Positions 1-64,000 of a DNA stretch of 64,000 nucleotides are shown piece after piece. Source of the stretch: Chelativorans sp. J32 (GTDB taxonomy: Bacteria > Pseudomonadota > Alphaproteobacteria > Rhizobiales > Rhizobiaceae); NCBI RefSeq assembly GCF_000518985.1, contig NZ_JAEQ01000021.1, positions 1 through 64,000 on the forward strand, written 5' to 3'. Below the pieces are notes generated by a model. That model did not search any database and was not told the origin of the DNA. It saw only the letters and a program-made list of their open reading frames with translations. The stretch's first letter is position 1. Each line of letters begins with the position of its first letter. The translations under genes were made by a program, and so were the position numbers.

Positions 1-488
1 CATCATGCCTTCCCTCGTTCATATGCTGGACACTCCACGCACTGGGGAGGTTGCCGGTCGCAGTCCTTGTCCTTGCGTCCCGCAAGTCGATGCCGATGTC
101 ATGGTCTGGCTGCGTTCTCCCCATGACTCCCTGCGAGACGCCATACATATACGCCCGCATTCGGACACCCCCCGCCTACGTGTTGGGGGCACCATCAGCA
201 TTCCGCCTGTTAAGCCGTGTAGGCGAAGGCGACATTTCAGCCCTCGGATGCGGATTAACCGGTTCGTGTTCCTCAACCTTCCAGTGCTACAGCCTCGGGA
301 ACCATCTCGGCGTAACGGCTTCGCCTCAATTCCCTTTACCTGCGGGCTACGTCACCCTGCCAGTTGACGACAGGTCACCGCCGCTTGGGCTCATGCCCCT
401 CACAGCAGGGGGCACGGCATTCTTCAAATCCTCCTTTCTCAATGCATTCCAGTCATATGCACCCCGGACCATCCGGGACGAGGCGCAC
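1..488 (-). mobile_element. Group II intron, 5' portion (runs off the window)
   Basis: On the minus strand the IS3-type transposase reading frame stops matching after the codons for SDFTY plus one G. The sequence then changes to GTGCGCC, which fits the GUGYG 5' end of a group II intron. The next ~490 nt have no convincing ORF but are rich in short complementary blocks, as expected of ribozyme domains I-III. A possible intron-protein start (ATG at 22-20) lies at the edge, so the reverse transcriptase/maturase and 3' end would be outside. The intron is in the sense orientation of the host transposase. I identify it from the 5' motif, the clean break in the exon and the structure-rich composition; the class is not determined. 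Confidence 0.7.
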
Positions 489-911
489 CGTAGGTGAAGT
501 CCGACACCCACAGCATGTTCGGCCGCGGCGCCCGGAACTGCCGATTGACGCGATCGAGCGGGCAGATGGCTGTCTTGTCAGCGATCGTTGTGCGCACCCG
601 CTTGCCGCGGATCACCCCTTGCAAACCCATTTTCCGCATCAGCCGGGCGACCGTGCATCGGGCCACCTCGAAGCCCTCCCGCTGCATCTGCCGCCAGATC
701 TTGCGCACGCCATAGACCTGTCATCGAAAACCCTGCGGATCTCGCTCATCAGCTGAGCATCCCTCTTGACCCGTGCCGGTGCCGTCTCCGGGTTCTCGCG
801 GCGGCGCGCATGGGCGTGATAGGTCGACGGGGCAATCGCCAGTACGCGGCAGATCGGCTCGACCCCGTGCTCATCGCGGTACGCATCGACAAAGCGGATC
901 ATGGCTTCCAT
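489..911 (-). pseudogene. IS3-family transposase OrfB, frameshifted and split by the intron
   Basis: The frame starting at 911 reads [20 protein letters not shown], typical of the start of an IS3 OrfB, and runs to about 722. The match then moves to another frame, which gives VRKIWRQMQREGFEVARC and continues to WVSDFTY. A short deletion in the linker (normally about DENFxVYGV) explains the shift. The rve/DDE integrase core starts at SDFTY and is cut there by the intron, so most catalytic residues are not in the window. The gene is doubly inactivated here unless the intron splices and the deletion is tolerated. Confidence 0.82.
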
Positions 912-1231
912 CGGCGGTCGAGCTCCGCCTGGGCAAAATAAGCGCTGGCCTTGCGCAGGATCTCGTTGGCCTGCCGCAGCTCGCGGTTCTCGCGCTCCAG
1001 TGCCTTCATGCGCTCGCGCTCGTCCGTTGTCAGACCGGCTCGCAGGCCCTGGTCGCGCTCTGCCTGTCGCACCCAGGTATGCAACGTCTGCGCCGTGCAG
1101 CCGATCTTGACGGCAATCGAGGTAATGGCCGCCCACTGCGACGTGTGCTCGGGCGCGTGCTCAAACACCATCCGTACGGCGCGCTCACGCACCTCAGGCG
1201 AAAACTTACGGGACGTCTTGTGATTCTCCAT
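899..1231 (-). CDS. IS3-family transposase OrfA
   Basis: A 110-residue helix-turn-helix subunit of an IS3-family transposase. It opens with [20 protein letters not shown], continues through an HTH ([18 protein letters not shown]) and ends in a leucine-zipper-like coiled coil ([24 protein letters not shown] cut short here as [18 protein letters not shown]), the standard OrfA layout. OrfB overlaps its 3' end, so the active product would be an OrfAB fusion made by -1 frameshifting. The terminal inverted repeat lies 21 bp upstream of the start codon. This subunit looks intact while its orfB partner is broken. Confidence 0.9.
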
Positions 1232-1251
1232 GGCTCCAATCTCTCAAGATC

Positions 1252-1281
1252 TGGAGCCTCCGACAAACCCGGAGCGGTTCA
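1252..1281. repeat. IS3-type terminal inverted repeat (outer end)
   Basis: On the minus strand this 30-mer starts TGAACCGCTCCGGGTTTGTC, closely resembling the ends of IS51-group IS3 elements. It lies just outside orfA and directly abuts the interrupted orfA of the second element at 1282, so it marks the exact insertion junction. Confidence 0.75.
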
Positions 1282-1408
1282 CCCCGCGGATCGCCTCAAG
1301 CGCGACCTTGGCCTTGAACTGGGCCGTAAACCGTCTGCGTGTCTTCATGCTGGATCGTCCTTTTCAGCGGAAGATCCACCTTATGCCCCTGTCTCGGAAA
1401 CCGGGACA
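1282..1408 (-). mobile_element. Second IS3-family element, 5' end with orfA start, interrupted at 1281
   Basis: On the minus strand an ATG at 1348 begins MKTRRRFTAQFKAKVALEAI, the N-terminus of IS3-family OrfA proteins. After about 22 codons it is cut by the terminal repeat of the inner IS. Upstream, 1381-1408 reads (minus) TGTCCCGGTTTCCGAGACAG, matching the conserved end of such IS elements. The rest of this element should lie beyond the inner IS and intron, outside the window; the OrfB tail at 3381 is on the opposite strand and cannot be its direct continuation. Confidence 0.75.
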
Positions 1409-2018
1409 ACCTCACATCTTTGCGCTAGGAGAAGAGCCAGCGGCTGTATGATCGCCGACCGAGGCCTTGCGGATTGCAATCGTTCCCCACGCAAAGTTGC
1501 GCCTAAATACGTCCGAGCCTTGCGACGCTCGGCCCGGCTCCGTTGGTTCTGTACGATGGCACCAGCTCGCGAGAGTATCATCAAACAACGCATGTGGGCC
1601 AGGCCTCCTGTAAGACCCCCAAAACGCTTCCACAGGGAGACTATCTACTTCGTCCTCTGAAGTTCTATCCTCAATAACTCTCTTGCCGCGAGGCTATGGT
1701 GTCCCGCACGGCACCGCGCTTCAAAGGACGCCTTGGTTGATGTGACAACCTCATTGCCGCACCGAACCCATTCGTGTTGCTTCCAACCTGGGATGGCAGA
1801 CGTGGTGATCGAGCGATTGCACGACAGATTACATTCGTTGTCTAAGGGCAGGCAGGGCGGGGACGAGCGTCCGAATGGGGGCCGTTTTCCGATCCGCCAG
1901 TTTGGGTACCGTCCAAAAGAAGCCGCCGTTCCGCATCAACTCCTCTGCACGCATTGGATAGATTGCCCCCCGCCCAAGCAGCCGGCCGCTAGTCTACCCT
2001 GGGATAGGGCTTCCATGC
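1409..2018. other. About 600 bp without a recognisable gene
   Basis: No open frame here gives a recognisable protein on either strand. The longest frames (plus 1733-2053; minus 1381-1633) have arginine/proline-rich shadow composition and no motif I know. It is probably decayed DNA between the insertion sequences and the methyltransferase gene. Confidence 0.5.
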
Positions 2019-2720
2019 TCAATCTTTGTCGGCGTACCAACCTCGGATCATGAAAGCTTGGAAGAACGGGACCGGCTTTTGGAAGCCGCCAGCCTTCCAC
2101 ATTGCCTCCGTCTCCGTCGGCGGTAGGATACTCAGGACGTCACGCATCATGTCGCCAAGCTTTGCCAGAGTTTCCGGCGTTGCTCCCATTAGAGACTGGA
2201 TCTGCTTCCAGTCTTCCAGTATTTCCGGAAAGGTCGGGGCATCTAGGTCACCACTGATCTCAGCGCTGATGAACCGACCTCCCGACCTCAGCCGATCATG
2301 AATGGCCGAGTAAAAGCGGTGTCGGTCTTCGCGTTTGATGAAGTGCGCGACCAGCAGGCTGACTGCCGCATCAAAGCTGTCCTGGGTAACATCCTCGGCA
2401 TATCCCTGAAGAAGTTCGCATCGATGCAGAACGCCAGCGTGTTCGAGGCGACTGCGTCCGACGGCAAGCATTTCTTCGGATGGATCGATTCCGACAAATG
2501 ACCAACCAGGGTTTGCCTTCGCGAGCGACAAGATTTCCGCTCCGGTTCCCACGCCGACGCAAAGCACACGCGCGTTCAGGGGGAGGTCGGCTAGAACCAG
2601 TCGGATAAGGAAGTGCAAACTATCGGATATTGGTGCGAGCGCGCTGTTGCGGCGGTCGTAGGCTTCGGCGATGTCACGGTTGAATAAGTTGGGAGAGGTG
2701 GCGTTAACGGGTTGTGGCAT
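2019..2720 (-). CDS. Class I SAM-dependent methyltransferase
   Basis: A 233-residue soluble protein with a Rossmann-fold methyltransferase core. Motif I is VLCVGVGTGAEILSLA (residues ~53-68), followed by an acidic ribose-binding stretch (FVGIDPSEEML) and a motif IV-like DAAVSLLVAHF. The C-terminus (MWKAGGFQKPVPFFQAFMIR) matches small methyltransferases related to UbiE/TrmN-like groups that act on small molecules, but no substrate can be assigned. It is the only apparently intact non-mobile gene in the first 7 kb, isolated among IS fragments. A potential start ATG at 2720 is used; no operon partner is visible. Confidence 0.85.
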   Translation of the reverse strand: MPQPVNATSPNLFNRDIAEAYDRRNSALAPISDSLHFLIRLVLADLPLNARVLCVGVGTGAEILSLAKANPGWSFVGIDPSEEMLAVGRSRLEHAGVLHRCELLQGYAEDVTQDSFDAAVSLLVAHFIKREDRHRFYSAIHDRLRSGGRFISAEISGDLDAPTFPEILEDWKQIQSLMGATPETLAKLGDMMRDVLSILPPTETEAMWKAGGFQKPVPFFQAFMIRGWYADKD

Positions 2721-2876
2721 TGTTATTGTGTACCAGACTTGACGTGCATCAGGCCAGCCCCGTTAACTCCAAGGACCCACCAGCGCGTGACTGGCCGATT
2801 GTGCGAGAATTAGGCGTCCGCTCTCAACCCTTTGTCGTCGTTCCGGCTGCTCCAGTCACTGGCCCGGAACCTGGCG

Positions 2877-3160
2877 TGTCGGTCTTCACATTCGCATGGG
2901 CGATCATATGTACCAGCCTGGGATTGGCGATCACAACCCGATCCACATAGGGCGTCAGCACTTCAGCCACGACCGCAGCATTCCCCGTCGCCTCGATCGC
3001 CACATGATATCGTGGGTGAGCTCCTTCCTGGCGAACTCCTCCAACTTATCGCGCAGCATCTGAACCCGGCCGAGCTTGACGATCTCGCCGTCGAGCAACG
3101 ACACGACTTCGGCGGCAACACGGTGTATTCCATACCGATGATACGCACGGCTTCCTCCAT
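2877..3160 (-). pseudogene. IS110-family transposase remnant (N-terminal, frameshifted)
   Basis: Minus-strand fragments in three frames join into an IS110 N-terminus. MEEAVRIIGM starts at 3160; after a shift near 3128 comes IHRVAAEVVSLLDGEIVKLG and then LRDKLEEFARKELTH; after another shift near 3005 comes HVAIEATGNAAVVAEVLTPY, ending IAHANVKTDT. The family normally continues IDA with the rest of the DEDD catalytic core, but the match stops at about 2877. With two frameshifts and no C-terminus it cannot be functional. Confidence 0.78.
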
Positions 3161-3380
3161 CGCTGGACGAGAACAGCGAGCCAGCGGACAACACGACAAA
3201 TACGGATCCGCGCTCGCAGCGCATCTGGGCGAGTCGTAGGGGCGGCCAGATAACGTGCTCGAACTCTCAGTTCATCTGCATACGACGGCCTGCCCGCACT
3301 TGCGTGCTCCCGGTGCCCCGTGGCCCGGATGCGCCAAGCTTATCCAACCTGACGACCAATCCAACGTTGGCAACAACAAC

Positions 3381-3590
3381 ATGCCGGATAACGGCTATGT
3401 CGAATCCTTCAACGGCCGCATGCGCGATGAGCCGCTGAACGAGAGCCTGTTCTTCGGCATCGACTATGCGCGCAGCGCCATCGCCGAATGGAGGCAAGAC
3501 TTCATCACCGCGAGGCCGCATTCCTCGCTCGGCTACCAGACCCCGGCGGCCTTCGCCGGAACCCTCTTCGCTACTCCAAGAACGTCCGGG
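3381..3590 (+). pseudogene. IS3-family transposase OrfB, C-terminal remnant
   Basis: The plus frame reads NGYVESFNGRMRDEPLNESL, then FGIDYARSAIAEWRQDF, then RPHSSLGYQTPAAFAGTL. This is the conserved C-terminal part of the IS3 integrase core, including the catalytic Glu in YVESFNG. The normal upstream residues are replaced by unrelated sequence and no OrfA is nearby. It is on the opposite strand to the elements at 489-1408, so it is a separate remnant. Confidence 0.82.
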
Positions 3591-3609
3591 CCGCCCCCTT
3601 TTGCCCCTC

Positions 3610-3994
3610 GAGGTTCTTGTCGCTATTCTTCTCCTGCCGCTCGAATACTTTTTCAAAGGTGAGCCGCGCCACATCTGAGGTAGACCTACTTATGCCGGAC
3701 CGGTCGCCGGCCATTTGCGGCGCGGGCGAATAGCTGGGCAGACGTTCAAGGGCTTCGATCAGGCCCGGTCGCCTGTGGTAAGCTGTTCAAGCGCCCTCTG
3801 GACGGCCCCCGACAAACGGTGGAGTTCCTAGTTCAGAAGCTCCCGGTCCTGAGGCGTCACGTATAGACGTTTGCCTTTCAGGATGTCGTCGGACTAGGAT
3901 TCGTACCTCTTCTTCAGGGCATCGCCAATCAGCGGCGTGAGCAGTTTCCGCGGGAAGGGAATCCTCTGATGCCAGTCGACCAGGCTCGCCAGCC
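3610..3994 (-). pseudogene. Stop-riddled coding remnant of unknown origin
   Basis: On the minus strand a protein-like frame reads LVDWHQRIPFPRKLLTPLIG and DALKKRYES, then a stop, then SDDILKGKRLYVTPQDRELL and a further stop, then ELHRLSGAVQRALEQLTTGD. A second piece, VARLTFEKVFERQEKNSDKN, ends at about 3570. Composition and phase look like decayed coding sequence, but I do not recognise the family. Confidence 0.3.
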
Positions 3995-4061
3995 GCGTTC
4001 TGACAATTCCAAAAAACTCAATGGTTTCATTGGGTGGAGATAGATGGATTTGTCAGAACGC
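3995..4061. repeat. 16-bp inverted repeat with a nested palindrome
   Basis: The arms 3995-4010 and 4046-4061 are inverted copies of GCGTTCTGACAA(T/A)TCC with one mismatch. Between them, CAATG GTTT CATTG (4019-4032) forms a small hairpin almost at the same centre. It lies just upstream of the LexA box and the imuA remnant. It could be paired ends of a minimal mobile element, a recombination site or an operator. Confidence 0.55.
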
Positions 4062-4104
4062 AATTGATTTCCTTATATTTTTCTCTGACTCACTTTCCGA
4101 AAGA

Positions 4105-4119
4105 GAACAAATAATGAAC
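4105..4119 (+). promoter_or_regulatory. LexA (SOS) box, GAAC-N7-GAAC
   Basis: The 15-mer GAAC-AAATAAT-GAAC is an exact match to the alphaproteobacterial LexA operator (GTTC-N7-GTTC on the other strand). It overlaps the first ATG of the imuA remnant (4114), where imuA-imuB-dnaE2 operons are normally SOS-controlled. The site is perfect although the genes behind it are broken. Confidence 0.82.
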
Positions 4120-4355
4120 ATAACAGCCCATTGGCGCGTTGCAAAGCCCTCAGGAGACCGGATTTTGGCCGATCGCGCGGCAAACCTTCATATCGTCCAG
4201 CTTCGGGAACGCATCGCGCGGCTCGAGGGTGGCTCTGCACGCCGGCGCGAGGTCCTGCCATTCGGCGTCCCCGAGATAGACAAGGTACTGCCGGGAGGAG
4301 GGCTGGCGCTCGGCGCGCTGCATGAGGTTGCTGGCGGCGCCAACGGCGCTGTCGA
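4114..4355 (+). pseudogene. imuA: ImuA (SOS mutagenesis RecA-like protein), N-terminal remnant
   Basis: The frame contains LRERIARLEGGSARRREVLP, FGVPEIDKVLPGGGLALGAL and HEVAGGANGAVDG, the highly conserved N-terminus of ImuA. ImuA is the RecA-like accessory protein of the ImuAB-DnaE2 translesion mutasome. After about 80 codons it passes out of frame into imuB sequence, so the rest of imuA and the imuB catalytic region are deleted. Translation might start at the ATG inside the LexA box (MNITAHWRV) or later; usual ImuA starts lie closer to LRERIARLEG. Confidence 0.85.
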
Positions 4356-4951
4356 CGGGACCGGAGCTCATGCGCCGGCTCGACCAGGCCATGGGCCGCG
4401 CCGCCGAGCCCTTCGAGCCGGTGCGCTCGCCGGAGCTGATCGAGGTTCGACGTGCCCTCGGCGAGCCGATCGGCGCGCCGGAGACGATCGCGCGCTATAC
4501 CGGCAAGCTCGTGGATCAGCTCTGCGCCGCCCTCGAGACGCAGGGACTCGGCGCACGCCGGCTCGATCTCCTGTTTCACCGTGTCGACAATCGCATTGAA
4601 GCGATCCGCGTCGGCACGGCCGCGCCCGTTCGCGAAGCGCGCCGACTGACGCGCCTCCTCAGCGACCGTATCGAAACCGTGGATCCAGGTTTCGGTATCG
4701 AGCTGATGACGCTGACCGCGACGCGGGCCGAACCGCTCCGTGACCGGCAGACCATTTCGACGCTGGTCGAACCAGAAGAGCCGGACATCTCCGACCTCAT
4801 CGACGTCATCGCTAATCGCCTGGGAACAAACCGGCTCTATCGCTTCGCACCGGTGGAAAGCGATGTGCCGGAGCGCTCCGTCAAGCGCGTGGAGCCGACT
4901 GCACCCGACGAAGGCGCGAGCTGGCCGGGGGACTGGCCACGACCGGTTTGA
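4356..4951 (+). pseudogene. imuB: ImuB (Y-family polymerase-like), C-terminal remnant
   Basis: This continues directly from the imuA fragment in another frame. TGPELMRRLDQAMGRA, ETIARYTGKLVDQLCAALE, GLGARRLDLLFHRVDNRIE and RIETVDPGFGIELMTL are characteristic of the little-finger/C-terminal part of ImuB. It stops at WPRPV, where ImuB normally continues for many more residues, so both ends are missing. The fragment is open for 209 codons from 4322, but that ATG lies in imuA DNA. ImuB normally bridges ImuA, DnaE2 and the beta clamp. Confidence 0.85.
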
Positions 4952-5137
4952 GGAGGCGCGCTGGCCACGAATGGTTTGTTCGCCGGAAACATATCTCAAC
5001 CAGCTTCATAAACAAAGCGTCTTGAACGCTATCAAATTTTGATAAAGGAACACGGATCCCGCGTCACTCTAACGATCGGCAAAAGGACGCGCTGTTGCGC
5101 CTGCCGATCGCACAGGCGGATTCACTACCCGTTCGGC

Positions 5138-5174
5138 CTTAGTGTACGATTTTGGACTGTTCCTGTTCCGACCC
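5138..5174 (-). repeat. Tn3-family-type terminal repeat, first copy
   Basis: This 37-bp stretch from CTTAGTGTACGATTTT to GTTCCGACCC is about 80% identical to the Tn3-type end at 7617-7654 and lies in the SAME orientation. A Tn3 end points outward with GGGG and inward with TAAG, so this copy is the right-hand end of a different element whose interior lies to its left, where the imuA'-'imuB fusion is. Confidence 0.65.
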
Positions 5175-5226
5175 TCCATTATCTCAACCAGCTTTAGAAG
5201 GGGACATGGTACAATTTCGTATCCTT

Positions 5227-5695
5227 CTATTCACGATAGCCGAGTTCTGCCGAAATCTGCGCAGCACAGCTCCGCAAGCGCTGCGCAACCTCCGCCTCGA
5301 GTGAAGGATCGAAGGTGCCGGCCGGTCCCATAATGGTCATGACCAAGGATAGCCGGCGCACATGGTTGAAGACGGGCGAACTGATGGCGTTCATGCCAGG
5401 CACTGTCAATCCGATAGATCTGGCCTGGCCAACCTGGCGGACCTCCGAGAGTAGGGCCTCCACCTCCTGCCAAGGCCGTTTCAAGGTGTGCTGGGGAGAC
5501 CCACCGAAACGAAAATGCTCGGTCTCGATCATGCCTTCAATGAACTTCGATTCCATATAGGCGGCGAAGACCAAGCCAGTCGACGTGTTGAACAGCGACA
5601 TCACCGTCCCCGGACGCATATACACGTTCAAAGGATAGTTGACCTCTTCGGATCGCACGATGGTCGGACCCATGCTGCCCCATATCGCCGCGGCG
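5227..5695 (-). pseudogene. IclR-family transcriptional regulator, C-terminal fragment
   Basis: The minus frame contains MGPTIVRSEEVNYPLNVYM, IGLTVPGMNAISSPVFNH, then LSLVMTIMGPAGTFDPSLE and CAAQISAELGYRE at the natural stop. This is the ligand-binding half of IclR regulators, including the GMNAISSPVF and FDPSLE motifs. The N-terminal winged helix is absent. At about 5695 the sequence switches to Tn3 transposase in a different frame, so the gene was cut by transposon rearrangement. Confidence 0.8.
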
Positions 5696-7473
5696 GATCG
5701 GCGAAGCCAGTCCAATCGTGCACTTCCCTCAAGAGGTCCGGCACCTCAACCACTGGATACATGTCGCTGATCTCGGCATTCAGTTCCTCGGCTGCCGCCG
5801 GAAGCTCGCCGGCGGTCGGCGTGACAATCAAGGTACCAGCTTCAAGACGAATACCTTCGAGCTTCCCTGTCCGTGCCTGTGCGCAAGGCGCTTCAGGTTG
5901 AAGTCGAGCATCTGACGCGCTTCAGTAAGCCAAGCCGCGCCATCACCATGGACGCCCAGTCCAAGGCGATCCTCATCTTTCATGGTAGTGAATGTTGACC
6001 GCGGCATTAGATGCTCGTCGATCGGCCGGAAGGATCGGCTGCCATCGACCCAAATGTCTGCAAATCGCAGCCGGTCTCGCAAGGCCGCGAGGGTAGCGAT
6101 CTCGTAAAGTCGGCGATCAGATCTCCCCTCGCCGAAGATTAGCCTCCGATCAGCTTGGCTGAGGTGGGTGACCGGGGCGCGATCCGGAAGGGCCCGCCGC
6201 TTCTCGGCATGGAGCCGTTCAGCAGCGAAATTGCCGTAAGAAGCGGATCGTGTCGCCGCGCCGATTGGAACGTGAACGCCTGCAGAAAAGCACCGACATA
6301 CTTGTTGACGGTTGCATATTGCTCGGCCGCCACCACCAAGGGTGACGCCTCGTTGCCCTCGACCATCGACTCGAGTTCAGGCGTCATCCGGAGCAGCCGA
6401 TGCCAGCTGACTTTCTGGTCGAGAACCTCCAAAGCATTCCTTCCATCGTCGTTGGCGGACTGCAGGGCTGTGATCGTGTCGAGGAACATGCGCAGCGCCT
6501 TGGCGGTGTCCGGCCTGCACTCCATGTGCCGGTGCTTCTTGCGGTTGTTGGCCTGAGTGAACAGCCGACCCATCAGCTTGATGAACATCCCCACGGCATC
6601 GTCGGTGAGCTTTTGGCCGAGCTTGATGACCTGCGCCACTATCAGAGCGTGCCGGCGGCTAGAGTTGAAATCGCTGGCCAGCCAGGCCGGCGTGGCGTTC
6701 CCCTCACGGATCATCTGGTCCCACCGTCCGGATGATATGCGTATCTGCAGTTTCTGATCGATTTCCAGCGTGCGCAGGAAGGCAATCCGTTCGGTCAGCC
6801 CGACCAGGTTCGACGCGCCCGGTGCTTCCGGCGCCGAGCGCAGCCAATGAAAGCGCGTTTGGCCGATCGACTGATCAACCTCCAAAAGTCTGTCCAATGA
6901 TTGGAGTGCATCGAGCGGAATGTCTTCGATCAGAGTTCTCTCCGCCCGACGGCGGGCTATAGCACGGCCGGCAAGGCCAATGCGTTCGATTGTGTCGATT
7001 GCCGGCAGAAGAGACCCACGTTCACGCAATGTGGTGACAATGGAACTAGCTATTGCAGGACCGTCGTCGGACATCGCCGCAGTCTGAATTGCAGCCAATA
7101 GCGCGGCTCGACGATCTTGCGCCGTCGCGCTTCTCGTATCCAGATACACCATGAGGCGCGCCGTGTGATCACGACGGGTTTCTTCACGCCGTGCATAAAG
7201 CTCAAATGCTTCTGGGTCGGCGCCGACTTGGTCAGCAACATATCGAAGCATGGCGCGGGGCGGGATCTCCTCCGCTCCCAGCACTCGGCCAGGGCATCGC
7301 ATCAGGCATAGCTGAACGGCAAAACCAAGCCGATTATGATCGCGTCTTCGCAGCTCAATCTCCAGACGATCCGCCGGTGACAACGAATAGTGCCTGACCA
7401 AGCTATTCTCGTCGGCTGGTATATCGAAAATCTTCTGTCAATCATGAACCTTGAGAAGCTTTCGTTTTGCCAT
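5696..7473 (-). pseudogene. tnpA: Tn3-family transposase TnpA, decayed
   Basis: The N-terminal half is open from 7401 (RHYSLSPADRLEIELRRR, RSAPEAPGASNLVGLTERIA, WDQMIREGNATPAWLASDF) and typical of Tn3 TnpA. The original start is probably ATG 7473 (MAKRKLLKVHD), followed by TGA at 7440-7438 where relatives have an Arg codon (CGA). Further damage is a 1-nt shift near 6217, after which another frame gives LIFGEGRSDRRLYEIATL and FRPIDEHLMPR, and a shift near 5880 before GTLIVTPTAGELPAAAEEL. The match ends at VHDWTGFAD, so the C-terminal catalytic part is missing. The associated terminal repeat is at 7617-7654. Confidence 0.88.
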
Positions 7474-7600
7474 CGCCCGACTCCCCACGACCAATCTGCC
7501 GGGAGCGTTGTCGAGTCGGACGGACGAAGAAACCAAAACTGGTGCTTGACAACGCCAATCCACAGAGATCGGAGACCCCGCATCCGAGATCCGACATAGT

Positions 7601-10564
7601 TCATGTTCCGTTCGACCTTAGCGTACGATTTCGCACTGCTCTTGTTCTGACCCCTGTGTGTCGTGGCACCGCACAGAGCCTTGCGCTGGTGCGGGTTTTC
7701 CTGTCCGATATTGTAGACCGCGCCGGAGGACTTGTGCTCGCTGCGCTCTGGCGCTTAAGGCGTCGGCTTTTGCCGACGTCTGAGCGCCTGCTCACGCCGA
7801 GCTTGGAGAAGATGTTCTTCATATGAAACTTGACGGTCGCTTCCGATAGACCGAGGTCTCGGGCGATTTCCTTGTTGCTCTTTCCCGTCGTGAGCAGCAC
7901 CAACACTTCCTGCTCACGAGGGCTGAGCAGGCCATGTACCGCGTTGGCCTTCTCCTCTACACCGCTGCGTGAGGCTCGTTCGCCCGGCAGAAGCGTCCTT
8001 TGCCCGATGACCCTGCTGATGAAGGCAACACCATCGGCGCTAAACACTTTCAGCCCGAATCGGCGAACGATCGCGCGCAGTATCGCCGCGAAGTCCAGCC
8101 CCTCGTCCACGAAGAACTGTACAACCTCGTGGGAGCGAGCGCGGGCGATCGCAGCCTGGAGATATTCAAGGGATTCCGTGTGGCGGCTATCCGCCCAGGC
8201 GACCCTAGTCGCAAGCACCTCCGCCGCCAGGAGATAGTAGCCGCTGCCGTTAGCCCGGCTTCTGGCCATCACTGCTTCCAGATCTTCCATCGCCTGGCGG
8301 TGGCGGCCCTGAATGCTGAGGAGCCTTGCCCTGGCGAGACGGAAATCATTCTCCTCACGCCAGGTCCACACTCCCCGTAGGGCTGGATCCTCCAGCCCAT
8401 CGCCGAGGCGCTCCGCGATCGCAGCTGCCGATTCTATCAGCCCGCTCCGGGAAAACACCTCCAGGCGCATGATGTCCGCGGCAATCTTCAACCGCGGAAG
8501 GTTGCGCTCCACGGAGACTTCTTCCGCCTTGTCGATGGCCGTCATCGCCATGTCCAACCCGCTCAGCCGCAGGCGGCTGCGTGCCAGAAGCGAGAAAAGA
8601 CGCGAGTAGATCTCGACCCAGCCTTCCCCGCGGACGATCGGGGTCATCGCCTCCGAAAGGGTCTTTTCGACGAAGCCGATCTCCCCGTGCTGATAGTAGA
8701 TGGTGGCTGCCGCCACCCGGCAGATGGCCTCGAGATTGGAATCCTTCCATTGCGCACTCTGGACCAGTTCCTGCGCATCGCGGCAGAAGGCCAGCGCGGC
8801 GGAGAAATTGCCGGCGAGCGTGTTCACCAGCCCCAAATGCACCAGCATGAAGATTTCCGCGTAAACGGTCTTCTCCTCGCGGTAGCAGGCGAGCCCTTTC
8901 AGGGCGGCGCGCCGGGCAAGATCAAGCCGGCCAATGCGCGTATAGGCGATGCAGAGGTGGTTGTTGATCCAGCCCAGATCCCAGGTTGACTGGGGGCTGA
9001 GGCCGGCGGACATCATTTCCAGCCGCGCGGCACTCTCCTCGTCCAGTCCACGATCCTCGTAGATGTCGATCATTCCGTCGATGTGATCGAGCGTGGCGCG
9101 ATCGATGTTCGCCGATTCCGGACCGTTCAGGACATCGCTGCTCTTGAGCGCTTCCAGGCGCTCGCGTGCGACCTGGATATCTCCTCTCTTGGCAAGCACG
9201 AGCACGTAGCAAAGGGTGAGGCTCGGTGACTCATGGATGACGCTGGCCGGCAGGTCTCCGATCATTGCCTCCAGAACGGTGTGGCCCGCGCGAATGAACA
9301 GGTCGACGCCTCCGGCTTGGCGGATCGTATGTGCGGCCAATGAAAAATTCCCGCCGCGCGCTGCATGCGAGACGGCCTTTTCCAAGAGCCCGCGTTCGGT
9401 GAACCATAGGGCCGCTTCGCTGTGGAGCCGCATTTCATCGGATTGCGGATCAGCTGCAAGTTCAGCAGCCAAGCAATTGCGCAGCACCGGCTGGAGGCTA
9501 TACCAGCCGGCACGATCCGTGCTCTTCTCGACCAGCGGATAAAGATCGTCGAGGAGGTGGATGTCCGCCGGAGCGATCTCGGCACCCGACAGATGCTCGG
9601 CCAATTCCAGCGAGAACTCGTCCAACAGCGCGCAGACGCGCAGCATACGGCGCATGGGATGCGAGATCATGCCCGTCAGCACCTCGCTGACATAGGCGTG
9701 CAGCCGTGCGTGGTTGCCCCCAAGCAGCGCCTGACGATTCATGGTGAGCGTGGTGCAAGGCAGCAGGTCGCCGGCAATGCGGGCGAGGGCAGGCCAGCCA
9801 CGCGTCACTCTGGCGAAGCTCTCGATTTCCGAGGGATTGAGCGCCCGCGAAAAAAGGCTGCGTAGCTCGTTCCGGGTGAAGGCGAGCTCATGCGCGGTGA
9901 TTTCGGTGATCAAACCTCTGACCGCCAGTCGCGCCAGCGGCAACCGAGGGCGCTGCCGGAAAGCGCTGACGACCCTCAGATTATCCGGCGCCATTAGGAA
10001 GAGTTCGGAAAGGAGCTCGGTGAAGGCGGGTAGTGCCGGCACATCCATTTCGTCGAGGAAAAGAATGGTGCAACCCGTTCGGCGGGTCACCTTGTCGAGC
10101 ATGTCCTTCAGTCCCATGCCTTCGCTTCCCTCGATACCGAGGGCCACCGACAAGTCGGCGAGGACTTCTGCGGGATCCGTATAGGACGGCGTGAAGGTCA
10201 GCCAGCCGCAATGGGCGAGGCCATCTTCGAGATTCTCGACGAAATAGGAAGAATTCGAGCAGACGAGATCGTGGGACGCTTTGAGAAGCGCCGTCTTGCC
10301 GAAGCCGGGCGGCGAGTGGACGACCACCATCTGGCGAGCCAACCCTTCCCTTATCCTGCCGAGCAGATAGGGCCGGTCAATGGCAGTGAACAGCATACGC
10401 GGAGGACGGAAACGCGAAGCCATGGGCTTCGCCTTCACCTCAGCCGGGGTCCGGCCTCCTCCGTTCGGACCGCCTTCGTCCATTCCGAGAGCCTCGTTTG
10501 CCCGAACGTAGCCAACCTTTTCCCGTTTGAAAACGCATATTTCTGCCGTGCGCCAAACCCGCAC
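7601..10564 (-). CDS. MalT-like LuxR-family ATP-dependent transcriptional regulator
   Basis: A very large (987 aa) regulator with the MalT architecture: an N-terminal STAND/AAA NTPase with Walker A PPGFGKTALL (residues ~88-97) and a Walker B-like TILFLDEMD, a long alpha-helical TPR-like middle, and a C-terminal LuxR helix-turn-helix (LSPREQEVLVLLTTGKSNKE, then LGLSEATVKFHMKNIFSKLG). Such proteins use ATP and a small-molecule inducer to oligomerise and activate transcription. It lies downstream of, and on the same strand as, the hydantoin-type operon and is its likely regulator. The true start may be internal (ATG 10483 or 10423). The last ~17 residues are encoded by the Tn3 terminal repeat, so the native C-terminus has been replaced. 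Confidence 0.85.
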   Translation of the reverse strand: MRVWRTAEICVFKREKVGYVRANEALGMDEGGPNGGGRTPAEVKAKPMASRFRPPRMLFTAIDRPYLLGRIREGLARQMVVVHSPPGFGKTALLKASHDLVCSNSSYFVENLEDGLAHCGWLTFTPSYTDPAEVLADLSVALGIEGSEGMGLKDMLDKVTRRTGCTILFLDEMDVPALPAFTELLSELFLMAPDNLRVVSAFRQRPRLPLARLAVRGLITEITAHELAFTRNELRSLFSRALNPSEIESFARVTRGWPALARIAGDLLPCTTLTMNRQALLGGNHARLHAYVSEVLTGMISHPMRRMLRVCALLDEFSLELAEHLSGAEIAPADIHLLDDLYPLVEKSTDRAGWYSLQPVLRNCLAAELAADPQSDEMRLHSEAALWFTERGLLEKAVSHAARGGNFSLAAHTIRQAGGVDLFIRAGHTVLEAMIGDLPASVIHESPSLTLCYVLVLAKRGDIQVARERLEALKSSDVLNGPESANIDRATLDHIDGMIDIYEDRGLDEESAARLEMMSAGLSPQSTWDLGWINNHLCIAYTRIGRLDLARRAALKGLACYREEKTVYAEIFMLVHLGLVNTLAGNFSAALAFCRDAQELVQSAQWKDSNLEAICRVAAATIYYQHGEIGFVEKTLSEAMTPIVRGEGWVEIYSRLFSLLARSRLRLSGLDMAMTAIDKAEEVSVERNLPRLKIAADIMRLEVFSRSGLIESAAAIAERLGDGLEDPALRGVWTWREENDFRLARARLLSIQGRHRQAMEDLEAVMARSRANGSGYYLLAAEVLATRVAWADSRHTESLEYLQAAIARARSHEVVQFFVDEGLDFAAILRAIVRRFGLKVFSADGVAFISRVIGQRTLLPGERASRSGVEEKANAVHGLLSPREQEVLVLLTTGKSNKEIARDLGLSEATVKFHMKNIFSKLGVSRRSDVGKSRRLKRQSAASTSPPARSTISDRKTRTSARLCAVPRHTGVRTRAVRNRTLRSNGT
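7617..7654 (-). repeat. Tn3-family 38-bp terminal inverted repeat (right end)
   Basis: Read on the minus strand this is 38 bp starting GGGGTCAGAACAAGAG and ending GTACGCTAAG, the classic Tn3-family end, about 140 bp upstream of the tnpA start. The outer edge (7654) marks where the transposon entered the LuxR gene's 3' region. No matching inverted left end is found in the window. Confidence 0.8.
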
Positions 10565-10651
10565 TCGACTTACCGCTAGAACGGCGTGCTCTTACGTCCT
10601 CTGCTTGTCTGGCGGCCGCAGTGCCGCCAGGAATTCGCTTGTTACAAAGCG

Positions 10652-11737
10652 CTAGGCCTCTAGGGGCGCATAGGGCTTTTTCAATCCGAATGCTGCGGGC
10701 CCGAATACATCGAGGGCTTCGGGCGTGCGCATGATCGGCGGAACCTTGATGCCCAAAACGTTGACACGTTGGCCATAGCGCAGGCGTTCCGTGGTGATCG
10801 GCATCGCGGTGTCGGCTTCGAGCACGCAGATGAGGTCGGGCACGATCGCCAGTACCTTGTCATCCTCCTCAGCGATGAGGTTCTCGTTCTGGATCTGGAT
10901 CGTCACCGGCCGGCGCGAGGCGTCGAAGGGTTCGATCGTCACCACGCCCACCGACCAGCCGTTCTGTTCCCGTCGGGAGACGTCCACCACCTTGCCGGAC
11001 GCGATCACCCGCGCGGTTTCGTAGTGGGTCGTACGGAAGAAGCTGATAAGGGCGTCGAGCGGGTCACGATGTCCTGCCGCTGCCTCGCGCAGCGTGCGAC
11101 CGATGCCGATCGCCAGCGACATCGTACCCGGCACGGATACTCGCCGGGCGGTCGCGCCGTCCATTCCGTAATTGACGAGATAGGATTGTCCTCCCATGCG
11201 TATGGTCACGCCACGCGCCAGGAATTCGGCTTTGGCCGCATCCTTCGTCTCAACGATGACGGCGTTACCCTGCTCGTCCGCGAGGGCGACGGGGGAGGCC
11301 GGAACGCCATATACGTTGAACGTCTCCATCTCGAGTTGAGGAAAAGCGCGCCCCATGCCGTCGGCATCGATGACTGGCAGTCGCGCTTCCGCGGCAAGCA
11401 TGATCGGCATCATGGAATTGATGCCGCCGGCTTCGAACGGAATGATGGCATCGACTTTCCTTCCGGTGCGCCTCTCATAGGTCCTGAGCGCCAGGCCAAT
11501 TTCGTCGCCGCTCGGCATCTTTTCGATCAGGATCGTCGGGGCACCCATAGCCCCGCAAGCGACGAGGTTCATCCCATCCGGGACCTTGTCGAGGGGCAGC
11601 AGGTCGACCTGGCCATACTTCTCCAGTGCGGCCCTGGCCATGAGCTTGCCGATATAGGGATCGCCGCCTCCGCCCGTACCGAGCAGGGCCGCTCCGACCG
11701 AGAGATCTTCGATATCCTGATTGGTGATGTATGCCAT
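10652..11737 (-). CDS. DUF917 family protein (S-methyl-thiohydantoin desulfurase-like)
   Basis: A 361-residue cytoplasmic protein with the DUF917 signature LLGTGGGGDPYIGK near the N-terminus, MGAPTILIEKMPSGDE, and FEAGGINSMMPIMLAAEARL with DADGMGRAFPQLEMETFNVY in the middle. This family (Pfam S-Me-THD) occurs beside hydantoinase/oxoprolinase genes and is thought to act on hydantoin-like rings. It ends the metabolic part of the operon, 87 bp before the LuxR gene. It is a paralogue of the frameshifted gene immediately upstream, with the same motifs in the same order, so a heteromer or duplication is likely. Confidence 0.88.
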   Translation of the reverse strand: MAYITNQDIEDLSVGAALLGTGGGGDPYIGKLMARAALEKYGQVDLLPLDKVPDGMNLVACGAMGAPTILIEKMPSGDEIGLALRTYERRTGRKVDAIIPFEAGGINSMMPIMLAAEARLPVIDADGMGRAFPQLEMETFNVYGVPASPVALADEQGNAVIVETKDAAKAEFLARGVTIRMGGQSYLVNYGMDGATARRVSVPGTMSLAIGIGRTLREAAAGHRDPLDALISFFRTTHYETARVIASGKVVDVSRREQNGWSVGVVTIEPFDASRRPVTIQIQNENLIAEEDDKVLAIVPDLICVLEADTAMPITTERLRYGQRVNVLGIKVPPIMRTPEALDVFGPAAFGLKKPYAPLEA

Positions 11738-11741
11738 GATC

Positions 11742-12829
11742 TCAGCCGATCTGTTCGATGGGGATGAAGGGTTCCTTCAGGCCGAAGCACGCCGGCCCGA
11801 ATACATTGAGGGCCTCCGGCGTGCGCATGATTTCCGGCACCGAAACCGCGATCACCGTCACCCGCTGGCCGTAGCGCAGATTCTCGCTGGTGATCGGCTC
11901 GGCCGTCTCCGTGTTCATGATGCAGATCAGGTCGGGAACGATGGCCTTCACCTTTCCATCGACGCGCGCAATGAGGTTCTCGTTCTGGATCTCGATTTCC
12001 ATCGCCGACGTGAAGGGGGCGATGCCCTCGATCCTGACGCGCCCGATCGCAAAACCGGCCTTGGTCTCGCGCAACACATCCACGATCTTGCCGGCGAAGA
12101 TGACCCGCCCATAGCGATAAGCGTGTTCGGCAAAAAGCCGATGAGCGCTTCGATCGGGTTCTCGTGGCTCTGGCGGGCGCGCCGCAGCACCTCGCCGATG
12201 CGGATGGCAAGCGTCAAGGTGTTGGGAACCGCCGTACGCTTCACATCGGCGCCCGACATCGCATATTCGGCGATATAGGCGCTACCGCCCATGCGGATGG
12301 CAACGGCGCGTGCTAGCCATTCCATCTGGCGGTTGTCGATCGCTTCGATGAGCGCGCAATCTCCATCCTCGTCGCTGACGGCAAGCGGACTTCCCGGCAC
12401 GCCATAGACGCCGAAGGTCTCCATTTCCAGAAAGGGGAACGCGCGCCCCATGCCGTCGGCATCGACCACGGGCAGGCCGAGCCGCGCGCCCACAACAAGC
12501 GGAATCGTGGAATTGATGCCGCCGATCTCGATCGGCATCGTAGCACCGGCTTTGCGCCCGAGATGGCGCTCCAGCCGCTGGAGCGAGAATATCGCTTCCT
12601 CGCCGCTCGGGATCTTCTCCACCAACACGGTCGGTGCGCCCATCATCGCCGTCGGAATGACGAGCATGTCGTCATCCAGGTCCTCGGGGCTCACGATTTC
12701 TACGCTGAGGCCCTCGTCCAGACACTGTTGCACCATCAGCCTGCCGACATAGGGATCGCCACCACCGCCGGTGCCGAGGAAGGCCGCGCCGACGGAAAGG
12801 TCGATCAACTGCTCACTGGTCAGTTTCAT
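11742..12829 (-). pseudogene. DUF917 family protein, frameshifted copy
   Basis: The frame from 12829 gives LSVGAAFLGTGGGGDPYVGR, MPIEIGGINSTIPLVVGARL and DADGMGRAFPFLEMETFGVY, as in the neighbouring DUF917 gene. It loses homology near 12124 after GFLPNT. Another frame resumes with RYGRVIFAGKIVDVLRETK and runs to EIMRTPEALNVFGPACFGLK at 11742. A single missing base in AACACGCTT explains this and would restore a ~362-residue protein like its neighbour. No other damage is seen, so a recent mutation or a sequencing error are both possible. Confidence 0.8.
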
Positions 12830-12836
12830 TGCAACT

Positions 12837-14378
12837 TCACTTCACCGCCAGATCGCCGACGGCCTTGACGCGGATGCGCGTCGCGCTGCCGGGCAGGTAA
12901 GCCAGAGGCACTTCCTCGATGTCGATCACCTTGACGGTGCCCTCCTGAGCGCCCGCTTTCAGCGCCCGCTCGCTCGCCTCGTCCTTGGCGCCGCCCAGCA
13001 CGATGTCGCGTGAGGTTCCTTCGAGTGAGAAGATGCGATCGATCTCTCCGCCGACCTGCGCGATTGCCGCACCGATCGCGTTGGCCACCGGGGCGTTCTC
13101 CGGGCGGATGACCTTCGATGCGGAAGGAAGGTCGCGCGAAATGAGGATGGAACCTCCTCCTACGAGGATCACGGGCAGCGGGTCGGCGCTGGTCTTCATC
13201 CGGTCGACCGCGCTGTCGGCAAGCTTATGAATGGTGTCGAGGGCCTTCTCGATCGTGCGGGCGGGAATATGGGCCACGCGCGAGCGGTCGCCGATATCCT
13301 CCAGGCCGGCGGCCACGACAATATCCGTGGCCGTCATCGTGTCGCCGCCAAAGACGAGGCTGCGCGAAGTGATCTCGTAGCCAACCGAGTCGGGGCCGAT
13401 GCGATCACCTTCGTCACGCACGATGGAACCGCCGCCCAGTCCGACTGCCAGCACGTCGGGCATCCGGAAATTCGTGCGCACCCCACCAATATCGACTGCC
13501 ACCGCGGATTCGCGCGGGAAGCCGTTCATCAGCATTCCCACATCCGAGGTGGTTCCGCCGATGTCGATCACCATGGCGTCCTTTTCTCCCGCCAGCGTTG
13601 CTGCCCCGCGCATGGAGTTGGTGGGGCCGGAGGCGAAGGTCAGCACGGGATAGCGCTCCACATAATCAGGCACCATCAGCGTTCCGTCGTTCTGGCTGAT
13701 GTAGAATGGCGCATGAATGGAAAGTTCCTTCAGCGCGTTGCGGAAGGAGGAGACGACCTTGCGCGACAGGTCCGCAAGGGATGCGTTCATGACGGAAGCG
13801 TTTTCGCGTTCCAGAAAGCCGACCCGGCCGATCTCGTGGCTGAGGGAGATGGAAAGATCGGGCACGATGTCGCGCAGGATTTCGGCGGCCCGCAGCTCCA
13901 TGTCCGGTGTGACAGGGGAGAAGACCGAGGTGATCGAAGCAGCACGCAAGCCGCGCCTGCGGATTTCGCCGGCGATCCGCACGATCTCGGCCTCGTCAAG
14001 CGGAGCGATTTGGCGCCCGTCGAACTCGTTTCCGCCGTGAACCATGAAGGTATGACGCCCGAGCGTATCGGCGAGGTCACGCGGCCAGTCGGTCATCGGC
14101 GGCAGGGCCTTGGTCGCCGGCAGTCGGAGCCGCACTGCGGCCACTTCCAGGAGACGCTTGCGCTCGACAACAGCATTGGTGAAATGCGTGGTTCCGATCA
14201 TCACGGCACGGATGGCCGAGGCCGGAACCCCGGTCATGGCGAGCACCTGCTTCAGCACCGCCACGATGCCGGAGCTGACATCGCTCGTGGTGGGCGATTT
14301 GCACGCCCCCAGCACGACCGGGCCATCCATCAGGGCGGCGTCGGTGTTCGTGCCGCCCACATCGATTCCAATACGCAT
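12837..14378 (-). CDS. Hydantoinase/oxoprolinase family protein (HyuA-like, short form)
   Basis: A 513-residue protein beginning MRIGIDVGGTNTDAALMDG, the actin/HSP70-like nucleotide-binding signature of the hydantoinase A / 5-oxoprolinase family. Further motifs are IGTTHFTNAVVERKRL, LTFASGPTNSMRGAA, DAMVIDIGGTTSDVGMLMNG and AVGLGGGSIV. Family members couple ATP hydrolysis to opening of hydantoin or oxoproline rings. It is shorter than classical HyuA (~690 aa), the size usual for versions next to DUF917 genes. It sits 7 bp upstream of the first DUF917 gene and downstream of the transporter. The substrate is inferred only from context. Confidence 0.9.
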   Translation of the reverse strand: MRIGIDVGGTNTDAALMDGPVVLGACKSPTTSDVSSGIVAVLKQVLAMTGVPASAIRAVMIGTTHFTNAVVERKRLLEVAAVRLRLPATKALPPMTDWPRDLADTLGRHTFMVHGGNEFDGRQIAPLDEAEIVRIAGEIRRRGLRAASITSVFSPVTPDMELRAAEILRDIVPDLSISLSHEIGRVGFLERENASVMNASLADLSRKVVSSFRNALKELSIHAPFYISQNDGTLMVPDYVERYPVLTFASGPTNSMRGAATLAGEKDAMVIDIGGTTSDVGMLMNGFPRESAVAVDIGGVRTNFRMPDVLAVGLGGGSIVRDEGDRIGPDSVGYEITSRSLVFGGDTMTATDIVVAAGLEDIGDRSRVAHIPARTIEKALDTIHKLADSAVDRMKTSADPLPVILVGGGSILISRDLPSASKVIRPENAPVANAIGAAIAQVGGEIDRIFSLEGTSRDIVLGGAKDEASERALKAGAQEGTVKVIDIEEVPLAYLPGSATRIRVKAVGDLAVK

Positions 14379-14460
14379 CTTTGTCTCCTCGAAGATAAAT
14401 CTGTCCGGTTCGCCGGCGCGTGCACACCGGCGACCACCGCTGCCGCGGTTGTCCTTGTTG

Positions 14461-15525
14461 TCAGGCGACGAGCGCCTCAGAGCGCCCGGGATCCCAACCG
14501 ACCGTCACGGGAGTCCCTGGATTGAATCTTTCATTGCCGGACTGGTTTTGCCGTTCGGCGATGATTTCCTGTCCGCCCAGCGACAGCCGATAGCGGATGA
14601 GCGATCCCTGATAAGTCTCGCTGAGCACGGTTGCCGGCAGGCGCACAGGTGTCTCCTGGTCCGGCCCGATCACGACATTCTCCGGCCGGACCACCAGCTT
14701 CACGGGCTGTCCCGGCACAAGGTTCTCCGGCCCGCGCGTGGGGACCGGATTGCCATCGATCAGGACCGTCATATCGGATCCGCTGCCGCTGCCGACGATG
14801 ACGTCCATGACGTTCGAATGGCCGATGAAGGTGGTGACGAATAGCGTCTTCGGGGCCTCGTAAATTTCCTGCGGCGTACCCACTTGCACGACCTGCGCCT
14901 TCTGCATCACGCCAATCCTGTCGGACATGGTCAGAGCCTCGTCCTGGTCGTGAGTGACATAGACGGTGGTGATGCCGAGCTTCTTCTGAAGATCCTTGAT
15001 CCAGTACTTCATCTCTTCGCGCAAGCTTTTGTCGAGCGCGGAAAGCGGCTCGTCGAGGAGCAGGATGCGCGGCTCCGTCACGAGTACGCGCGCCAACGCA
15101 ACGCGCTGCTGTTCGCCGCCCGACAGCTCGCGCTGGTACCGTTCCTCGTAACCGCTCAGCCCCACCTGGCGCAGAGCGTCGGTGACCCGTCGGCGGATCT
15201 CATCGCGAGGCCGTTTTCTCAACTTGAGGCCGAAAGCGATGTTGTCGGCCACGTTCATATGCGGAAAGATCGCGTAGTTCTGGAAGACGATGCCGATATC
15301 GCGCTTTTCGGGCGGCAGCGACGTCACGTCATCCGCGCCAATGATGATCTCCCCGCTGGTCGGCTGCACGAAGCCGGCGATCATGCGCAGCGTCGTCGAC
15401 TTGCCGCAGCCAGAAGGCCCTAGAAGGGAGAAGAATTCCCCTTCCGCGATGTGCAGATTGATCCCGGCGACGGCCAGGTGGCCGCCGTAGGATTTCGTGA
15501 GTTTCTTCAGATGAATGTCGGACAT
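14461..15525 (-). CDS. ABC transporter ATP-binding protein (polyamine/opine PotA-like)
   Basis: A 354-residue ATPase of the PotA/FbpC class. It has Walker A GPSGCGKSTTLRM (~36-48), a Q-loop in FQNYAIFPHMNV, signature LSGGEQQRVALARVL, Walker B RILLLDEPLSALD and the H-loop in YVTHDQDEALTMSDR. The C-terminal TOBE domain is present (LVVRPENVVIGPDQETP). It energises the importer formed by the two permeases and the binding protein encoded upstream, which probably feeds substrate to the hydantoinase-like enzymes. All critical motifs are intact. Confidence 0.93.
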   Translation of the reverse strand: MSDIHLKKLTKSYGGHLAVAGINLHIAEGEFFSLLGPSGCGKSTTLRMIAGFVQPTSGEIIIGADDVTSLPPEKRDIGIVFQNYAIFPHMNVADNIAFGLKLRKRPRDEIRRRVTDALRQVGLSGYEERYQRELSGGEQQRVALARVLVTEPRILLLDEPLSALDKSLREEMKYWIKDLQKKLGITTVYVTHDQDEALTMSDRIGVMQKAQVVQVGTPQEIYEAPKTLFVTTFIGHSNVMDVIVGSGSGSDMTVLIDGNPVPTRGPENLVPGQPVKLVVRPENVVIGPDQETPVRLPATVLSETYQGSLIRYRLSLGGQEIIAERQNQSGNERFNPGTPVTVGWDPGRSEALVA

Positions 15526-15581
15526 GGCGTCTTCCGTTGCATGCGGGCGCAGGCGGCTTCCCGGTGGCGCCCGCGGAGCCG

Positions 15582-16682
15582 TCAGCTGGCGAAGATCTCG
15601 TTGACCGTTTCGACGATGTCTTCCTCATTGTCGATGTAGGCGTTCCAGTCGGGCGTCCAGTAATCCTTGACCGAGTCGGCCGTGTTGACGATTCCGGACT
15701 TGACCAGATTGTCCGGCAGAACGGCATTGCTGATGGTCGGGCGCAGATAGAATTCCCTGCCCATATTGCCGATGAAGTCGGGCGTCAGCGTGCGGTCGAC
15801 CAGTGCTAGGGCGAGCTTCTTCTGCATTGGTTCGGAATAGCGGCTGATCGTGTAGACCTGCGAGAGGATCGGCTGCTTCTCGGTCCAGTACCACAACCCG
15901 AACGGAGCCCCCCGGTCCCGTGCCTGCATCGGATCGGAATCCGTAGCCACCGCGACCACCACTTCACCGCGCTCCATCAGCGTTTGCATATTGCCGGTGA
16001 AGTCCGAGATCTTTGCTGGCATGAGGTCCCGCATGGCCTGATAACCGGCCTCAAGGTCATACTGATCCTTGCCGAACAAGCTGCAGGCGGTGACGAAGAA
16101 ATCCATCTGCAGGCCGTTCGAGGTGATGTAGGTGCCACGTTTGCCGGCAAACTCGGTTTTCCAGAGGTCCTTGAAGGAGGCCGGCGGGGGATTTGCCAGA
16201 TCGGTGCGGTAGGCATAGCCATATTGGTTGTAAGCCCAGACGACCCCGATTCCGTTTGCAGTCGCGAACGGCCACAGGTTCTTGCCGTTCGGGATGCTGG
16301 AGACGACGTCTTCGACCGGCAGGAAATAGTCGCCGGCCTTGGCCGTCTTGGTCATTTCCGGCACGTTCCAGTTGGTGATGTCCAGCGGTGGCTTTTGCGG
16401 GCCGCCGGCGACGAATTTGGGAAACCACGGCCAGCTGGAATCATATTCGACCTTGCAATTGAACTCCTTTTGGAAGTCCGCGATGAGGTATTTCTGAACC
16501 AGCTCGCCCCATTGGCCGCCCCACTCGCCCAGGCGCAGCACCGCGCCGCCGGCGTCGAACGCCTGGCCGTCGAAGGTGACGTCCTGCGACCAGGCATGAT
16601 TGATGTTGAAAAGCGGCAGGGCGGCGGCGCCGGCTCCCATCTTGAGCACGGAACGGCGGTTCAGCAGTGGTTTGTCGGTCAT
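15582..16682 (-). CDS. ABC transporter periplasmic substrate-binding protein (PotD-like), Tat signal
   Basis: A 366-residue extracellular solute-binding protein. The N-terminus LLNRRSVLKMGAGAAALPLF carries a twin-arginine motif followed by a short hydrophobic stretch, so export is probably by Tat. The mature part resembles spermidine/putrescine-type binding proteins (VLRLGEWGGQWGELVQKYL, ITNWNVPEMTKTAKAGDYFL, YNQYGYAYRTDL). It delivers substrate to the permeases encoded upstream. A hydantoin-like or amidated solute is suggested by the linked enzymes, not by the sequence. Confidence 0.9.
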   Translation of the reverse strand: MTDKPLLNRRSVLKMGAGAAALPLFNINHAWSQDVTFDGQAFDAGGAVLRLGEWGGQWGELVQKYLIADFQKEFNCKVEYDSSWPWFPKFVAGGPQKPPLDITNWNVPEMTKTAKAGDYFLPVEDVVSSIPNGKNLWPFATANGIGVVWAYNQYGYAYRTDLANPPPASFKDLWKTEFAGKRGTYITSNGLQMDFFVTACSLFGKDQYDLEAGYQAMRDLMPAKISDFTGNMQTLMERGEVVVAVATDSDPMQARDRGAPFGLWYWTEKQPILSQVYTISRYSEPMQKKLALALVDRTLTPDFIGNMGREFYLRPTISNAVLPDNLVKSGIVNTADSVKDYWTPDWNAYIDNEEDIVETVNEIFAS

Positions 16683-16728
16683 CGGATTCCCCTTTTTTGC
16701 TTATGTAAAGAATGGCCGAGGCGTTGCG

Positions 16729-17532
16729 TCACCTCTCAAAAATCCTCTTGAGGTTCACGAGGCGTGAGGTGACGACCATCGACAGGACGACCAGCGCGAT
16801 GGCGAATATGCCAGCCGCTGCTGCGGTCGGTTCGAATTTGTAGCGCATGGACACATACATCGCGGACGGCAGCGTCTGCAGGTCAGGCGCCGAAAGGAAC
16901 AGCGTCACCTCGAACTGACCGAACGAGACGATGAATGCAAAGATTGCGCCGGCCGAGATGGCCGAGCTGATGACCTTCAACGTCACCAGGCGAAAGGCGG
17001 TGAAGGGGGAGGCGCCCAGCGAGCGTGCCGCCTCTTCGAGGGAGCGGTCGAACCCGACGAGAGCCGCCGTCACCGTGGCGATGACGAACGGACAGGTGAC
17101 GATCACATGGCCGATCAGTAGCCCCGTCATCGTGCGGGCAAGTCCTAAATCCGACGTCACATAGAAGACGTAGAGCGCGAGCCCAAGAACGACTCCGGGA
17201 AGAACGATCGGCAACATGAAGAAGCCGCGCAGGAAGGAAACGAACGGGCCGCGGGAACGGGTCAGATAGATGGCCGCCATGGTGCCGATGGTGGTCGAGA
17301 TCAACGTGGAGACGAGCGCGACGACGAAGCTGACCCCGTAGGCGGAAAGGAACATCGACGACGTAAGGAAAGCCTTGATCCAGCGCAGCGACAAGCCCTG
17401 TGGCGGAAAGGTCAGATAATCGCCTGCATTGAGTCCAGCGAGAACGACCACCCCGACCGGCACCAGAAGGATTGCCAGCGAAATGAGCGAGATCGCCTTG
17501 AACACGAAGGGGATGTTCGTTTCCTCCTGCAT
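16729..17532 (-). CDS. ABC transporter permease (PotC-like)
   Basis: A 267-residue inner-membrane permease. The start chosen is ATG 17532 (MQEETNIPFVFKAISLISLA), which overlaps the stop of the upstream permease in an ATGA junction; the open frame extends far upstream but only as a shadow. About six membrane segments are visible (ISLAILLVPVGVVVLAGL, GFFMLPIVLPGVVLGLALYV). The EAA cytoplasmic loop SLEEAARSLGASPFTAFRLV, which contacts the ATPase, is well conserved. It forms a heterodimeric channel with the next gene's product. Confidence 0.92.
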   Translation of the reverse strand: MQEETNIPFVFKAISLISLAILLVPVGVVVLAGLNAGDYLTFPPQGLSLRWIKAFLTSSMFLSAYGVSFVVALVSTLISTTIGTMAAIYLTRSRGPFVSFLRGFFMLPIVLPGVVLGLALYVFYVTSDLGLARTMTGLLIGHVIVTCPFVIATVTAALVGFDRSLEEAARSLGASPFTAFRLVTLKVISSAISAGAIFAFIVSFGQFEVTLFLSAPDLQTLPSAMYVSMRYKFEPTAAAAGIFAIALVVLSMVVTSRLVNLKRIFER

Positions 17533-18446
17533 CAGGTGCGCCCTCCGGAGGTGCGAATTGCAGCCTGGTGATAGATGGCGACCGCGATGATGCTGGTCAC
17601 GAACAAGACGACGGCAATGGCGGCGCCGAACTGCCACCGTCCGACCTCGGCGATCTGCTGATAGATGTGGATGGGGAGCACCATCACCTTCCAGCCGCCC
17701 ATCAGGGCCGGCACGACATAGGAGCTGATCGACAGCGCGAAGACCAGGAGTGTGCCTGCAAGAATGCCGGGCATCGACAATGGCAATACGATGGAAAAGA
17801 ACGCCTGGATGCGCGAGGCGCCGAGTGCCCGCGCAGCCTCCTCGAGCGACGGGTGGATCGCCTTGATGATGCCGATCAGCGAAAGCACCATGAAGGGCAG
17901 GGTGATCTGCACCAGGCCGACGATGACGCCGAAGGTGTTGTACATCAGCGGAAGCGGTTGCGATACCAAGCCAGTATACAGCAGGAACCCGTTGATCAGC
18001 CCGTTGTCGCCCAACAGAACCATCAGGCCGAACATGCGGATGACCATGTCGAGCTGCATGGCCGAGAGGACCATGATCATCAGCAGCGTGTTGCGCCCGG
18101 GATTGACGGTCTTGGCAATGACATATGCTAGCGGATAGCCGAACAGCAGACTGGCCGTCGAGACGATCGCCGAAACCCATATGGAGCGCAGGATAGCTTC
18201 GTAGTAGGTCGCCCTGGTGAAGATTCGAATGAAATTGTCGAGCGTGAACTGGCTGGAGAGGCCGATGACGCCGGCGACGGATTTGTTGAAGGAGAGCCCG
18301 AAAAGGGAAGCCACGGGGATCACGAAGAAGACGATGAATATCAGGGCCGCAGGAACCGCCAGCCACCAGAGCCGGCCTCCATTGGCGCGGGCGGCGCGTA
18401 TCGGCCTTTCCACCCGTGCCTCGCTTTCAGTTCCCACCATCGTCAT
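17532..18446 (-). CDS. ABC transporter permease (PotB-like)
   Basis: A 304-residue permease with a short cytoplasmic N-terminus, a first membrane helix (WLAVPAALIFIVFFVIPVAS) and about six helices in all. The EAA loop reads SLEEAARALGASRIQAFFSI. It is translationally coupled to the second permease and lies 33 bp downstream of the racemase gene, so racemase and transporter are probably cotranscribed. The importer is type I with separate permease subunits, as in spermidine/putrescine and phosphonate systems. Confidence 0.92.
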   Translation of the reverse strand: MTMVGTESEARVERPIRAARANGGRLWWLAVPAALIFIVFFVIPVASLFGLSFNKSVAGVIGLSSQFTLDNFIRIFTRATYYEAILRSIWVSAIVSTASLLFGYPLAYVIAKTVNPGRNTLLMIMVLSAMQLDMVIRMFGLMVLLGDNGLINGFLLYTGLVSQPLPLMYNTFGVIVGLVQITLPFMVLSLIGIIKAIHPSLEEAARALGASRIQAFFSIVLPLSMPGILAGTLLVFALSISSYVVPALMGGWKVMVLPIHIYQQIAEVGRWQFGAAIAVVLFVTSIIAVAIYHQAAIRTSGGRT

Positions 18447-18479
18447 CCGCGCATCCCCGATCGCCGCCCCGGCATAGCG

Positions 18480-19250
18480 CTACTCGGCCGCGATTGCCCT
18501 GGGGAGCGTAATGTCGTCGTAACCGATGAGCTCCTTTTCCGGCGGCAGGGGGAAGGTGTACTTGCTCTGGGAGAGGTTGGAACGCACCAGCGCCGCTGCG
18601 ATGGAGACGGCGGTGGGAATGGGGTCCACGACCGGAATGTCGAGACCGCGGGCAAGCAGGCCTTCGCGCAGGCTTGCCGCGCAGCCCATCAGTCCCGTGC
18701 AACCGAAGATGAGAGCCTCGGCACCATCCTCCTCCACGGCACGAACGCCTTCCTGAACGAGCATGGCCTTGGTTCGCTCCAGGTCCTGCTCCAGCTCGAG
18801 AACGGGAATATCGACACTGCGCACGGAGGCGAGCTTGGTGGACAGCCCGGCAACGGCGGCCGTGTTTTCAAAGGCCGAGCGCAGTCTGCGCATGACGGTC
18901 AGCACCGAAAAACGATGTCCGAGCATCGCGGCGATATGCATGCCGGTTTCGCAGGGGCCGAGCACAGGGATCGTAGCGACCTCGCGGGCGGCGCGCAGGC
19001 CTGGATCGCCCATGCAGTCGATGACGACGGCATCCACGCCCTCGCTTTGCGCCCGGATGACCTCGGCGATCGTACCGGGAACAGAAACAGCGGCCTCGAA
19101 CTCGCTTTCGATGGAACCCGGGCCGGTGCGGATCTCCGCATGACTTACCGTCACGCCGGCATATTCGAGTGCTTTTAGATCGGAGAGCTTGCGGAAGCCT
19201 CGCGTCACGATCGGGGAAACTACACGGACTTCGACTGTGTCGGCTTTCAC
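18480..19250 (-). CDS. Asp/Glu/hydantoin racemase family protein
   Basis: A 256-residue enzyme starting at GTG 19250 (VKADTVEVRVVSPIVTRGF), with a GGGAG-type ribosome site just upstream; the frame is open further upstream but with no homology. The family's two catalytic cysteines are present, in VVIDCMGDPGLR and LIFGCTGLMGCA. Such proteins racemise hydantoins or amino acids through a two-base cofactor-independent mechanism. As first gene of the operon it would convert both enantiomers of an imported hydantoin-like substrate for the HyuA-like enzyme. Substrate assignment is by context. Confidence 0.88.
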   Translation of the reverse strand: MKADTVEVRVVSPIVTRGFRKLSDLKALEYAGVTVSHAEIRTGPGSIESEFEAAVSVPGTIAEVIRAQSEGVDAVVIDCMGDPGLRAAREVATIPVLGPCETGMHIAAMLGHRFSVLTVMRRLRSAFENTAAVAGLSTKLASVRSVDIPVLELEQDLERTKAMLVQEGVRAVEEDGAEALIFGCTGLMGCAASLREGLLARGLDIPVVDPIPTAVSIAAALVRSNLSQSKYTFPLPPEKELIGYDDITLPRAIAAE

Positions 19251-19592
19251 GATTTTCTCCCTTGCATCGGATCCTGCTGCAACGGTGCCGCAGAGAGGCC
19301 CACTGCGGAAGCACCGGAGATGAATAGGTGGCAAATTGATTCGGATGGGTAGCTCCGGGCGGGCACTCGGGACGAACCTAACCGAAAGGATAGGTGCTCT
19401 GAAAAAAATTATTTGCATCGCGGAGCTTACAGGGGACGGCTCATCAGAGCCCAGCGACTTTCCTGAGCCGCTCAAGCACGGTCGGGCGATTTGACTATCG
19501 CGTTGCCGCGGATAAGCCTTCGCAGGGAAGGGGGGTCTCGAAGGCGGCGTGCCGAGACTGCCCGGACATTCGACAAGCTATCCGAGGCCACC
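19251..19592. other. Divergent intergenic region, promoter of the racemase/ABC operon
   Basis: 342 bp separate the divergent racemase operon and nitroreductase gene. It includes an A/T-rich patch (CTGAAAAAAATTATTTGC near 19397-19414) in otherwise GC-rich DNA, a plausible promoter location. I see no clear inverted repeat or operator for the LuxR regulator. Confidence 0.35.
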
Positions 19593-20597
19593 ATGTCTTC
19601 GACCGCAGCAACGCAGCCCGCCAGCCTGCGCAGCAGGCTTTTGACGGCGTGGAGCCTGTTCGTCAACTACGCCTACGATTATCGCCGGTTCCGCAGCGCA
19701 TCCTTCATCGAAGGACCTCGCACCCGTGAGAACCGCCGGGCCCACATCCATCTGCTTGCCCACACGCTTGAATACGGCATGTCGCTCTCCGATCCACGCA
19801 AGGGTTTCGGAATGGAGAAGGTCAGGCTGCTCTGTGCCGAAATGCAGGAGTATATTTCCGCTTATGGCCGCGACGAGACGGTAGAGCTGGGGCTCGCGGT
19901 AATGGCGTCGCACATCGCATTTACCGCTTCACAAGGGGCGGACACTGCCGAAGCCCGGCGGCTTCTCCAGCCGTTGTTTTCCGCGGCAGGCCCCGTACCG
20001 AACGCCGCACTCGGCGGCACCGAGCAGGTGCGTGCGACCGATATCGCCAAGGATGCCTGCATCGATTTCGTATCGTTCATGGAAAGGCGCAACAGCGTGC
20101 GCCAGTATGCCGACCGACAGGTGGAACTCGAGAAGATCCGGCGCGCGGTGCGCGCTGCCCAGCAAACCCCTTCGAGCTGCAATCGGCAGACCTGTAAAGT
20201 CTATGCATTTACCGACAAACGATCGATTGCCCGCGTTCTCTCCCACCATGACGGCAATCGAGGTTTCGGCGACCAGCTCGGCGGCGTCTTCGTCGTAACC
20301 GTTGACCTGTCGCACTGGAATTCGGTGGGTGAACGCAATCAGGGCTGGGTCGACGGTGGCATGTTCGCGATGACCTTGGCGCTGGGCCTGCATGCGGAAG
20401 GACTGGGCGCCTGCATGCTTAACTGGAGTGCTCCGCGGGAGCGCGATAAGGCCTTGCGTGCATGCATCGGGATACCCGACCATGAGATCGTCATCACGCT
20501 GATCGGTTTCGGCCATCTGCGCGACGAGTTTCGTGTGCCCGTCTCACGCAGGAAATCTCTCGAAATGGTTTTGCGGCACGAGCCGCCTTTGAATTGA
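19593..20597 (+). CDS. Nitroreductase family protein
   Basis: A 334-residue protein; ATG 19593 (MSSTAATQPASLRSRLLT) follows GAGG, although the frame is open from 19491. The C-terminal ~190 residues are an FMN-dependent nitroreductase domain: MERRNSVRQYADRQVELEKI, RAAQQTPSSCNRQTCKVYAF, WVDGGMFAMTLALGLHAEGL and LIGFG. The N-terminal ~140 residues carry short motifs (EYGMSLSDPRKGFG) seen in nitroreductases linked to polysaccharide biosynthesis genes. No such neighbours exist here. It is transcribed divergently from the racemase operon and has no evident partner. Confidence 0.85.
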   Translation: MSSTAATQPASLRSRLLTAWSLFVNYAYDYRRFRSASFIEGPRTRENRRAHIHLLAHTLEYGMSLSDPRKGFGMEKVRLLCAEMQEYISAYGRDETVELGLAVMASHIAFTASQGADTAEARRLLQPLFSAAGPVPNAALGGTEQVRATDIAKDACIDFVSFMERRNSVRQYADRQVELEKIRRAVRAAQQTPSSCNRQTCKVYAFTDKRSIARVLSHHDGNRGFGDQLGGVFVVTVDLSHWNSVGERNQGWVDGGMFAMTLALGLHAEGLGACMLNWSAPRERDKALRACIGIPDHEIVITLIGFGHLRDEFRVPVSRRKSLEMVLRHEPPLN

Positions 20598-20696
20598 TCA
20601 GTCGCCGGAATCTCCGGACTTCAAAGTTATCCCGATTGTTCGTCGGCTTGCGCAAAGTCAAAGCTTAGATCGTTACGCTTGAGATCGCCCATGGAT

Positions 20697-22187
20697 CTAG
20701 GCTTTTACGGTTTGCTTCTGATGCGCCGTATCCAGCCTATAGCTCGGCGTGCTGTAGGCGCTTTGTTTCGAAAGACTGAAGGTCATGACCCACGTCATGG
20801 TTTCCGGACCATAAGTGCACCGGGCGGTACCACCTTCCGCCGCCGTGCTGCGTTCGATCAGGCTGGTCCCGAAGCCGCGCTTCGAGCGCGGCGGCTCGAT
20901 CGGCCGGCCGACGGCTTCGTTCCATTCGAGCTGTAGCGTCTCGCCATCAAACACCCAGTTCAGGTCGATCCGGCCCTTGGCCGAGGAGAGGGCACCGTGC
21001 TTCTGGGCGTTCGTGGTAAGTTCGTGAAGGATCAAGGCCAAATGGAGGGCCAGCTGAGGCGGCAGATAGACGTCAGGTCCGAAAATCGAAAGCCTGCTTT
21101 CCTCGATCGCACTCACATGCCGCTGATCCTGTATGAGCTGGACAAGCCTGGTGCCGCTCCAATTGGTGCTGCTCAGGAGTGAGTGGGCGCGTGCGAGCGA
21201 TTGCAGACGGCCGGAAAAATTGGCGGCGAAATCCGTCGGATCGTGCGAATGACGCAATGTCTGGGTGGCGATCGCCTGCACCGTCGCCAAGGTGTTCTTC
21301 ACACGATGGTTGAGCTCGCCCATCAAAAGCTCCTGGGTTGCTTCGGCTCGCTTGCGCTCCGTGACGTCCAAGATTTGCACATTCACCGACGCGAGATTGC
21401 CGAGCGAGTCGCGAAGCGCCGAAACATACCATTCCGTGTCGATGACATTGCCGTTCTTGCAGTTGTTTCGCTGGTGCTGGATGTTTCGCAGTCGCTTGCC
21501 GCGCTTCATCTCTTCCGCCGAAGCGGCGAAATGGTCAATTCCCTCCTCATGAAGCCAATCCAGATCGAACACGCTCTTTCCGACGACCTCCTCGGCGCTC
21601 CAGCCGAACATCCGCTCGGCGCCCTTTGACCAGGAAATCACCCGGAAATCCGGGTCGAACTCTACGACTCCGAGGGGAGAATTGTCGTGATGGGCCTGCA
21701 GCCGCGCCAAGGCATTTGCCAGTTTGCGGGCCGCGTCCTGCAATTCGTCACGCTGATGGGCAAGCTCTTGCCTCTGACATGCCAGCTCGAAGAAGACGCC
21801 GACCTTGTTTTTGAGCATCTGCGGGTCGAGCGGCTTCAACAGATAGTCGACCGCGCCCGATTCGTAGCCGCGAAAACGGCGCCGCTCGTCAGTGGCGACG
21901 GCCGTGAGGAAGATGATCGGTATGCGCCGTGTCCGCTCCGTTCCGCGCATCATCTCCGCGAGTTCGAAGCCGTCCATCTCCGGCATCTGGACATCAAGCA
22001 AGGCGAGCGCGAAATCGTGCACAAGCAGGAGTTCGAGCGCTTCGCGCCCGGAGCGGGCTCTGATCAGTTCGAGCCCGTCGCGCTGCAAAAGCGCTTCCAG
22101 CGCGAGGAGGTTCTCCTCGATGTCGTCGACCAGCAGGAACTTTATGTTGTCATGCGGAGGCATGACCGGCACTTTCGGCATGCTCAT
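20697..22187 (-). CDS. Receiver-PAS-HWE histidine kinase
   Basis: A 496-residue cytoplasmic signalling protein. The N-terminal receiver (FLLVDDIEENLLALEALLQR; phospho-Asp in ALLDVQMPEMDGF; Lys in LLKPLD) is followed by a coiled coil and a PAS domain (SPLGVVEFDPDFRVISWSKG, AERMFGWSAEEVVGKSVFDL). The HWE/HisKA_2 kinase has the H-box GELNHRVKNTLATVQAIATQ and an HWE-type ATPase. HWE kinases often feed PhyR or other stress responses in Rhizobiales. It overlaps cheR by 38 bp, so the two are translationally coupled, and the receiver could be a target of the hybrid kinase upstream. Confidence 0.92.
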   Translation of the reverse strand: MSMPKVPVMPPHDNIKFLLVDDIEENLLALEALLQRDGLELIRARSGREALELLLVHDFALALLDVQMPEMDGFELAEMMRGTERTRRIPIIFLTAVATDERRRFRGYESGAVDYLLKPLDPQMLKNKVGVFFELACQRQELAHQRDELQDAARKLANALARLQAHHDNSPLGVVEFDPDFRVISWSKGAERMFGWSAEEVVGKSVFDLDWLHEEGIDHFAASAEEMKRGKRLRNIQHQRNNCKNGNVIDTEWYVSALRDSLGNLASVNVQILDVTERKRAEATQELLMGELNHRVKNTLATVQAIATQTLRHSHDPTDFAANFSGRLQSLARAHSLLSSTNWSGTRLVQLIQDQRHVSAIEESRLSIFGPDVYLPPQLALHLALILHELTTNAQKHGALSSAKGRIDLNWVFDGETLQLEWNEAVGRPIEPPRSKRGFGTSLIERSTAAEGGTARCTYGPETMTWVMTFSLSKQSAYSTPSYRLDTAHQKQTVKA

Positions 22188-23010
22188 GATGAGTGGTTTT
22201 CCGGTATATCCGCTCCTGTTCTACGAATCCTGTGAAGTCCGAGGCATGGCTCGAGAAGTGGAGGCTCTCCCGCGATCCGAGCCCAAGGAAGCCGCCGCGG
22301 ACCAAAGCCGTTTTGAACAGCCCTATCGCCCGTTCCTGCAGATTCCGATCGAAATAAATGAGGACGTTTCGGCAAGAGACGAGGTGCACCTCGGCAAACA
22401 CCGCATCCGATACAAGGTTGTGTTCGGCAAACACAGCGCGTGAACGCAGCGATCTATCGAAGACGGCCGCGCCATAGGCAGCGGTATAGTAGTCCGATAG
22501 GGAGGTCCTGCCTCCGGAGCGTCGGTGGTTGTCCGTGAAGAGCGGGATCCGCTCCGATTCATAGATGCCGGCCTCGGCCTTGCGAAGGGCATGCGGATTG
22601 ATGTCGGTCGCGTAGAAGATGGTCTTGGAATCGAGCCCCTCCTCGCGGAACAGGATGGCCAGCGAATAAAGCTCCTCTCCGGCCGCACATCCCGCCACCC
22701 AGACCTTAAGCGAAGGGTAGGTTCTCAAATGCGGCACCACCAGTTCGCGCAAGGCGCGAAAATAGGACGGATCACGGAACATCTCGCTGACCTGCACCGT
22801 GAGGAAGTTCAGCAGGTCGGGAACGATCGAAGGCTCGTGCAGGATTCTCTCCTGTAACGCGGAGAGGCTGCGGCAGCCGAAATGCTGTTGGGCATGGCGC
22901 AGCCTGCGCACCATGGAAGGAGCGGCATATCCGCTGAAGTCGTAATGGTAGCGCCGGCTAATCGCCTCCAGTACCAGCTCGACTTCTATATCCTCAACCG
23001 ATTGCGACAC
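22150..23010 (-). CDS. cheR: CheR-type protein-glutamate methyltransferase
   Basis: A 286-residue CheR homologue. The all-alpha N-terminal domain (ISRRYHYDFSGYAAPSMVRR) leads to a SAM-binding domain with VWVAGCAAGEELYSLAILFR and IFYATDINPHALRKAEAGIY, and the HLVSCRNVLIYFDRNLQERA motif. It methylates glutamates on chemoreceptor-like or sensor proteins. No CheB and no methyl-accepting protein is encoded here. In rhizobial clusters like this the partner is often the adjacent hybrid kinase with its coiled coil. It lies 11 bp downstream of that kinase gene. Confidence 0.9.
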   Translation of the reverse strand: MSQSVEDIEVELVLEAISRRYHYDFSGYAAPSMVRRLRHAQQHFGCRSLSALQERILHEPSIVPDLLNFLTVQVSEMFRDPSYFRALRELVVPHLRTYPSLKVWVAGCAAGEELYSLAILFREEGLDSKTIFYATDINPHALRKAEAGIYESERIPLFTDNHRRSGGRTSLSDYYTAAYGAAVFDRSLRSRAVFAEHNLVSDAVFAEVHLVSCRNVLIYFDRNLQERAIGLFKTALVRGGFLGLGSRESLHFSSHASDFTGFVEQERIYRKTTHHEHAESAGHASA

Positions 23011-23021
23011 GCTCTAGGCCC

Positions 23022-26000
23022 CTATCGCGGCATCCACACCCTAACAAGCGACAGCAGTTTGTCGACATCCAGCGGCTTTGCGAGATAGTCGTTCGCGCCG
23101 GCCGCCAAACATTGCTCCTGATCTCCCGCCATGGCTTTCGCCGTAAGGGCGATGATGGGAAGGGACCGCCACTTTTTCTGCTTCCTGATTTCGCGCGTCG
23201 CGGTCAATCCGTCCATCTCGGGCATCATGATATCCATGAGCACGAAATCGACGGTGGATCCTGTCTTTGCGGCAGCTTCCAGCGCATCCAACGCCTCACG
23301 ACCGTTCCTGGCGATCTGCACGATCGCTCCGTGGGGCTCGAATATGCTCATCAGGGCGTAGACATTCCTGATGTCGTCTTCAACCACGAGGATGCGCCGG
23401 CCATCCAGCGCAGCATCGCGGCTGAGCGACCGGGACAGCATTTCCCGTTTCTGCTCGGGCAGATCGGAAACGACCTGGTGCAGGAAGAGCGTGACCTCGT
23501 CCAAGAGACGTTCGGGCGATTTTGCGCCTTTGATGATGATGGACTTCGAGAATTTGCGCAGGCGCAGTTCTTCGTCAGCCGAGAGGTCGCGGCCAGTATA
23601 GACGATAGGCGGCGGGAAGGCGTAGGCCTCGTCCCGGCTAAGCTGCTCCAGAACGTCGAACCCGGATGCATCGGGAAGGCTGAGGTCCAGAACCATACAG
23701 TCGAAGGTTTCTCCCTTCAGCCGTTCGAGGCATTCCGCAGCGGAGCTCACGTCAATCGCTTCCACATCGTGGGAGGAGAGCAGCAGGCGGAGGCTTTCAC
23801 GTTGCCTTTCGTCGTCCTCGACGATGAGCACCCGGCGCATTCGCTGGGCGAGGCGCGTTTCCAGCCCGCGAAGGGCGCGGGCGAGTTCGTCGCGTTTGAC
23901 CGGTTTCAGCATATAGCTGACCGCCCCGAAGGAGAGTGCGAGCTGAGTGTAATCCCCCACGGAAACGACATGGACGGGAATGTGTCGGGTGCGAACATCG
24001 TGCTTGATGCGGTCGAGCACGAGGAGACCCGAGTGGTCCGGCAGGCCGATATCCAGGATGACGCCGGACGGCAGATACTGGCGCGCGAGCAGAATGCCCT
24101 CGTCGGCGGTTCCGGCGATGAGGCATTGGAAGCCCAGCTCATGCGCGAGTTCGTAAAGTATCTGCGCGAAGGCAGGATCGTCCTCTACCACGAGGATCGT
24201 ACGGCGGTCTCCGGCAAGGCGCTCCCGGTCGTCCACGACGTGACGGCTGACCATCCTGTTTTCCGGGCTGAGGGCGGCGGCTCTTGCCGCTTTCTTGGCC
24301 TTTGAAATGGGCTCGGGTTTGCTTACGCGCGGCCGTTCCTCCACTTCCGGAGCCGCCGCGGCGTCGGGGTTCGGCTCATAGATCTCCGGCACGACCAGGG
24401 TGAAGGAGCTGCCGCTGCCGACGTCGCTTTCGAGTTCTATTTCGCCCCCAAGGAGCTTGGCCAGCTCACGGCAGATGGAGAGGCCAAGTCCGGTGCCTCC
24501 ATATTTTCTGCTGACCGAGCCGTCCGCCTGGTGGAAGGCTTCGAAGATCGCCTCTTGCTTGTCCTTAGGAATGCCGATGCCGGTGTCCCTCACGGTGAAG
24601 GCGATCCGGTTCTCGCCGCGCCTTTCCACGAGGAGCGCCACCTCACCCTTCTCGGTGAATTTCAGAGCATTCGACAGGAAGTTTTTGAGGACCTGCTCGA
24701 TCCTTTGCGGATCGATCTCCATCTCAGCGGGCAAATTTTGTGAAACTTCAGTGCGGAAGGACAGCCCCTTCTGCATGGCGGAAGGCTGGAACGTGGTTTC
24801 CAACTTTCTGGTGATGTCATCGATCCGCACACGCTGCGGCTGGATTTCCAGGTGCCCGGCCTCGATCCGCGAAATATCGAGGATGTCGTTGATCAGCGTG
24901 AGGAGGTCGTTGCCCGCCGTTTCGATCGTCTGGGCATATTTGATCTGATCAGCCGTGAGATTTCCTCCCCGATTATCGGCCAGGAGCCGGGCCATGATCA
25001 GCAATGAGTTGAGCGGTGTGCGCAGCTCATGCGACATGTTTGCCAGGAACTCGGACTTGTATCGACTTGCCTGCTCAAGGTCCTGGGCCTGCTCCTGCAG
25101 TTGCTCCTGCACCCGGGTCAGATCGTCTTTCTGGCGCTCCAGAAGCTGCGTCTGCTCTTCAAGCTGCGCATTCGACTGCTCCAGTTCGGACTGCTGGAGT
25201 TCAAGCCGGGCCTGAGATTCCTGAAGCGAACGGCTTTGCGCCTGGAGTTCGTCGTTTGCTGCCTTGAGTTCCTCGCTTTGCGCCTGAAGCTCCTCCGCCT
25301 GGCGTTGCGTCTCTTCGAGCAGTTCCTGAAGGCGCGTGCGATATTGCGCGGAGCGCACCGCGATCGCGATTGTTTCCGAGACCTGCTGTACCAAAGCGAC
25401 GGAATCGGCCGTGTCATTCCTGAGGAAACCAAGTTCCAGGACGGCATTGACCTGCCCGTCTGCTGCCGCCGGAGCGATCAAGAGCTGACGCGGTTTCGAT
25501 TTCCCGAGACTTGAGCCGAAATAAAGATAGCCATCCGGCACGTCCTCAATCACGAAGGAACGCTGGTCGCTTGCCGCCTGGCCGATGAGACCGTCACCAT
25601 CCTTCAGGGTTTCCGGGACAGGAGCATCGTCAGGTACGCCATAGGTGGCTGTGCGCACGAACATGCCGCCATCCCGAACGAAGAGTGCGCCGGCCTTGGC
25701 ATCCATATATTCGGCCAGAAACCGCAGGATTTTACTCCCCATGTCCTGCAGCCGCTGCTCGCCGGCCATGTTCAAGGAGAGACCGACCTGACCCGCCTGG
25801 ATCCATTCCTGCCTGCGCACCGCCATCTTGTTGCGAATGAAAAAATGGCTCGTCCCGGCGACCACCCAAAGGGTAAAAACGCCAAGCGCGCGGTTGATGC
25901 GAGCAATCTCCGGATCGACGCCAGGTGGCGCGTAGATATAGCCGAGCACGACGAGCAGGGTGATCGCGGCCGCCACCGCCAACGGCGCCTGAGGCTTAGA

Positions 26001-26150
26001 GAGAAGATAACAAAGAGCCACCGGCAGGACGTAGATGACCCATATTGCTGTTCCGAGAGGAAGAAACAGGTCTGCTGCGAAGGGCAGCAGTGTGAGCCCG
26101 GCGATGATGGCGTAAATCAGTGGTTCCAATTTTGGCGAACCGGCGACCAT
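23022..26150 (-). CDS. Large hybrid sensor histidine kinase with GAF and three receiver domains
   Basis: A 1042-residue membrane kinase. About four N-terminal membrane segments (first: LIYAIIAGLTLLPFAADLFL) are followed by a GAF domain (~150-280) and a glutamine/glutamate-rich coiled coil (~285-380) with repeats such as QAEELQAQSEELKAANDELQ. The HisKA H-box is FLANMSHELRTPLNSLLIMA; the ATPase has NALKFTEKG, DTGIGIP and GGTGLGLSI. Three receivers follow, each with a phospho-Asp: VILDIGLPDHSG, CMVLDLSLPDASG and VLMDIMMPEMDG. It heads a three-gene operon with cheR and the HWE kinase. The coiled coil resembles the signalling helices that CheR methylates. The signal is unknown. Confidence 0.93.
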   Translation of the reverse strand: MVAGSPKLEPLIYAIIAGLTLLPFAADLFLPLGTAIWVIYVLPVALCYLLSKPQAPLAVAAAITLLVVLGYIYAPPGVDPEIARINRALGVFTLWVVAGTSHFFIRNKMAVRRQEWIQAGQVGLSLNMAGEQRLQDMGSKILRFLAEYMDAKAGALFVRDGGMFVRTATYGVPDDAPVPETLKDGDGLIGQAASDQRSFVIEDVPDGYLYFGSSLGKSKPRQLLIAPAAADGQVNAVLELGFLRNDTADSVALVQQVSETIAIAVRSAQYRTRLQELLEETQRQAEELQAQSEELKAANDELQAQSRSLQESQARLELQQSELEQSNAQLEEQTQLLERQKDDLTRVQEQLQEQAQDLEQASRYKSEFLANMSHELRTPLNSLLIMARLLADNRGGNLTADQIKYAQTIETAGNDLLTLINDILDISRIEAGHLEIQPQRVRIDDITRKLETTFQPSAMQKGLSFRTEVSQNLPAEMEIDPQRIEQVLKNFLSNALKFTEKGEVALLVERRGENRIAFTVRDTGIGIPKDKQEAIFEAFHQADGSVSRKYGGTGLGLSICRELAKLLGGEIELESDVGSGSSFTLVVPEIYEPNPDAAAAPEVEERPRVSKPEPISKAKKAARAAALSPENRMVSRHVVDDRERLAGDRRTILVVEDDPAFAQILYELAHELGFQCLIAGTADEGILLARQYLPSGVILDIGLPDHSGLLVLDRIKHDVRTRHIPVHVVSVGDYTQLALSFGAVSYMLKPVKRDELARALRGLETRLAQRMRRVLIVEDDERQRESLRLLLSSHDVEAIDVSSAAECLERLKGETFDCMVLDLSLPDASGFDVLEQLSRDEAYAFPPPIVYTGRDLSADEELRLRKFSKSIIIKGAKSPERLLDEVTLFLHQVVSDLPEQKREMLSRSLSRDAALDGRRILVVEDDIRNVYALMSIFEPHGAIVQIARNGREALDALEAAAKTGSTVDFVLMDIMMPEMDGLTATREIRKQKKWRSLPIIALTAKAMAGDQEQCLAAGANDYLAKPLDVDKLLSLVRVWMPR

Positions 26151-26788
26151 GTTGCAGCACCACTACTAACTACGTTCTTCTGTGACAGACCTTGCAGGCC
26201 CCGTCGCATTGAATTCCGCAAGTTTCTAGCTCGCGGCTGTGCACGACAACCAAGTCATCGGAAACCGAAAATCCGAACCGATGCTTCCCGCAACCCGTCT
26301 CAAACCGCGCTAATTACATCGAGAGGTATTTCAGGTAAAGCTTTGATTGCATTTGGAAAAGATTCTGTTAGCTCTTGCAGTTTACCTGGAACCAAATCGG
26401 CCGCCGGGCGTTTTAAGTGGTTTTTTCTTCCGCGCAGTTGATCGCCAAGCGTGTTGCTCACTCAGCGCGCCCTCGTGAGTAGCGCCGGGCATTGGGACCC
26501 GAGGCATCACCCTCTTACACGAAGAGCTGAAGGCGGGTCACCGACGAGGTTGCCGCCCCACATGGCGCAAACGACCCGGTTTTGGTCAGGTCGGCTCTGA
26601 CAACAGTCCTCGATTTCTGTGATTACAACCGGGCCACAAGGGTTCGATGCAAGGAGCAAGGACGCACTTGGGGCAACCGGCTGGAGAGACGATGCCTGAG
26701 CCGCATCAGGTCCTGGCCGACATCGCTGAAAGCGGAAACGCTCAACGACAACCCAAGCAGCTATCGACCATCACGGAAGGGAAATGCC
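26151..26788. other. 638-bp intergenic region upstream of the repeat protein
   Basis: This lies between the divergent hybrid-kinase operon and the small secreted protein gene. Apart from the EcfG-like box at 26388-26412 I find no convincing gene. The frame of the secreted protein is open back to 26582, but that part has no signal peptide or homology. The ~375-nt distance from the promoter to the ATG leaves room for a long leader or a small RNA. Confidence 0.4.
26388..26412 (+). promoter_or_regulatory. EcfG (general stress sigma factor) type promoter, GGAAC-N16-CGTT
   Basis: GGAAC at 26388-26392 and CGTT at 26409-26412 are separated by exactly 16 bp, matching the alphaproteobacterial EcfG/RpoE2 consensus. 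The promoter points toward the repeat-containing secreted protein gene 377 bp away. Confidence 0.6.
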
Positions 26789-27262
26789 ATGCGTAAGATT
26801 ATTCTCACCTCCGCCTTCGCCTTACTAGGAATCGGTCTCAGCGCCGCGCATGCGCTTGATTCCGGTTACGACGCGGCGAACGACTTCGGCATCAGCGAGC
26901 AGAGCGACCTGCCGGCCTCTCTCGCCAGGACACACACCGGCGGTTCCGCCGCCGGGCTTGCCTCCACCGCCACGAGGGATGGTAGGACGACCGTCGGCTA
27001 TCCGTCGGGGCAGTCCGCCAGGGCGAACGGGGTCTATAACGGCCACAATGCCGCAGACGACTTCGCCGTGAGCGACCAGGACGACCTGCCGGCCTCGATA
27101 TCACGGGGACGGTATGATGAATCCCATGTCGGAAGCACCAACTCGACGTCTGGGGCCGAGAGGCAGCTGCGCGGCTACCCGCGTGGGGTGCAGTTCGGTG
27201 GCGCCAATCGGCTGTACCAGGGGTATAATGCTTCCGACGATTTTGTAGTTTCGGATGACTAA
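26789..27262 (+). CDS. Small secreted protein with three internal DDF/DLPAS repeats
   Basis: A 157-residue protein starting MRKIILTSAFALLGIGLSAA, a clear Sec signal peptide probably cleaved after AHA. The mature part has three spaced copies of one motif: YDAANDFGISEQSDLPASLA, HNAADDFAVSDQDDLPASIS and YNASDDFVVSDD, the last truncated at the C-terminus. Gly/Ser/Thr-rich linkers with YPSGQ/YPRGV motifs separate them. The acidic DxxDDF clusters could bind cations, but I know no family with a defined function. ATG 26789 follows GGAAGGGAAA. A strong terminator follows, so it is monocistronic. The EcfG-type box upstream suggests stress induction. Confidence 0.8.
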   Translation: MRKIILTSAFALLGIGLSAAHALDSGYDAANDFGISEQSDLPASLARTHTGGSAAGLASTATRDGRTTVGYPSGQSARANGVYNGHNAADDFAVSDQDDLPASISRGRYDESHVGSTNSTSGAERQLRGYPRGVQFGGANRLYQGYNASDDFVVSDD

Positions 27263-27286
27263 CAGCCGAACCAGCCGGGAAACCTC

Positions 27287-27314
27287 ATAGGCAGCCTCCA
27301 ACGAGGCTGCCTAT
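27287..27314. terminator. Rho-independent-type hairpin, 12-bp perfect stem
   Basis: ATAGGCAGCCTC (27287-27298) pairs perfectly with GAGGCTGCCTAT (27303-27314) around a CAAC loop, 25 bp after the stop codon. It lies between two convergent genes and could end both transcripts, although the downstream T-tract is weak. Confidence 0.8.
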
Positions 27315-27362
27315 TGCTACAGTGATCCTCGGTGCTGTTATCCATGATGCGTTCAGCTTGGG

Positions 27363-28451
27363 TCAGCCGACCTCGGATCCACTTGCATGTCGGCTCTCGG
27401 TCCGCTCGCCCTGAGACCTGAGCCTGGCATATTCGGGGATCTTGAAGCGCCGGCGGTATGCACCCGGCGTCATTCCGGTCACGCGCTTGAAGAGGCGGCG
27501 GAAGAAGGCCGGTTCTTCGTAGCCGACCTGCCAGCTGATTTCATCCACTGAAGCTTCCGTACGTTCGAGCCGCCGTTTGGCATCCTCTATTCTCAGCCGT
27601 TGCACATAGGCGATCGGGCTCAAGCCTGTGGTGGTGGTGAAACGCCGTTTGAATGTTCGCTCGGTGAGCCCCGTGCGCCGGATCATCTCTTCCACGGGAG
27701 CGGCTACAGAAAAATGCGTGGCGACCCAGTCTTGGGCGGTCTGGATAGCGAAATCGCCATGGTCCTTGCGACCTTCGAAGACGATGTAGGGCGCTAATCC
27801 GTCCTGATGCCATTGCAGGGCGAAGGAGCGCGCCACGGCCTGGGCGGCGGTCGCCCCGACATGGCGTGCTATCAGGTACAGCACGAGATCGTGCCAGGTC
27901 ATCGAAGCGCCCGATGTGATCAGTTCTTCGTGTTTGCCCGAGACGACCAGAACGCGCTCGGGGTGGACCGGCACCTGCGGATAGGTGGCTGCGAAGGCTG
28001 GAGCGTAGCCAAAATGCACCGTCGCATCGACACCGTCGAAAAGCCCGGTCTCGGCCAACAGGAAAATACCCGAACAGGCGGAGCAAAGAAGCGCTCCGCG
28101 GCGATGCATGGCGCGAAACCAGTCGACAAGTTCAGGATGAACACCCTTCCGCCAGCCCTCAGGCCCAAGCAGGATCGAGGGAACGATGATGATGTCGGTT
28201 TCGTGCACTTCGGCCATGCTACGCTGCACAACGACCGGCACGTGGCTGGCGAGTTCCAGTGGACCGGCTCTCAGCCCGACGATCTCCACCCGGAATGGCG
28301 GTGCCTGGAGCGGTATGCCGGACAAAGGCATCATCGCGAATGCGTTCATCACGTCGAAGATGCCGGAAAGGGTCGAGACCACAGCTTCGGGAATCGCAAC
28401 GAGGCTCACATGGAGCGGCTCGGATCTGGTCGCAGCAAAATGGTCCTGCAT
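27363..28451 (-). CDS. GlxA-family transcriptional regulator (DJ-1/PfpI + AraC)
   Basis: A 362-residue regulator from ATG 28451 (MQDHFAATRSEPLHVSLVAI); the frame is open further upstream without homology. The N-terminal ~200 residues are a DJ-1/PfpI amidotransferase-like domain with the nucleophile-elbow cysteine region ALLCSACSGIFLLAETGLFD, used in this family for ligand sensing. The C-terminal AraC/XylS double HTH includes AAPVEEMIRRTGLTERTFKR and ISWQVGYEEPAFFRRLFKRV. It is divergent from the methyltransferase gene, 184 bp away, which is its probable target. The ligand is unknown. Confidence 0.9.
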   Translation of the reverse strand: MQDHFAATRSEPLHVSLVAIPEAVVSTLSGIFDVMNAFAMMPLSGIPLQAPPFRVEIVGLRAGPLELASHVPVVVQRSMAEVHETDIIIVPSILLGPEGWRKGVHPELVDWFRAMHRRGALLCSACSGIFLLAETGLFDGVDATVHFGYAPAFAATYPQVPVHPERVLVVSGKHEELITSGASMTWHDLVLYLIARHVGATAAQAVARSFALQWHQDGLAPYIVFEGRKDHGDFAIQTAQDWVATHFSVAAPVEEMIRRTGLTERTFKRRFTTTTGLSPIAYVQRLRIEDAKRRLERTEASVDEISWQVGYEEPAFFRRLFKRVTGMTPGAYRRRFKIPEYARLRSQGERTESRHASGSEVG

Positions 28452-28635
28452 GTCAGTTCCCCTTGCGTGCGTAGAATAACGCCAACCGGGCCGCTGCGCC
28501 ACGATTCCCGCATCCTTGCTGCGGCAGGTGGCACAAAAGGCCCGATTGTGGATGACCCGGCTCTGCCGCTTTCTTCGTATTGCTGCGATTTTCGACAGCC
28601 TCAGGTTCCCTGAGCGTCTGACAGGAGGCACGGAC

Positions 28636-29712
28636 ATGGAGCACACACATCACGACATCATAGATTCCACTAAGCTCGACGAACTAGTGGGGCGTGCGAT
28701 CGAGGATCTTTCGGCAGGTTATGGCGGCGTCATGATCAGCCTCGGCAACCGTCTTGGGCTTTACAGAGCCATGGCCGGGGCCGGACCGCTCAGCGCGCGG
28801 GAAGTGGCCAAGCGTGCCGGATGCGCCGAACGCTACGTTCGGGAATGGCTCAATTCGCAGGTCGCCGGAGGCTACATCCTCTATCACGCGATCAGCGGCA
28901 CATATGAGCTGACACCCGAGCAGGCCCTCGTGCTCGCCGACGAGGAAAGCCCGGCCTTCATCCCAAATGCCTGGGCCGTCCCCGCATCCATGTGGGCGGA
29001 TGAGGAAAAGGCAGTGGAGGCTTTCCGTACCGGCAAAGGCATTCCTTGGGGCGATCACGACGGCCGCCTTTCCTGCGGCGTCGCTGCATTCTACCGCAAC
29101 GCCTACAAGGCGAGCCTCGTTTCCGAATGGTTGCCGTCACTGGAGGGTGTGACCGACAAGCTCAAGGAAGGGATCTCGGTCGCCGATATCGGCTGCGGAT
29201 ACGGCCATTCAACGGTACTCATGGCGAAGGCTTTTCCGGCGTCCCGTTTCACGGGCTTCGATGTGCATCAGGAATCGCTGGTCGAAGCTCGAAAAGTTGC
29301 CGCCGGAGCGGGCGTTTCTGCAAGGGCAACTTTCACGGCCGCGCGTGCCGACAATTATCCCGGCACTGGATACGGGCTGATATGCTTCTTCGATGCGCTG
29401 CACGACATGGGAGATCCGGTGGCCGCAGCGAACCATGCCGCCAAGGCACTTGCGCCAGATGGCGCCGTGATGTTGGTGGAGCCCTTCGCCAATGACCGGG
29501 TCGAGGGCAATATCTCGCCGGTAGGCAGACTATACTATGCGGCCTCGACCACCATCTGCTGCGCCCATGCGATCTCAGACGGTGGGCGCCTGGTGCTCGG
29601 CGCCCAGGCAGGCGAAGCGCGACTGGCTGAGGTCTTCCGCAAGGCCGGTTTCAGCCGCTTCCGTCGGGCTTTCGAGACGCCCTTCAACCTCGTCCTCGAG
29701 GCGCGGCTCTGA
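28636..29712 (+). CDS. SAM-dependent methyltransferase with N-terminal winged helix
   Basis: A 358-residue protein; ATG 28636 (MEHTHHDIIDSTKLDELVGR) has ACAGGAGGCA upstream. The N-terminal domain (GVMISLGNRLGLYRAMAGAG, AKRAGCAERYVREWLNSQVA) is the winged-helix dimerisation region of Rv2258c-like methyltransferases. The catalytic domain has motif I VADIGCGYGHSTVLMAKAFP, FTGFDVHQESLVEAR, and LICFFDALHDMGDPVAAANH. Its substrate is unknown. It is divergent from a GlxA-type regulator and ends in a strong hairpin, so it is a single-gene transcription unit. Confidence 0.9.
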   Translation: MEHTHHDIIDSTKLDELVGRAIEDLSAGYGGVMISLGNRLGLYRAMAGAGPLSAREVAKRAGCAERYVREWLNSQVAGGYILYHAISGTYELTPEQALVLADEESPAFIPNAWAVPASMWADEEKAVEAFRTGKGIPWGDHDGRLSCGVAAFYRNAYKASLVSEWLPSLEGVTDKLKEGISVADIGCGYGHSTVLMAKAFPASRFTGFDVHQESLVEARKVAAGAGVSARATFTAARADNYPGTGYGLICFFDALHDMGDPVAAANHAAKALAPDGAVMLVEPFANDRVEGNISPVGRLYYAASTTICCAHAISDGGRLVLGAQAGEARLAEVFRKAGFSRFRRAFETPFNLVLEARL

Positions 29713-29725
29713 TGACGGCCGAACC

Positions 29726-29757
29726 GGCTGGCGGACGGTGCGGGCCGTCCGCCAGCC
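29726..29757 (+). terminator. Hairpin terminator, 13-bp perfect stem
   Basis: GGCTGGCGGACGG (29726-29738) pairs perfectly with CCGTCCGCCAGCC (29745-29757) across a 6-nt loop, 13 bp after the methyltransferase stop codon. A run of nine T residues lies about 45 bp further on. Confidence 0.8.
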
Positions 29758-29889
29758 CAAATGATGCTTCGATCGCTGGCACCTCAGTCATGTCCGAGTG
29801 GCTTTTTTTTGGGCTGGAGTCCCTTGCAGTTTGACGCTAGGCCGCCCGATTATTACTGGCAATCATGACCAGGTCACCAGTCGGAAACT

Positions 29890-30693
29890 ATGGACGATCG
29901 CCCCGATTCAGAAGCGCAACACCACCTCGGCCTCGATGCAATTCGTGACCGCCTGCGCCTGCTCTATCACGGACGGTCGCCCCGTGCGTTGCGCTTCCAA
30001 TATACCGTGATGACCGTCGATCTGCTCATAATCACCTTCTTCATTGCCAGTCCGGTGCTCCGTGAGCGTCCATTTTTTCTTTGGATAGATTACTCAATCG
30101 CGGCGCTCCTAGCGCTCGATATCACCGCCCGGGCGATGGCATCGAGTGACATTCCGCGCTGGCTAAGGCAGCCGACGAGCATCGTCGATATCTTCATCAT
30201 GCTGACGCTGCTCTTCCCGCTTTGGCTCGCGAATTTGGGCTTTCTTCGCGTTCTACGCCTCTGGTCGCTATCGCGAAGCGGTGTGTTCTGGCAGCCGCTG
30301 ATCAGACGCGGTTACGGTCAATGGCGCGAGGTCGTGCAATCCGTGGTAAACCTGATCACGTTCCTCTTCGTCGTAACCGGCTTTATCTACACCTTCTTCT
30401 TCCGGGAAGGCGCCGGTTTCGCCGGCTATATCGATGCGCTATATTTCACCGTCACAAGCATGACCACCACGGGTTACGGCGACATCCTGCTGCCGGGTCC
30501 TTGGGGGAAGCTTACTGCGGTGGTGATCATGCTGGCAGGGGTCACGCTCTTCATCCGGCTAGGGCAGGCCATCTTTCGACCGCAGAAAGTCTGGCATCCC
30601 TGCCCGCAATGCGGGCTGCAGCGACACGATCCCGACGCGGTTCACTGTAAGGCTTGTGGCAATCTTCTGAAGATCCCGGATCCGGGCGATTAA
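29890..30693 (+). CDS. Voltage-gated-type potassium channel with C-terminal zinc ribbon
   Basis: A 267-residue ion channel subunit. Segments S1-S3 are clear (MTVDLLIITFFIASPVL, WIDYSIAALLALDITARAMA, IVDIFIMLTLLFPLWLANLG). The S4-like stretch LRVLRLWSLSRSG has few positive charges, so voltage gating is doubtful. The pore loop YFTVTSMTTTGYGDILLPGP contains the K+ selectivity filter TTTGYGD (192-198) between S5 and S6. After S6 comes a short cytoplasmic zinc ribbon, CPQC-x11-CKAC (Cys 238, 241, 253, 256), in place of the usual RCK/TrkA domain. It probably acts as a tetramer. No operon partner is seen. Confidence 0.88.
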   Translation: MDDRPDSEAQHHLGLDAIRDRLRLLYHGRSPRALRFQYTVMTVDLLIITFFIASPVLRERPFFLWIDYSIAALLALDITARAMASSDIPRWLRQPTSIVDIFIMLTLLFPLWLANLGFLRVLRLWSLSRSGVFWQPLIRRGYGQWREVVQSVVNLITFLFVVTGFIYTFFFREGAGFAGYIDALYFTVTSMTTTGYGDILLPGPWGKLTAVVIMLAGVTLFIRLGQAIFRPQKVWHPCPQCGLQRHDPDAVHCKACGNLLKIPDPGD

Positions 30694-30842
30694 TGGCTGT
30701 TGGCAAGCCCGCTTTATCCATCTTCGGCCGGAGCTGTTCGCTAAAGCCAGCTTCGGCAGGTCCTGAAGCTTGCTATTGCTCCCCGGGGCGGCGTGAAGAT
30801 CAGACCGTGCCAGAGGCTAAGGCTGTCGAGCGGCCCATCTCA

Positions 30843-30920
30843 CTAAAAGAAGAACAAATAAAGCAGAACAATCACGAACAGCGGCACTCCCATCCACCAA
30901 AGAATCAAACCTTTCAGCAT
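30843..30920 (-). CDS. Tiny hydrophobic membrane protein (25 aa)
   Basis: The minus-strand ATG at 30920 starts MLKGLILWWMGVPLFVIVLL and ends YLFFF at a TAG, a single membrane helix. The ribosome site GAGGAA is 7 nt upstream. A GGAAC-N16-CGTT promoter lies 37-61 bp upstream on the same strand. Very small proteins starting MLKGLILW are, as I recall, common in rhizobia and of unknown function. The combination of start, ribosome site, promoter and single helix makes this more than a chance frame. Confidence 0.65.
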   Translation of the reverse strand: MLKGLILWWMGVPLFVIVLLYLFFF

Positions 30921-30956
30921 CGTGCGTTCCTCATTGAAAGAAGTTGTTGGTACGGC

Positions 30957-30981
30957 AACGCGAAGGCCGAAGCTGAGTTCC
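30957..30981 (-). promoter_or_regulatory. EcfG-type promoter, GGAAC-N16-CGTT, for the 25-aa gene
   Basis: Reading the minus strand, GGAAC (30981-30977) is followed after exactly 16 bp by CGTT (30960-30957). That is the consensus general-stress promoter, at normal distance from the start codon at 30920. Confidence 0.72.
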
Positions 30982-31208
30982 GCAAATTCCTCATAGATGG
31001 CTGCGGGACAGCACCGCTCAGCTTGTGCACTGGCGCAATCTAGCTGCGCTCTATTCAGAGATGCAGAAAAGGGTGCTTATGAAGGTGTCGGTGTTCTGTT
31101 GGTGGTTTATGAGGAGCGGGTTTGGTGCCGTCCTTTTCGATTTGTCGTCGCACATACAACGCGCTGCCGGTGAGTGGATTTTGCTGAACGTCCGGCAGCT
31201 CAGCCGCG

Positions 31209-31370
31209 CTACGCGTCGCCAACTATAACCGTGACGGTCCCGGTGCCCTCGCAGGCGGGACAGTCTTTATCTGCAACCCGCCCACTTCCCTGGCATTTAG
31301 GGCAAATGTTCTTCCCTGATTGCTTGGATCCCGGCTGGGTTTCGTCGCCCGGTTTCGGCTTCTTCTGCAT
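31209..31370 (-). CDS. Small DnaJ-type zinc-finger protein (53 aa)
   Basis: The minus-strand ATG at 31370 starts MQKKPKPGDETQPGSKQSGK. It continues with a CPKCQGSGRV...CPACEGTGTV pair, the CxxCxGxG repeats of the DnaJ zinc-finger fold, and ends TVIVGDA at TAG. One zinc could be held by the four cysteines. Such proteins occur in many Rhizobiales as lone small ORFs of unknown role, perhaps redox or chaperone-related. No ribosome site is obvious before the ATG; an EcfG-like box at 31379-31403 lies so close that a leaderless mRNA would be needed. Confidence 0.75.
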   Translation of the reverse strand: MQKKPKPGDETQPGSKQSGKNICPKCQGSGRVADKDCPACEGTGTVTVIVGDA

Positions 31371-31378
31371 AGTGCCGT

Positions 31379-31403
31379 AACAAGCTGTAGGTAGGATGGT
31401 TCC
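31379..31403 (-). promoter_or_regulatory. Possible EcfG-type promoter (GGAAC-N17-GTT) for the zinc-finger gene
   Basis: On the minus strand GGAAC (31403-31399) is followed 17 bp later by GTT (31381-31379), the right spacing but with TGTT instead of CGTT. Transcription would start at about the ATG of the 53-aa gene, giving a leaderless message, so this is weaker than the other two boxes. Confidence 0.35.
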
Positions 31404-31578
31404 ATGAGAAGCCTGTCAGCACTAGCCACGCCAGTGCCTGTCAATAGCAGACTCTAGCGCGGCCGGCTGGTGTTCTTTTGCTTATTGTTTGTTGCTGCTC
31501 ATCGGCCCCATGGACCATGCAGCAGAACAACTTTCTGACGCGAGCAAATCGCGTCTTTAATGGCCGGGATATTCGTTT

Positions 31579-31974
31579 TCACGCCGCGACCGAAGCACTC
31601 CGCAAGGCGCTGAGCTGCAAGGCTGCGAAAAGGGCGACAGCGAGCGCCTGAGCTATGATGAACAACATTCCGAGCGTGTTCGGAGCGACAAGGCCCAGCC
31701 CGATGATGGTGAAACTCGCAAGGACCCACAGCGCATTCACGAGCACGATGTCCAGCAGGAGCAAACGTGATGCCGCTTCTCGTCGGGCGAGCACAAGGAG
31801 CATCGCCACGAATGGGATCAGCGCAAGGCCGGCCCAGAACAAGAGCGCCGCCGGCAGGTGCAGAAGCGGGCCGAGCAGCCCAGCTCCTGCTGTCATCAGG
31901 ATCGCGGCAGCGCCGCTCACAAAGGCATCTGCTAATAGGGCCTTGCGCAGGAAGGCTGAGATGGCAAGCGTCAT
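31579..31974 (-). CDS. Small integral membrane protein, four helices
   Basis: A 131-residue protein almost entirely hydrophobic, with about four membrane segments: GAAAILMTAGAGLLGPLLHL, AALLFWAGLALIPFVAMLLV, LDIVLVNALWVLASFTIIGL and TLGMLFIIAQALAVALFAAL. The helix-hairpin layout resembles small uncharacterised membrane proteins of Proteobacteria. There are no catalytic motifs. It is divergent from the XRE regulator gene; the operator-like palindrome at 32054 lies between them, 80 bp from this start and 28 bp from the regulator's. Confidence 0.75.
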   Translation of the reverse strand: MTLAISAFLRKALLADAFVSGAAAILMTAGAGLLGPLLHLPAALLFWAGLALIPFVAMLLVLARREAASRLLLLDIVLVNALWVLASFTIIGLGLVAPNTLGMLFIIAQALAVALFAALQLSALRSASVAA

Positions 31975-32053
31975 TCTTTGGACTCCTTCGTCTCCATCGG
32001 ACCGGCTGATTGCCGCCGGTTGTGGGGAGAATGACGCTTACCGCTCCGCATGG

Positions 32054-32074
32054 CGATTACCATCGAGGTAATCG
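32054..32074. promoter_or_regulatory. Operator-like palindrome CGATTACC-N5-GGTAATCG (copy 1)
   Basis: Perfect 8-bp arms, CGATTACC and GGTAATCG, flank a 5-bp spacer 28 bp upstream of the XRE/MmyB regulator start. A related site occurs at 33034 upstream of the next gene, so it is a candidate binding site for this regulator. Confidence 0.6.
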
Positions 32075-32101
32075 TTCGTTTCACCTTGTCGGGCTACAGG
32101 A

Positions 32102-32935
32102 ATGCTCATGCAAAACACGAACACAGCAAACAAATCCGCAGATCGTGTGGGTGACCTCTTGCGCGAATGGCGGCAGCGCCGTCGCATCAGCCAGCTTCAT
32201 CTGGCGCTGGAGGCAGGTATTTCGCAACGGCATTTGAGCTTTGTCGAAAGCGGCCGCGCGGCGCCGTCGCGCGAGATGGTGCTGAATCTTGCCGAAACGC
32301 TCGCCGTCCCGCTGAGGGACCGCAATCGCCTGCTTTTGTCGGCCGGTTATGCCCCGTCCTTCGCAGAACGCTCACTCGGAGACCCCCTTCTCAAGCCGGC
32401 AATGGAGGCTGTGCAGCGGATTCTCGACGGCCATTCGCCCAATCCGGCACTGGCAATCGACGGACACTGGAACATGTTGCTTGCTAATGGCGCAATCACT
32501 TTGCTTTTGACAGAAGTCCAGGACAAGTCTCTGCTTGAGCCGCCCGTCAACGCACTGCGGCTAAGCTTGCATCCCCAAGGGCTTGCGCCGAACATTCTCA
32601 ATCTCACGGAATGGCGCGCGCATGTTCTGGAGCGCCTTCGGGGCATCAATGATCTCGTGGCGGATCCGGTATTAGCCGACCTGGAGGAGGAACTCTCATC
32701 CTATCCAGGTGGCAGAAGGAGCCACCGCCCCACTGCCAATCATGCAGGCAACATCGCCGTCCCGTTCCAGATACGGCTCGGCGCGGCCGAGCTTTCCTTC
32801 ATCACGACGACGACCGTGTTCGGCGCACCGCTCGATATTACGCTTTCGGAACTCGCCATCGAAAGCTTCTTTCCGTCGGATGAAGTTACGGCACGGTTTT
32901 TGAGAGAGGCCCAGGCCGACGGGCGGATCGGCTGA
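32102..32935 (+). CDS. XRE-family regulator with MmyB-like ligand domain
   Basis: A 277-residue regulator. The N-terminal XRE helix-turn-helix reads VGDLLREWRQRRRISQLHLA and AGISQRHLSFVESGRAAPSR, typical of MmyB-type proteins. The C-terminal PAS-like MmyB domain (LAIDGHWNMLLANGAITLLL, LHPQGLAPNILNLTEWRAHV, LSFITTTTVFGAPLDITLSE) binds a fatty-acid-like or other small ligand in characterised homologues. The start is ATG 32102 or 32108. It probably binds the palindrome just upstream (autoregulation) and the similar one before the NTF2-like gene. It is divergent from a small membrane protein gene. Confidence 0.9.
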   Translation: MLMQNTNTANKSADRVGDLLREWRQRRRISQLHLALEAGISQRHLSFVESGRAAPSREMVLNLAETLAVPLRDRNRLLLSAGYAPSFAERSLGDPLLKPAMEAVQRILDGHSPNPALAIDGHWNMLLANGAITLLLTEVQDKSLLEPPVNALRLSLHPQGLAPNILNLTEWRAHVLERLRGINDLVADPVLADLEEELSSYPGGRRSHRPTANHAGNIAVPFQIRLGAAELSFITTTTVFGAPLDITLSELAIESFFPSDEVTARFLREAQADGRIG

Positions 32936-33033
32936 TACTTGGGCATCCGGCTGGCATGATCTGCGAGCGGAAGGAAGCACCGGCTCCTTCCACCGGATCT
33001 CCGCCAATGAACGTGCGCCGAACATCGTTTACC

Positions 33034-33054
33034 TCATTACGTCCAAGGTAATCG
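33034..33054. promoter_or_regulatory. Operator-like site ATTAC-N8-GGTAATCG (copy 2)
   Basis: TCATTACGTCCAAGGTAATCG matches copy 1 at 15 of 21 positions, with the right arm GGTAATCG identical and the left arm ATTAC conserved. It is 70 bp upstream of the NTF2-like gene. Confidence 0.5.
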
Positions 33055-33123
33055 ACCGATCTTTGCTTCCCTGAGAGGATCAAGCCATCAACGGCTACGG
33101 CCCGACAGCAGCAGGAGAGCACC

Positions 33124-33576
33124 ATGTCCGCAACATCAACTGCCAACAATACTTTCGCCGCCACTGCCTCTGTCACCGAGGCCACCCGAGCCGTCGTGCA
33201 GGAATTCCTTGCCGCCCGGCTCGCGGGGGACACTGGGCGGCTCGTCGCGCTCTTCGCCGATCAGGTCGATTGGCTGCTCGCCGAGAACCCGGCCGCCCCG
33301 TGGATCCGACCGCGGTCCACCGCCGCCGAATGCGCCGCTCAGTTCACGGAATTGATGGCGTACACCGTGCCGGAGGACGCGCGCGCCTCTATCGAGACAT
33401 TTCTGGTTGACGGCCCCGATGCCGTTTTGATGGGGTATGTGTCGGGGACCGTACGCGCGACAGGAAAGTCGTTCGAGGGCCCGTTCGCGCTCCGCCTTAC
33501 CGTTGAGAACGGTCGGATCACCCGTCACCACCTCTATGAGAACAGCCTGTCTATTGCCGAGGCCTGCACCCCCTGA
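33124..33576 (+). CDS. NTF2-like/SnoaL family protein
   Basis: A 150-residue protein of the nuclear transport factor 2/SnoaL fold. The first helix is EATRAVVQEFLAARLAGDTG, and the core includes LVALFADQVDWLLAENPAAP and the sheet strands SFEGPFALRLTVENGRITRH. Fold members bind small hydrophobic molecules and include isomerases, cyclases and dehydratases. No catalytic Asp/His pair can be asserted. It follows the XRE regulator and carries the same operator-like motif upstream, so it is the likely regulated target. Ribosome site AGCAGGAGAG is about 8 bp before ATG 33124. Confidence 0.82.
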   Translation: MSATSTANNTFAATASVTEATRAVVQEFLAARLAGDTGRLVALFADQVDWLLAENPAAPWIRPRSTAAECAAQFTELMAYTVPEDARASIETFLVDGPDAVLMGYVSGTVRATGKSFEGPFALRLTVENGRITRHHLYENSLSIAEACTP

Positions 33577-33750
33577 GGGAAGCTTGCCATCGATCGGCCT
33601 CCACCAGATAAGCCGGTCGGTTGCCGCTTGCTGGCGTCTGCGGCGATGGGTGATCGTTGGACGCAGTGAACCTCGGCGGTCCCGGAGCGCGGCAGAGCCG
33701 CTTTCCTGCACGCCAGTGTTTACCACCTGTCTCAATGAAGGAAGTATCAG

Positions 33751-33808
33751 CTATGGGATGAGGCGCCTCAGCTCTCAATCAAAACGTTCCCTCGTCTTCA
33801 TCCCATAG
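33751..33808. repeat. 11-bp perfect inverted repeat with 36-bp loop
   Basis: CTATGGGATGA (33751-33761) and TCATCCCATAG (33798-33808) are perfect inverted copies between the convergent ends of the NTF2-like gene and the GAF gene. They could form a transcript stem closing both units; the long loop is unusual for an intrinsic terminator. Confidence 0.5.
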
Positions 33809-33815
33809 TTTGGAA

Positions 33816-35147
33816 CTATCTCTCCTCCAGGACCAGACGACCTTCGACCAAGAATCGGAAACGGCCGCGGCCGCATTTCTCGACATTGATACCCGCGTTG
33901 CGCTCGCACAGGCGCCGCTGCAACAGTACTAGGCGAGCCTCAAGGTTCTCGGCATATTCCGGCAAGCGCAGCGCGGGGTCGAGGCGCAACTCGCGATTGG
34001 TAAACTCGACGCGACCGCTCTCATCATGCTCCCGCGCGATCTTCCAAAGGATTGCGCCGGCGACACCCTTGATCAGGTACTCGTGGCCGACGAACACCGT
34101 GTTGTCGGCCCTGTAATAGCGGATGCGTATTTCGCGGCCGGTGACCTCGGCCGGCAGAACCAGCGGCGGCGCCTTCTCAGAAGCTTCCTCTTGCTGCAGC
34201 AGGGCGATCAATACTGAAAGCTGGCCTGCGACCAGCGATAGGGCGTCCTCTTCATCATAGCCGAACTGGTTGGGCTCGGGGCTCTCGGCGAAGAGGACGC
34301 CCATGGTTCTGCCGCCGTGTAGGATCGGCATTGCGATCTGGCTTTGTGGAGCTTTCAGCCCGGGGTAGGGAATGGCCGTATTGCATCCCCAATCAAACCC
34401 CGCCGCGAGGGCAGCATCTCGGACTGCGGTGCCGTAGGAATATTCAGACGCCATCCTGCCGATGCGGATCGGTACTCCCTGCAAGGCCGCAACGCCGATG
34501 ACGCCTTCGCCCATGCCGACCTCCGATCCGATGCCGGAGAAGGGATATCCGCGCGATGCGACGGTGTAGAGCCGATCTGTGGTCCGGTCGAGCATCATCA
34601 CCATGGAGTGCTCGATCCCGAAATGCTGCTGCAGGCCGGCGAGCAGCGCGTCAAACAGCCCGCCGAGTTCGTCACAGACCGCAATCCGCTCGCAGATGCG
34701 GCGCGCAGCCGATAGCAGGTTCAAGCTGATCGGTTGCGGCATAGTTGCGCTTGGAATGGGTTCGATCCGCTGCACCCGAAACACGTCTGAACCGAGCAGA
34801 CGGAAGACACCCTGCATGCCGCTGTGCGACGCAATGCCGGCGAGTTTGGCGCGCATTGCCTCAAACAGCGGCCCGCTCGTCTGCGTTTCCAGGTATTCAA
34901 GCGTCAGCCGATATTGGGCGTTGGTATCGGGATCCACAACGGCAACCGATGCGCGTTTTGTCGCCAGGAGATTGCGGCGGGTCTTGTTGAAGAACTGGTA
35001 AGATAGGGCGACGTGTTCGGGATCGACATACTGGACCTGGGAGATCAGAGATACGTTGGGCGTGCCGCCCGCGTCGGCGGTAGCAATCACCGACGGAACG
35101 ATCCCCTCGAGGCAGTTGCGGATCGCGGGAAGCCTCAGCGGGGTCAC
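33816..35147 (-). CDS. Flavin split-barrel / GAF / winged-helix protein
   Basis: A 443-residue protein starting at GTG 35147, which overlaps the upstream stop (GTGA). The N-terminal ~140 residues are a pyridoxamine-phosphate-oxidase-like split barrel (VPSVIATADAGGTPNVSLIS, VALSYQFFNKTRRNLLATKR). A GAF domain follows (~185-335: AVCDELGGLFDALLAGLQQH, GVIGVAALQGVPIRIG, IAMPILHGGRTMGVLFAESP). The last ~90 residues look like a winged helix (FTNRELRLDPALRLPEYAEN). It could couple flavin or redox sensing and a small ligand to transcription. It is translationally coupled to a second split-barrel protein, which argues for a complex. Confidence 0.8.
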   Translation of the reverse strand: MTPLRLPAIRNCLEGIVPSVIATADAGGTPNVSLISQVQYVDPEHVALSYQFFNKTRRNLLATKRASVAVVDPDTNAQYRLTLEYLETQTSGPLFEAMRAKLAGIASHSGMQGVFRLLGSDVFRVQRIEPIPSATMPQPISLNLLSAARRICERIAVCDELGGLFDALLAGLQQHFGIEHSMVMMLDRTTDRLYTVASRGYPFSGIGSEVGMGEGVIGVAALQGVPIRIGRMASEYSYGTAVRDAALAAGFDWGCNTAIPYPGLKAPQSQIAMPILHGGRTMGVLFAESPEPNQFGYDEEDALSLVAGQLSVLIALLQQEEASEKAPPLVLPAEVTGREIRIRYYRADNTVFVGHEYLIKGVAGAILWKIAREHDESGRVEFTNRELRLDPALRLPEYAENLEARLVLLQRRLCERNAGINVEKCGRGRFRFLVEGRLVLEER

Positions 35148-35695
35148 GACTTCAACTCCGCACCCGCGCCAGGGCCGGGCGTCTGCACGAAGGCGGCGTC
35201 GAGCGTGAAGTCGACCGCCACGATGATATCGGGATCGATCATACAATAAGCCTCGGCGAAGGCGGTGGGATAACCGACCTCGATCAATTCCCGGCGCATG
35301 CCCTGGCTCTGGCGCAGTACTTCCCGCCTGTCTTCTTCGTCAGGCGCAGCGACGACGCCGCGCGATCCCTTCACCTGGATCGAGCGGTGGGTAACCGGCT
35401 GGCTGAACGTGACAGCGATGCCGGCGCCCCGCTCCACCATTGCCAACAATTCCTCATTCCCGGCTCTAGGCAGCAGGAGCCGCATCCGGCCCGCAGGCAG
35501 AATTACGCAGCCGCATGCCAAGCCGGCGACGGGTGCCTCGGCGGGACGGCACACCGCGACGATCACACTGATGCCGCTCTGGCAGAAGGCTTCGAGTTCG
35601 GGTGTCAGGACTCCGGACGTGCCACCCTCTGCCGCATAGGCGCGGCGGGCGACCAGATCGATCGCCGGGGTGTGAGGCCGGGATGCGCGTGGCAT
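35144..35695 (-). CDS. Pyridoxamine-phosphate-oxidase-like FMN-binding protein
   Basis: A 183-residue split-barrel protein with LEAFCQSGISVIVAVCRPAE, ILPAGRMRLLLPRAGNEELL and AVTFSQPVTHRSIQVKG, typical of PNPOx-like flavin-binding proteins. It overlaps the GAF protein gene by 4 bp. The two split barrels may form a heterodimer across a shared FMN site; a dehydrogenase or sensor role cannot be distinguished. It is divergent from the exported-protein/FAD-oxidase pair, with 211 bp between starts. Confidence 0.72.
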   Translation of the reverse strand: MPRASRPHTPAIDLVARRAYAAEGGTSGVLTPELEAFCQSGISVIVAVCRPAEAPVAGLACGCVILPAGRMRLLLPRAGNEELLAMVERGAGIAVTFSQPVTHRSIQVKGSRGVVAAPDEEDRREVLRQSQGMRRELIEVGYPTAFAEAYCMIDPDIIVAVDFTLDAAFVQTPGPGAGAELKS

Positions 35696-35906
35696 GGATC
35701 GCCTTGCTCTCGCTCCAGTGAATTTCGGGCGAATGGACCGTCAAAAACGCCCCTGCACCCCGAATTTAGCATTTTTTTACGATTTCTTGCAGGACCATTT
35801 AGCGAGCGCACGCCACCGCATCGGTTTATTTCATCGCGCCATCGACGCCGGGCAGCCGAATGGCCTGCGGCGTACGATTTTTCCCAGACCCCAAAGGATC
35901 AGAAAG

Positions 35907-36587
35907 ATGAAAACCGCAACTCTGGTCGCATCCGCCATCGGGATGCTGACAGCCACTGCTGCCTTCGCCTGCAGCATGCATGATGAGCATGCCGCCGCCA
36001 CTCCGTCCGACGACGCGGCACGTATTGACGTCTCGTCCAAATCCAAACCCGGCGAGCCAAGCCTAGCCGAAATCCGCAAGGCGACCGAGCGTTTCCGCAA
36101 TGTCGATGTCGCGCTTGCCGAAGGCTATATCCGCGATCCCAGCAATATGTGCGAGACTGCTGATATGATGGGCTTGCCGAAGTCGGTTGGCGCCATGGGT
36201 ATCCACTACTTTCGCCCGGACTTGCTCGGCATCTCCGCTCCGCCCAATCCCCGCGTCGACGGCGTCGGCACGCACACCGACTTCCTCAACCCGGCGGTCC
36301 TGATCTACGAGCCGCAGGACAATGGTTCGCTCGAACTTGTCGCGGTCGAAAATCTCGTTTTCGCCAAAGCGTGGAGTGAGGCAGGCAACCTCACGCCCCC
36401 GTCCTTCCACGGTGTGCCTTACGACACGATGCGGGACGATCCGACGACGACAATCGACGAAGCGCACAATTTCGAGCCGCACCACGACCGGCACGTCTGG
36501 CTCTATCGCGAGAATCCCAATGGCGTCTTCGCCCAGTTCAACCCTCGCGTCACGTGCGAGCACCATGAGGTCAAGCACACGCATTGA
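35907..36587 (+). CDS. Exported hypothetical protein (periplasmic, His-rich C-terminus)
   Basis: A 226-residue protein starting MKTATLVASAIGMLTATAAF, a Sec signal, followed by a Cys/Met/His patch (CSMHDEHAA). The mature part has RNVDVALAEGYIRDPSNMCE, MGIHYFRPDLLG and FLNPAVLIYEPQDNGSLELV. Several His clusters (HNFEPHHDRHVWLY, CEHHEVKHTH) could bind a metal. I recognise similar uncharacterised exported proteins but no function. The frame is open upstream to 35694, but the signal peptide at 35907 decides the start. It is 41 bp before the FAD oxidase gene and probably shares its transcript. Confidence 0.75.
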   Translation: MKTATLVASAIGMLTATAAFACSMHDEHAAATPSDDAARIDVSSKSKPGEPSLAEIRKATERFRNVDVALAEGYIRDPSNMCETADMMGLPKSVGAMGIHYFRPDLLGISAPPNPRVDGVGTHTDFLNPAVLIYEPQDNGSLELVAVENLVFAKAWSEAGNLTPPSFHGVPYDTMRDDPTTTIDEAHNFEPHHDRHVWLYRENPNGVFAQFNPRVTCEHHEVKHTH

Positions 36588-36628
36588 GGGCGCGCTCCTC
36601 TAACGGCGGATAAGAAAAGGAGAGGGAA

Positions 36629-38011
36629 ATGGATATTCATGAACTGAGAAGGACCGTCCGGGGGACGGTGACGACCCGCGACGACCGTGCATACGAGGCC
36701 GTCCGCACAGGACTGTTGTGGAACGCCCGCACGCCGGACCGCTTCCCGGAGATGGTCATAAGGGCAATGGACACTGGTGATGTGCAGACGGCGGTACGCT
36801 ACGCGGCGGCCAACGGAATGCGCGTTTCCGTGCGGGGTGGTGGCCACCACTTCTCTGGCATCGCTCTGCAGGATTGCGTGGTGATCGATCTGTCCGCGAT
36901 GAGCGCGCTGCAGATCGACGCCGAAGCTCGCACCGCGCGGGCCCAGCCGGCGGTGACGAACGGCCGGCTCGCCGCGGCACTGGCCGAATACGGTCTCGCC
37001 TTCCCCACGGGCCACTGCGCAAGCGTGCCACTGTCCGGTTACCTGCTCGGTGGCGGGTTCGGTTGGAACGCCGGCGCTTGGGGCATTGCGTGCCACAATG
37101 TGGAGGGCGTCGAGGTGGTTCTGGCGGACGGCTCACTGGTGACTGCGAACAAGGTCGAGAATGCCGACATTTTCTGGGCTGCGCGCGGTGCGGGGCCCGA
37201 GTTCTTCGGCGTTGTAACCGAGTATCGGCTTCGCCTGCACGAGCTGCCGCGGGCAATCCGTACCAGCGTGTGGACCTATCCGATCGGCGAGGTGCAAGCG
37301 GTCGAGAGGTGGATGAGCCGGACAATGCGCCTCGTACCGCGCAATGTGGAGTTCACCGCAGTGTTCTCCACAGCGCCGCAACCTCTCGCTAGCAAGGCGG
37401 CCAAGACGATCTCCGCGGTAGCGACCATCTTCGCCTATACAGAAGAGGAGGCGCAGGCCACGCTCGAACGGATAGCGGCCGGCGCACCGGAGGGTGCCCT
37501 CGACATGCAACTGGGCATGGAAACCCCGTTTGAGGTCCTGTACCTCATCATGGGGCAGTTCTTCCTGGAAGGGCGGAGATACGCGGCCGATACGAACTGG
37601 TCGGCCGATCCGGCACGGCAGATGGCGATCATGTCGAGTGCAATAGAGGTCGCGCCTTCGGCTGAGTGCTTCGCGCTCGGTGTCATGCTGCCCCCAATGG
37701 ACGGTGCTGTGATGTCGGACGGCGCCTTCTCGATGGTCGGCCCTGCCTTTGGCTGCACTTACGCGATCTGGCAGGACGAGACCCAGGACCAGGCGGCCCT
37801 GTCCTGGGTGCGGGCGACAAGCGAAAAGATCTCGCCGATTTCGCTGGGCCACTACATCGGTGAGGCCGACCTTGATCTCGCAGACCGGTCGCGCCGTTCG
37901 TTCACGCCTGCAGCCTTGGAGCGGCTGCGGCATCTCCAACGAAAATACGATCTCGGCAACCTGTTCCATCGTCCAGGAATCGACGTGGGATCGCTCAGAA
38001 GAGCCGGGTGA
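36629..38011 (+). CDS. FAD-dependent oxidase of the vanillyl-alcohol oxidase (PCMH/BBE) family
   Basis: A 460-residue flavoprotein. The FAD-binding PCMH domain has VSVRGGGHHFSGIALQDCVV (residues ~67-86), whose His is the usual covalent FAD attachment, and GYLLGGGFGWNAGAWGIACH. The C-terminal part includes FSMVGPAFGCTYAIWQDETQ and ends with KYDLGNLFHRPGIDVGSLRR, a degenerate form of the berberine-bridge (BBE) motif. Relatives oxidise sugars, alcohols or alkaloid-like substrates with O2. No signal peptide is present, so it is likely cytoplasmic despite the exported neighbour. A perfect 26-bp palindrome follows the stop. Confidence 0.88.
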   Translation: MDIHELRRTVRGTVTTRDDRAYEAVRTGLLWNARTPDRFPEMVIRAMDTGDVQTAVRYAAANGMRVSVRGGGHHFSGIALQDCVVIDLSAMSALQIDAEARTARAQPAVTNGRLAAALAEYGLAFPTGHCASVPLSGYLLGGGFGWNAGAWGIACHNVEGVEVVLADGSLVTANKVENADIFWAARGAGPEFFGVVTEYRLRLHELPRAIRTSVWTYPIGEVQAVERWMSRTMRLVPRNVEFTAVFSTAPQPLASKAAKTISAVATIFAYTEEEAQATLERIAAGAPEGALDMQLGMETPFEVLYLIMGQFFLEGRRYAADTNWSADPARQMAIMSSAIEVAPSAECFALGVMLPPMDGAVMSDGAFSMVGPAFGCTYAIWQDETQDQAALSWVRATSEKISPISLGHYIGEADLDLADRSRRSFTPAALERLRHLQRKYDLGNLFHRPGIDVGSLRRAG

Positions 38012-38014
38012 GAA

Positions 38015-38040
38015 GCCGGTCCTCCTGCAGGAGGACCGGC
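38015..38040 (+). terminator. 26-bp perfect palindrome after the FAD oxidase
   Basis: GCCGGTCCTCCTG and CAGGAGGACCGGC are fully self-complementary 4 bp after the stop codon, a strong stem with almost no loop. No T-tract follows, so it may act as a 3' stabiliser as much as a terminator. Confidence 0.65.
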
Positions 38041-38335
38041 AGTCTTCAAGCTTGCTTCATCACATGGCTGCTCGAGGAAGCCTCCGATCGGGATCCTCCT
38101 CTAGGCGGGTCAAGCCCAACGGCTGGAAACGACGCGGCCGTGCCGGAAGGGCTCAAGGCCGAGCGCAGTAGTCCTGAGGCTTGAGATCGGCGCGTTGTGA
38201 GATTAGCGAGACTACCAGCGTGCCATTCCCGATCCAGATCCGTGGCGATAACGGAAGGTTGAGCCGGGCCGTGTCAGAACTGGATTCTGCTAGAACCAGA
38301 GATTCTTGCAGAATTGAGGTAAACGCGATTTGCCG
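38041..38335. other. Intergenic region without a recognisable gene
   Basis: About 295 bp between the FAD oxidase and the convergent GNAT gene. Short frames on both strands lack motifs. I see no promoter or RNA gene here. Confidence 0.4.
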
Positions 38336-38815
38336 TCAGCAGCTGGCAATCATCTTCGTTAGGATTGGTGCTAGCAACCCCAGTGGAGTCCTTTCAACGC
38401 CCGCAACCGTGAAGCCTGCTGACTGGTAGAACACAACGGCGTTGAGGCTCGACACGACACGAATTCTCGCGAAATTGCGCGCCATCACCTCATGTTCAAC
38501 GGCATTGAGGATCATTCGCCCGATGCCCAGGCGCCAATGACTCGGGTCAACGAAAATGCCGTCGAGCTCGACACTCCCGTTCTCGACGATGAAAGATGCG
38601 AAGCCTACGGGGATCGCGCCTATTTCAGCCAACACGACTTGGCCCATGGCCAGTAGCGAATTGTCGAGATCGATGTGCTCCGATTCATCGATCAGACGGC
38701 GCAGTACTTCGCCCGTCTGGACAGCGAGCGACGCGCGGCGCTGGATTTCGATCAGAGCCTGACGGTCTTCAGGGCGAGCTATACGAACCTTCGCTGTGCA
38801 GGTCATGGCTGGCAT
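38336..38815 (-). CDS. GNAT-family N-acetyltransferase
   Basis: A 159-residue GNAT protein. The acetyl-CoA pyrophosphate loop appears in ELDGIFVDPSHWRLGIGRML read here as IFVDPSHWRLGIGRMILNAV, a variant of Q/RxxGxG/A. It is preceded by VGFASFIVENGSVELDGIFV and followed by FYQSAGFTVAGVERTPLG, the usual beta6-beta7. The N-terminus (VRIARPEDRQALIEIQRRAS) is typical. The substrate is unknown. It is a lone gene with no neighbours on its strand. Confidence 0.85.
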   Translation of the reverse strand: MPAMTCTAKVRIARPEDRQALIEIQRRASLAVQTGEVLRRLIDESEHIDLDNSLLAMGQVVLAEIGAIPVGFASFIVENGSVELDGIFVDPSHWRLGIGRMILNAVEHEVMARNFARIRVVSSLNAVVFYQSAGFTVAGVERTPLGLLAPILTKMIASC

Positions 38816-39099
38816 CTAGTCTCCCAGGTCGGCGCTAGTCAACGCGACGCGGTTCAAAGGTGCTGTGGCCATCTCGGGAACTCGGCGACAGGTGAAGGCC
38901 GGCACTGATATGACGCCACCTGGACACCCTAGCACGAGCAGGAACCGGATCCGCGGCACAATCGGCTCGCGCGGGTTCGTCGTCCCCACTCCAATGTGCA
39001 CGTTGCCATGAGCCATCTTACGAGGTGATTTCCTAGTGCTGGTCAGCCTCAGTCCCCATATGCCCCAAGATCAACATGGAGAGTGCTGTGTCTGAATTC

Positions 39100-39390
39100 A
39101 TGAGCTACCTGTTCGCCATTCTTGTAGTAGGCCCGCTCCAGGCTGATGTGTCGGAACGCCTTCAGGGTGTGGCATCAGATGAAATTGTTGAAGCGGGCCG
39201 GGCCTGCATTGCTGATGAGGCACCAAGGCTTCTTCAGCGAGCTCAAGAAGATTGGGCATGGGCAGCTGCAAATGCCATAGGCGTTGGCGTAGGAGTGGTC
39301 GACCCAATCAATCTGCTCGCGGGCCAAAATGCTGACTGCAAGCGATTAGCGCGTGTTATGACTCAAAGCGGCGAAGACAATGGTGAATAG
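39100..39390 (+). CDS. Small putative exported protein
   Basis: A possible 96-residue protein from ATG 39100: MSYLFAILVVGPLQADVSER looks like a short signal peptide cleaved near QA-D. The remainder (GVASDEIVEAGRACIADEAP, RAQEDWAWAAANAIGVGVGV) is protein-like, with two cysteines. An in-frame ATG at 39076 is the alternative start. I do not recognise the family, no ribosome site stands out, and the gene is isolated, so it may be spurious. Confidence 0.4.
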   Translation: MSYLFAILVVGPLQADVSERLQGVASDEIVEAGRACIADEAPRLLQRAQEDWAWAAANAIGVGVGVVDPINLLAGQNADCKRLARVMTQSGEDNGE

Positions 39391-39507
39391 ATAGCCCGAA
39401 TGGGCCAGCATTGATCATCTCCGACTGAGACTACTGATTGCAGCCGTGAGTGGGAACGAACAGATCTGGGCAGCACGGCATGGCGTGCTGCTTCGCGATC
39501 CTGGTCG

Positions 39508-40680
39508 CTATGCGCCTGATTCCGACAGGATCCTATCCATCATCTGATCGCAGCTGCCAAGTTGTGCCACGGTGATGTATTCGTCAGGTTTGTGACCCTG
39601 TCCTTCCATGTTGCCCGGTCCGCAAATTACAGTTGGGATGCCAAGCTGCGCGAAATAGCCGGCCTCCGTACCGTAGGCGACCTTGATCGTCTCGTGCGAG
39701 CCGCTGATTGCCGCCACACGGCGGACCGCCCGGTGATCGGCCGCAATTTGCAGACCGGGATAAGAACCGATGCGTTCGATCTCGATTTTCGCCGCTCCCT
39801 CCTCTGCACGGAAGGAGCGGACGATCCCCTCGGTTTCTTGCTGCAGCCGCGACAGGAAGTGATCGGGAGCATCGGCAGGAAGATGGCGCAACTCAAACTC
39901 GATCTGGGCGTGATCGGGAACAATGTTCAGTGCGGTTCCCCCGTGCATCCGCCCGGCATGGACGGTCGAATAGGGCACATCATATCCCGCATCCTGAATG
40001 GCCGAGGCTGCATAGTCCTTCTGTAGCCGGCGCAGAGTCATGATAAACTCGGCCGCTAGGTGCAGCGCGTTGACATAGCGCGGCGCCAGGGAGGAATGGC
40101 CGGCCGTGCCATGGCAAGTGGCGAGAAACGAAGCCTTGCCTTTGTGCCCGATGGCTGGCCGCATCTCTGTCGGCTCGCCCACAATGCACAGTTCCGGTTG
40201 CCAGCCAAGCGCGGTGTATCCGGGTAACATCTGGCGGATGCCGGCGCAGCCGACCTCTTCGTCATAGGAGATAACCAGCATCAACGGCCGCTGGAGCGGA
40301 ACAGTCGCTGCCCGCGCTGCCAGTGACAGCATCGACGCAAGAAAGCCCTTCATGTCCGTCGTGCCTCTTCCGTACAGCCGGCCACCATCATGCGTCAGCT
40401 GAAACGGCGAGCGGGTCCAATCTTGACCTTTGACAGGCACCACATCGCTATGCGCGGAAAGCATAACGCCGCCGGGCCCGTCTGGACCCATCCGGGCCAA
40501 GAGCCCCGCCTTCCGCCCGGACGGATCCGGCAGGCGATGAGTCGAGAAGCCACTTCGGATCAGATGCTGCTCAGCAAAATCGATCAGATCTAGATTGCTC
40601 TCGGTGCTGACCGTCGGAAAGGCGATGAGGTGTTCTAAAACTTCAAGCGTCGCCTGATACGGCACGGTCTTCTCTGTCAT
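39508..40680 (-). CDS. ArgE/DapE-family M20 deacylase (acetylornithine deacetylase-like)
   Basis: A 390-residue M20 metallopeptidase; ATG 40680 (MTEKTVPYQATLEVLEHLIA) gives the family's normal length. The zinc-binding motifs are present: LSAHSDVVPVKG, GRGTTDMKGFLASM, and the catalytic Glu region SYDEEVGCAGIRQM, followed by GEPTEMRPAIGHKG and the C-terminal GPGNMEGQGHKPDEYI. It removes an N-acyl group from an amino acid-like substrate. No arg genes are near. It lies beside a LysR gene and a LIV-type ABC importer, so a catabolic N-acyl amino acid or amide hydrolase is more likely than arginine synthesis. Confidence 0.85.
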   Translation of the reverse strand: MTEKTVPYQATLEVLEHLIAFPTVSTESNLDLIDFAEQHLIRSGFSTHRLPDPSGRKAGLLARMGPDGPGGVMLSAHSDVVPVKGQDWTRSPFQLTHDGGRLYGRGTTDMKGFLASMLSLAARAATVPLQRPLMLVISYDEEVGCAGIRQMLPGYTALGWQPELCIVGEPTEMRPAIGHKGKASFLATCHGTAGHSSLAPRYVNALHLAAEFIMTLRRLQKDYAASAIQDAGYDVPYSTVHAGRMHGGTALNIVPDHAQIEFELRHLPADAPDHFLSRLQQETEGIVRSFRAEEGAAKIEIERIGSYPGLQIAADHRAVRRVAAISGSHETIKVAYGTEAGYFAQLGIPTVICGPGNMEGQGHKPDEYITVAQLGSCDQMMDRILSESGA

Positions 40681-40925
40681 GTCGGCATACATCTCAGCAT
40701 CGTAGAAATGAGCATTCACTATGTGTCGCTTGGACCTTTGGCTCGTCTTGCGCGGAAGTGAGCAATCCGAGCCTCCGCTCAACATTCGCCAGCATAGGTG
40801 GCTTGCGATCGAACAAAAGTCGAGTTTGCATAAGCGTCGGTTTGGGGAAGCCTAATCTTCGCTCCGGGAGCCGGCTCAGACCTGAGCGGAGACTACCAGC
40901 GGAAACACCCCGGCCGTGTCCCCCC

Positions 40926-41861
40926 TTATTTGACCACGCGTTCCGTGCCGAAAACACCTTGCTCGAGGACGAAGCTGCGACAATGTTCGAGGAACGCTCC
41001 TACCGTGCGCGTGCGGTGCTCGGTATTAGGCATTGCGACGCCCATGGTAAGCGGCCTCAAATCGCTGTCCAACGGCACGAAGACCAGCGGCTTGCCGTCA
41101 GGCGACATGGCATTGAGCGGCCGCATATTTGCAATACCGTAGCCAAACCCATTTCCGACCATGGAGCGCATCACCGCTATATCGCCCGTTCGCTCGGCGA
41201 TGTTTGGCTTCAAGCCCCTCTTCTGGAAGGCCGAGAGGAAATATTCCCGGCTATAGGGCAAATCGAGTAAAACCATCGGTTGGTCGACGAGCTCTTCCGG
41301 CGTGATGCTCGCCTGTAATGCCAGGCGATGTCCCCCCGGCAGCATCACATAGGCCGGCAACCGCATCAGCGGCTCGAATGCGATGTCTTGCGAAAGCTCG
41401 AGGTCATAAGTGAGCGCAACGTCGATCTCACCGCGTTGGAGCATCTCGAGCAATTGGCCTTGATGGCGTTCGAATTGCCTCACACGCACATCAGGGTAAG
41501 CGTCCTCGAACTTTCTGCGAAGCGCAGGAAGAACAATCTGAGCGAAGGTGAGCAGGCAGCCAATTCCCAACGGCCCGCGTACCTTTTCGGCCATATCGGC
41601 GGCAATGTCATGCAGAGCGTCCGCATCGCTGAGCAGGCGCGAAGCTTCCTTGAGCAGGATACGTCCACCGGCGGTCAGCGACAAGCCATGCGAATGCTTG
41701 CGTACGAAGAGTTGAATGCCGAACTCTTCTTCGAGCTGGGCAATGGATGCCGAGATCGAAGGGGGCGACACGTTAACCTGTTCGGCAGCCTTTGCTATAG
41801 AGCCTGCCTCGCCCACGGCGACGAAATATTCCAATTGTCTCAAGGTGAACCGGAGCGGCAT
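40926..41861 (-). CDS. LysR-family transcriptional regulator
   Basis: A 311-residue LysR protein from ATG 41861 (MPLRFTLRQLEYFVAVGEAG); an upstream in-frame ATG at 41897 adds 12 residues. The HTH reads SIAKAAEQVNVSPPSISASI, followed by the linker helix QLEEEFGIQLFVRKHSHGLS. The effector domain contains LLTFAQIVLPALRRKFEDAY and FGYGIANMRPLNAM. It lies between the deacylase and the ABC binding-protein genes, all on the minus strand, 245 bp from the deacylase start. It probably controls the importer and catabolic genes; the ligand is unknown. Confidence 0.9.
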   Translation of the reverse strand: MPLRFTLRQLEYFVAVGEAGSIAKAAEQVNVSPPSISASIAQLEEEFGIQLFVRKHSHGLSLTAGGRILLKEASRLLSDADALHDIAADMAEKVRGPLGIGCLLTFAQIVLPALRRKFEDAYPDVRVRQFERHQGQLLEMLQRGEIDVALTYDLELSQDIAFEPLMRLPAYVMLPGGHRLALQASITPEELVDQPMVLLDLPYSREYFLSAFQKRGLKPNIAERTGDIAVMRSMVGNGFGYGIANMRPLNAMSPDGKPLVFVPLDSDLRPLTMGVAMPNTEHRTRTVGAFLEHCRSFVLEQGVFGTERVVK

Positions 41862-41972
41862 GAACGGGTATATCGCCGGTTTCGGCGCCGCGTTCAAGCA
41901 TCCAGTGGCTCCGTCTCAAACCGAACATGAACCGGCGGCCTCCATGGGAGAACCGCCGCCCATGATCTCCTA

Positions 41973-43103
41973 CTACATGTCCACCCATTTGCCGTCGCGG
42001 ACAACGTGCAAGTCGATATCCACCGCCATCTCGGTCTGGCCATTCTCGTCGAAAGACACGTTGCCGAGTATGCCGTCGTGATTGATCGCTCGGATTGCCT
42101 GGCTGAGCGCCTCCTTGTCGTCGATCCCCTTCTCCTTGATGGCCGCGAGCAGGATTTGCGCTGCTTCATAGGCATATTTGGCATAAGACCCGGCGGGTTC
42201 GGCAAAGCCTCTGGCCTCGTAAGCTTTCTCGAAGGCCTCCAGCTTCGGATTGGACTGGACGGAGGGCGTGCCTACGATCGTACCCTCGGCAGCGGCGCCC
42301 GCAATCTCGATGAATTTGGGGTCGAAAATTCCGGAGATGCCGTACATCGGCATATCGCCCATACCGAGATCCGCCATCTGGCTGCGGACCAGCGCCGCCT
42401 CGGTCACGACCCCGCCGAAATAGATGGCATCCGGTGCGGCTGCCTTGGCGGTGGTCAGCATGGCGCGGAAATCCGTGGTACCTACGGCCGCGGCGTCAGC
42501 CGAAACGATCTCGCCGCCTGCCGCAGTGAAGAACTCGGTGAACCATTTTGTGTTGGCGACGCCGTAGTCCGTGGTGTCGGATATGATTGCGATTTTCTTG
42601 ATCTTGCCTTCCTTGATGATGGCTTCGGCAAGCGGCTTGTTCTCATTCACGAGCGTGGGGGTGACCCGTGTGACGTTGGGTAGGTTCTGCTCGGTGATCT
42701 TTGGGCTGATCGCGCCCCAAATGATGAACGGCATCTGGGCGCGCTGGAAAACCGGCATCGTCGCCAGCGCGACGGGGCTGTTCCAGTGACCGGTCGCGGC
42801 GATCACCGCCGGATCGTTCACCAGCTTCTGCGCTGCCGAAACGCCCACGCTCGGATCGGAAGCATCGTCAAGTACAACGGCCTCAACCTGGTGCGGGTAA
42901 CCTTCGGCGTTGGCCTGCTCTATGGCAAGCAGGAACCCGTTGCGCGCGCCAAGTCCCTGCTGCGCGTTGCCACCCGACAGTGGACCGATGAAGCCGAGCT
43001 TGATCTGGTCGGCCTGCGCCTGGGCAACACCCAGCGCAAGAGCGAGCACAGAGCCAGCTATGATAGAGGATACGCTCTTGAGCGCGTTTCGCCTGTTTTG
43101 CAT
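41973..43103 (-). CDS. LIV-type ABC transporter substrate-binding protein
   Basis: A 376-residue periplasmic binding protein. The signal peptide MQNRRNALKSVSSIIAGSVL ends near AQA-DQ. The mature part has LGFIGPLSGGNAQQGLGARN, the peripla_BP_6 fold, IIKEGKIKKIAIISDTTDYG and FRAMLTTAKAAAPDAIYFGG. It delivers an amino acid-like solute to the permeases encoded on the other strand. Unusually, the binding-protein gene is divergent from the permease genes (177 bp between starts), so a shared promoter region drives both halves of the importer. Confidence 0.9.
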   Translation of the reverse strand: MQNRRNALKSVSSIIAGSVLALALGVAQAQADQIKLGFIGPLSGGNAQQGLGARNGFLLAIEQANAEGYPHQVEAVVLDDASDPSVGVSAAQKLVNDPAVIAATGHWNSPVALATMPVFQRAQMPFIIWGAISPKITEQNLPNVTRVTPTLVNENKPLAEAIIKEGKIKKIAIISDTTDYGVANTKWFTEFFTAAGGEIVSADAAAVGTTDFRAMLTTAKAAAPDAIYFGGVVTEAALVRSQMADLGMGDMPMYGISGIFDPKFIEIAGAAAEGTIVGTPSVQSNPKLEAFEKAYEARGFAEPAGSYAKYAYEAAQILLAAIKEKGIDDKEALSQAIRAINHDGILGNVSFDENGQTEMAVDIDLHVVRDGKWVDM

Positions 43104-43279
43104 GGTTCCACCTCTGAAAAATTATCTGCCGCGCTGCACGCGGCCCATAGCGATAGTAACTTTATTTCGTGGGACTTCGCGCTGAAATTCGGAAATTGTT
43201 ATGCGTGACTTCGGAGATTCATTGTGTGCGCTGGGGGATGTTGCTGATAATGGTCCGCCCACACAAAATGAGAGGGCGA

Positions 43280-44197
43280 ATGGCGGAACTCCTTATCCAG
43301 CAATCGGTAAACTGGATCACCCTTGGCTCGATCTATGCCTTGTTCGCCATAGGGTTCAGCTTGATCTTCGGCGTTCTCAATGTGATTCATTTCTCCCACG
43401 GCGATGTTGCCATGACGGCACCCTTCATCGCGTTGGCGGCGGCGCAGGCGCTTTCCATCGCCTTCGGGGCCACCGCGCCGGCTTGGCTCGTCCTCGCGGT
43501 CATCGTGGCTGTGCTTGCCGTTGGTGTGATCGGCGCGGTTCTCGACAAGGTGGTCATACGCCGTTTCCGCGACGCGCCGGCCATGATGGCGTTGGTGGCT
43601 ACGGTAGCGCTCGGCATCGTCATCCGTGAGCTGATCCGCCATCTCTATCCGCAGGGATCCAACCCGCATGCCTTCCCCCGTCTGGTCTCCGGCGTGGCAT
43701 TCGAAATTGCCGGTGTGCCGGTAAGCTGGCTCGCGCTGCTCGTCGTCGCGGTGACCACGCTTCTGGTGGCGCTGCTATTCGTCTTTCTGCGCCTCACCCC
43801 CCTCGGCCTACGCATCCGCGCCGCGTCCGAGGATCGTATCGTGGCGCGCATGATGGGGATACGCGACGGCCGTGTTTTCCGGGCGACCTTCTTCATCGCC
43901 TCCGCGATCGGGGCCATTGCCGGGCTGCTCTTCGCAAGCTACGCCGGCGTTACCCGCTTCGACTTCGGCGTAATGGCCGGCCTGCTCGGGTTTTCGGCGG
44001 CAGTTATCGGTGGGCTGGGTTCGATGCCGGGCGCCATCGTTGGGGGCCTGATCATCGCCGGCATCGAGGTGCTGGCGCAGACCTTTGTTCCGGACGGGGC
44101 TTCATACAGGCTTGTCTTCGTCTTCATCCTTGTCATCGTTGTGCTCATCTTCCGCCCCGCCGGCCTGCTCGGGCGGACCGCCATGGAGAAGGTCTAG
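43280..44197 (+). CDS. LIV-type ABC transporter permease (LivH-like)
   Basis: A 305-residue permease; ATG 43280 (MAELLIQQSVNWITLGSIYA) with AGAGGGCG upstream is preferred over an earlier in-frame start. LivH hallmarks are LGSIYALFAIGFSLIFGVLN, VIHFSHGD, LTPLGLRIRAASEDRIVARM and ASAIGAIAGLLFASYAGVTR. About eight membrane helices are present. It is the first gene of a plus-strand operon of four transporter genes and pairs with the LivM-like protein to form the channel. Confidence 0.92.
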   Translation: MAELLIQQSVNWITLGSIYALFAIGFSLIFGVLNVIHFSHGDVAMTAPFIALAAAQALSIAFGATAPAWLVLAVIVAVLAVGVIGAVLDKVVIRRFRDAPAMMALVATVALGIVIRELIRHLYPQGSNPHAFPRLVSGVAFEIAGVPVSWLALLVVAVTTLLVALLFVFLRLTPLGLRIRAASEDRIVARMMGIRDGRVFRATFFIASAIGAIAGLLFASYAGVTRFDFGVMAGLLGFSAAVIGGLGSMPGAIVGGLIIAGIEVLAQTFVPDGASYRLVFVFILVIVVLIFRPAGLLGRTAMEKV

Positions 44198-44199
44198 CA

Positions 44200-45378
44200 A
44201 TGGGAGGCCCAGCTTCACCCGCCGCCCCTGGCAGTGCCGTTGCGGCTGCAGTGGTCGCCATCTTGTCGCAACTTTGCGGCGCCGCTTTCCTTTATGCCAT
44301 CCTTAAGGCTGATGGCGGCTGGGAGGTGACCGGGCTTTTAACCCTGCTTGGCCTCGGCTTTTTCCTTCTGGAGCGCTACCCGGCAATGGGCGACTTCGTC
44401 ACGGCGAGCCTGGCGCGCGTTCCGCTGGTCACAATGGCGACAGCGGCGATCGTGGTGCTTGGGTTCCCCTTTCTGGTGGGATCCAACACGTACATACTGC
44501 ATCTTCTGATCGTGGCACAGCTCTATGCGGTTCTGGCGCTGGCTCTCAACTTCCAGCTCGGGAGTGCAAACATCCCGAATTTCGCCACCGGTGCTTCCTA
44601 CGGCATCGGCGCCTATGTATCGGCGCTGCTGGCGCTCAATTTCGGCATGAGCTTCTGGTTGACGCTCCCCATCGCCGCGTTGGCCGCCACCTTGTTCGGC
44701 TTCATAATAGGTGTTCCCTCCATGCGCACGCGGGATACCTATCTGGCGCTTGTCACGATCGCTTTCGGCGTGGTCGTGCAGCAACTCCTCAACAACTTCG
44801 AATGGACAGGCGGCCCTAATGGCTTGGTCGGCATTCCCGCGCCGAGCCTCTTCGGACATTCCTTCGCCAGCCCGCTGGAAGTGTTCGGCTGGAAGCTTCC
44901 GAGCCAAGCGAATTTCTACTATCTCTCCGCTGCCCTGGTGGTGGTGGCGATCGTGACGGCCCAGCGCCTCCACCGGTCGCGCATCGGTCTTGCCTGGAAC
45001 GCGTTGCGTGCGGACGAGATCGCTGCCAAAGCACAAGGCATCAACGTTGCCTGGTACAAGGTACTAGCCTTTGCGGTTGATGCGTTCCTTGCAGCTTTTG
45101 CCGGTACGATCTACGCCTTTTACATCTCCTACATCTCACCCGATAATTTCACCTTCTTGGTTTCCGTCACCATTATGACCATGGTCATCGTCGGCGGCAT
45201 GGACAATATATTCGGCGTGATCGTCGGCGCGTTTCTCCTGACCATCCTGCCTGAAAAGCTGCGCGCCTTTTCCGATTACCGACTGCTCTTCTTCGGCGTG
45301 GTCGTGATCGGATTCCTCATGATACGTCCGCAGGGTCTGTTTCCGCAGCGTCTACGTCAATATGGAGCCCATCGGTGA
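44200..45378 (+). CDS. LIV-type ABC transporter permease (LivM-like)
   Basis: A 392-residue permease, 2 bp downstream of the LivH-like stop. The extended N-terminus has about three helices before the conserved core: LALNFQLGSANIPNFATGAS, PSMRTRDTYLALVTIAFGVV and HRSRIGLAWNALRADEIAAK. The EAA-like loop and final helices (FLLTILPEKLRAFSDYRLLF) are intact. Its stop overlaps the start of the ATPase gene (GTGA), showing translational coupling. Confidence 0.92.
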   Translation: MGGPASPAAPGSAVAAAVVAILSQLCGAAFLYAILKADGGWEVTGLLTLLGLGFFLLERYPAMGDFVTASLARVPLVTMATAAIVVLGFPFLVGSNTYILHLLIVAQLYAVLALALNFQLGSANIPNFATGASYGIGAYVSALLALNFGMSFWLTLPIAALAATLFGFIIGVPSMRTRDTYLALVTIAFGVVVQQLLNNFEWTGGPNGLVGIPAPSLFGHSFASPLEVFGWKLPSQANFYYLSAALVVVAIVTAQRLHRSRIGLAWNALRADEIAAKAQGINVAWYKVLAFAVDAFLAAFAGTIYAFYISYISPDNFTFLVSVTIMTMVIVGGMDNIFGVIVGAFLLTILPEKLRAFSDYRLLFFGVVVIGFLMIRPQGLFPQRLRQYGAHR

Positions 45379-46160
45379 GTGTGCTTCTCAAAGTCGACAA
45401 CGTAACCATGCGGTTCGGCGGGTTGGTCGCGTTGAACGATGTCACCTTCGCAATCGAAAAGGGCTCTGTGCTGGCAGTGATAGGACCGAATGGCGCCGGC
45501 AAGTCCACCTTGTTCAATGTTGTTACCGGTGTCTATAAGCCAAGCTCGGGGCGCGTCATATTTGACGGCGTCGACATCACCGGAAAGCCGCCCTATGAAG
45601 TAGCGCAGCGGGGAATAGGTCGCACTTTCCAGTCTTCGCGCCTGTTTTCCGACCTCAGCGTGCTCGATAACGTTATCATCGGCATGCACACGCGCACGAA
45701 AACCGGCGTTCTCGACGCACTGTTCCGTCCTGGCAAATCGGGCCGGGAAATGGCGGCCTGCGTCGAGAAGGCGGAGGCGCTTCTGCAATTCGGCTCCGGT
45801 GACCTTTTCGAGCAGCGCTACCGTCCGGCCGGAACCCTTGCGCAAGCGGATCGGCGCAGGCTGGAGATCGCCCGTGCGCTTGCTTCCCAGCCCAAGCTTA
45901 TCCTGCTCGACGAGCCGTCGGTCGGCATGGACGACGCGGAAACGGACGCACTGGTGGCCGACATCAAACGACTCCGTTCAGAGCATCCTGAACTGTCCGT
46001 GATCCTGATAGAGCACGACATGCGCGTGGTTGAAGCGTTCCCGGAGCACGTGATGTGCATCGATTACGGCAGCCGGATTGCCGAAGGCAGTTTCGAGACG
46101 GTGCGTGCCGATTCCCGCGTTCAGGAGGCCTATCTTGGAAAGGCGGCGGCCCATGCTTGA
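45375..46160 (+). CDS. LIV-type ABC transporter ATP-binding protein (LivG-like), atypical signature
   Basis: A 261-residue ATPase with Walker A GPNGAGKSTLFNVVTG, Q-loop GIGRTFQSSRLFSDL, Walker B KLILLDEPSVGMDDA and switch His in VILIEHDMRVVEAF. The ABC signature, normally LSYGEQRRLEIARAL or similar in LivG, reads GTLAQADRRRLEIARALASQ here, so the conserved Ser/Gly positions are replaced. The surrounding RRLEIAR is retained. Its ATPase activity may depend on pairing with the LivF-like subunit. Start GTG 45375 overlaps the upstream stop; its own stop overlaps the next start. Confidence 0.88.
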   Translation: MSVLLKVDNVTMRFGGLVALNDVTFAIEKGSVLAVIGPNGAGKSTLFNVVTGVYKPSSGRVIFDGVDITGKPPYEVAQRGIGRTFQSSRLFSDLSVLDNVIIGMHTRTKTGVLDALFRPGKSGREMAACVEKAEALLQFGSGDLFEQRYRPAGTLAQADRRRLEIARALASQPKLILLDEPSVGMDDAETDALVADIKRLRSEHPELSVILIEHDMRVVEAFPEHVMCIDYGSRIAEGSFETVRADSRVQEAYLGKAAAHA

Positions 46161-46854
46161 GCTGAAGGACGTGGATACCGCCTACGGCGCGGTGCCGATG
46201 CTGCGTAATGTGACGATGAGCGTTCAGGCGGGCGAACTGGTTTGCCTGCTCGGGCCCAACGGCGCCGGCAAGACGACCACTTTCATGACCGTCTGCGGGG
46301 TCGTGCGGCCACAGCGCGGCAAGGTTGAGGTGATGGGAAAAAATGTCGCCGAGCTCGGCACCGAGAACCTGGCGGCACTCGGCGTCGGGCTTGTTCCAGA
46401 GGGGCGGCGTCTATTCCCTGGCCTGACCGTTCTCGAGAACCTGCGCCTCGGCTTCGATGCCGTTTCCGGCGGAAAGCTGGATTTCGAGGGGCAGCTGGAC
46501 AAGATGTCCAGTCTGTTCCCGCGCATTCGTGAGCGGCTCCGCCAAGTGGCAGGCACATTATCGGGTGGGGAGCAGGCCATGGTCGCGCTGGCGCGGGCGC
46601 TGATCGGCGAACCAAAGCTTGTCGTCATGGACGAGCCGTCCTTGGGTCTTTCGCCCAAGCTGATTGGCGAGTACTTCGAAATTACGCGAGAGATTCACAG
46701 CCGCGGAACGACCGTTCTGCTCATCGAGCAGAACGCCGAGATGGGGCTCAGCATCGCCGACCGCGGCTATGTCCTGGTCAAGGGGAGGGTGGCGCAGGAA
46801 GGCCCGGCGAAGGAGCTTCTTGCATCCAGGGCGGCCACAAGCCTTTATCTGTGA
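46153..46854 (+). CDS. LIV-type ABC transporter ATP-binding protein (LivF-like)
   Basis: A 233-residue ATPase starting at ATG 46153 (MLELKDVDTAYGAVPMLRNV), overlapping the end of the LivG-like gene. Motifs are canonical: GPNGAGKTTTFMTVCG, LVPEGRRLFPGLTVLENLRL, signature LSGGEQAMVALARALIGEPK and Walker B LVVMDEPSLGLSP. It completes the five-component importer (divergent binding protein, two permeases, two ATPases). The next gene is convergent, so the operon ends here. Confidence 0.92.
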   Translation: MLELKDVDTAYGAVPMLRNVTMSVQAGELVCLLGPNGAGKTTTFMTVCGVVRPQRGKVEVMGKNVAELGTENLAALGVGLVPEGRRLFPGLTVLENLRLGFDAVSGGKLDFEGQLDKMSSLFPRIRERLRQVAGTLSGGEQAMVALARALIGEPKLVVMDEPSLGLSPKLIGEYFEITREIHSRGTTVLLIEQNAEMGLSIADRGYVLVKGRVAQEGPAKELLASRAATSLYL

Positions 46855-46878
46855 GTCACTCCGCCTTGTGCAGATGCT

Positions 46879-47553
46879 TCACTCGTCGCCGGGCACTCCG
46901 TAGGAGGGGGCTTGGCGCGGATCGAGCGCGCGCTGGATATAGGCTTCCAATTGCGGCTTGTAGATGTTCCAGGCGGTCGCGACAGCCTCGATCGGACACT
47001 CCTCGGTCCAGTCGCAGCGCAGATCGGCAACGGGCCAGCTGACCTTATCAACGAGCTTGAGCCCTGCCGAATGCACCGGGCCCGCCTCGCCTCCGGCTGC
47101 CAAGCCGGCGCGCAACGCGGCGATCAGACGATCACCCAGGTGGCCGGAAGAGGCGAGAAATGCATCGACAATGGCCTGGGGAACGCCATCATTGGCCAAC
47201 AGGTTGCCGCCCGACGCAACATTCTCGCCCTGCGCCTGCGCCCAGATGCCAAGGGAATTCGGCCCTGAATGAATGGCGACGCGGCCGAGGCGATCGACCG
47301 CGAGGACCTGCCGGTATTCGATAAACCTGCCGCGCTTCTTCACCTCCGCGATCGCGGCTTCGGCGCTCATGCCCGCCTCCATCAGGTCGAGCGCAAGCGG
47401 CCCTAGCGTCGGGTCCGTGACGTTCTGCGAGGCCACCGCGCCGACACCGGCACGGGCGTAGGAGCACCGCGCCGCGACTGCAGGCGAGGAGGAAGAAATC
47501 GCGACACCGAACATGCCGGTGTCGCGGCAGCGGGCAACGAGCGAGAAGGTCAT
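46879..47553 (-). CDS. DUF1028 family protein
   Basis: A 224-residue DUF1028 protein. The N-terminus MTFSLVARCRDTGMFGVAIS and VGAVASQNVTDPTLGPLALD, LMEAGMSAEAAIAEVKKRGR, and NLLANDGVPQAIVDAFLASS are family signatures. Structural work places DUF1028 in the Ntn-hydrolase fold, suggesting amidase activity, but no substrate is known. It is encoded 4 bp downstream of RidA on the same strand and near the LIV importer and the ArgE-like deacylase, so it may hydrolyse an amide in the same pathway. Confidence 0.88.
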   Translation of the reverse strand: MTFSLVARCRDTGMFGVAISSSSPAVAARCSYARAGVGAVASQNVTDPTLGPLALDLMEAGMSAEAAIAEVKKRGRFIEYRQVLAVDRLGRVAIHSGPNSLGIWAQAQGENVASGGNLLANDGVPQAIVDAFLASSGHLGDRLIAALRAGLAAGGEAGPVHSAGLKLVDKVSWPVADLRCDWTEECPIEAVATAWNIYKPQLEAYIQRALDPRQAPSYGVPGDE

Positions 47554-47557
47554 CCGA

Positions 47558-47974
47558 TCACTCCGGGATCACGGCAGTGGCGTCGATCTCGACCAGCCAT
47601 TCAGGCCGCGCCAGAGCTTGCACCACGAGGCCCGTCGACACCGGATGCACGCCTTTGATGTATTCGCCCATTGTGCGGTACACCGCCTCGCGGTGGCGTA
47701 TATCGGTCAGGTATACCACGACCTTCACCAGATGCTCCATGCGACCGCCCGCCTCTTCGATCAGCTGCTGGATGTTCTGCATGACCTTGTGCGTCTGGTC
47801 GACCGGGTCGTGGCTGTCGATATTCACTGCGTCGTCCAGGTTCTGCGGACATTGCCCACGCAGCCAAACAGTCTTGCCTCCTTGGGTCACCACGGCCTGG
47901 CATAGATCGTTATCGAGGTTCTGCTCCGGATAGGTATCTTTGGTGTTGAACTTGCGAATTCGAGTATGCGCCAT
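47558..47974 (-). CDS. RidA/YjgF family enamine/imine deaminase
   Basis: A 138-residue RidA-family protein from ATG 47974 (MAHTRIRKFNTKDTYPEQNL). It carries QAVVTQGGKTVWLRGQCPQN, QTHKVMQNIQQLIEEAGGRM, KVVVYLTDIRHREAVYRTMG and ALARPEWLVEIDATAVIPE. The C-terminal Glu and the Arg of the active-site cleft (RPEWLVEID) are conserved. RidA proteins hydrolyse reactive enamines/imines formed by amine-oxidising enzymes. Here it is placed between DUF1028 and a flavin monooxygenase, suggesting an imine intermediate in the pathway. Members in catabolic operons often have pathway-specific roles. Confidence 0.88.
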   Translation of the reverse strand: MAHTRIRKFNTKDTYPEQNLDNDLCQAVVTQGGKTVWLRGQCPQNLDDAVNIDSHDPVDQTHKVMQNIQQLIEEAGGRMEHLVKVVVYLTDIRHREAVYRTMGEYIKGVHPVSTGLVVQALARPEWLVEIDATAVIPE

Positions 47975-48091
47975 CTTGGTCTCCATGGAGTAGGGGCAGA
48001 GAAGTTGGATATTCGGTCGACAAGCGTCCGCAGATTGAACGGCCCGATTTATGACTTTAGCCGTATGCCGATCGTCAGCCTCCAATTGTCA

Positions 48092-49363
48092 TTATATCCG
48101 GCTCCTGCGTTTCGCAGCCTCATGATAGGCAAGATATTTGCGCTGGGTGGCAATGTGGTCGGCCAGATATTTGGCGTCGTGCCAGACGCCCCAGATGAAG
48201 CTGGACCCCCTGCGCGATTGCCAGGGAAGCCCGAGGAAATAGATTCCCGGTTCTGCTGAGACACCGCGCTGATGCCTGGGCTTGCCCCGTCCATCGAAGG
48301 CGTCGACCTTCAGCCAGCTGTAATCCACGGTAAAGCCTGTTGCCCAGATAATTGAGGTTATGCCTGCGTGTTTGAGGTTCAACTCGAGAATTGGGTCAGT
48401 CACGCATTTCGGGTCTGCTTCGATCCTGCGGGCCTCCGGCTCTTCGGGGAGGTCTATGCCGTTGCGAGCGACATAGGCATCGGCTTCGTCCAGAAGTGAC
48501 ATGTAGTTGGCATCGCCACGGGCTAGATTTGCCGCGAGATCAGGGGCGAAGGACACGACACCGTCCCTGTATCCCTTGGTAAGACCAACGAGTGTCATTC
48601 CCTGGGCGGCAAGGCGCCGGAAGTCGACGGTATAGCCGCCCAGCGCGCCGCTCACCGCGATGGTCACATGTTCAGTGCCAGGTCCCGGAGTTTCAAGATC
48701 CCACTTGCCGAGAACCCCGAGCCACCAACAGAAATCGCGCCCACGATAGGCGCGCGGAGGGCGATCGTGCGGCCCTACCGAAAGATAGACGCTTCTGCCC
48801 GCCTGCAGTAGCTCGTCGGCGATCTGAACACCGGAAGACCCCGCACCGACCACCAGAACGCCTCCTTCGGGCAACTGATGGGGGTTACGGTAGGCGCTGG
48901 AATGAATCTGCATGAGGCCGGCACTTTGGGGCACGACCGGCGGAACGACAGGCTGCTGGAAAGGTCCGGTGGCGACAACCACGCTCTTGGCGTCGATCAT
49001 GCCTTCGGAAGTTTCAATGCAGAAGCCCGGCCGCCCGGAATTCCTTCGGACTTCCTTGACCTCCACGCCGCATCGGACGGGCGCTGCGATCATTTCGGCA
49101 TAGGCTACGAAATAATCGGCAACTGCCTCCTTGTGGATGAAGGAGTCAGGATCTGCGTCGGGAAACTCCATTCCCGGAAAACGATCGTGCCAGGCGGGCC
49201 CGTTGGTGACCAGGGAGTCCCACCTTTCCGAACGCCAGCGCTCGGCAATTCGGTGTCGCTCGAGAACGAGATGAGGCACGCCGCACTTGCTCAGATGCTC
49301 GCTCATGGCCAAACCTGCCTGGCCGCCTCCAACAACAAGCGTGTCCACTTCTTCAATTGACAT
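48092..49363 (-). CDS. Flavin-containing monooxygenase (FMO/CzcO-like)
   Basis: A 423-residue flavoprotein with two Rossmann motifs: FAD-binding VVGGGQAGLAMSEHLSKCGV near the N-terminus and NADP-binding VLVVGAGSSGVQIADELLQA in the middle. The N-terminal FMO features VLERHRIAERWRSERWDSLV and WHDRFPG are present, and the C-terminal ATGFTVDYSWLKVDAFDGRG and YFLGLPWQSRRGSSFIWGVW fit the family. Such enzymes oxygenate amines, sulfides or ketones. It is the first gene of the minus-strand group FMO-RidA-DUF1028 and probably starts oxidation of the imported substrate. Confidence 0.9.
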   Translation of the reverse strand: MSIEEVDTLVVGGGQAGLAMSEHLSKCGVPHLVLERHRIAERWRSERWDSLVTNGPAWHDRFPGMEFPDADPDSFIHKEAVADYFVAYAEMIAAPVRCGVEVKEVRRNSGRPGFCIETSEGMIDAKSVVVATGPFQQPVVPPVVPQSAGLMQIHSSAYRNPHQLPEGGVLVVGAGSSGVQIADELLQAGRSVYLSVGPHDRPPRAYRGRDFCWWLGVLGKWDLETPGPGTEHVTIAVSGALGGYTVDFRRLAAQGMTLVGLTKGYRDGVVSFAPDLAANLARGDANYMSLLDEADAYVARNGIDLPEEPEARRIEADPKCVTDPILELNLKHAGITSIIWATGFTVDYSWLKVDAFDGRGKPRHQRGVSAEPGIYFLGLPWQSRRGSSFIWGVWHDAKYLADHIATQRKYLAYHEAAKRRSRI

Positions 49364-49549
49364 ATTTCGCGCCCTTTCTGGCTGTCCGAGAACTTCCGCG
49401 CAGCCGAGTACTGAACGCTGGTCTACTGGAGGGGCGGAATGGCGGAAATTACGATTTCATTTTGTGTTGGTTAGCTTGTTCCTAAATGAGCGAGGCGGGG
49501 AGGAGCGAGCGTCGCGTATAGAATACACAGGGTTTCGCGTTGACCCGGT

Positions 49550-50446
49550 TCAATCGATACCGAGCCGCGGGGTGATCGTTTCAACCAGCCAATCGATGAA
49601 CACGCGCACGCGTGGGGAAAGCTGGCGGTTGCTCGGGCAAAGTACGGACAGGGGCGTTGGCGTCGGCGGAAAATCAGCGAGCACCTCGACCAGCGCGCCA
49701 CTCGCGAGGTCTTCGGCGAAACGATAACGGGGCGCCTGGGCGAGCCCCAGGCCCAGCCGCGCTGCCGCCGCGCTCGTATCGGCGCCGCTGACCAGCACAC
49801 GCGCCGGCAATACCACCTCGATGACGCCGCCATTGCGGGTGAATTCGAGCGGAAGCGGCTGGCCCGTACGCGATGAGACGAAGCCGATCATTTGATGGCC
49901 ATCCAAATCGTCAGGAGTGTGTGGTGTCCCGTACTTTGCCAGATAGGCGGGGCTCGCGACCGTGATCTCCTCCATCATTCCTAGCCGTCGCACCACCATG
50001 TCGCTGTCGGCCAACTCGCCGGCGCGCACGACGCAATCCACCCCCTCGCGCACGAGATCGACGAAGCGCTCACCTTCCCCGAGATGAACGGTCAATGCCG
50101 GATGTCGTGCCAGGAAGTCGGGCAGCGCCGGCAGCAATATGGTGCGGGCGAGATGGCCGGGTACGTCGACACGGACCCGTCCGGCGACCCCGCCGCCAGC
50201 ATCTCGATCGGCATCCTCGATATCGGCGAGGATGGCGACGCAGCGATGGTAGTAGGCTTCGCCCTCGACGGTGGGCTGGACGTGGCGGGTGGAGCGCTGC
50301 AAAAGCCGCGTTCCGAGACGCTCCTCCAACGCCTTGATAGCGGCGGTCGCGACCGGCCGCGAAACCCCGCAATCCGCCGCTGCTGCGCTGAAGCTGCCCC
50401 GTTCGACGATGCGGACGAAAAGATTGAGTGTGGCAAGCCGATCCAT
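49550..50446 (-). CDS. LysR-family transcriptional regulator
   Basis: A 298-residue LysR protein; ATG 50446 (MDRLATLNLFVRIVERGSFS) is the natural start though the frame is open from 50467. The HTH is SFSAAAADCGVSRPVATAAI, followed by LEERLGTRLLQRSTRHVQPT. The effector domain includes VRVDVPGHLARTILLPALPD, GVDCVVRAGELADSDMVVRR and EFTRNGGVIEVVLPARVLVS, the CrgA-like subgroup. It is divergent from an SDR gene, with 104 bp between starts, the classic arrangement for a regulator and its target. Confidence 0.9.
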   Translation of the reverse strand: MDRLATLNLFVRIVERGSFSAAAADCGVSRPVATAAIKALEERLGTRLLQRSTRHVQPTVEGEAYYHRCVAILADIEDADRDAGGGVAGRVRVDVPGHLARTILLPALPDFLARHPALTVHLGEGERFVDLVREGVDCVVRAGELADSDMVVRRLGMMEEITVASPAYLAKYGTPHTPDDLDGHQMIGFVSSRTGQPLPLEFTRNGGVIEVVLPARVLVSGADTSAAAARLGLGLAQAPRYRFAEDLASGALVEVLADFPPTPTPLSVLCPSNRQLSPRVRVFIDWLVETITPRLGID

Positions 50447-50550
50447 GCGGATTATTCTATCTCGCAAAACAATGCTGGCGGAAAGAGCGATCTAATCATG
50501 ATTGGGCGCGGGGACTAGATCAGGATTCCTGAACAGAACGGAGATTCCCC

Positions 50551-51309
50551 ATGCAGACATTCCCCATCGCTCTGGTTACTGGTGGCAGTCGCGGTCTCGG
50601 CCGCTCGACCGTGGAGGCGCTCGCGCGCCGCGGTGTATCGTCGATCCTGACTTACAACAGCAATCGAGACGCCGCCGATGAGGTCGTGGCGAGAGTCCGA
50701 CAGGCCGGCGTACGCGCCGTCGCGTTGCAGCTCGACACCGGCGACACGGGCGCGTTTCCCGGCTTCGCCGATCAAGTTCGACGCGTGCTCGGCGAATGGG
50801 CGGCCGAACGCTTCAACTTCCTCGTCAACATGGCCGGCACATCGCACAGCGGCCTGCTCGAGGAGGTGAAAGAGGAGGACTTCGATGCCGCATACCGCGT
50901 CCATCTCAAAGGGCCGTTCTTCCTGACCCAGGCATTACTGCCGCTGATCGCAGACGGAGGCCGGATCGTGAACATCTCCTCCGGTCTAACCCGCATTATT
51001 TATCCCGGCCGCATCGCTTATGGTTCGATGAAGGGCGCGGTCGAGGTGATGACCCGCTACATGGCGAAGGAACTCGGACCTCGCCGCATCGCCGTCAATA
51101 CGGTCGCTCCAGGCGCCATCCAGACCGACTTCTCGGGTGGTGCAGTGCGCGACAATCCCGAGGTGGCCCGGCACATCGCCGAGGCGACCGCGCTCGGGCG
51201 TCCTGGTCTCCCGGAAGACATCGGTCCGATGATCGCGTCGCTTCTCTCGGAAGACAATCGCTGGGTGAACGCGCAGCGTATCGAGGTGTCAGGCGGACAG
51301 GCGATTTAG
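50551..51309 (+). CDS. SDR-family oxidoreductase
   Basis: A 252-residue classical short-chain dehydrogenase/reductase. The NAD(P) motif is LVTGGSRGLGRSTVEALARR (TGxxxGxG), with NMAGTSHSG as the NAG-like strand. The catalytic Ser and YxxxK are visible in IVNISSGLTRIIYPGRIAYG and YGSMKGAVEVMTRYMAKELG, then VNTVAPGAIQTDFSGG. An Arg after the glycine motif may favour NADPH. The C-terminus RWVNAQRIEVSGGQAI is typical. It is divergent from a CrgA-like LysR gene, which probably regulates it in response to its substrate. Confidence 0.92.
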   Translation: MQTFPIALVTGGSRGLGRSTVEALARRGVSSILTYNSNRDAADEVVARVRQAGVRAVALQLDTGDTGAFPGFADQVRRVLGEWAAERFNFLVNMAGTSHSGLLEEVKEEDFDAAYRVHLKGPFFLTQALLPLIADGGRIVNISSGLTRIIYPGRIAYGSMKGAVEVMTRYMAKELGPRRIAVNTVAPGAIQTDFSGGAVRDNPEVARHIAEATALGRPGLPEDIGPMIASLLSEDNRWVNAQRIEVSGGQAI

Positions 51310-51582
51310 TGCCAGGCACCTCTCCGTGCAACGAGCGGCGCCGTCAGTTTGACCTGCAGCTGACCGCGCCGTCTCTGAAACTCGGGCCGGTTGCATGTGA
51401 ACGACGGCCCGCTCCCGAGACCTGCGAATGACACACGAGCGCCCGGATGACCGTGCGCCGCTGGACCAGGCGAGCTTTGCCGAACCAGCCGAGAGGAGAA
51501 TGGCGGGTTATTGCGGCTGGACAGCGAAGCCGCCTCATCGCGTGAGCCTGTCCTCCGGTTAATCGGCTAGAGTGCCTGGACG
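51310..51582. other. Intergenic region without a recognisable gene
   Basis: Some 270 bp between the SDR gene and the convergent DsbA-like gene. It contains no frame with a recognisable motif and no strong hairpin. Confidence 0.4.
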
Positions 51583-52194
51583 TCAGGTTCTGCTTTCCCG
51601 TGCAGCGGCGATAGCTTCCCGCAGCATTTGTTGATCCATCGCACCATGATGAATTCGGGTGTTGATGAGAAATGCTGGAGTGCCTCCAAATCCGAACGCG
51701 TTTGCCTGGTCCATATTGCGTGCAAGAATGCCGTCGATCCGGTCGGCATCTTTCTCAAAGGCCGAAAGAAGCGCCTTTGGGTCGAGCCCTGCATTCGCCA
51801 GGACAGCATCGACCTCTTCTCTGCCAAGCCGCCCCGGGGTCGCCATCACGGCATTCAACGCTTTCTCGTAATCGTCGCCGGCGGCGAGGACAAGGCTTGA
51901 GGCGTGAAGAGATGCGCCGCCAAAAATGGGCCAGTCCTTCATGACGAGGCGAATGTTTCCGTCTTCGCGCACGAGATCGATCAAGTCCTTGTGCCCCCGC
52001 TTGCAGAACGGGCACTGGAAATCAAAGTACTCGGCGATCGTGACGTCACCCGCAGGATTGCCCAGTACCGGAATCTGTGGATCGAATAGAACCTCCTCAA
52101 CGGTCAGTTCGATCTGCGCGAGGGTGGGTTGGGTCACTGCCGCGATTGCCATGCCCGCCGCCGTGATCTTCAGCAGAGCTCTTCTGTCCATCAT
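51583..52194 (-). CDS. DsbA-family thiol:disulfide oxidoreductase (ScsC-like)
   Basis: A 203-residue periplasmic thioredoxin-fold protein. The N-terminus MMDRRALLKITAAGMAIAAV is a signal peptide with a twin Arg. The mature part has EVLFDPQIPVLGNPAGDVTI, active site EYFDFQCPFCKRGHKDLIDL (CPFC), and the cis-Pro loop FGFGGTPAFLINTRIHHGAM. This belongs to the DsbG/ScsC-like group. It is last in the dsbD - TlpA-like - DsbA operon, matching the order of the Scs system, where ScsC is reduced by ScsB. The family is secure; the ScsC role is inferred. Confidence 0.88.
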   Translation of the reverse strand: MMDRRALLKITAAGMAIAAVTQPTLAQIELTVEEVLFDPQIPVLGNPAGDVTIAEYFDFQCPFCKRGHKDLIDLVREDGNIRLVMKDWPIFGGASLHASSLVLAAGDDYEKALNAVMATPGRLGREEVDAVLANAGLDPKALLSAFEKDADRIDGILARNMDQANAFGFGGTPAFLINTRIHHGAMDQQMLREAIAAARESRT

Positions 52195-52209
52195 GTGAGG
52201 GCCTCCGGT

Positions 52210-53016
52210 TCAGTTGGATTTGGTGCGCAGGCCGGACAGCCGGGAAAGCAAATTCTCGCGCGAGATCTCGCCGAGATGAGCGTGCTGCAGCATGCCTTCC
52301 GCATCAATGAAAAGGGTCGCGGGGAGCCCCGGCGCGCCATAGTGGCGGGCGAGATCACCGAACCGATCGAAAAGAACGAGATCGAGTGCAATTTCCGCAT
52401 TGGCGAGGTAGTTTTCGATCGCTGCTCGGCTTTCGCCTTGGTTCGCAAAGACGAAGTCGATATCGGCGGAATCATTGGCAATCTCCGCCATCATCGGCAT
52501 CTCGCGTCTGCAGGGTGGACACCAGGTGGCCCAGAGGTTGATCACTTTCGGGATTCCGGGAGTGCCGTCCAACTCATGATCGCCACCGGCCAACGTCTCC
52601 AGGGCAATGGCGGGAAGGGAAATGGAGGGAGCGGTTCCGCTGATCCGCCAGGCTGTGTTCCATACCACCAGCGCCGCAGTGAGTGGCAACAGGGCCCAGA
52701 GGCGCTGGCGTGCTGTTCGGAGGCCGACAAGCAGGCAAAGCAGCACAGCGGCAAGCCCGGCAGGCCAGAAGAAGCCTCCCTCCCAAAATGCAAATGCACG
52801 GATCGGATCTTGCGCGAAGATGCGCCAGTGAATCAGAACGTGTCCCAGGCGAGCCGCTGCAATGGATCCAAGAAGGACCCACCAGGACCATGGAAGGAAA
52901 CGCTCGTCGACCCGGCGCGCGAGCAATCCCGTGATCAGGATGAATACAAACATGCCGAGAATCACGGCGAAGCGGTCTGCTGCGAGAACCAGCGGCCCAA
53001 TGGATACGGCGTTCAT
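52210..53016 (-). CDS. TlpA-like thioredoxin with N-terminal Lgt-like membrane domain
   Basis: A 268-residue fusion. The N-terminal ~125 residues hold about four membrane helices and resemble prolipoprotein diacylglyceryl transferase (Lgt): LVLAADRFAVILGMFVFILI, AARLGHVLIHWRIFAQDP, WEGGFFWPAGLAAVLLCLLV. The C-terminal ~140 residues are a periplasmic TlpA/ResA thioredoxin with active site VINLWATWCPPCRREMPMMA and the cis-Pro loop GAPGLPATLFIDAEGML. It lies between dsbD and the DsbA-like gene with gaps of 1 and 15 bp, so DsbD probably reduces it. The Lgt-like part lacks most Lgt catalytic residues and may serve only as anchor. Confidence 0.85.
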   Translation of the reverse strand: MNAVSIGPLVLAADRFAVILGMFVFILITGLLARRVDERFLPWSWWVLLGSIAAARLGHVLIHWRIFAQDPIRAFAFWEGGFFWPAGLAAVLLCLLVGLRTARQRLWALLPLTAALVVWNTAWRISGTAPSISLPAIALETLAGGDHELDGTPGIPKVINLWATWCPPCRREMPMMAEIANDSADIDFVFANQGESRAAIENYLANAEIALDLVLFDRFGDLARHYGAPGLPATLFIDAEGMLQHAHLGEISRENLLSRLSGLRTKSN

Positions 53017-53017
53017 G

Positions 53018-54832
53018 TCATCTGCTCTCCGAGCGATGAGCCGAAGATGTCAGGGATTCGATGCTGATGTCGCCGACCAATCGTGTCCCTGGAACCTCGC
53101 GTGTTCCCCTGAAGAACAGCATGGTGGGTGGCCCGACTACGCCAAGCTGCTTCGTAAGCAGGGCGCTTTCCTCATCAAAGTCCGTTAGGTCAGCCTTCAC
53201 GAGTTGGAACTCTGACAAGGTCTCCCGCACTCCGCGATCCGGAAGAACTGCACGCTCGATTGTGCGACAGGTTGTGCACCATTCGGCGGTGAAATAGATC
53301 AGGGAGGGCCGTCCATCGGCAGCAGCAATCGTCTTCTGAAGTTGCGGCAGCGAATTGGCCTGTGCGAAATCCAGTTCTCCTTGCGTTTGACCCGCCGCAC
53401 CGCGGCCGGCAAAAATCGCAAGGGGGCGTAGCGGGTCCCTGGCACCTGCAGCCACACCGACCATCAAAATAGCGCCATAGATTAGGGCGACGGCACCCAC
53501 CGCTCGTCCTGCGGCAAGCGCGGGGCCGCGGGACGGAGTGGGTGTCAGCGTGAAGCTCGCCAGTCCGACAAGCAAGACTGCCCACAGCGCCAGATCAATT
53601 CCGGGCGGCAGTAACGGAGTGGCAACCCAGATTGCACTTGCCAGGAGCAGAAAACCAAACAGGCTCCTGACGCTCTTCATCCAGACGCCAGCTCGGGGCA
53701 GCGTGCCCCCTCCCAGAGTTCCCAACGCAATCAGCGGCAATCCCTTGCCGATCGCAAGCGCAAACAGCGCCGATGCTCCGAGCGAGACATCCCCGGTTTG
53801 CGCAATATACAGCAAGGCACCCGCCAGCGGGGGTGTGACACACGGCCCGACGATCAAGGCCGACGAGAAGCCAAGTAGCGCCGCCGCTCCCATGGTGCCG
53901 CCCAGCCGGCCGGTTTGCCTGACGACCGCACTCGTCCAAGCAGTAGGCAACTGGAGCTCGAACAGCCCGAACATGGGAAGCGCCAGGATTACGAAGACCA
54001 CGGCGATCACGCCCGTGGTCCAGGAAGACTGAAGCACCATCTGGAGGTTTTGCCCTGACCACCCGGCGATTGCTCCCAGGATCGCGAATGCGGTCGCCAG
54101 GCCAACAACATAGGAAGTCGACAATGCAAACCCGCGCCTCGGTGTCAGACGCTCGCTTTCGCGTGCCAAGGCTCCCGCAAGGATCGGATACATCGGAAGG
54201 ACGCATGGCGTAAACGCGAGGAGGACACCAAGAAGAGGGAACATCGCCAGCACCAGAAGTGCGCCACCCTGGCCCTTAAGCGATTGTACGAGTCCCTCGT
54301 CCTCTGCAGCGTCCAGTTGTTGCGTCGGATTCTGCAGCGACGCTGCGGCGCTCTGCCGCGACGGCGACTCAGTAGACCACTGGCCTGCCGCTGATCCGGG
54401 AGTCGAAGAGCCGGAAACCGCAAGCGTGAGCGGGTCAACAATCCGCCGCTCCGGAGCATAGCATATGCCATCCTCCTGACACCCCTGATAGGTGATCTCG
54501 ATCGGACTCGGACCGGTATGGGCAATCGTCGCATCAGCCCGGTCGTAATAGATCTCCGAGCGCCCGAAGTTCGGGTCGTCCTTTTTAATCCCAGGAGGGG
54601 TCGTAACGGGTAATTCAGCCCCACTTTCCGAGCGTGCGGTCAGTCGGTCGCGATAAAGATAATAGCCATCAGCAATAATCCATTCCACCGCGAGCGATCC
54701 GCCCTGACCCCGAGATACTGACATGGCGAATGCGTCATCAACACTGAGGGGCTCCTGGAGCGGTTCGCCAATGGCTAGGGAGTTCGCCTGAAACACGAGG
54801 CTGACGAGGATGGCAAAGACCGTCTTTCTCAT
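53018..54832 (-). CDS. dsbD: Protein-disulfide reductase DsbD (ScsB-like)
   Basis: A 604-residue membrane reductase with the three DsbD domains. The periplasmic alpha domain (~25-150) has the cysteine pair in TYQGCQEDGICYAPERRIVD. The eight-helix beta domain includes LLGVLLAFTPCVLPMYPILA and FSSALIVGPCVTPPLAGALL with its two cysteines. The gamma thioredoxin domain has YFTAEWCTTCRTIERAVLPD (CTTC). It carries electrons from cytoplasmic thioredoxin to periplasmic partners, here probably the TlpA-like and DsbA-like proteins encoded just downstream. It is divergent from the L,D-transpeptidase operon, with a CTTAAG-N5-CTTAAG box between them. Confidence 0.93.
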   Translation of the reverse strand: MRKTVFAILVSLVFQANSLAIGEPLQEPLSVDDAFAMSVSRGQGGSLAVEWIIADGYYLYRDRLTARSESGAELPVTTPPGIKKDDPNFGRSEIYYDRADATIAHTGPSPIEITYQGCQEDGICYAPERRIVDPLTLAVSGSSTPGSAAGQWSTESPSRQSAAASLQNPTQQLDAAEDEGLVQSLKGQGGALLVLAMFPLLGVLLAFTPCVLPMYPILAGALARESERLTPRRGFALSTSYVVGLATAFAILGAIAGWSGQNLQMVLQSSWTTGVIAVVFVILALPMFGLFELQLPTAWTSAVVRQTGRLGGTMGAAALLGFSSALIVGPCVTPPLAGALLYIAQTGDVSLGASALFALAIGKGLPLIALGTLGGGTLPRAGVWMKSVRSLFGFLLLASAIWVATPLLPPGIDLALWAVLLVGLASFTLTPTPSRGPALAAGRAVGAVALIYGAILMVGVAAGARDPLRPLAIFAGRGAAGQTQGELDFAQANSLPQLQKTIAAADGRPSLIYFTAEWCTTCRTIERAVLPDRGVRETLSEFQLVKADLTDFDEESALLTKQLGVVGPPTMLFFRGTREVPGTRLVGDISIESLTSSAHRSESR

Positions 54833-54891
54833 TGCACCTATCCGTCGCCCTACACGGGCGTGAACTGTTTTTGGGTGGGTGCTGTCCGGAC

Positions 54892-54908
54892 CTTAAGGCA
54901 GCCTTAAG
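54892..54908. promoter_or_regulatory. PmrA/QseB-type response-regulator box CTTAAG-N5-CTTAAG
   Basis: CTTAAG at 54892-54897 and 54903-54908 are separated by 5 bp (11-bp period), the architecture of PmrA/QseB-family binding sites; the whole 21-mer is nearly palindromic. It lies between the divergent dsbD and L,D-transpeptidase genes. A PmrA/QseB-like regulator is encoded in the second operon. Confidence 0.72.
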
Positions 54909-54956
54909 GTGAGGCGGCTGGGAAAGCGGTCCTGAAAACAGCAGAGGGTCCCTAGC

Positions 54957-55715
54957 ATGGCGCGCAGCCCCGATATCAAGGTTGAAAGCAACGAAGCAAC
55001 GAACAGGGGCACCGGTGGTGCTTTACGGCGGCGGGCGCTCCTGCTCGGCATGGGCGCGTTTGTCCTATCGGGTTGTGTCTCCGCACCGCGACAGAAACAG
55101 ACCGTGGCCCTTGAGCCCGCGCTTTCCCCGAAACCTGTCGTGCCGCCGATGTACTATGCGATGCCGCACGAGCGCTTTCCGATACCCGAAGTCGATGTGA
55201 CGCATCTTGATCAGCGCTTCTGGCGCGCCGAAGTGGACTATTCGACGGACGAGAAGCCCGGGACCTTGATTGTGGACACGCCTGCCAAGTATCTCTATCA
55301 CGTCAAGCCTGGTGGCCGCGCGACCCGCTATGGCATCGGAGTTGGCCGGGACGGCTTCGCGTGGGCCGGCCAGGCGATCGTCGCCTACAAGCGCGAGTGG
55401 CCCCGCTGGACGCCGCCGGATTCGATGGTGGAACGCCAGCCAGAACTTGAGCCCTACAGCATTGCGAACGGCGGAATGGATCCGGGACTGAAAAATCCGC
55501 TGGGCGCGCGCTCTCTCTATATCCATCAGAACGGAAAGGATACGCTTTACCGGGTTCATGGCACGCCAGAGGCTTTCAGCATCGGTAAGGCCGTCTCGTC
55601 GGGCTGCATCAGGCTCGTCAACCAAGACGTTATTCATCTCCATAGCGAGGTACGGGACGGAAGCTCGATCGTTGTGATCCCCGATCCTGCCATGGAGCAC
55701 CTGCTCGTGGGATGA
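54957..55715 (+). CDS. L,D-transpeptidase (YkuD family), lipoprotein
   Basis: A 252-residue cell-wall enzyme. The N-terminus carries GGALRRRALLLGMGAFVLSG followed by Cys, an LSGC lipobox preceded by arginines, so it is probably a lipoprotein. The YkuD catalytic motif is HGTPEAFSIGKAVSSGCIRL, with His and the nucleophilic Cys intact. Other family segments are DTPAKYLYHVKPGGRATRYG and MDPGLKNPLGARSLYIHQNG. It forms 3-3 peptidoglycan or lipoprotein crosslinks. It is the first gene of an operon with the two-component pair and a DsbA-like gene; its catalytic Cys may depend on periplasmic reductants. Confidence 0.9.
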   Translation: MARSPDIKVESNEATNRGTGGALRRRALLLGMGAFVLSGCVSAPRQKQTVALEPALSPKPVVPPMYYAMPHERFPIPEVDVTHLDQRFWRAEVDYSTDEKPGTLIVDTPAKYLYHVKPGGRATRYGIGVGRDGFAWAGQAIVAYKREWPRWTPPDSMVERQPELEPYSIANGGMDPGLKNPLGARSLYIHQNGKDTLYRVHGTPEAFSIGKAVSSGCIRLVNQDVIHLHSEVRDGSSIVVIPDPAMEHLLVG

Positions 55716-55742
55716 TCATCCGTAGAATGGTGAGGAGCGTAT

Positions 55743-56408
55743 ATGCGCATCCTGGTAGTCGAAGACGATCCTGTACTGCTTGATGGTCTATCAGCTGGTC
55801 TCGGCCTTGCAGGCTTTACCGTCGACGCGGTTGCCACCTGTGAGGACGCTTTTGCTGCCCTCGAAACGCACAAATACGGCACCGTGATCCTTGACCTGAT
55901 GCTACCCGATGGTTCGGGACTGGATGTGCTCGGATTCCTGAGGCAGCGAAGGGACGCAACGCCGGTGGTGCTGCTGACCGCGCGTGATCAGGTGCACGAT
56001 CGCATCGCGGGACTCGACGCTGGTGCCGATGACTATCTCGGCAAACCGTTCGACCTCGACGAGTTGGCCGCCCGGGTGCGCGCTGTCGCACGACGGGGAT
56101 CGGGACGTGCAACAGGTACATTGCATTGGCGGGGCGTCGTGCTCGATCCCGCAAGTCAGACCGCCAGCCTTGGCGGGAAGCTGCTTACATTGACGAGGCG
56201 GGAGTTCGGTATTCTCAGCACTCTGATGGAGCGCCCCGGGATGACGGTTTCCAAGGCCACGCTTGAGGAGACGTTATACGGGTGGCAGGAGGAGGTGGAA
56301 AGCAACGCCGTCGAGGTGCACATCCATAACCTCCGGTCGAAGCTCGGAACCGGTTATATCAAGACGGTTCGTGGCCTGGGGTACCGTCTCGCGGAGGAGA
56401 ACTCGTGA
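55743..56408 (+). CDS. OmpR/PmrA-QseB-type response regulator
   Basis: A 221-residue regulator. The receiver has MRILVVEDDPVLLDGLSAGL, the phospho-Asp in VILDLMLPDGSGLDVLGFLR and the Lys in DYLGKPFDLDELAARVRAVA. The winged helix has LTRREFGILSTLMERPGMTV, and WQEEVESNAVEVHIHNLRSK with TVRGLGYRLA, a stretch diagnostic of the PmrA/QseB/TctD subgroup. It overlaps the kinase gene by 4 bp. The matching CTTAAG-N5-CTTAAG box upstream of the operon supports autoregulation and control of dsbD. Confidence 0.92.
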   Translation: MRILVVEDDPVLLDGLSAGLGLAGFTVDAVATCEDAFAALETHKYGTVILDLMLPDGSGLDVLGFLRQRRDATPVVLLTARDQVHDRIAGLDAGADDYLGKPFDLDELAARVRAVARRGSGRATGTLHWRGVVLDPASQTASLGGKLLTLTRREFGILSTLMERPGMTVSKATLEETLYGWQEEVESNAVEVHIHNLRSKLGTGYIKTVRGLGYRLAEENS

Positions 56409-57745
56409 ACTCCATTCGAACGAGGCTCCTTGCGATCCTGATCGCGTCAACGGGGTTGGTCTGGCTCCTCGCCGTGGCCTGGATATATTTCAGCACGCAG
56501 GCCCAAGTGGAACGCGTGCTGGATGCGCGATTGATGGAAGCAGCGCGCATGGTCAATTCGCTGTTGGCCGAGCGAAGGATCGAACTTGCGCTTGCTGGAA
56601 ACGGCAGCGGTCCAATTGCCGAGGTTCAGTTCGAGGACGCAACATACGAACGGCAGCTGTCATGCCAGATATGGTCACTTGACGGCAGGCTGGTGGGGCG
56701 CTCTGAGCACGCACCCGAAGATCGGCTCACGGATTCCGGCAGCGGCTTCTCCGAAAGCGTAGTCAATGGCGAGGCGTGGCGTGTCTACGTGATCGAGAAC
56801 CCCCTTCTTGGTGTCCGTGTCATGGTCGGCGACAGCCTGCTGGTTCGCGACCGCCTTGTTGGCGGCGTCATAAAGGGGCTGGCCGTTCCAGCCGCACTGA
56901 TCCTTCCGTTTCTGGCTGGAGTTATCTGGGTGAGCGTCCGCCGAGGAATGTCGCCTCTGAACGAGATGGCAGGCGCGCTTTCCCGCCGAGAAGCGAGCGA
57001 CCTGCGACCTCTGCCGAACGAGAATTTACCGAAGGAGATTGCGCCGGCCATTCATGCGCTCAACGGGCTCTTCAGGCGCGTTGAGGAAGCGCGCGAGCGC
57101 GAGAAGAGCTTCACAGCTTTTGCAGCACATGAGCTCAAGACCCCATTGGCAGGTCTCAAAACGCAGGCTCAAGTGGCGCTCGCCAGCCATGATCGTCAGG
57201 TGCATGAGAACGCACTCCGGCAAATCGCGGCGGGTGTGGATCGTACCGCGAGGCTTGTGCGACAGTTGCTCGACCTGGCGGCCGTGGAAGCGGCAGACCG
57301 AACTCCTCACCTTGTTGAAGGCCGCCCACGGGAACTGGTCAGCCGCATCTTGGCCGACATGCCTGTCGAAAGAGATCGGGTGAAGGTGGAAGGCGATGTG
57401 AAGCAAGTCGCGGCGTTCGACGCCGTATTGCTTACATTGGCGGTGCGCAACCTTGTGGAGAACGCGCTCTGCCATTCTGAAGGCCCCGTGGTAGTCCGCA
57501 TTGAGGGCCGGAGCAGGACTGACATTTTGGTCGAAGATCAGGGCCCCGGGATACCTGCGGATGAACTTCCGCACGTGACCGATCGCTTCTTTCGCGGTCG
57601 CCAAAGGTCTTCCACGGGTAGTGGGCTTGGGCTTGCAATCGCGCAGGAGGCGATAGCCCGGATGGGCGGCGTCTTGTCGATCAGAAACCGAAACCCGCAC
57701 GGATTGGCTGCCACCCTGTCCTTCGCCGCAGAGGAGGAAAAATGA
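56405..57745 (+). CDS. Sensor histidine kinase (QseC/PmrB-like)
   Basis: A 446-residue membrane kinase with two helices (LLAILIASTGLVWLLAVAWI; GLAVPAALILPFLAGVIWVS) flanking a ~140-residue periplasmic sensor that carries a Cys (ERQLSCQIWSLDGRLVGRSE). A HAMP-like linker leads to the H-box FTAFAAHELKTPLAGLKTQA, then ATPase motifs NLVENALCHSEGP, EDQGPGIPADELPHVTDRFF and STGSGLGLAIAQEAIARMGG. Residues are intact for autophosphorylation. Overlap with both neighbours (4 bp each) shows translational coupling. The signal is unknown; periplasmic redox or envelope stress is suggested by the linked Dsb genes. Confidence 0.92.
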   Translation: MNSIRTRLLAILIASTGLVWLLAVAWIYFSTQAQVERVLDARLMEAARMVNSLLAERRIELALAGNGSGPIAEVQFEDATYERQLSCQIWSLDGRLVGRSEHAPEDRLTDSGSGFSESVVNGEAWRVYVIENPLLGVRVMVGDSLLVRDRLVGGVIKGLAVPAALILPFLAGVIWVSVRRGMSPLNEMAGALSRREASDLRPLPNENLPKEIAPAIHALNGLFRRVEEAREREKSFTAFAAHELKTPLAGLKTQAQVALASHDRQVHENALRQIAAGVDRTARLVRQLLDLAAVEAADRTPHLVEGRPRELVSRILADMPVERDRVKVEGDVKQVAAFDAVLLTLAVRNLVENALCHSEGPVVVRIEGRSRTDILVEDQGPGIPADELPHVTDRFFRGRQRSSTGSGLGLAIAQEAIARMGGVLSIRNRNPHGLAATLSFAAEEEK

Positions 57746-58344
57746 TATCCCGGCGCGGATTTCTGGTTGGTTCCGCGGCGACTTTGGCTCCCCATGCAGC
57801 CGAAGCACGACAGTCCCTTGAACTCTCTGATATTCTCTTCGATCCCGTACTGCCGGTGCTCGGTAACCCGCACGGAGATGTAACGGTAGCCGAGTTCTTC
57901 GACTATGCTTGCCCCTACTGCAAGGTCCTTCACCCGCACCTGAAGCGGATCGTCGAAGAGGATGGCGGCATCCGGCTCGTAATGAAGGACTGGCCAATCA
58001 ACGGCGATCTCGTGCTTTATGCATCCCGCATGGTTCTCGCGGCTGACCGGCTTGGCTACTATGCACCGGCGCACTCGGCCGTCCTGGAGATCGAGGGAGG
58101 ATTGGGGATGCGCCGGATTGACGACGCAATGCGGGCGCGAGACATCAATGTTGGCGAGGTCCGCGACGCGCTCGACGTTTATCTGACAGAGATCGACGCG
58201 CTGCTGGCACGCAACAGAATGCAGGCGCGCGCGCTTTCATTGCCAGGAACACCTGCGTTCATTATCGGATCGAAACTTTACCGACGGCAATTGGCTCCCG
58301 AAGAACTACACAGGGAAATTGCTGCAGCGCGCGGGGACCGCTAG
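57742..58344 (+). CDS. DsbA-family thiol:disulfide oxidoreductase
   Basis: A 200-residue thioredoxin-fold protein. The N-terminus MISRRGFLVGSAATLAPHAA has a twin Arg and probably a Tat signal. The mature part repeats the layout of the DsbA at 51583: DILFDPVLPVLGNPHGDVTV, active site EFFDYACPYCKVLHPHLKRI (CPYC), VMKDWPINGDLVLYASRMVL and the cis-Pro loop LPGTPAFIIGSKLYRR. It is translationally coupled to the kinase gene (4-bp overlap). With CPYC versus CPFC, the two DsbA paralogues of this locus may have different redox potentials and partners. Confidence 0.9.
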   Translation: MISRRGFLVGSAATLAPHAAEARQSLELSDILFDPVLPVLGNPHGDVTVAEFFDYACPYCKVLHPHLKRIVEEDGGIRLVMKDWPINGDLVLYASRMVLAADRLGYYAPAHSAVLEIEGGLGMRRIDDAMRARDINVGEVRDALDVYLTEIDALLARNRMQARALSLPGTPAFIIGSKLYRRQLAPEELHREIAAARGDR

Positions 58345-58880
58345 AGCAGTCCAGGAAGGGGGAGCCTTTTCCGTCTGGAATTACGTAAAAGGACGGAGAT
58401 CGATTCCGTGTCAGTCAGGCCGGAAACCTCGTTCGCTACCTAGATTGAACTTGTCGGATAGCTACGCTTCAGAACGCGCCTCCACATCGGTCATTCCAGT
58501 CAGGATCACGCGTTTGGGCAAGGCTCGGTGTGTTGAGCGCCTCTACGAATTAAGCGGAGGCGGTGAGCACTTCGGTAAAAGGTTCCAACTGTCCCGAATG
58601 ACTGCAAAAAATGCAGCAGCCGGAACGCTCAGTGATCCTCGAGATTAGCGCCCCGGCAAACCAGACCGACGAGTGCCACGCCCAGGTATCGCGGACCAGG
58701 CACTTGATCCACCAGCCCTGAAATCGTCTCATGCGAAATGCGCGGCGCATCGCTGTAGCGAGCTACGCTGCCCGCCCTTCTCCGGGGTAGGCAGCCGCGC
58801 TTCTCGAGGTGGAAGTCGCCCAGCCGGAATGAGGCCGGGCGTTGACCAGGATATGGCGGTTGGTGCTGTATGGCACTTCG
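58345..58880. other. 536-bp intergenic region
   Basis: This lies between the convergent DsbA-like and MFS genes. No frame gives a recognisable protein, and repeated GC-rich stretches near 58770-58840 look like decayed DNA. No terminator with a long stem or RNA gene is evident. Confidence 0.45.
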
Positions 58881-60101
58881 CTAAACATGGACGGGGACCG
58901 GCGCCGCGGTGGCCGCAGCACGCGGGCGCACGCCGGCTGTAATGATCGCCACTGCCAGGAACAAGATGGCGGCAGCCGAGGCGAAGACACCGGTCGCGCC
59001 ACTCAGTTCAAACATCAGGCCGCCGGCGGCCGCACCGATCGAGATCGCCAGCTGGATGGCCGCAACGATCAGCCCGCCTGCGCTTTCCGCCTGGTCGGGA
59101 ACGGTGCGGGTGAGCCAGGTGGACCAGGCGACCGGCACCGCCCCGAAGGCCAAGCCCCACAGGGTTACCATCGCTGCATCCGCGACCGGAGCATTGTCGA
59201 GGGTGACGAGGCCAAGCCCCAGCAGGCCCATCAGAAGGGGCATGGCAAACAGCGTCGCACGCAAGCTGCGCTCGATCATCAGGCCGGCTAGCAGTGTGCC
59301 GAGGAAATTGGCGACGCCAAAGCCCAGGAGAATAGCCGATACGGCTCCGATCTCCAACGCCGTCACCGTCTCGAGGAAAGGCCGGATATAGGTGAAGAAG
59401 GCGAAATGACCGGTGAAGACCAGCATGACGGCGAACATGCCAAGGCCGACACCGGGGCGCGCCAGCACCTCAGCCAATGTGCTCAGTCGTGTGGGAGCTG
59501 TCGGCGCCATGCGGGGAAGGGCAGCCAGCTGCGCCAGCAGCGCAACCAAACCCAAGCCGGCGGCAAAAAGGAAGACTGTACGCCAGCCAATGATCTCGCC
59601 GAGATAGCTGCCGACCGGCGCGGCGATGATTGTGGCCGCAGACACGCCGCTGAAGATCAGAGACAGCGCGCGCGGCACCATGGCCTCCGGCACCAGGCGC
59701 ATGGCGATTGCCGCGGACATGGACCAGAAGCCACCGAGCGCCACCCCAAGAAGCACGCGCCCAAGAAGCAGCAAAGGCAGGTTCGGAGCTGTTGCCACGA
59801 GAATATTCGAGATGACTAGAAGAGCCGAAAAGGCTAGCAGCACACGCCGCCGGTCGATGCCGCCTGTGGCGGAGGGAACCAGAAGCCCGGCCAGCAGGCC
59901 GACCACGGCTGTGGCCGTGACCGCTTGTCCCGCCATCCCTTCGGAAATGCCCATGTCCTTGGCCATCGGGGTAAGCAGGCTCGCCGGCAGGAACTCCGCC
60001 GTCACGAGACCAAAGACGCCCAATGCCACGGCCACGACACCGCCCCAGGCAGGCTCGGCGTGCGCCGTGGTGCCAGCAATAGGTTCTAAGCGTTCGCTCA
60101 T
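58881..60101 (-). CDS. MFS transporter, DHA1 type (drug/sugar efflux)
   Basis: A 406-residue transporter with about 12 helices. The A-motif-like region between helices 2 and 3 is LLVPSATGGIDRRRVLLAFS, shorter than the canonical form, and helix 4 starts LLGRVLLGVALGGFWSMSAA with the RxxxGxxxG pattern typical of DHA1 exporters (AraJ/YdhP-like). The N-terminus (AWGGVVAVALGVFGLVTAEF) and the C-terminal half (GVGLGMFAVMLVFTGHFAFF) are intact. It is divergent from an AraC regulator with an N-terminal cupin-like domain, so expression is probably inducible by an effector that it exports. Confidence 0.9.
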   Translation of the reverse strand: MSERLEPIAGTTAHAEPAWGGVVAVALGVFGLVTAEFLPASLLTPMAKDMGISEGMAGQAVTATAVVGLLAGLLVPSATGGIDRRRVLLAFSALLVISNILVATAPNLPLLLLGRVLLGVALGGFWSMSAAIAMRLVPEAMVPRALSLIFSGVSAATIIAAPVGSYLGEIIGWRTVFLFAAGLGLVALLAQLAALPRMAPTAPTRLSTLAEVLARPGVGLGMFAVMLVFTGHFAFFTYIRPFLETVTALEIGAVSAILLGFGVANFLGTLLAGLMIERSLRATLFAMPLLMGLLGLGLVTLDNAPVADAAMVTLWGLAFGAVPVAWSTWLTRTVPDQAESAGGLIVAAIQLAISIGAAAGGLMFELSGATGVFASAAAILFLAVAIITAGVRPRAAATAAPVPVHV

Positions 60102-60187
60102 TTGGTAAGCCCTTTCGTAAAGAGGGTTTTGCAGTGCAGCAAGATTTAGGTTTGAAAAGCCGGACGATCTATGTCATCTAGTCCTGA

Positions 60188-61180
60188 ATGCTTGATCGAA
60201 AATCCGATCCTTACACAAATGGCGACGGCTCACGCATTCCAGCCGACCTCGTGAGCGAATTGCTCATGGGAATGCGGCTGGTCGGAGTCGAGTATCGGCG
60301 CATCGAGATCACGCCTCCCTTCGGGCTGCGTTTTGGCACGGTGAACGGGCGGGCCCAGTTCCACTTCGTTGCACGCGGTCAGGTGTTCCTGCGATGCGGC
60401 CAAACCGTTCAGGCGATGAATGCGGGCGACGCGGTGCTTCTGCCGCGCGGCGGCTTACATGAGCTCGTTTCGGATGCGGAAGGTACCGGCCGCGACATCA
60501 CCGACTTCAACGCCGCTCCTCTCTGCCACAGCGTCAGCTCGATAAAGGCCTGCTCCGGCGAGGGCTGCCGTTCCTCGGATGCCCTCGTCTTCAGCGGTTG
60601 CATGGAATTCGATCTGGGCAGCATGCATCCGCTCGTGGGGTTGATGCCAGAGGTGATGCTGGTTGGCACCCTGCTCGATCGCTATCCCGAGGTGTTGCCG
60701 ATGCTTGAAGCTATGGAGCGCGAGGCGCATGGTGAACGCGCCGGCTTTGCGGGCGTGCTTGCGCGGCTGGCCGATGTCGTCTCGGCTTTCATCGTGCGGG
60801 CATGGGTGGAATGCGGGTGCGGGGATGCCAGCGGCTGGGTGGCGGCCTTGCGCGACCCGCGGCTCGGCCGGGTGATCGCGGCGATCCACCGCGATCCCGG
60901 ACGCGACTGGACGGTGGCGGAACTCGCGGCGGAAATGGGGAGCTCGCGTTCCGTGTTCGCGGCGCGGTTCCTGGCCGTAACGGGGATGACGCCGCTGCGT
61001 TATGTGACGGAGCTGCGCATGCGGCTTGCTGCGCAGTGGATCGGGCGCGAGCATATGCCGATCGAGACGGCTGCGCACCGGTTGGGTTATGGCTCGCAGG
61101 CCGCCTTCAGCCGCGCCTTCAAACGGGCGATGGGATATTCGCCCGGCGCGATGCGCGGCCAGAACTCCGCCGCCGCCTGA
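60188..61180 (+). CDS. AraC-family regulator with N-terminal cupin-like domain
   Basis: A 330-residue regulator. The N-terminal ~200 residues contain a cupin-type effector region (RAQFHFVARGQVFLRCGQTV, AMNAGDAVLLPRGGLHELVS). The C-terminal AraC double HTH is complete: DWTVAELAAEMGSSRSVFAA, FLAVTGMTPLRYVTELRMRL and LGYGSQAAFSRAFKRAMGYS. It is divergent from the MFS exporter with 86 bp between starts, which points to that gene as its target. No second target is nearby. Confidence 0.9.
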   Translation: MLDRKSDPYTNGDGSRIPADLVSELLMGMRLVGVEYRRIEITPPFGLRFGTVNGRAQFHFVARGQVFLRCGQTVQAMNAGDAVLLPRGGLHELVSDAEGTGRDITDFNAAPLCHSVSSIKACSGEGCRSSDALVFSGCMEFDLGSMHPLVGLMPEVMLVGTLLDRYPEVLPMLEAMEREAHGERAGFAGVLARLADVVSAFIVRAWVECGCGDASGWVAALRDPRLGRVIAAIHRDPGRDWTVAELAAEMGSSRSVFAARFLAVTGMTPLRYVTELRMRLAAQWIGREHMPIETAAHRLGYGSQAAFSRAFKRAMGYSPGAMRGQNSAAA

Positions 61181-61593
61181 TGCAGATTCCGCAATAATGA
61201 CCCGGCGGGATCGTCCTGGGCCGGAAGCCGTTTCCCTAACAGATTCGACTTGTGGGATAGCTGCCGTTCAGCAGCGGTCTCCTTGCCGTCATTCGGGATA
61301 GAACGGGCCGGGCGCGAAAGCTGTCGCTCGTTACCACTCCGCGAGACCGGCGCGAACGGAACATGAGTCTGAACCACGATGTGTCCGGACAAGGTGGAAC
61401 ACACCATGACACATGGAACCAGAGGCGGTTGAAGTGGTTCCAAATTGAGCCGAGGTGGGACGGCTATCATGATGTCGCCGGCATGGAGGGACCGAATGGG
61501 CAAGCGCACAAGAACTCGTCGAACCGCTGACCTGTTGCATTGTTCCGAAGCGCGCCGTCCGACGGACATCTTCCACTGTGAGGCAGTTTGTTG
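61181..61593. other. About 410 bp without a recognisable gene
   Basis: This separates the AraC gene from the cytochrome oxidase cluster. The frames are short and contain no motif I can place. A stretch near 61365-61430 (minus) has TGTTCCACCTTGTCCGGACA and neighbouring CATGTGTCATGG-like repeats, possibly a worn IS end, but nothing firm. Confidence 0.4.
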
Positions 61594-62301
61594 ATGGAGG
61601 CGTTCCGAGGAACCTATTGCGGACCGGGACCTGCCCCAAGCGAGCTTTGGCAGGCCTGGAATCTGGATCCGTTCTTGCTGCTCACGCTTGCTGTTTTGGC
61701 TTTCGTGATCGGAAGGACCCGGTCGGGCGCCTTAGCCGTCTGCGTGCTTACGGTGGCTTTCGTTTCGCCGCTTTGCGCCTTGTCGGCTGCGCTCTTTTCA
61801 GCGCGCGTTGTCCACCACGTTCTCCTGGTGGCGGTGGCTGCTCCTCTCATCGCTCTTGCTTGGCCAGCGCGCCAACTACGGTCTTCCTCGGTCTCCTTCC
61901 TCCTCTCGACGGGGGTTCTCTGGGCCTGGCATCTGCCACAGGCCTATGATTTCGCACTCGGTAACATGGCGGTCTACTGGGTAATGCAGTTGACCTTGCT
62001 CGGGACGGCAATCGCCTTCTGGCGCACTGTATTCGATCAACGGCAGGGTGCAGGCCGCGCTCTGCTGTGGGTCCTGGCCGGCTTCATGCAAATGGCACTC
62101 CTTGGGGCACTCCTAACCTTTGCGCCTGCGCCGCTTTATGCGCTTCACGCCGTAGCGCCTTGGGCGTGGGGCTTTACGCCGCTCGGCGACCAACAGCTCG
62201 GAGGCCTCATCATGTGGGTCCCGGCAGGGCTCCCCTTTGCGGTTTGGGCTGCGCTCGTTGCCCGCCGGGGGTGGCGCACCATGGTGCAACGCGCGGCATG
62301 A
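61594..62301 (+). CDS. ctaG: Cytochrome c oxidase assembly factor CtaG (caa3-type)
   Basis: A 235-residue membrane protein from ATG 61594 (MEAFRGTYCGPGPAPSELWQ). About seven helices are present, with family motifs FSARVVHHVLLVAVAAPLIA (conserved HH), VLWAWHLPQAYDFALGNMAV, LLTFAPAPLYALHAVAPWAW and DQQLGGLIMWVPAGLPFAVW. Caa3_CtaG proteins assist copper insertion in some terminal oxidases. It is the first gene of the plus-strand oxidase group; the stop overlaps the start of the CopD-like gene. Confidence 0.9.
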   Translation: MEAFRGTYCGPGPAPSELWQAWNLDPFLLLTLAVLAFVIGRTRSGALAVCVLTVAFVSPLCALSAALFSARVVHHVLLVAVAAPLIALAWPARQLRSSSVSFLLSTGVLWAWHLPQAYDFALGNMAVYWVMQLTLLGTAIAFWRTVFDQRQGAGRALLWVLAGFMQMALLGALLTFAPAPLYALHAVAPWAWGFTPLGDQQLGGLIMWVPAGLPFAVWAALVARRGWRTMVQRAA

Positions 62302-62813
62302 TCGCGTGGCTTGACGGTACGATCCCGTATTTGAAAGCGATCCATATCGCCGCGTTGCTGATTTGGTGCGCGGGTCTTTTCGCGCTGCCTTTGATGCTGG
62401 CGCGCCACCACCCAACCATCGAGCAGGCGGATTACAGCCGGGTCAGGCTTGCGTGCCATTACGGATATACAGGGATCGTCACACCCGCCGCACTGTTCGC
62501 TATCGCTGTGGGCATCCTTCTCATCTTCCTGAGAGAAGTCTTTGTCCCCTGGATGTTTGCGAAACTGTTTTTTGTCGCGCTGCTCGTTGGCTTTCATGCT
62601 TGGGTCGGTCGCACCATCGTGGCCGTGGCTGAAACAGAGGGAGATTACCAGACGCCCGCGCCGCTTCTTCCGCTTCTCCTGCTAATGGTTCCGGTTGTTG
62701 CCATCCTCTTCCTGGTGCTCGCCAAGCCTGAGCTGGGCGAGGTTCCGTTACCGCACTGGCTCATGGAGCCTCGCGGCCATCAGCTTCCCTTTGACGTGCC
62801 TCCCAGGTTGTAG
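62298..62813 (+). CDS. CopD/HemJ-like membrane protein
   Basis: A 171-residue protein from ATG 62298 (MIAWLDGTIPYLKAIHIAAL), overlapping the ctaG stop. The first helix LKAIHIAALLIWCAGLFALP carries the conserved His, and YGYTGIVTPAALFAIAVGIL and LFFVALLVGFHAWVGRTIVA carry further His/aromatic pairs, typical of CopD or HemJ-like four-helix proteins. Copper or haem binding is plausible in an oxidase cluster but not proven. Its 3' end overlaps the convergent DUF2231 gene by 34 bp. Confidence 0.75.
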   Translation: MIAWLDGTIPYLKAIHIAALLIWCAGLFALPLMLARHHPTIEQADYSRVRLACHYGYTGIVTPAALFAIAVGILLIFLREVFVPWMFAKLFFVALLVGFHAWVGRTIVAVAETEGDYQTPAPLLPLLLLMVPVVAILFLVLAKPELGEVPLPHWLMEPRGHQLPFDVPPRL

Positions 62814-63292
62814 TCGAAGACGAGCTTGCCGCCATGCCAACCTGTCGCTCCCACCATGATGATGCCGAAGCCCGAAAGGAGAATTCCATGGGGCAAAACC
62901 GCGGTCTCGTAGCCGTAGAGGCGATAGCCCCAGTTGATGCCAAGAACAGACAGGAGCACCATCGCGACGGCGGCGTGGGTCCAGGCTGCGGCCCTAGCGC
63001 GGATGCCGGGAACCAACAGCAATTCGGGCAAGCCGGTGGCGGCAGAAGCGAGACCAATGATGAAAGCCACTCCCGCTGCCCAGAGACCAGCCCGCGCCCA
63101 AAATACGTCGCCGGTCCACCAATAGAATGCGTCCGCGCCGAAGTTGCTGAATGTCAGCGCTATCGGGAAAGCCACGGCCATGGCATGGATTGGGTGGCTC
63201 GCAATCGCGACCTTCGAACCTGTTTCCTCATAGCCGGGTTGTTCGGCGACAGGATCAGTGAGGGCTTCATTGTGCGTCGTCGTCTCAGGCAT
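62780..63292 (-). CDS. DUF2231 domain membrane protein
   Basis: A 170-residue protein with about four helices: the DUF2231 core starts IASHPIHAMAVAFPIALTFS (HPIH motif), then LWAAGVAFIIGLASAATGLP, AAWTHAAVAMVLLSVLGINW and LPHGILLSGFGIIMVGATGW. The two His-containing helices could bind haem or metal, as in related membrane proteins. It is on the opposite strand to the oxidase genes, overlapping CopD tail-to-tail by 34 bp and the CoxB start head-to-head by 21 bp. It is often found beside alternative cytochrome oxidases. Confidence 0.85.
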   Translation of the reverse strand: MPETTTHNEALTDPVAEQPGYEETGSKVAIASHPIHAMAVAFPIALTFSNFGADAFYWWTGDVFWARAGLWAAGVAFIIGLASAATGLPELLLVPGIRARAAAWTHAAVAMVLLSVLGINWGYRLYGYETAVLPHGILLSGFGIIMVGATGWHGGKLVFDYNLGGTSKGS

Positions 63293-63985
63293 CTATGGGC
63301 TCTCCTGCGGGGCAGTGCCTGGCTGCTAACGTCTGTGACGCTTGCCGGTTGCGAGGGGAGGCTGTCTACAGTCGATCCGGCTGGCCCGGCGGCGGCGGCG
63401 ATCGCAAAGATGTGGTGGGTGCTTCTGTCCGGGTCAGCGGCAATCTTCCTACTCGTCATAACGCTCCTCCTTTTTGCCTTTCGTCGCGATGCTTCAGATA
63501 CCCCGGCGGCGGAGGCCCGGCATGAGCGGGTCTGGATCTGGGGCCTCGGCTTCGGCTTCTCGATCATGGTTCTGGCAGGCCTTACCGTCTATGGCGTCCT
63601 GATGGGCGAGAGGCTCCTGCCGCGCCCGGGCCCGGACGTCGTGACGGTGAGGGCCGAAGGAGCACAGTGGGTGTGGCGCTTCTCGTACGCAGACGCGCCC
63701 GGCCGTGCCACCGAGCATATCCTCCACATCCCTGCAGGCCGGCCGGTCGACGTTGAAATCACCTCGACTGACGTGATCCACAGTTTCTGGGTGCCGCGTC
63801 TTGCGGGCAAACTCGATGCGATCCCCGGCCATGTGAATGTGCTGCGGATCGAGGCAGAGATGCCAGGCGATTACGCGGGCGTTAGCGCTGAATTCAGCGG
63901 CGTCGGCTACACTGGACATCGCTTCATCGTCCGGGCCCATAACGAAGCCGATTGGGGCGCCTTTCTGAGGGGAGAAGTTCGGTGA
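63272..63985 (+). CDS. coxB: Cytochrome c oxidase subunit II-like, lipoprotein
   Basis: A 237-residue subunit from GTG 63272; the ORF is open upstream, but the lipobox LAGC in WLLTSVTLAGCEGRLSTVD fixes a start close before it. Two membrane helices follow (WWVLLSGSAAIFLLVITLLL; GFGFSIMVLAGLTVYGVLM). The periplasmic cupredoxin domain has DVVTVRAEGAQWVWRFSYAD, EITSTDVIHSFWVPRLAGKL, then DYAGVSAEFSGVGYTGHRFI. Compared with canonical CoxB, the CuA motif CxELCGxxH is absent here (AEFSGVGYTGH), so this looks like a CuA-less, quinol-oxidase-like subunit II. Its start overlaps the divergent DUF2231 gene. Confidence 0.88.
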   Translation: MRRRLRHLWALLRGSAWLLTSVTLAGCEGRLSTVDPAGPAAAAIAKMWWVLLSGSAAIFLLVITLLLFAFRRDASDTPAAEARHERVWIWGLGFGFSIMVLAGLTVYGVLMGERLLPRPGPDVVTVRAEGAQWVWRFSYADAPGRATEHILHIPAGRPVDVEITSTDVIHSFWVPRLAGKLDAIPGHVNVLRIEAEMPGDYAGVSAEFSGVGYTGHRFIVRAHNEADWGAFLRGEVR

Positions 63986-64000
63986 ATGCTCTTCGCCGCC
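63982..64000 (+). CDS. Start of the next oxidase gene, partial
   Basis: A GTG at 63982 overlaps the coxB stop (GTGA) and reads VNALRR to the window edge; ATG 63986 is the other possible start. A subunit I gene is expected after coxB, but only six codons are visible, so the product cannot be read. Confidence 0.3.

Follow-up and report, generated by a model that had tools for sequence, protein, structure and literature searches.

An E.c.I4-like group II intron in IS3-family transposase genes of Chelativorans sp. J32 and the motif codons at its insertion site

A group II intron interrupts the transposase gene orfB of an IS3-family element at one end of a 64,000-nucleotide stretch of DNA from Chelativorans sp. 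J32 (the whole stretch is hereafter called the window), and a second copy occupies another IS3 element of the same genome. Very probably, this is a mobile intron of the E.c.I4 lineage that is specialised in DDE transposases and has homed into two IS3 copies here. This reading is built on observations of the anatomy and boundaries of the intron, a rule for its insertion sites, the pairing of its EBS1, and reading frames that are open or broken. Under the mechanism that we propose, the intron RNA would use its EBS1 loop to recognise the T-Y codons of the motif D-x-T-Y in IS3-family OrfB, and would reverse-splice into the codon after Tyr, directly behind its first base. The bases to be read are fixed by a protein motif, and therefore the intron could home into IS3 elements that otherwise have little in common. 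Retrohoming, probably recent, would have placed it in IS_A on contig C41 and in IS_B in the window. Splicing would rejoin the IS_A transposase mRNA, with the IS_B frame being lost separately. For this genome, the arrangement is an ordinary, well-explained layered insertion of mobile elements, and the additional interest lies in the breadth of the intron lineage and in a targeting rule that acts at the level of codons.

Layered IS3 insertions and the parts of the intron

Position 1 of the window is the first base of contig C14, and is thus a contig end. Leftwards along the minus strand come a stub of one IS3-family element (IS_C), the left end of another (IS_B), its orfA, an ALIL pseudoknot, part of its orfB, and the intron, which begins at 488 (Table 1). 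ALIL pseudoknots stimulate frameshifting of the IS3 type. Features of the IS3 family are present, namely terminal inverted repeats, orfA together with orfB, and a DDE core. The 3' exon of one related locus (L017) is identical to the 3' half of IS_B, and scores 161.1 bits with the IS3-family model NF033516, for which the cut-off is 160.

Table 1. Features at the left end of the window (positions are those of the window)
Feature	Positions	Strand	Remarks
IS_C stub, second IS3-family element	1284..1416	-	left end and first 21 orfA codons; start codon 1348-1346
IS_B 5' part, IS3-family	489..1281	-	left inverted repeat at 1281; alignment covers three other copies
IS_B orfA, 110 aa	899..1231	-	HTH_Tnp_1 PF01527, 40.7 bits
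ALIL pseudoknot at orfA/orfB overlap	828..944	-	RF01497, 108.5 bits
7-base loss in IS_B orfB	717..720	-	shifts frame upstream of intron
Group II intron, 5' 488 nt (GTGCGCC...)	1..488	-	runs past contig end; 488/488 to the C41 copy and to L018
EBS1 hairpin of intron	164..193	-	28-sequence alignment; assignment to domain I is our reading
EBS1 CGTAGG	175..180	-	6/6 pairs with exon bases directly 5' of intron
IBS1 CCTACG in 5' exon	489..494	-	part of Thr codon, Tyr codon and first base of next codon

A sequence-only reading of this region had described a three-layer nest, in which the intron lies inside one IS3 transposase gene and this in turn lies inside the orfA of a second IS3 element. The minus-strand orfA start that it placed at 1348 is indeed a start codon, and the terminal repeat that it placed at 1281 is an edge common to three other IS copies of the genome. 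The intron lies inside an IS3 orfB adjoining an IS3 orfA, as described, but the outermost layer is a 133-base stub only. Because the third element survives in this form alone, "nest" describes an order of events and not three recoverable elements. The claimed boundaries hold almost to the base; two extra bases (1282-1283) lie between IS_C, which ends after CGCGG, and IS_B. IS_C is 96.2% identical over its 133 bases to a Pseudomonas hydrolytica plasmid, in a stretch that holds the annotated start of an IS3 transposase gene. A search of the genome with the stub, made to locate the rest of IS_C, matched nothing but the stub itself, and the continuation of its 96% relative had no match in this genome in a search run without a positive control.

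IS_B orfB reads W-V-S-D-F-T-Y, followed by the G that begins the next codon and then by the intron 5' end, GTGCGCC. A second intron 5' end closes contig C41 (223857-224344), inside IS_A and at the corresponding codon. The 5' exons of IS_A and IS_B are 71% identical (565/793), whereas their intron 5' parts agree at 488/488 positions. This jump in identity falls exactly at the intron junction and is far beyond chance, and it bears out the earlier claim that a group II intron cuts orfB after SDFTY-G.

Two intron 3' ends are found, one at either end of contig C25 (13,381 b) and in inverted orientation. They are 396/397 identical and their 3' exons 79% identical (415/524), and the remainder of orfB after each is open to its stop. 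Domain V (RF00029, 68.9 bits) occurs at both C25 ends and in a related intron of Nitratireductor aestuarii (L018). Group II introns carry a conserved 5' GUGYG and 3' AY, and both sequences are located here at exact exon junctions: GTGCGCC at the 5' end and ...CTCCAC at both 3' ends on C25. The refuting outcome named in the sequence-only reading, a lack of maturase and domain V, did not occur: both C25 ends carry domain V and the C-terminus of the maturase, and L018 is complete. The middle of the maturase is absent from this assembly, its whole frame being found in L018.

The 106 C-terminal amino acids of the maturase are assembled in this genome, and are open in both copies. No Pfam domain was detected in this segment, and PF00078 had no match in this assembly. 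Measured against L018, the assembly lacks ~1,371 nt of the intron, including most of the reverse transcriptase. The L018 intron is whole, at 2,256 nt, and contains a 508-codon maturase frame with a YADD motif. Its maturase scores 350.9 bits with TIGR04416, and in Pfam matches RVT_1 and GIIM only, with no endonuclease domain match. Since L018 agrees with the intron ends of this genome at 488/488 (5') and 395-396/397 (3') positions, we infer that it can stand for the unassembled middle. With L018 as the stand-in, the intron would belong to lineage E.c.I4, class A, as judged by a maturase that lacks the D/En region. Within the host's genus, 5 of the 16 genomes searched, host included, have a match to the intron 5' part.

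When inverted repeats were paired by eye, with exon sides read separately, the right end of C25 was assigned to IS_B and its left end to IS_A. In Chelativorans petroleitrophicus the IS_B 5' half is also present (1,070 bases align, including 270 from the intron, with one mismatch and one 7-base gap), and so is the right-hand 3' half, identical at 923/923 positions that include 397 from the intron. Because the IS ends pair in this way and the C. petroleitrophicus halves agree, the likely order of the contigs is C41 - IS_A(intron) - C25 - IS_B(intron) - C14. IS_A and IS_B, in inverted orientation, probably flank the 11.5-kb segment represented by C25. As a separate matter, we considered them as the two ends of one composite transposon, but do not claim this arrangement because a search by eye saw no sign of it.

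The interior of C25 recurs in C. petroleitrophicus (L114, on its contig C26, 2998-14562) at 99.4% identity over 11,565 bases, and there IS_B abuts the very base and side at which the end of IS_A abuts in this genome. We read the ORFs of this interior as two-component, Dsb-like, RND-efflux-like and ArsR-like. Elsewhere in the window, at 52210-57745, is a block that appears by eye to encode DsbD, thioredoxin, L,D-transpeptidase, a response regulator and a histidine kinase. The C. petroleitrophicus contig with the match to C25 has a similar block, at 67-72% DNA identity in three pieces.

Insertion sites and EBS1 pairing

Related introns were collected at 85 loci, of which 80 were found in GTDB genomes through the maturase C-terminus (80 kept of 103 found) and five are plasmid loci, three found by intron DNA, with a query that included five exon bases, and two by maturase. 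L013-L015, L103 and L104 were hand-picked among the matches listed, and one picked row was already labelled IS3. At 35 of the 85 loci no 5' junction was found by pattern, and five of the other 50 junctions stand at a contig edge, leaving 45 that are readable. Forty-two of these end in D-x-[TSP]-[YC], the cut falling one base into the codon that follows. As the sequence-only reading proposed, the window intron is in sense orientation and interrupts a conserved orfB codon. The three off-pattern junctions are L064 (DIFY), L070 (DITK) and L084, where the pattern puts the junction one base off. In IS3 transposases, the D of D-x-T-Y is the first of the three catalytic residues (DDE).

On the 3' side, 14 of the 85 loci were left out (five with no 3' site by pattern, four at a contig end, and five with an early stop). 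Among the 71 scanned 3' exons, 64 match NF033516 and 63 match the rve domain PF00665. Of the other seven, L025 matches IS6, and L013, L019, L084, L088, L091 and L092 have no family match. At L025 the IS6 model scores 85.3 bits on the 5' side and 71.5 bits on the 3' side, both below its whole-protein cut-off of 125. L013 interrupts a gene for a TonB-dependent receptor, with 200 open codons (no family match) before the intron and a PF00593 match of 117.4 bits after it.

Some of these loci have individual peculiarities. The L025 intron relative (668-5664) splits its IS6-type transposase after DETY, and its maturase holds ~2.2 kb of extra sequence. L013 (4404-8590) is a full intron relative on a Novosphingobium plasmid; it lies in sense in the receptor gene, whose frame is open to either side of it, and is an apparent escape from transposases. 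The 3' exons of L019, L084, L088, L091 and L092 look frameshifted to us. In L022 (5395-5480), domain V/VI is present as a tandem duplicate before the 3' exon; the junction has an N, and the duplicate is possibly an assembly artefact.

The predicted EBS1 hairpin was evaluated in 28 introns, drawn from a set of 32 by removing IS_A, L035, L039, L045 and L084 and adding L034. Seven of its ten pairs have changes on both sides, and 0/500 shuffles were as good. The fraction of paired cells is 88.3%, compared with 33-51% when the alignment is slid (L022 is out of register). In 26 introns (the 28 without L022 and L060), EBS1 pairs with the exon in 121/156 cells at the true register, versus 15-83 at eight other offsets.

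Pairing was then tabulated by exon position for 47 introns, these being the 52 with a 5' site minus L055, which has a gap, and minus four without an exon. EBS1 pairs at positions -2, -3, -4 and -6 in 41, 44, 47 and 45 of the 47 introns; the first three positions are the Tyr codon and -6 is the second base of the Thr codon. At positions that are free to vary, pairing is seen in 23/47 introns (-1) and 22/47 (-5, the synonymous Thr position). The laxity at -5 is confined to GTGCGCCTC-type introns, where 10/30 pair, as against 12/17 of the others; 12 of these 17 non-GTGCGCCTC introns also pair at -2. Overall, 222/282 cells are paired, and 3/10000 exon shuffles were as good, rising to 100/10000 when L070 is left out, in a test whose shuffles ignore relatedness. 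At L070 (3128-3140) the exon encodes DITK and EBS1 is changed to match, giving 6/6 pairs. Covariation between exon and EBS1 in the first 26 introns was no better than shuffled (1197/5000, relatedness not removed). In our reading, the intron would recognise bases that are fixed by the protein motif.

With somewhat better than even confidence, we favour a broader interpretation in which a widespread endonuclease-less clade targets the D-x-T-Y codons of DDE transposases. EBS1 would read the second base of the Thr codon together with the Tyr codon, accepting both Tyr codons by G-U pairing, with one branch lax at the synonymous Thr position. Such targeting would let one lineage parasitise, and possibly restrain through splicing efficiency, many kinds of IS3 element as well as one IS6 element or more, and it would rarely have escaped into a TonB-receptor gene; a 2013 survey recorded only three near-identical class A members. 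The restriction of the laxity at -5 to one branch lowers our confidence in this clade-wide interpretation. The pattern suggests how a site-specific intron may follow a diverse transposon family, by reading the codons of a catalytic motif and not the sequence of one IS, and the codon-targeting rule bears on whether such introns brake IS3 transposition. Among the open-access full-text matches listed, which did not include the original E. coli papers, we recognised no earlier description of the motif-codon rule, and we do not claim that it is unpublished.

Splicing and the origin of the two copies

The sequence-only reading had also suggested that splicing could restore the mRNA of the window copy, and this is not supported as it stands. 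IS_B orfB changes frame ~230 bases upstream of the intron, where it has lost seven bases relative to L006, IS_A and C. petroleitrophicus, and because this loss shifts the frame, splicing alone cannot restore it. The sister element is in a different state: IS_A orfB is open on its 5' side up to SDFTY and is open on its 3' side, and therefore splicing would yield an mRNA with a continuous OrfB frame. As far as sequence can indicate, the intron is likely to splice in the cell. One full-length copy of this IS group is left without an intron, at L006 (C41:204034-204939). Two of the three full-length sites of the group found by search are intron-occupied, a count that leaves out two further weak matches (32% and 23%). 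Across the related loci the host orfB is often broken: 39 of the 71 loci with 160 downstream codons are open for at least 145 codons, and 17 of the 34 with enough sequence on either side are open on both.

Retrohoming is our preferred origin for the two copies, but the intron might instead have travelled inside an IS, with IS_B and its intron moving as one unit. This is a possibility of secondary rank that deserves to be taken seriously, and homing into IS_A would still be compatible with it. The IS_B 5' and 3' halves in C. petroleitrophicus stand at flanks different from those in this genome, as such a transfer would have it, but the transfer fails to explain the same intron in IS_A, with its 5' exon only 71% alike. 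Moreover, inspection by eye revealed no target-site duplication around IS_A, around IS_B or around the copy at L006, with the IS halves paired as we infer. Target-site duplications are usual for IS3 elements and not strictly defining, and old or rearranged copies lose them.

It is improbable that the intron is a dead fossil fragment interrupting a dead IS. A fossil would fit the frameshift in IS_B orfB and the lack of most of the maturase in the assembly. However, the intron is almost identical whichever IS holds it, and also in a second species, and both copies have an open frame at the maturase C-terminus. The missing stretch falls within a repeat, and presumably reflects the usual failure of assembly there. 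Less probable still is spread of the two copies by recombination or gene conversion between IS copies and not by retrohoming: IS_A and IS_B are homologous and in one genome, but next to the intron, whose parts are 99.7-100% identical, identity is 71/100 over the adjoining 100 alignment columns of the 5' exon and 80/100 over those of the 3' exon, with differences as near as -2 and +2, and a conversion tract should normally run over into the exons.

Comparison with known systems

Copies of E.c.I4 are described at specific positions of the transposases of IS629, IS911, ISEc16 and ISEc31, and an E.c.I4 fragment is listed in K-12 MG1655 (PMC3522654). Class A maturases are described as being without an endonuclease domain (PMC3552965). 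An E. coli plasmid intron among our loci (L103) aligns in two blocks, at 97.6-99.6% identity, with the ykfC fragment beside IS911A in K-12, and is probably E.c.I4 itself. It is inserted after ADFTY, at the same codon as the window intron, and its maturase matches RVT_1 and GIIM only; the K-12 fragment beside IS911A follows a ...VTY reading.

The window intron is very probably a new alphaproteobacterial member of the E.c.I4 kind. Like E.c.I4 and S.f.I1, class A introns of Escherichia and Shigella, it occurs in IS3-family transposases, and it does so at the same codon as the E. coli intron of this lineage. However, it begins GTGCGCC and not GTGTGCC, and relatives in its branch are found in many Alphaproteobacteria, and also in an IS6-type transposase and a TonB receptor gene. 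The maturase of L013, which belongs to the Novosphingobium locus and does not come from the present genome, shares 67-68% identity with most enterobacterial proteins among the matches listed, and 71% over 370 aa with K-12 YkfC in a pairwise comparison.

RmInt1 of Sinorhizobium meliloti, which resides in ISRm2011-2, is likewise an endonuclease-less intron in a rhizobial IS (PMC4238363; PMC5894124), and has been proposed to limit its IS through inefficient splicing (PMC4238363). It differs in that its host element is of the IS630 family and the intron belongs to class D (IIB3) (PMC5894124). IStrons likewise unite an intron ribozyme with an IS and provide the host gene with an escape through splicing (PMC4227781). 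However, in IStrons a group I ribozyme is fused with the IS as one mobile unit, whereas here a group II retroelement parasitises the IS.
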